A stretch of 7,726 bases of DNA from an uncultured Lachnospiraceae bacterium (GTDB lineage Bacteria > Bacillota_A > Clostridia > Lachnospirales > Lachnospiraceae), in NCBI GenBank assembly GCA_902767195.1, contig CACXGS010000266.1, positions 1 to 7,726 on the forward strand, in the 5' to 3' direction. The notes beneath the pieces are model-generated. The model was not told where the DNA came from. It saw only the letters and a list, made by a program, of their open reading frames with translations, and ran no database searches. A program made the translations under genes and the position numbers. This document shows positions 1-7,726 of the stretch, piece by piece. Within the stretch, counting starts at the first letter, position 1, and each line of letters opens with the position of its first letter.

Positions 1-255
1 GCCTTTGCGATATCTCAGCTGGAACGTTTTGGCAATGATCTGGGACTGGCCATGTCAAACTGGGCTACCATGACGGATCCGGAGATCTTTGTCATCGGCG
101 GCGGTGTTTCCAGAGCAGGGAAAGCCCTGACAGATGTTGTCGGAAAATATTACCGTAAATATGCTTTGCCCGGACAGAGAGATATTCCGATCGTCCTGGC
201 AACTCTTGGCAACGATGCAGGGATCTACGGCTGCGCACGTCTGGTAATTGGATAA
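1..255 (+). CDS. glcK: ROK-family glucokinase, C-terminal fragment (5' end outside window)
   Basis: The frame is open from base 1 and encodes the last 84 residues of a sugar kinase of the ROK family, ending at TAA. ROK glucokinases phosphorylate cytoplasmic glucose to glucose-6-phosphate with ATP. Visible family marks are the segment DPEIFVIGGGVSRAG, the glycine-rich C-terminal motif of bacterial glucokinases, and the closing LGNDAGIYGCARL, which is characteristic of the Firmicute glucokinase branch. The N-terminal phosphate loop and the zinc-binding cysteines lie upstream and cannot be checked. An internal ATG at 52 is not the real start, because the homologous sequence continues upstream of it. 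In related Clostridia this gene follows hprK and precedes murB, which fits the layout here. A terminator follows about 80 bases after the stop. The family call is firm; the substrate (glucose rather than another hexose) is inferred from the family. Confidence 0.9.
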   Translation, partial: AFAISQLERFGNDLGLAMSNWATMTDPEIFVIGGGVSRAGKALTDVVGKYYRKYALPGQRDIPIVLATLGNDAGIYGCARLVIG

Positions 256-335
256 TATTGGGAATAAAGCCCAAAAAAATAGCAAGAATTATAAACAAAA
301 ACACAGCAATTTAATAGATTTTTGTCATTTTATCT

Positions 336-365
336 AAAGGGAGCAATAAAGCTCCCTTTTATTTT
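336..365 (+). terminator. Rho-independent terminator after the glucokinase gene
   Basis: A perfect 9-bp stem (AAAGGGAGC at 336-344 pairing with GCTCCCTTT at 351-359) closes a 6-base AATAAA loop and runs into TTTTATTTT. It lies about 80 bases after the glucokinase stop and before the murB promoter candidate, so it should separate the two transcription units. Confidence 0.85.
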
Positions 366-379
366 GTAGAGTTTCGTTA

Positions 380-408
380 TTGTGGAAAAAATTTTTATAG
401 GTTATATT
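380..408 (+). promoter_or_regulatory. Candidate sigma-A promoter for murB-whiA-crh
   Basis: TTGTGG (380-385) and TATATT (403-408) are separated by 17 bases of very A/T-rich DNA, giving a good -10 match (5 of 6) but a weak -35. The position, after a terminator and about 60 bases before the murB start, is what favours it. Nearby TA-rich hexamers could serve instead, so the exact promoter is uncertain. Confidence 0.4.
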
Positions 409-472
409 GTATTAGGCAGTAATTGATTGTATCAGAAAATGATCATGATAAGAAAATGGATGGAGTAACGGC

Positions 473-1489
473 GTGAAGCAGTATTCAGAACAGGACAACA
501 GAGATTATCAGCTTGTTACGGACACAGAGAATAGGGACAGAGATGAAGACCATCAGAAGATGGTTGAGGAGCTGAACCGAATTCTGCAATCCGGAAAGCT
601 TCTGAAAGATGAGCCTATGAGTGCTCATACCACTTTCCATGTCGGTGGCCCGGCTGCCTTGTTTGCCGAGCTGGCAGACAGGGAGGAGATCAGAGACCTG
701 ATCCGGTGTGCCAGACGGTATGATTACCCCTTCTTTGTAACTGGCAACGGCAGTAATCTTCTGGTTTCTGACCGGGGATATGATGGGTTGATCCTTCATC
801 TTGGCAAGTCCTTTGAGAAGATTTCCCTGACGGATGATGTGGTGACTGCTCAGGCTGGAGCATCCCTGGCACGACTGGCCAGAACTGCGTACGAGATGAG
901 CCTGACCGGCCTGGAATTTGCTGCCGGCATCCCCGGCTCTGTCGGAGGCGCAGTGGCTATGAATGCCGGCGCCTACGGTTCGGAGATGAAGGATGTGCTT
1001 GTGGACGCAGATGTTCTGACTCCGGAAGGAGACTTTCTGACGCTGACTTCGGATGAACTGGATCTTTCTTATCGTCACAGCTGTGTATTTGAGAGGGATT
1101 ATCTTGTTCTCTCCGCCCGCTTTAAGCTGAAGGAAGGAAAGAGCGAAGAGATCAGGAACCGCATGGATGAACTTGCCGATGCCCGCAGGAGCAAGCAGCC
1201 TCTCGAGTATCCCAGCGCAGGCAGTACTTTTAAGAGGCCTGAGGGATATTTTGCAGGGAAGCTGATTCAGGATGCCGGTTTGAAGGGATATACGGTTGGT
1301 GGAGCCCAGGTTTCCATAAAGCACAGTGGCTTTGTGATCAACTGCGGAGGAGCAACCGCATCGGATATTCTGACCCTGATCGGAGATGTCCGCCGAAGGG
1401 TGAAGGAGACATTCGGAGTGGTTATGACACCCGAGGTGCGTTTCGTCGGTTTCGATGAGGAGGAGCTTAAGAATGTCGTTTTCTTCTGA
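473..1489 (+). CDS. murB: UDP-N-acetylmuramate dehydrogenase (UDP-N-acetylenolpyruvoylglucosamine reductase) MurB
   Basis: MurB is a cytoplasmic FAD enzyme that uses NADPH to reduce UDP-GlcNAc-enolpyruvate to UDP-MurNAc, the second committed step of peptidoglycan precursor synthesis. The 338-residue product shows HTTFHVGGPA (52-61), the FAD-binding GNGSNLLVSD (91-100), and GIPGSVGGAVAMNAGAYG (152-169). It also has SYRHS (199-203), the type IIb region YPSAGSTFKRPEGYFAGK (246-263) with the proton-donor Ser251, and the C-terminal PEVRFVG (320-326) with the conserved active-site Glu321. The chosen start is GTG at 473, preceded at 7 bases by GGAG. This gives a charged N-terminal extension of about 29 residues before the usual MurB beginning. 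An ATG at residue 30 fits the family length better but has no clear ribosome binding site. The C-terminal 13 residues run past the usual end and overlap whiA by 17 bases, so the two genes are almost certainly co-transcribed. Confidence 0.95.
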   Translation: MKQYSEQDNRDYQLVTDTENRDRDEDHQKMVEELNRILQSGKLLKDEPMSAHTTFHVGGPAALFAELADREEIRDLIRCARRYDYPFFVTGNGSNLLVSDRGYDGLILHLGKSFEKISLTDDVVTAQAGASLARLARTAYEMSLTGLEFAAGIPGSVGGAVAMNAGAYGSEMKDVLVDADVLTPEGDFLTLTSDELDLSYRHSCVFERDYLVLSARFKLKEGKSEEIRNRMDELADARRSKQPLEYPSAGSTFKRPEGYFAGKLIQDAGLKGYTVGGAQVSIKHSGFVINCGGATASDILTLIGDVRRRVKETFGVVMTPEVRFVGFDEEELKNVVFF

Positions 1490-2432
1490 TGTGAAGGAAG
1501 AGCTGTCTCGGATTGAGAACCACGAAAAGCATTGCCGGATCGCAGAGTTGTCTGCTATTATCAGTCTCTGCGGACGAATTCGGATACCTTCAACGGGAAC
1601 ACCCTCCCTGGTCCTGCACACGGAAAATGTATCGGTAGCCCGAAGGTTCTATGTGCTGATCAAAACGACTTTCGACATACAGCCGGAGGTTGTCGCACGA
1701 AAGCATGAGTATTTGAAGAAGAATCGATTCTATATGATATCGATTCGGGATAACAGAGTGCTGAATATTCTGAAGATGACCCGGCTGATCAATAATCTGG
1801 GTCAAATGGAAGAAGAGTTTCGTGTGAGGGATAATCCCGTACTTCAGAATACCTGCTGCCGCAGGGCCTTTCTTCGCGGCGCTTTTCTCTCAGCGGGATC
1901 CATCACGGATCCGGAAAAGAACTATCATTTTGAGGTGGTTTGCGTGGAAGAGGAAAAGGCTGTGCAGATTCAGGAAGTATTCCGCTATTTCGGACTGGAT
2001 GCCAGAGTGGTGAGCAGAAAGAAGTATTACGTTGTGTACATGAAGGAAGGTTCCATGATTGCTGATGCCCTCAACGTCATGGAAGCACATGTATCCTTGA
2101 TGCGTTTTGAAAATATTCGCATCCTGAAGGACGTGCGGAATTCTGTGAACCGGAGGGTGAATTGTGAGGCAGCGAATATAAGCAAGACAGTATCTGCCGC
2201 AAAAAAACAAATTGAAGATATTGAATATATTAAAAAGACGGTTGGGTTGGACTGCCTGAGCCCGTCTCTTCGAGACGTAGCCTGGGCCAGATTGGAGGAA
2301 CCCAACATTTCCCTGAAAGAGCTGGGGAGCAGACTGAATAAGCCGGTGGGGAAGTCCGGAGTGAATCACCGCCTGCGTAAATTAAGTCAGATTGCACAGA
2401 ATATAAGGGAGACCGGTAAGGTTTTATCCTGA
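1473..2432 (+). CDS. whiA: Probable sporulation/cell-division DNA-binding protein WhiA
   Basis: This is a WhiA-family DNA-binding protein of 319 residues, a normal length. WhiA is a sporulation regulator in Streptomyces and affects division and chromosome segregation in Bacillus; its precise role in Clostridia is less clear. The N-terminal part (about 1-120) and a degenerate LAGLIDADG homing-endonuclease-like segment (about 132-205, with FLRGAFLSAGSI at 133-144) are followed by the conserved NRRVNCEAANISKT (226-239). The C-terminal helix-turn-helix spans about 279-306, with SLKELGSRLNKPVGKSGVNH as its hallmark. The start MSFSSDVKEEL at 1473 is chosen because it matches family N-termini and has GGAGGAGC just upstream. 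An in-frame ATG at 1455 would add six residues and sits on top of that ribosome binding site. The gene overlaps the end of murB by 17 bases, leaving no room for the rapZ and yvcK genes that often lie here, and is followed by an HPr-like gene as in B. subtilis. Confidence 0.95.
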   Translation: MSFSSDVKEELSRIENHEKHCRIAELSAIISLCGRIRIPSTGTPSLVLHTENVSVARRFYVLIKTTFDIQPEVVARKHEYLKKNRFYMISIRDNRVLNILKMTRLINNLGQMEEEFRVRDNPVLQNTCCRRAFLRGAFLSAGSITDPEKNYHFEVVCVEEEKAVQIQEVFRYFGLDARVVSRKKYYVVYMKEGSMIADALNVMEAHVSLMRFENIRILKDVRNSVNRRVNCEAANISKTVSAAKKQIEDIEYIKKTVGLDCLSPSLRDVAWARLEEPNISLKELGSRLNKPVGKSGVNHRLRKLSQIAQNIRETGKVLS

Positions 2433-2475
2433 TGGGTAAAGACTTGGCGTTCCCTTTTCATTATGGAATTACTAC

Positions 2476-2481
2476 AGGAGG
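2476..2481 (+). promoter_or_regulatory. Ribosome binding site that fixes the HPr-like start
   Basis: A consensus AGGAGG lies 5 bases before the ATG at 2487. It lies downstream of an in-frame ATG at 2463, so the longer reading is unlikely. The 2487 start also puts Asp at position 15 and Ser at position 46, exactly the HPr numbering. Confidence 0.85.
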
Positions 2482-2486
2482 TTACT

Positions 2487-2744
2487 ATGGTATCGAGAGC
2501 AATGGAGATTAAGATTCCGACAGGACTGGATCCGAGCACAATCGCACTGTTTATTCAGATTGCAAGTCAGTATGAGAGCCGGGTATATGTTGAGGTGGAT
2601 AATAAGAGAGTGAATGCAAAGAGCCTGATGGGCATGATGACTCTCGGAGTCCCTCAGGGAGAAGAAGTCATGGTGATTGCAGATGGAATGGATGAGAGCC
2701 AGGCCATATCACATATTAACCAATATCTTTCGAATGAATCATAA
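2487..2744 (+). CDS. crh: HPr-family protein lacking His15, Crh-like (catabolite repression HPr)
   Basis: An 85-residue protein with the HPr fold pattern from end to end. HPr normally carries phosphate on His15 from enzyme I to sugar permeases. Here the active-site loop, usually GLHARPA, reads GLDPSTIA (13-20), so His15 is Asp and Arg17 is Ser. PTS phosphotransfer is therefore not expected. The second regulatory site is intact: VNAKSLMGMM (42-51) contains Ser46, the residue phosphorylated by HPr kinase/phosphatase, in its normal hydrophobic surround. This is the pattern of B. subtilis Crh (Gln15, Ser46), which when Ser-phosphorylated is a co-effector of CcpA. B. subtilis crh also lies right after whiA, so synteny supports the call. 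It follows whiA by 54 bases and ends at a strong terminator. The Crh role is inferred from these residues and position; other HPr-like proteins with a non-His residue 15 exist in Clostridia. Confidence 0.85.
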   Translation: MVSRAMEIKIPTGLDPSTIALFIQIASQYESRVYVEVDNKRVNAKSLMGMMTLGVPQGEEVMVIADGMDESQAISHINQYLSNES

Positions 2745-2761
2745 TGAGTGAATAGAATAGT

Positions 2762-2803
2762 AATTCCCACTTTATACATAGCATATAAAGTGGGAATTTT
2801 TTA
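2762..2803. terminator. Strong, probably bidirectional terminator between convergent genes
   Basis: A perfect 15-bp stem (2762-2776 with 2784-2798, central GGGAA/TTCCC) closes the 7-base loop CATAGCA. On the plus strand it is followed by a run of Ts (up to 2802), so it ends the murB-whiA-crh unit. On the minus strand it begins just after the stop codon of the convergent membrane-protein gene, with a less pure T-rich tail. The plus-strand T run contains that gene's stop codon (TAA on the minus strand at 2801-2803). Confidence 0.9.
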
Positions 2804-3652
2804 TTTGATATAACGATCCAGGACGTCCTCAGGGATATCAATGCCGTAAAATCCACTGATCAGATTCCTGTCATAGTCTTTGACTCGCCAGTCTGTTATT
2901 TTATACCCGTCGAAGCCGTAGGTAATGGTTCCGACGGTTTTCTTTTTCTTTACTTTATCTTTGGAGTTCTCGTAGTATTCTTTCAGAACATCTGTCCAGT
3001 TGAGTTCCTCGGTGTCTTCTGTGTCCTCCTCATCCTGATTGCCGAACAGCTTCTTTATCGAGCGGAAAATTTTCTGCCATATGGGAGAAGAAGGATCTTT
3101 CATTTCTGACTGCATTTCCTCATAGAGAGAGGAAGGCAGCTGGGCAAAATCGAGATTACGCACCTCCACAGTCACTATGCACTGATTCCAGGAGGGAGAC
3201 ACATCCGTGATTCGATATTGAGCATCCTCAATGATCCAGTCGATCAGGGGATCAATATCGACCTTATCTGCGTCTATCAGAGCTCCCAGCTCGCTTTCTC
3301 TGATCCGGTTCCGGATCTCCTCTTCCAGAGTGTTTCTGATATTCGGGTTCTTCTGAAGAGATTCGGGGAGGTAAGCCGGATCGATGTCCGAGAAATCCAG
3401 GGTTTTAGCATGCTCGAAAATAGTATCTGTAGCACGTCTGCACTCGACCTCCACCTTATGGATATAAATGTAATATCCGAGAGTCGACATGATCAGCAGC
3501 AGGATGATTACCACCGGGGCAATCAGAACGACTTTGGGAAAGCGTCGGGTTTGGCGGGAAATCATACGAAATGGTGTATTCCCGGAAGGTGTCGGCCCTT
3601 CGGAACATAATAAATTGTTATTTTTATATTCTTTATTATATTGTAAAGACAT
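2801..3652 (-). CDS. Single-pass membrane protein with large extracytoplasmic domain, unknown function
   Basis: I do not recognise this 283-residue protein. Its N-terminal part (1-40) is polar and contains a basic cluster just before the membrane (RQTRRFPK, 33-40). One strongly hydrophobic helix follows at about 41-64, so the positive-inside rule places the rest outside the cell. The outer part has a helical, charged region (about 70-145) and a strand-like stretch around 155-170. An acidic run with repeated EDT (207-216) is followed by a Lys-rich patch (231-238) and a C-terminal strand-rich part. The layout of a helix followed by a curved sheet could be an NTF2-like or DUF-type extracytoplasmic domain, but this is only a guess. 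The ATG at 3652 is preferred: an AAGGGGGT sequence lies 8 bases upstream, while a GTG at 3700 would add 16 residues without a ribosome binding site. It is transcribed alone from its own promoter and ends at the shared terminator. Confidence 0.8.
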   Translation of the reverse strand: MSLQYNKEYKNNNLLCSEGPTPSGNTPFRMISRQTRRFPKVVLIAPVVIILLLIMSTLGYYIYIHKVEVECRRATDTIFEHAKTLDFSDIDPAYLPESLQKNPNIRNTLEEEIRNRIRESELGALIDADKVDIDPLIDWIIEDAQYRITDVSPSWNQCIVTVEVRNLDFAQLPSSLYEEMQSEMKDPSSPIWQKIFRSIKKLFGNQDEEDTEDTEELNWTDVLKEYYENSKDKVKKKKTVGTITYGFDGYKITDWRVKDYDRNLISGFYGIDIPEDVLDRYIK

Positions 3653-3660
3653 CTTAGCCC

Positions 3661-3668
3661 ACCCCCTT
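3661..3668 (-). promoter_or_regulatory. Ribosome binding site supporting the 3652 start
   Basis: On the minus strand AAGGGGGT lies 8 bases upstream of ATG 3652. It is one base off the AAGGAGGT consensus and is the only purine-rich site near either possible start. Confidence 0.6.
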
Positions 3669-3732
3669 GCAGATTCGATCTTCCATGAATGTGCAGGCAC
3701 ATCATGAACTATGACTTTCAGGCACTGATATC

Positions 3733-3761
3733 ATAGTATCTGACGTAAGAAGGAATGTCAA
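3733..3761 (-). promoter_or_regulatory. Sigma-A type promoter for the minus-strand membrane protein
   Basis: On the minus strand a perfect -35 TTGACA (3761-3756) is followed after exactly 17 bases by TACTAT (3738-3733), a 4 of 6 match to the -10. Transcription would begin near 3726, giving a leader of about 75 bases before ATG 3652. Confidence 0.65.
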
Positions 3762-3800
3762 GGGAAGCGGATTCTAACGGAATGACGCCGGAATCTGTTA

Positions 3801-3829
3801 TGGACAAACCGAGGGAAACCATGTAAACT
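3801..3829 (+). promoter_or_regulatory. Candidate promoter for the AI-2E-family permease
   Basis: TGGACA (3801-3806, 5 of 6) and TAAACT (3824-3829, 4 of 6) are 17 bases apart and lie about 35 bases before the permease start. The site is back-to-back with the minus-strand promoter, with about 40 bases between their -35 boxes. The -10 is weak, so the call is tentative. Confidence 0.4.
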
Positions 3830-3864
3830 GATTCTGTGATAACATCAACGAAGGAGGTTTTTGT

Positions 3865-5076
3865 ATGGATCAGAAGAAACCGAATGTTCAGGTGAAGGAA
3901 GCCTTTCAGAGAGGGCTTACAGAATTGCTGATTCTGATCAGTGCGATCCTGTTTTTCTTTGTAATATATAAGTTTAATGCCATTTATAATCTGGTGAAGA
4001 GTATCGTGTCGACTCTTATGCCGGTGATTGTCGGCCTTGCACTGGCCTATCTTCTGAATCCGGTGATGACATTTTTTGAGGAATTCATTGTGAAGAACAT
4101 GGATGCCCGGATCAATGATAAGAAGAAGCTGGCGAGTCTGGCCAGGATTGTTGGAATTATACTAAGCTTTTTACTCCTGGGCTTTTTTATTTATCTGCTG
4201 GGAGCATTGGTATTTCCCAAGATTCAGGAAAATATCAATAACCTGGTCAAACAGGTCCCGATCCAGTGGCCGAAGTTTATGGCCTGGCTGGAGGACCTGA
4301 TGAAGAACAGTGAAGGTGCAAGGAACCTTATCGACAGGCTGGCAGAAGAGGGCACGAAATTCCTGACGAACTGGATGAAAAGCGATATGCTGACTCAGGC
4401 AAAAGTGCTGCTGACGGGAGTTGTGGGTGTCTTTCATGCCATCCTGAATATCTTTGTGGGTATTATTGTTGCATTCTACGTACTGATGAGCAAGGAGACC
4501 TTCAAGAGACAGCTGAAGAAGGTTATCTATGCATTTTTCAGCGATGATGCCGCAGCTATGACCATCAGGATCCTGAAAAAGAGTGACAAGATATTCGGAG
4601 GATTTATCTCCGGAAAGATTGTTGATTCCTTGATTATCGGTTTCCTCTGTTTTATCGGGCTTTTGATTCTGGGCATGCCTTATGCCGTCCTGGTCAGTGT
4701 AATTGTGGGGGTTACCAACATCGTTCCGTTTTTCGGACCTTATATCGGCGCTGTGCCTTCTTTCTTCCTGATTTTGCTGGACAGCCCGATGAAAGGACTG
4801 ATTTTCCTTGTTTTTATCCTGCTCCTGCAGCAGTTTGACGGAAACATTCTGGGACCGAAGATTCTGGGAGACTCCACCGGACTTTCCCCTTTCTGGGTCG
4901 TCTTTTCCATCCTGCTCTTTGGAGGGCTGTTCGGAGTCGTAGGTATGGTAATCGGTGTGCCCACCTTTGGAGTAATATATTATCTGATTACCTCATATAT
5001 CAACTACCGGCTGAGAAAGAAAGGAAAGCTGGGAACGGAAGATTTTCCTGTTGCAGAATCTAAAGGGGAAGTGTGA
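3865..5076 (+). CDS. AI-2E family transporter (YdbI/YhhQ/PerM-type multi-pass permease)
   Basis: A 403-residue integral membrane protein of the AI-2E transporter family (formerly UPF0118), close to the family's usual 350-400 residues. Hydrophobic segments lie at about 20-42, 48-68, 93-117, 184-208, 252-271, 274-300, 310-322 and 342-377, with a large hydrophilic loop at about 118-180. Family marks include GGFISGKIVDS (245-255), GVTNIVPFFGPYIGAVPS (282-299), and QQFDGNILGPKILGDSTGLS (322-341). A glycine-rich run, FGGLFGVVGMVIGVPTFGV (352-370), follows. The start ATG has AAGGAGG 7 bases upstream. Characterised members export AI-2 (E. coli TqsA) or act as Na+/H+ antiporters; substrate cannot be read from sequence, and the family name should not be taken as proof of quorum signalling. 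It appears to be a single-gene unit, with a promoter for the next gene right after its stop. No clear terminator is visible after it. Confidence 0.92.
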   Translation: MDQKKPNVQVKEAFQRGLTELLILISAILFFFVIYKFNAIYNLVKSIVSTLMPVIVGLALAYLLNPVMTFFEEFIVKNMDARINDKKKLASLARIVGIILSFLLLGFFIYLLGALVFPKIQENINNLVKQVPIQWPKFMAWLEDLMKNSEGARNLIDRLAEEGTKFLTNWMKSDMLTQAKVLLTGVVGVFHAILNIFVGIIVAFYVLMSKETFKRQLKKVIYAFFSDDAAAMTIRILKKSDKIFGGFISGKIVDSLIIGFLCFIGLLILGMPYAVLVSVIVGVTNIVPFFGPYIGAVPSFFLILLDSPMKGLIFLVFILLLQQFDGNILGPKILGDSTGLSPFWVVFSILLFGGLFGVVGMVIGVPTFGVIYYLITSYINYRLRKKGKLGTEDFPVAESKGEV

Positions 5077-5082
5077 GATTTG

Positions 5083-5111
5083 TTGACTTTCTCCCCCTGA
5101 AAATCTATAAT
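5083..5111 (+). promoter_or_regulatory. Near-consensus sigma-A promoter for the phosphatase/GlgB-like unit
   Basis: TTGACT (5083-5088, 5 of 6) and a perfect TATAAT (5106-5111) are separated by exactly 17 bases, beginning only 6 bases after the permease stop. This is the best promoter in the window. Transcription should start near 5118, giving a leader of about 75 bases before the phosphatase ATG. Confidence 0.85.
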
Positions 5112-5127
5112 TAAATAGGTGTAGTTT

Positions 5128-5144
5128 ATGTTCTGCCTGAACAT
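5128..5144. repeat. Short inverted repeat just downstream of the promoter (possible operator)
   Basis: ATGTTC (5128-5133) and GAACAT (5139-5144) form a perfect 6-bp dyad around a 5-base spacer TGCCT. It starts about 10 bases after the predicted transcription start, a typical place for a repressor to bind. It could also fold as a small hairpin in the leader. There is no T run, so it is not a terminator. A 6-bp dyad can occur by chance. Confidence 0.4.
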
Positions 5145-5181
5145 TTCAAATAAGAATAGCGAGTGATTTTTGACATAACAC

Positions 5182-5187
5182 AGGAGG
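5182..5187 (+). promoter_or_regulatory. Ribosome binding site that fixes the phosphatase start
   Basis: AGGAGG lies 5 bases before ATG 5193. It falls inside a longer reading that would start at GTG 5163, which has no ribosome binding site of its own. Confidence 0.85.
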
Positions 5188-5192
5188 ATGCT

Positions 5193-6080
5193 ATGGTTTG
5201 CTGTTGTGGAAATGAATTGAATTTTGAAGGGATTAAAAATATCAGAGATTTAGGCGGAATCCGTACGGCGGACGGACATACTGTGCGAAGAGGTATGCTT
5301 TTTCGGAGCTCTCAGCTTTGCGATGCGACGCCGGAGGATATACGCAGGCTGAAAGAAGATTATCAGGTGAAGCTGGTGATCGATCTTCGTTCCAGAATGG
5401 AAAGAGAAAAGATGCCCAATACCTGTCTGCAGGGTATTCCGGAGATATGGAACCCTCTGTATTCCGAGGATATCAAGAAGCCGGAGATTTTCCGTCTGGA
5501 CTCATCCGATGTTCTCATGAACCGGCTGAAAGCTCTGTTTGCTCTTCACGCTGATGAGAGCGTGGCGGCAGCGGAAGCGGAGAAGGAGATTCGGGACATG
5601 CTGGCTGACAGAGAGATTGATCCGGATTATTATATGGGAAGGCTCTATCAGAAGTTCGTGAATAATCAGGTAGTACAGAAGCAGGTCAAACAGTTTTTCT
5701 CCATGCTGATTAATCAGAGAGGCGGAGCCATCCTCTATCACTGCGCAGCAGGTAAGGACCGGGTCGGAATTCTTTCGGCACTGCTTCTTTATGCCCTGGG
5801 CGTGTCCAGGGAGAAGATTGTTGAAGATTACATGGAAGGTGCCCAGTCCTCAGAGGACGCAGTGGCATTTCTCCTTGAGAGAATTTTCCCCGATACCATG
5901 CCGGATTATAAGGTTTACCGTGCTATGGCAGAAGTGTTCTTCAATACAAAGACCTGCTATATTGAGGCCTTTTTCGATGCTGTGGAGAGAGACTATGTCA
6001 GCATTGAGAATTATATGCAGAAGGCGCTGGAGGTGCGGGTGGATAACATTGTTCGCCTGAAAACACTGTACCTTGAGTAA
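5193..6080 (+). CDS. Tyrosine-protein phosphatase, Y_phosphatase3 / MptpB-like family
   Basis: A 295-residue Cys-based phosphatase. The catalytic P-loop is HCAAGKDR (183-190): nucleophile Cys184 and phosphate-binding Arg190 fit the HCX5R pattern. The Lys-Asp-Arg ending is typical of the bacterial MptpB/LipA branch (Pfam Y_phosphatase3), which acts on phosphotyrosine and often on phosphoinositides or other small phosphate esters. Other family marks are NIRDLGG (16-22) near the N-terminus, FRSSQL (37-42), and VIDLRS (62-67), whose Asp is expected to be the general acid. A helical insertion at about 105-145 is rich in Ala, Glu and Lys. There is no signal peptide or membrane segment, so it should be cytoplasmic. 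The N-terminus MVCCCG is unusually Cys-rich. The start is set by AGGAGG 5 bases upstream. It has its own strong promoter and is followed after 51 bases by a GlgB-like gene, so a glucan or sugar-phosphate substrate is possible, but this is inference. The true substrate is unknown. Confidence 0.88.
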   Translation: MVCCCGNELNFEGIKNIRDLGGIRTADGHTVRRGMLFRSSQLCDATPEDIRRLKEDYQVKLVIDLRSRMEREKMPNTCLQGIPEIWNPLYSEDIKKPEIFRLDSSDVLMNRLKALFALHADESVAAAEAEKEIRDMLADREIDPDYYMGRLYQKFVNNQVVQKQVKQFFSMLINQRGGAILYHCAAGKDRVGILSALLLYALGVSREKIVEDYMEGAQSSEDAVAFLLERIFPDTMPDYKVYRAMAEVFFNTKTCYIEAFFDAVERDYVSIENYMQKALEVRVDNIVRLKTLYLE

Positions 6081-6131
6081 TAATATCTAACTTTATCGAT
6101 TTGAAGTGTGTGGTTGTAGGGAGAACGGCTT

Positions 6132-7726
6132 ATGAGATTTGAGATCAGTGAAGTCATTAAGCAGGAAGCAGTTATGGAGCTGGTGTTCGGTAACTGTGAC
6201 AATCCCGGAAGAATGCTGGGAAGGCATATGGTTAAGAGTGGGCAGGTAATCTCTGCATTCCATCCCGATGCCCTGTCTATGGAGATTATTGACGGGGACG
6301 GGAACCACTATCCCATGGATCAGGTGGAACGCCAGCCGATGTTTGCGGTTTATCTTCCAAACAAACGGAGATTTCCCTATCAGATCCGAATGACTTTTGC
6401 AGACGGAAATACTTACACCAGCGAAGACCCCTACTCCATGGAGAGTCAGATTTCCGATAGTGAGATCCGCCTTTTCCATGAGGGGAACTGGAAGAATGCC
6501 TACCGCAAGATGGGAAGTCATCTTATGACAATCCAGGGTGTTTCCGGTGCATATTTTGTCCTTTGGGCTCCTATGGCCAGACGTGTCAGCGTGGTGGGAG
6601 ATTTCAATTACTGGAATGGTATGATCTATCCCATGCAGCGGATTGAGGACAGTGATCTTTTTGAGATTTTTATTCCGGGAGTTCAGGCCGGGCAGCTGTA
6701 TAAATATGAGATTAAGAACTGGCAGGGGGATATCTATCAGAAGAAAGATCCCTACGCAGTGATGAATGAGCAGCATGAGGACGGTGCTTCCGTGATTATG
6801 GACCTGGATCTCTTTCCCTGGGATGACGGCAGATGGCTGTCGTCCCGGAATATTCGGGATATTCACAGCAAGCCACTGGCTATCTGCGAGATGTATGAAC
6901 CGGAGCTCATGTTTCCTGAGGAACGGCTGCGGGAGATTGTCACTCAGATGGGCCTGTCCCATATTATCCTGAAAGGACGGCCCAGAGCCGAGAAGCCGGT
7001 ATCGGATGAGATCATGGGCATCGTGGACCGTGAGAAGGAAAAGACCCGTCATAAGGGATTCTTCGAACCCATGTACAGCAGAGACGGTCCGGACCGCACC
7101 CGGTTATTTGTTAATGAGTGTCACAAAAACAACAAGGCAGTGCTGACGGAATTCGCCAGTGATCATATTCAGAAAGCATTTGATTATATCCTGGAGTTTG
7201 CGGATCTGATGCCTGAGGGCACTTCGGAAGGATTGACCAGACTGATTGAGGAGACAGGGTATACATACCTGTTTTACCGGTCTCCGGAACTCTTCAATTA
7301 CCTGCTTTCCAATCTGATCTTCTGGATCAGGAAGTACCATATCGACGGGTTCGTGTTCCGCGGTTTTCATGATAAGCTGGCAACTATGTGTGCTTCTCCG
7401 GAGTTTGAAGATATCAGTAATAAGGACTGGATCAGTCTGGTGCAGCGTCATTATGATCTGACAAAATCCCTGATGGCGGCTGCCAGAGAGGTGGACCCAG
7501 GGGTTCTGTTTATCGGTGAGAGTATAGGAAGGGAAGATCTTTTCCGCCATTGCTCCTGGGTTCGTGATTTGAATAAGCCTGATTATGATATTCACTGGGA
7601 TTATTCGGTGAAGAAGTCCCTGGTACGGTATCTGGGCATGGATCCTGCGGAAAGAAAGAGGAATCACTATCTTCTGTCTCTCCCCGTCATGAGGATGGAT
7701 GACCGGGATACGGTGATCCGGCTGAA
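6132..7726 (+). CDS. GlgB-like protein with degenerate GH13 active site, probable pseudoenzyme (3' end outside window)
   Basis: The frame runs open from ATG 6132 (AGGGAG 8 bases upstream) to the window edge, 531 codons without a stop. It has the layout of glycogen branching enzyme: an N-terminal N1 domain (about 20-110, DPYSMESQIS near its end), a CBM48 glucan-binding domain (about 139-215, VLWAPMARRVSVVGDFNYW), and a GH13-type barrel. GlgB normally cuts alpha-1,4-glucan and rejoins it by an alpha-1,6 bond. Here the second conserved region reads DGFVFRGF (405-412) where GlgB has DGLRVDAV, so the nucleophile Asp is Arg410 and the preceding Arg is Val. Region I has Glu340 in place of Asp (LTEFASDH). 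The GSWGYQVTGY segment is replaced by unrelated charged residues before GFFEP. The general-acid Glu463 (FIGES) is kept, 53 residues after Arg410, the same spacing as Asp405 to Glu458 in E. coli GlgB. The third catalytic Asp would lie just past the edge. It follows the phosphatase gene by 51 bases and is probably co-transcribed. Branching activity is not expected; a glucan-binding or regulatory role is inferred. Confidence 0.85.
   Translation, partial: MRFEISEVIKQEAVMELVFGNCDNPGRMLGRHMVKSGQVISAFHPDALSMEIIDGDGNHYPMDQVERQPMFAVYLPNKRRFPYQIRMTFADGNTYTSEDPYSMESQISDSEIRLFHEGNWKNAYRKMGSHLMTIQGVSGAYFVLWAPMARRVSVVGDFNYWNGMIYPMQRIEDSDLFEIFIPGVQAGQLYKYEIKNWQGDIYQKKDPYAVMNEQHEDGASVIMDLDLFPWDDGRWLSSRNIRDIHSKPLAICEMYEPELMFPEERLREIVTQMGLSHIILKGRPRAEKPVSDEIMGIVDREKEKTRHKGFFEPMYSRDGPDRTRLFVNECHKNNKAVLTEFASDHIQKAFDYILEFADLMPEGTSEGLTRLIEETGYTYLFYRSPELFNYLLSNLIFWIRKYHIDGFVFRGFHDKLATMCASPEFEDISNKDWISLVQRHYDLTKSLMAAAREVDPGVLFIGESIGREDLFRHCSWVRDLNKPDYDIHWDYSVKKSLVRYLGMDPAERKRNHYLLSLPVMRMDDRDTVIRL

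Follow-up and report, generated by a model that had tools for sequence, protein, structure and literature searches.

The 7,726-nucleotide stretch of DNA analyzed here (the window), from an uncultured Lachnospiraceae bacterium, ends within a gene for a GlgB-like protein whose active site has been dismantled, and which is almost certainly not a branching enzyme. We call it a pseudoenzyme because its catalytic residues are lost lineage-wide under continuing purifying selection. Our preferred reading, to which we give a probability of roughly 0.6, is that it is a glycogen-binding pseudoenzyme acting as a scaffold or regulator, by analogy with plant ISA2.

Domain architecture of the window protein

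The N-terminal 531 residues of the pseudoenzyme are encoded at 6132..7724 on the + strand, an assignment that rests on the open reading frame, Pfam matches, homologues and clade membership. The frame begins with ATG, 8 bases after a ribosome-site-like AGGGAG, and is still open after 531 codons where the window ends, in agreement with the intact frame and ribosome binding site reported in the preliminary description. An N1 domain (GlgB_N, PF22019; residues 11-101; 6162..6434, +; Pfam E 2.3e-25) is followed by a CBM48 (residues 127-209; 6510..6758, +; Pfam E 7.3e-23), which contains the invariant Trp161. Both had been described earlier as well conserved; their mean pairwise identities in the pseudoenzyme are 57% and 53%. 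From about residue 246, a degenerate GH13 barrel (6867..7724, +; 35% mean identity) continues to the end of the window, and no Pfam match to the alpha-amylase catalytic domain (PF00128) was found in the 531-residue window protein. Against the NCBIfam branching enzyme model TIGR01515, the protein scores 213.7 bits versus a cut-off of 463.95, a score lowered by the missing C-terminus of the query.

The homologues closest to the window protein are 65-69% identical and 705-706 amino acids long, full-length relatives range from about 634 to 724 amino acids, and the family has the GlgB arrangement of N1, CBM48, barrel and domain C. Database names for these proteins vary between 1,4-alpha-glucan branching enzyme and GlgB N-terminal domain only; since some sources label the pseudoenzymes branching enzyme, genome counts of GlgB may be inflated.

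Loss of catalytic residues across the family

Alignment to E. coli K-12 GlgB places Glu340 (7149..7151, +) at the region I Asp335, Val408 at the region II Arg403, and Arg410 (7359..7361, +), in the segment HIDGFVFRGF, at the nucleophile Asp405. The WGYQ signature is absent from the window protein, and its Trp is lost in 22 of 22 pseudoenzyme rows. The dismantled active site that had been proposed from the sequence (Arg410, Glu340, loss of WGYQ) is thereby confirmed. Glu463 (7518..7520, +) aligns with the acid/base residue Glu458, and its spacing of 53 residues from Arg410 is that of D405 and E458 in E. coli GlgB; the earlier statement that it is retained at the exact E. coli spacing therefore holds for the window protein but does not describe a family trait, Glu being present in 5 of 22 rows.

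The 22 rows, given here in E. coli GlgB numbering, are those of the window and of 21 genomes; as the window stops short of region IV (HDE), counts for His525 and Asp526 cover the 21 other rows. Neither Asp335 (Glu in 18, Gln in 3, Ala in 1) nor Arg403 is kept in any row, and His340 is kept in one, namely the window. The nucleophile Asp405 survives in three rows, the remainder having Arg (6), Glu (6), Gly (3), Lys (2), His (1) or Leu (1), and Glu458 survives in five, with Asp in 16 and Asn in 1. His525 and Asp526 are each kept in 4 of 21 rows and both together in none. No row keeps more than two of the seven catalytic residues, and the full triad is present in none, while H326, H398 and D400 (E. 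coli numbering) are kept in all. Eleven further pseudoenzyme proteins, hand-picked from 219 homologue ids and in part close to the 22 rows, agree with this pattern (Asp405 kept in 1, Glu458 in 4).

An Arg shared by homologues at the nucleophile place, one of the questions raised beforehand, was found in only 6 of 22 rows, the site being variously R, E, G, D, K, H or L. The relatives were also checked for the normal RVDAV and HDE motifs, which had been named in advance as refuting; none of the 22 rows has the region I Asp, the region II Arg or the triad. Decay in one strain or a sequencing error can be ruled out, with the gene found in 21 of 24 genus genomes and with all 21 other rows lacking both the region I Asp and the region II Arg.

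Distribution and single origin

The pseudoenzyme gene occupies the same chromosomal place in 21 of the 24 genomes of the genus containing Anaerobutyricum hallii DSM 3353. A profile of the degenerate barrel and C-terminus, built from ten sequences (A2), matched 20 of the 24 at E 1e-80 or better, and the copy in G406 reached E 9.8e-79 with this profile and 5.9e-151 with a full-length model. Profile searches found no copy in the genus genomes G410, G411 and G415; as genome completeness is not given, these absences may partly be assembly gaps. The lack of a copy in 3 of 24 genomes, with the neighboring genes adjacent in G411, also suggests that the gene is dispensable in places. A separate locus search returned five Lachnospiraceae/Eubacteriales loci encoding the pseudoenzyme, among them that of A. 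hallii DSM 3353 (8001-9905 of locus L002); the remaining 46 loci of this search were mostly cyanobacterial, with true GlgBs among them.

A wider spread of the trait across Clostridia, asked about beforehand, was not found: among the matches listed from 397 family and 391 class genomes, it was found in one genus only. In the family sample, 374 of the 397 genomes matched A2 at E 1e-30, a level that true GlgBs also reach, and among the matches listed only two genus members, G002 and G324, exceeded 264.2 bits; in the class sample, only G002 passed E 1e-79 among the matches listed. The G406 copy, at 264.8 bits, is level with the best non-genus row, and at this level a copy just as divergent could go unnoticed in other genera. 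Scoring covered at most four candidates per genome, and motifs were read in a subset of the rows, covering 27 of 29 loci in one set and 24 rows in another.

In a quick tree of 57 rows, built without the G403 copy that a contig end cuts, the 21 pseudoenzyme rows form one side of a branch with an SH-aLRT of 100. A careful tree of 33 of these rows, 14 of them pseudoenzymes, gives a pseudoenzyme clade with support 100/100, recovered in 100% of 200 bootstrap trees. The clade stands apart from both true GlgB groups, and a recent duplication of the genus' own GlgB is accordingly rejected. The best matches of the pseudoenzyme are branching-enzyme models and structures, and the trees contained no GH13_11 rows. 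As judged from sequence, the pseudoenzyme is genus-wide and descended from a GH13_9 glycogen branching enzyme.

GlgB and GlgA in the same genomes

A true-GlgB model matches 23 of the 24 genus genomes (E 1e-60), which do not include the window's source genome; the exception is G403, where the absence may partly reflect an assembly gap. Thirty true GlgB copies were recovered of 45 matches listed, namely the best copy of 23 genomes and seven second copies; the true GlgBs of A. hallii DSM 3353 are those of loci L161 and L184. All 30 keep the first five catalytic places, and 29 of 29 keep His525 and Asp526. The question of whether each genome has a true glgB besides is thus answered positively by the model for 23 of 24 genomes, with motifs intact at the covered places, and by motif the GlgBs encoded elsewhere in these genomes are active-looking. 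GlgA scored above the cut-off in 23 of 24, all but G416. Anaerobutyricum are described as butyrate producers widely distributed in human and animal guts, with glycogen and starch use predicted in all strains examined in that source (PMC13303155).

Among 24 rows of GlgBs belonging to the family or to Cyanobacteria/Chloroflexi, the nucleophile is lost in one, L099 (62-2473; G031:C43, same family). This is a GlgB with N1 in which the nucleophile Asp is Asn (RLNGIA) and HDE is kept; it falls among the true GlgBs in both trees and hence looks like an independent loss.

Selection and domain conservation

Over the whole pseudoenzyme, NG86 dN/dS is 0.082 for G002/G324, 0.079 for G003/G005, 0.053 for G416/G418, 0.108 for G408/G417 and 0.132 for G419/G417, ratios being available from five of six pairs with dS saturated in the pair of the window and G001. 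These values (0.053-0.132 in 5 pairs) uphold the earlier view that the gene is not a decaying pseudogene. For true GlgB, the ratios are 0.037 and 0.040 (G002/G324) and 0.019 (G408/G417), such that constraint on the pseudoenzyme appears strong but weaker than on the enzymes. From residue 246 to the end, dN/dS is 0.06-0.16, and a ratio this low in the barrel suggests that the barrel still does something.

Domain conservation is inverted relative to the true enzymes, with the barrel being the best conserved domain in true GlgB and the worst conserved in the pseudoenzyme. Mean pairwise identity in the pseudoenzyme is 57% for N1, 53% for CBM48, 35% for the barrel and 49% for domain C, compared with 66.5% for CBM48, 88% for the barrel and 83% for domain C in true GlgB of the same genomes, as calculated for the 16 of 21 genomes from which both proteins were recovered, with one true GlgB each. 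For columns constant in true GlgBs (at least 95%, L099 left out; no N1 column qualified), retention in the pseudoenzyme rows is 79% across the 22 such columns of CBM48, 27% across the 106 of the barrel and 91% across the five of domain C. The catalytic places, kept at 0-23%, fare little worse than the other barrel columns at 28%, which indicates that the whole barrel has drifted and not the active site alone.

In G004 (8001-10006 of locus L004), the C-terminal frame is broken, the open reading frame ending at 9917 and similarity continuing to 10006; this reflects either decay or an assembly error. In the remaining 20 genomes, the frame is uninterrupted over the length that the contigs cover.

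Glucan-contact sites and fold

Table 1 of PMC10254366 lists twelve glucan sites of the E. coli branching enzyme. The Trp of site IV in CBM48 (E. coli Trp159, window Trp161) is kept in 21 of 21 pseudoenzyme rows covering the place, and the Trp of site VI in domain C (E. coli Trp628) in 19 of 21, the other two having Phe. Site I Trp586, kept in 29 of 29 true GlgBs of the genus, and site VII Trp262 both fall in gaps in 22 of 22 pseudoenzyme rows, and the site XII Phe is kept in one. The other sites are mostly lost in the pseudoenzyme rows, and apart from site XII, most are lost in the true GlgBs of the genus too. Because true GlgBs also keep the CBM48 Trp, it may be retained for folding.

In an AlphaFold2 model of L001, a relative 66% identical to the window protein, the branching-enzyme fold is kept. 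The proposal in the preliminary description that fold and glucan binding had been kept while chemistry was removed can be maintained in part: the fold, as modeled for the relative, and the two glucan-contact Trp residues speak for it, but the drift extends to the whole barrel.

The locus and its neighboring genes

In every one of the 20 loci with sequence on the downstream side, a HIT gene comes next after the pseudoenzyme, followed by a flavin reductase-like gene, murA and, where the contig allows, metK (neighbor names here were recognized from sequence, apart from those backed by Pfam). Directly upstream in the window is a gene of the tyrosine phosphatase family (Y_phosphatase3, HCAAGKDR; 5163..6080, +; Pfam E 1.3e-57), separated from the pseudoenzyme by 51 bases in which a scan found no terminator-like site. 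A promoter-like site, TTGACT-17-TATAAT (5083..5111, +; 11 of 12 consensus matches), precedes the phosphatase gene and is putative, the 1.4 kb scanned holding five sites of this kind where 1.9 are expected.

Among the 19 loci whose upstream sequence is available, 13 have the phosphatase gene immediately before the pseudoenzyme; it is whole in 12 of them and only a fragment in G409 (L148, 7664-7915). A strong orthologue (E below 1e-50) occurs in 16 of the 24 genus genomes. None was found in G002, G324 and G407, which have the pseudoenzyme, nor in G001, G402 and G403, where the contig ends just upstream of the pseudoenzyme; in G003, G004 and G005, the phosphatase is located elsewhere, and G410 and G411 have it without the pseudoenzyme. 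In G411 (L212, 2308-3715), the phosphatase and HIT genes are adjacent with the pseudoenzyme missing between them, which represents either loss or a lineage that never had the gene. Obligate pairing is rejected as a general rule by G002, G324 and G407, leaving the phosphatase gene as a possible, not obligate, partner. Only two solved sequences match the phosphatase, 8dhi (named by its Tyr_phosphatase_2 domain) and the phosphotyrosine phosphatase PtpB. Glucan phosphatases carry the signature CxAGxGR, which here reads CxAGKDR.

Elsewhere in the window, 2463-2744 (+), beside whiA, encodes an HPr-like protein (Pfam PTS-HPr) with GLDPSTI at the place of the HPr phospho-His motif GLHARPA; the Ser46 region NAKSLMGMM is kept, and by these motifs the product is a Crh-like HPr. 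Relatives occur in five loci (gene cluster 16), the one inspected having the same letters. The protein encoded at 2801-3700 (-) has no Pfam match and contains a hydrophobic stretch; its relatives occur in four loci including the window, and one that was inspected starts with a zinc-ribbon-like CPNC...CPEC. Within 473-2432, the frames of murB and whiA share 35 bases when 1455 is taken as the whiA start. A RapZ-like gene, recognized by eye between murB and whiA in locus L005, is absent from the window.

Discussion

If the protein is indeed a glycogen-binding scaffold or regulator, it would bind alpha-glucan (glycogen) via CBM48 and domain C and be unable to cut or transfer chains. As a non-catalytic subunit associated with glycogen, it could position or tune GlgB, GlgA and perhaps phosphorylase on the particle, as ISA2 does with ISA1. 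The barrel might by now be a spacer or protein-docking body with the former pocket free to vary, although "free to vary" does not describe its low dN/dS. More tentatively, we suggest a bacterial, GlgB-derived counterpart of ISA2 that binds glycogen and organizes active GlgB/GlgA or the neighboring phosphatase on the particle, thereby shaping glycogen; if so, a dead enzyme would help to set how glycogen is branched, or how large its particles are, in a genus of gut commensals.

Several other explanations bear on the same evidence. The pseudoenzyme could be a targeting subunit that brings the neighboring tyrosine/dual-specificity phosphatase to glycogen, in a two-gene counterpart of SEX4 or laforin. 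The phosphatase gene directly upstream in 13 of 19 loci, its HCAAGKDR motif and, in the window, the 51-base gap with a promoter-like site ahead and no terminator-like site between would all be consistent with this. We nevertheless regard it as unlikely, since the two genes do not always go together: a strong orthologue is missing from G002, G324 and G407, and from G001, G402 and G403 with their contigs ending just upstream; the gene lies elsewhere in G003-G005, is a fragment in G409, and persists in G410 and G411 where the pseudoenzyme does not. The signature CxAGKDR and matches confined to 8dhi and PtpB among solved sequences also count against it. A remodeled barrel that has gained another activity through its substitutes, such as the region I Glu and the retained HxDG and His, is similarly improbable. 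Glu at the region I place in 18 of the 22 rows, H326, H398 and D400 in all rows and low dN/dS from residue 246 onward would suit a new enzyme, but HxDG is shared with true GlgB and is thus probably structural, and the charge at the remaining former catalytic places differs from row to row. Moreover, in a comparison of the columns shared with true GlgB, just three residues, E111, W120 and P519 (L001 numbering), pass the cut-offs for being invariant here yet uncommon in the true enzymes; two lie between N1 and CBM48, and none forms a new acidic pair in the barrel.

The gaps at sites I and VII in 22 of 22 rows, the site XII Phe in a single row and a location beside fru and murA/metK genes, which gives no link to glycogen, would be expected of a protein-interaction or structural factor that has lost glucan binding altogether. 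This we consider quite unlikely in view of the constant columns kept in CBM48 (79%) and domain C (91%, 5 columns) and of the site IV Trp found in every row covering the place. That the gene is a neutral relic heading for loss is highly improbable. Three of 24 genomes yielded no copy, the neighbors being adjacent in G411, the C-terminal frame is broken in G004, and dN/dS amounts to two to six times the true-GlgB value in both pairs compared; against this, the frame is open in the other 20 genomes as far as contigs extend, dN/dS is well below 1 in all five pairs with a ratio, and the location is stable. We give equally little credence to a still active branching enzyme using other residues. Branching-enzyme models do match (213.7 bits with TIGR01515) and the fold is retained in the model, yet the score is less than half the cut-off of 463.95, albeit for a query without its C-terminus, and region I Asp, region II Arg and the WGYQ Trp are lost in 22 of 22 rows and the nucleophile in 19.

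Among known proteins, those nearest to the pseudoenzyme include the GH13_9 bacterial GlgBs with N1 (Cyanothece BE1, Mycobacterium 3k1d, V. vulnificus 9u77), from which it differs in the loss of catalytic residues and WGYQ, in giving no PF00128 match and in scoring below branching-enzyme cut-offs. The SLC3 heavy chains 4F2hc and rBAT, subunits of animal membrane transporters, likewise have non-enzymatic GH13-like folds, without CBM48. Laforin combines a phosphatase and a glucan-binding module in a single chain. SEX4 has the same combination, again within one chain (PMC6243121). The arrangement described here resembles both in that a phosphatase gene adjoins a CBM48 gene in 13 of 19 loci, and differs in its two separate chains, its other phosphatase signature and a linkage that is not constant.

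An inactive bacterial branching-enzyme unit, as found here, is described in PMC11046441 as part of a chlamydial GlgA-GlgB fusion in Waddliaceae and a related family. That fusion sits in a defective GlgC-GlgA pathway, whereas the pseudoenzyme stands alone as a protein, in genomes that also encode active-looking GlgB and GlgA. ISA2 (GH13_11) is described in PMC12510319 as a catalytically dead GH13 paralogue that serves as the non-catalytic partner of ISA1, has been retained through plant evolution and affects polymer form. It is likewise a faster-evolving CBM48 GH13 paralogue that has lost its catalytic residues across the lineage, is under selection beside an active paralogue and has an N-terminal beta-sandwich ahead of CBM48 (PMC12510319). 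ISA2 differs in belonging to a debranching lineage and to plants, and the N1 here is common to active GlgBs and not new. We propose that the pseudoenzyme may work like ISA2, not that it is ISA2, and a complex with the active paralogue would be expected by this analogy.

An open-access literature search, mostly at listing level, found no paper on a stand-alone bacterial GlgB pseudoenzyme. GH13 pseudoenzymes as such are already known, from ISA2 and the chlamydial GlgB domain (PMC11046441), and the stand-alone bacterial GlgB case is, as far as these sources go, the new part. Non-catalytic control of alpha-glucan structure is known from plants through ISA2, and a bacterial counterpart present in a named type strain would allow a direct test of how a catalytically dead GH13 protein affects a glucan.
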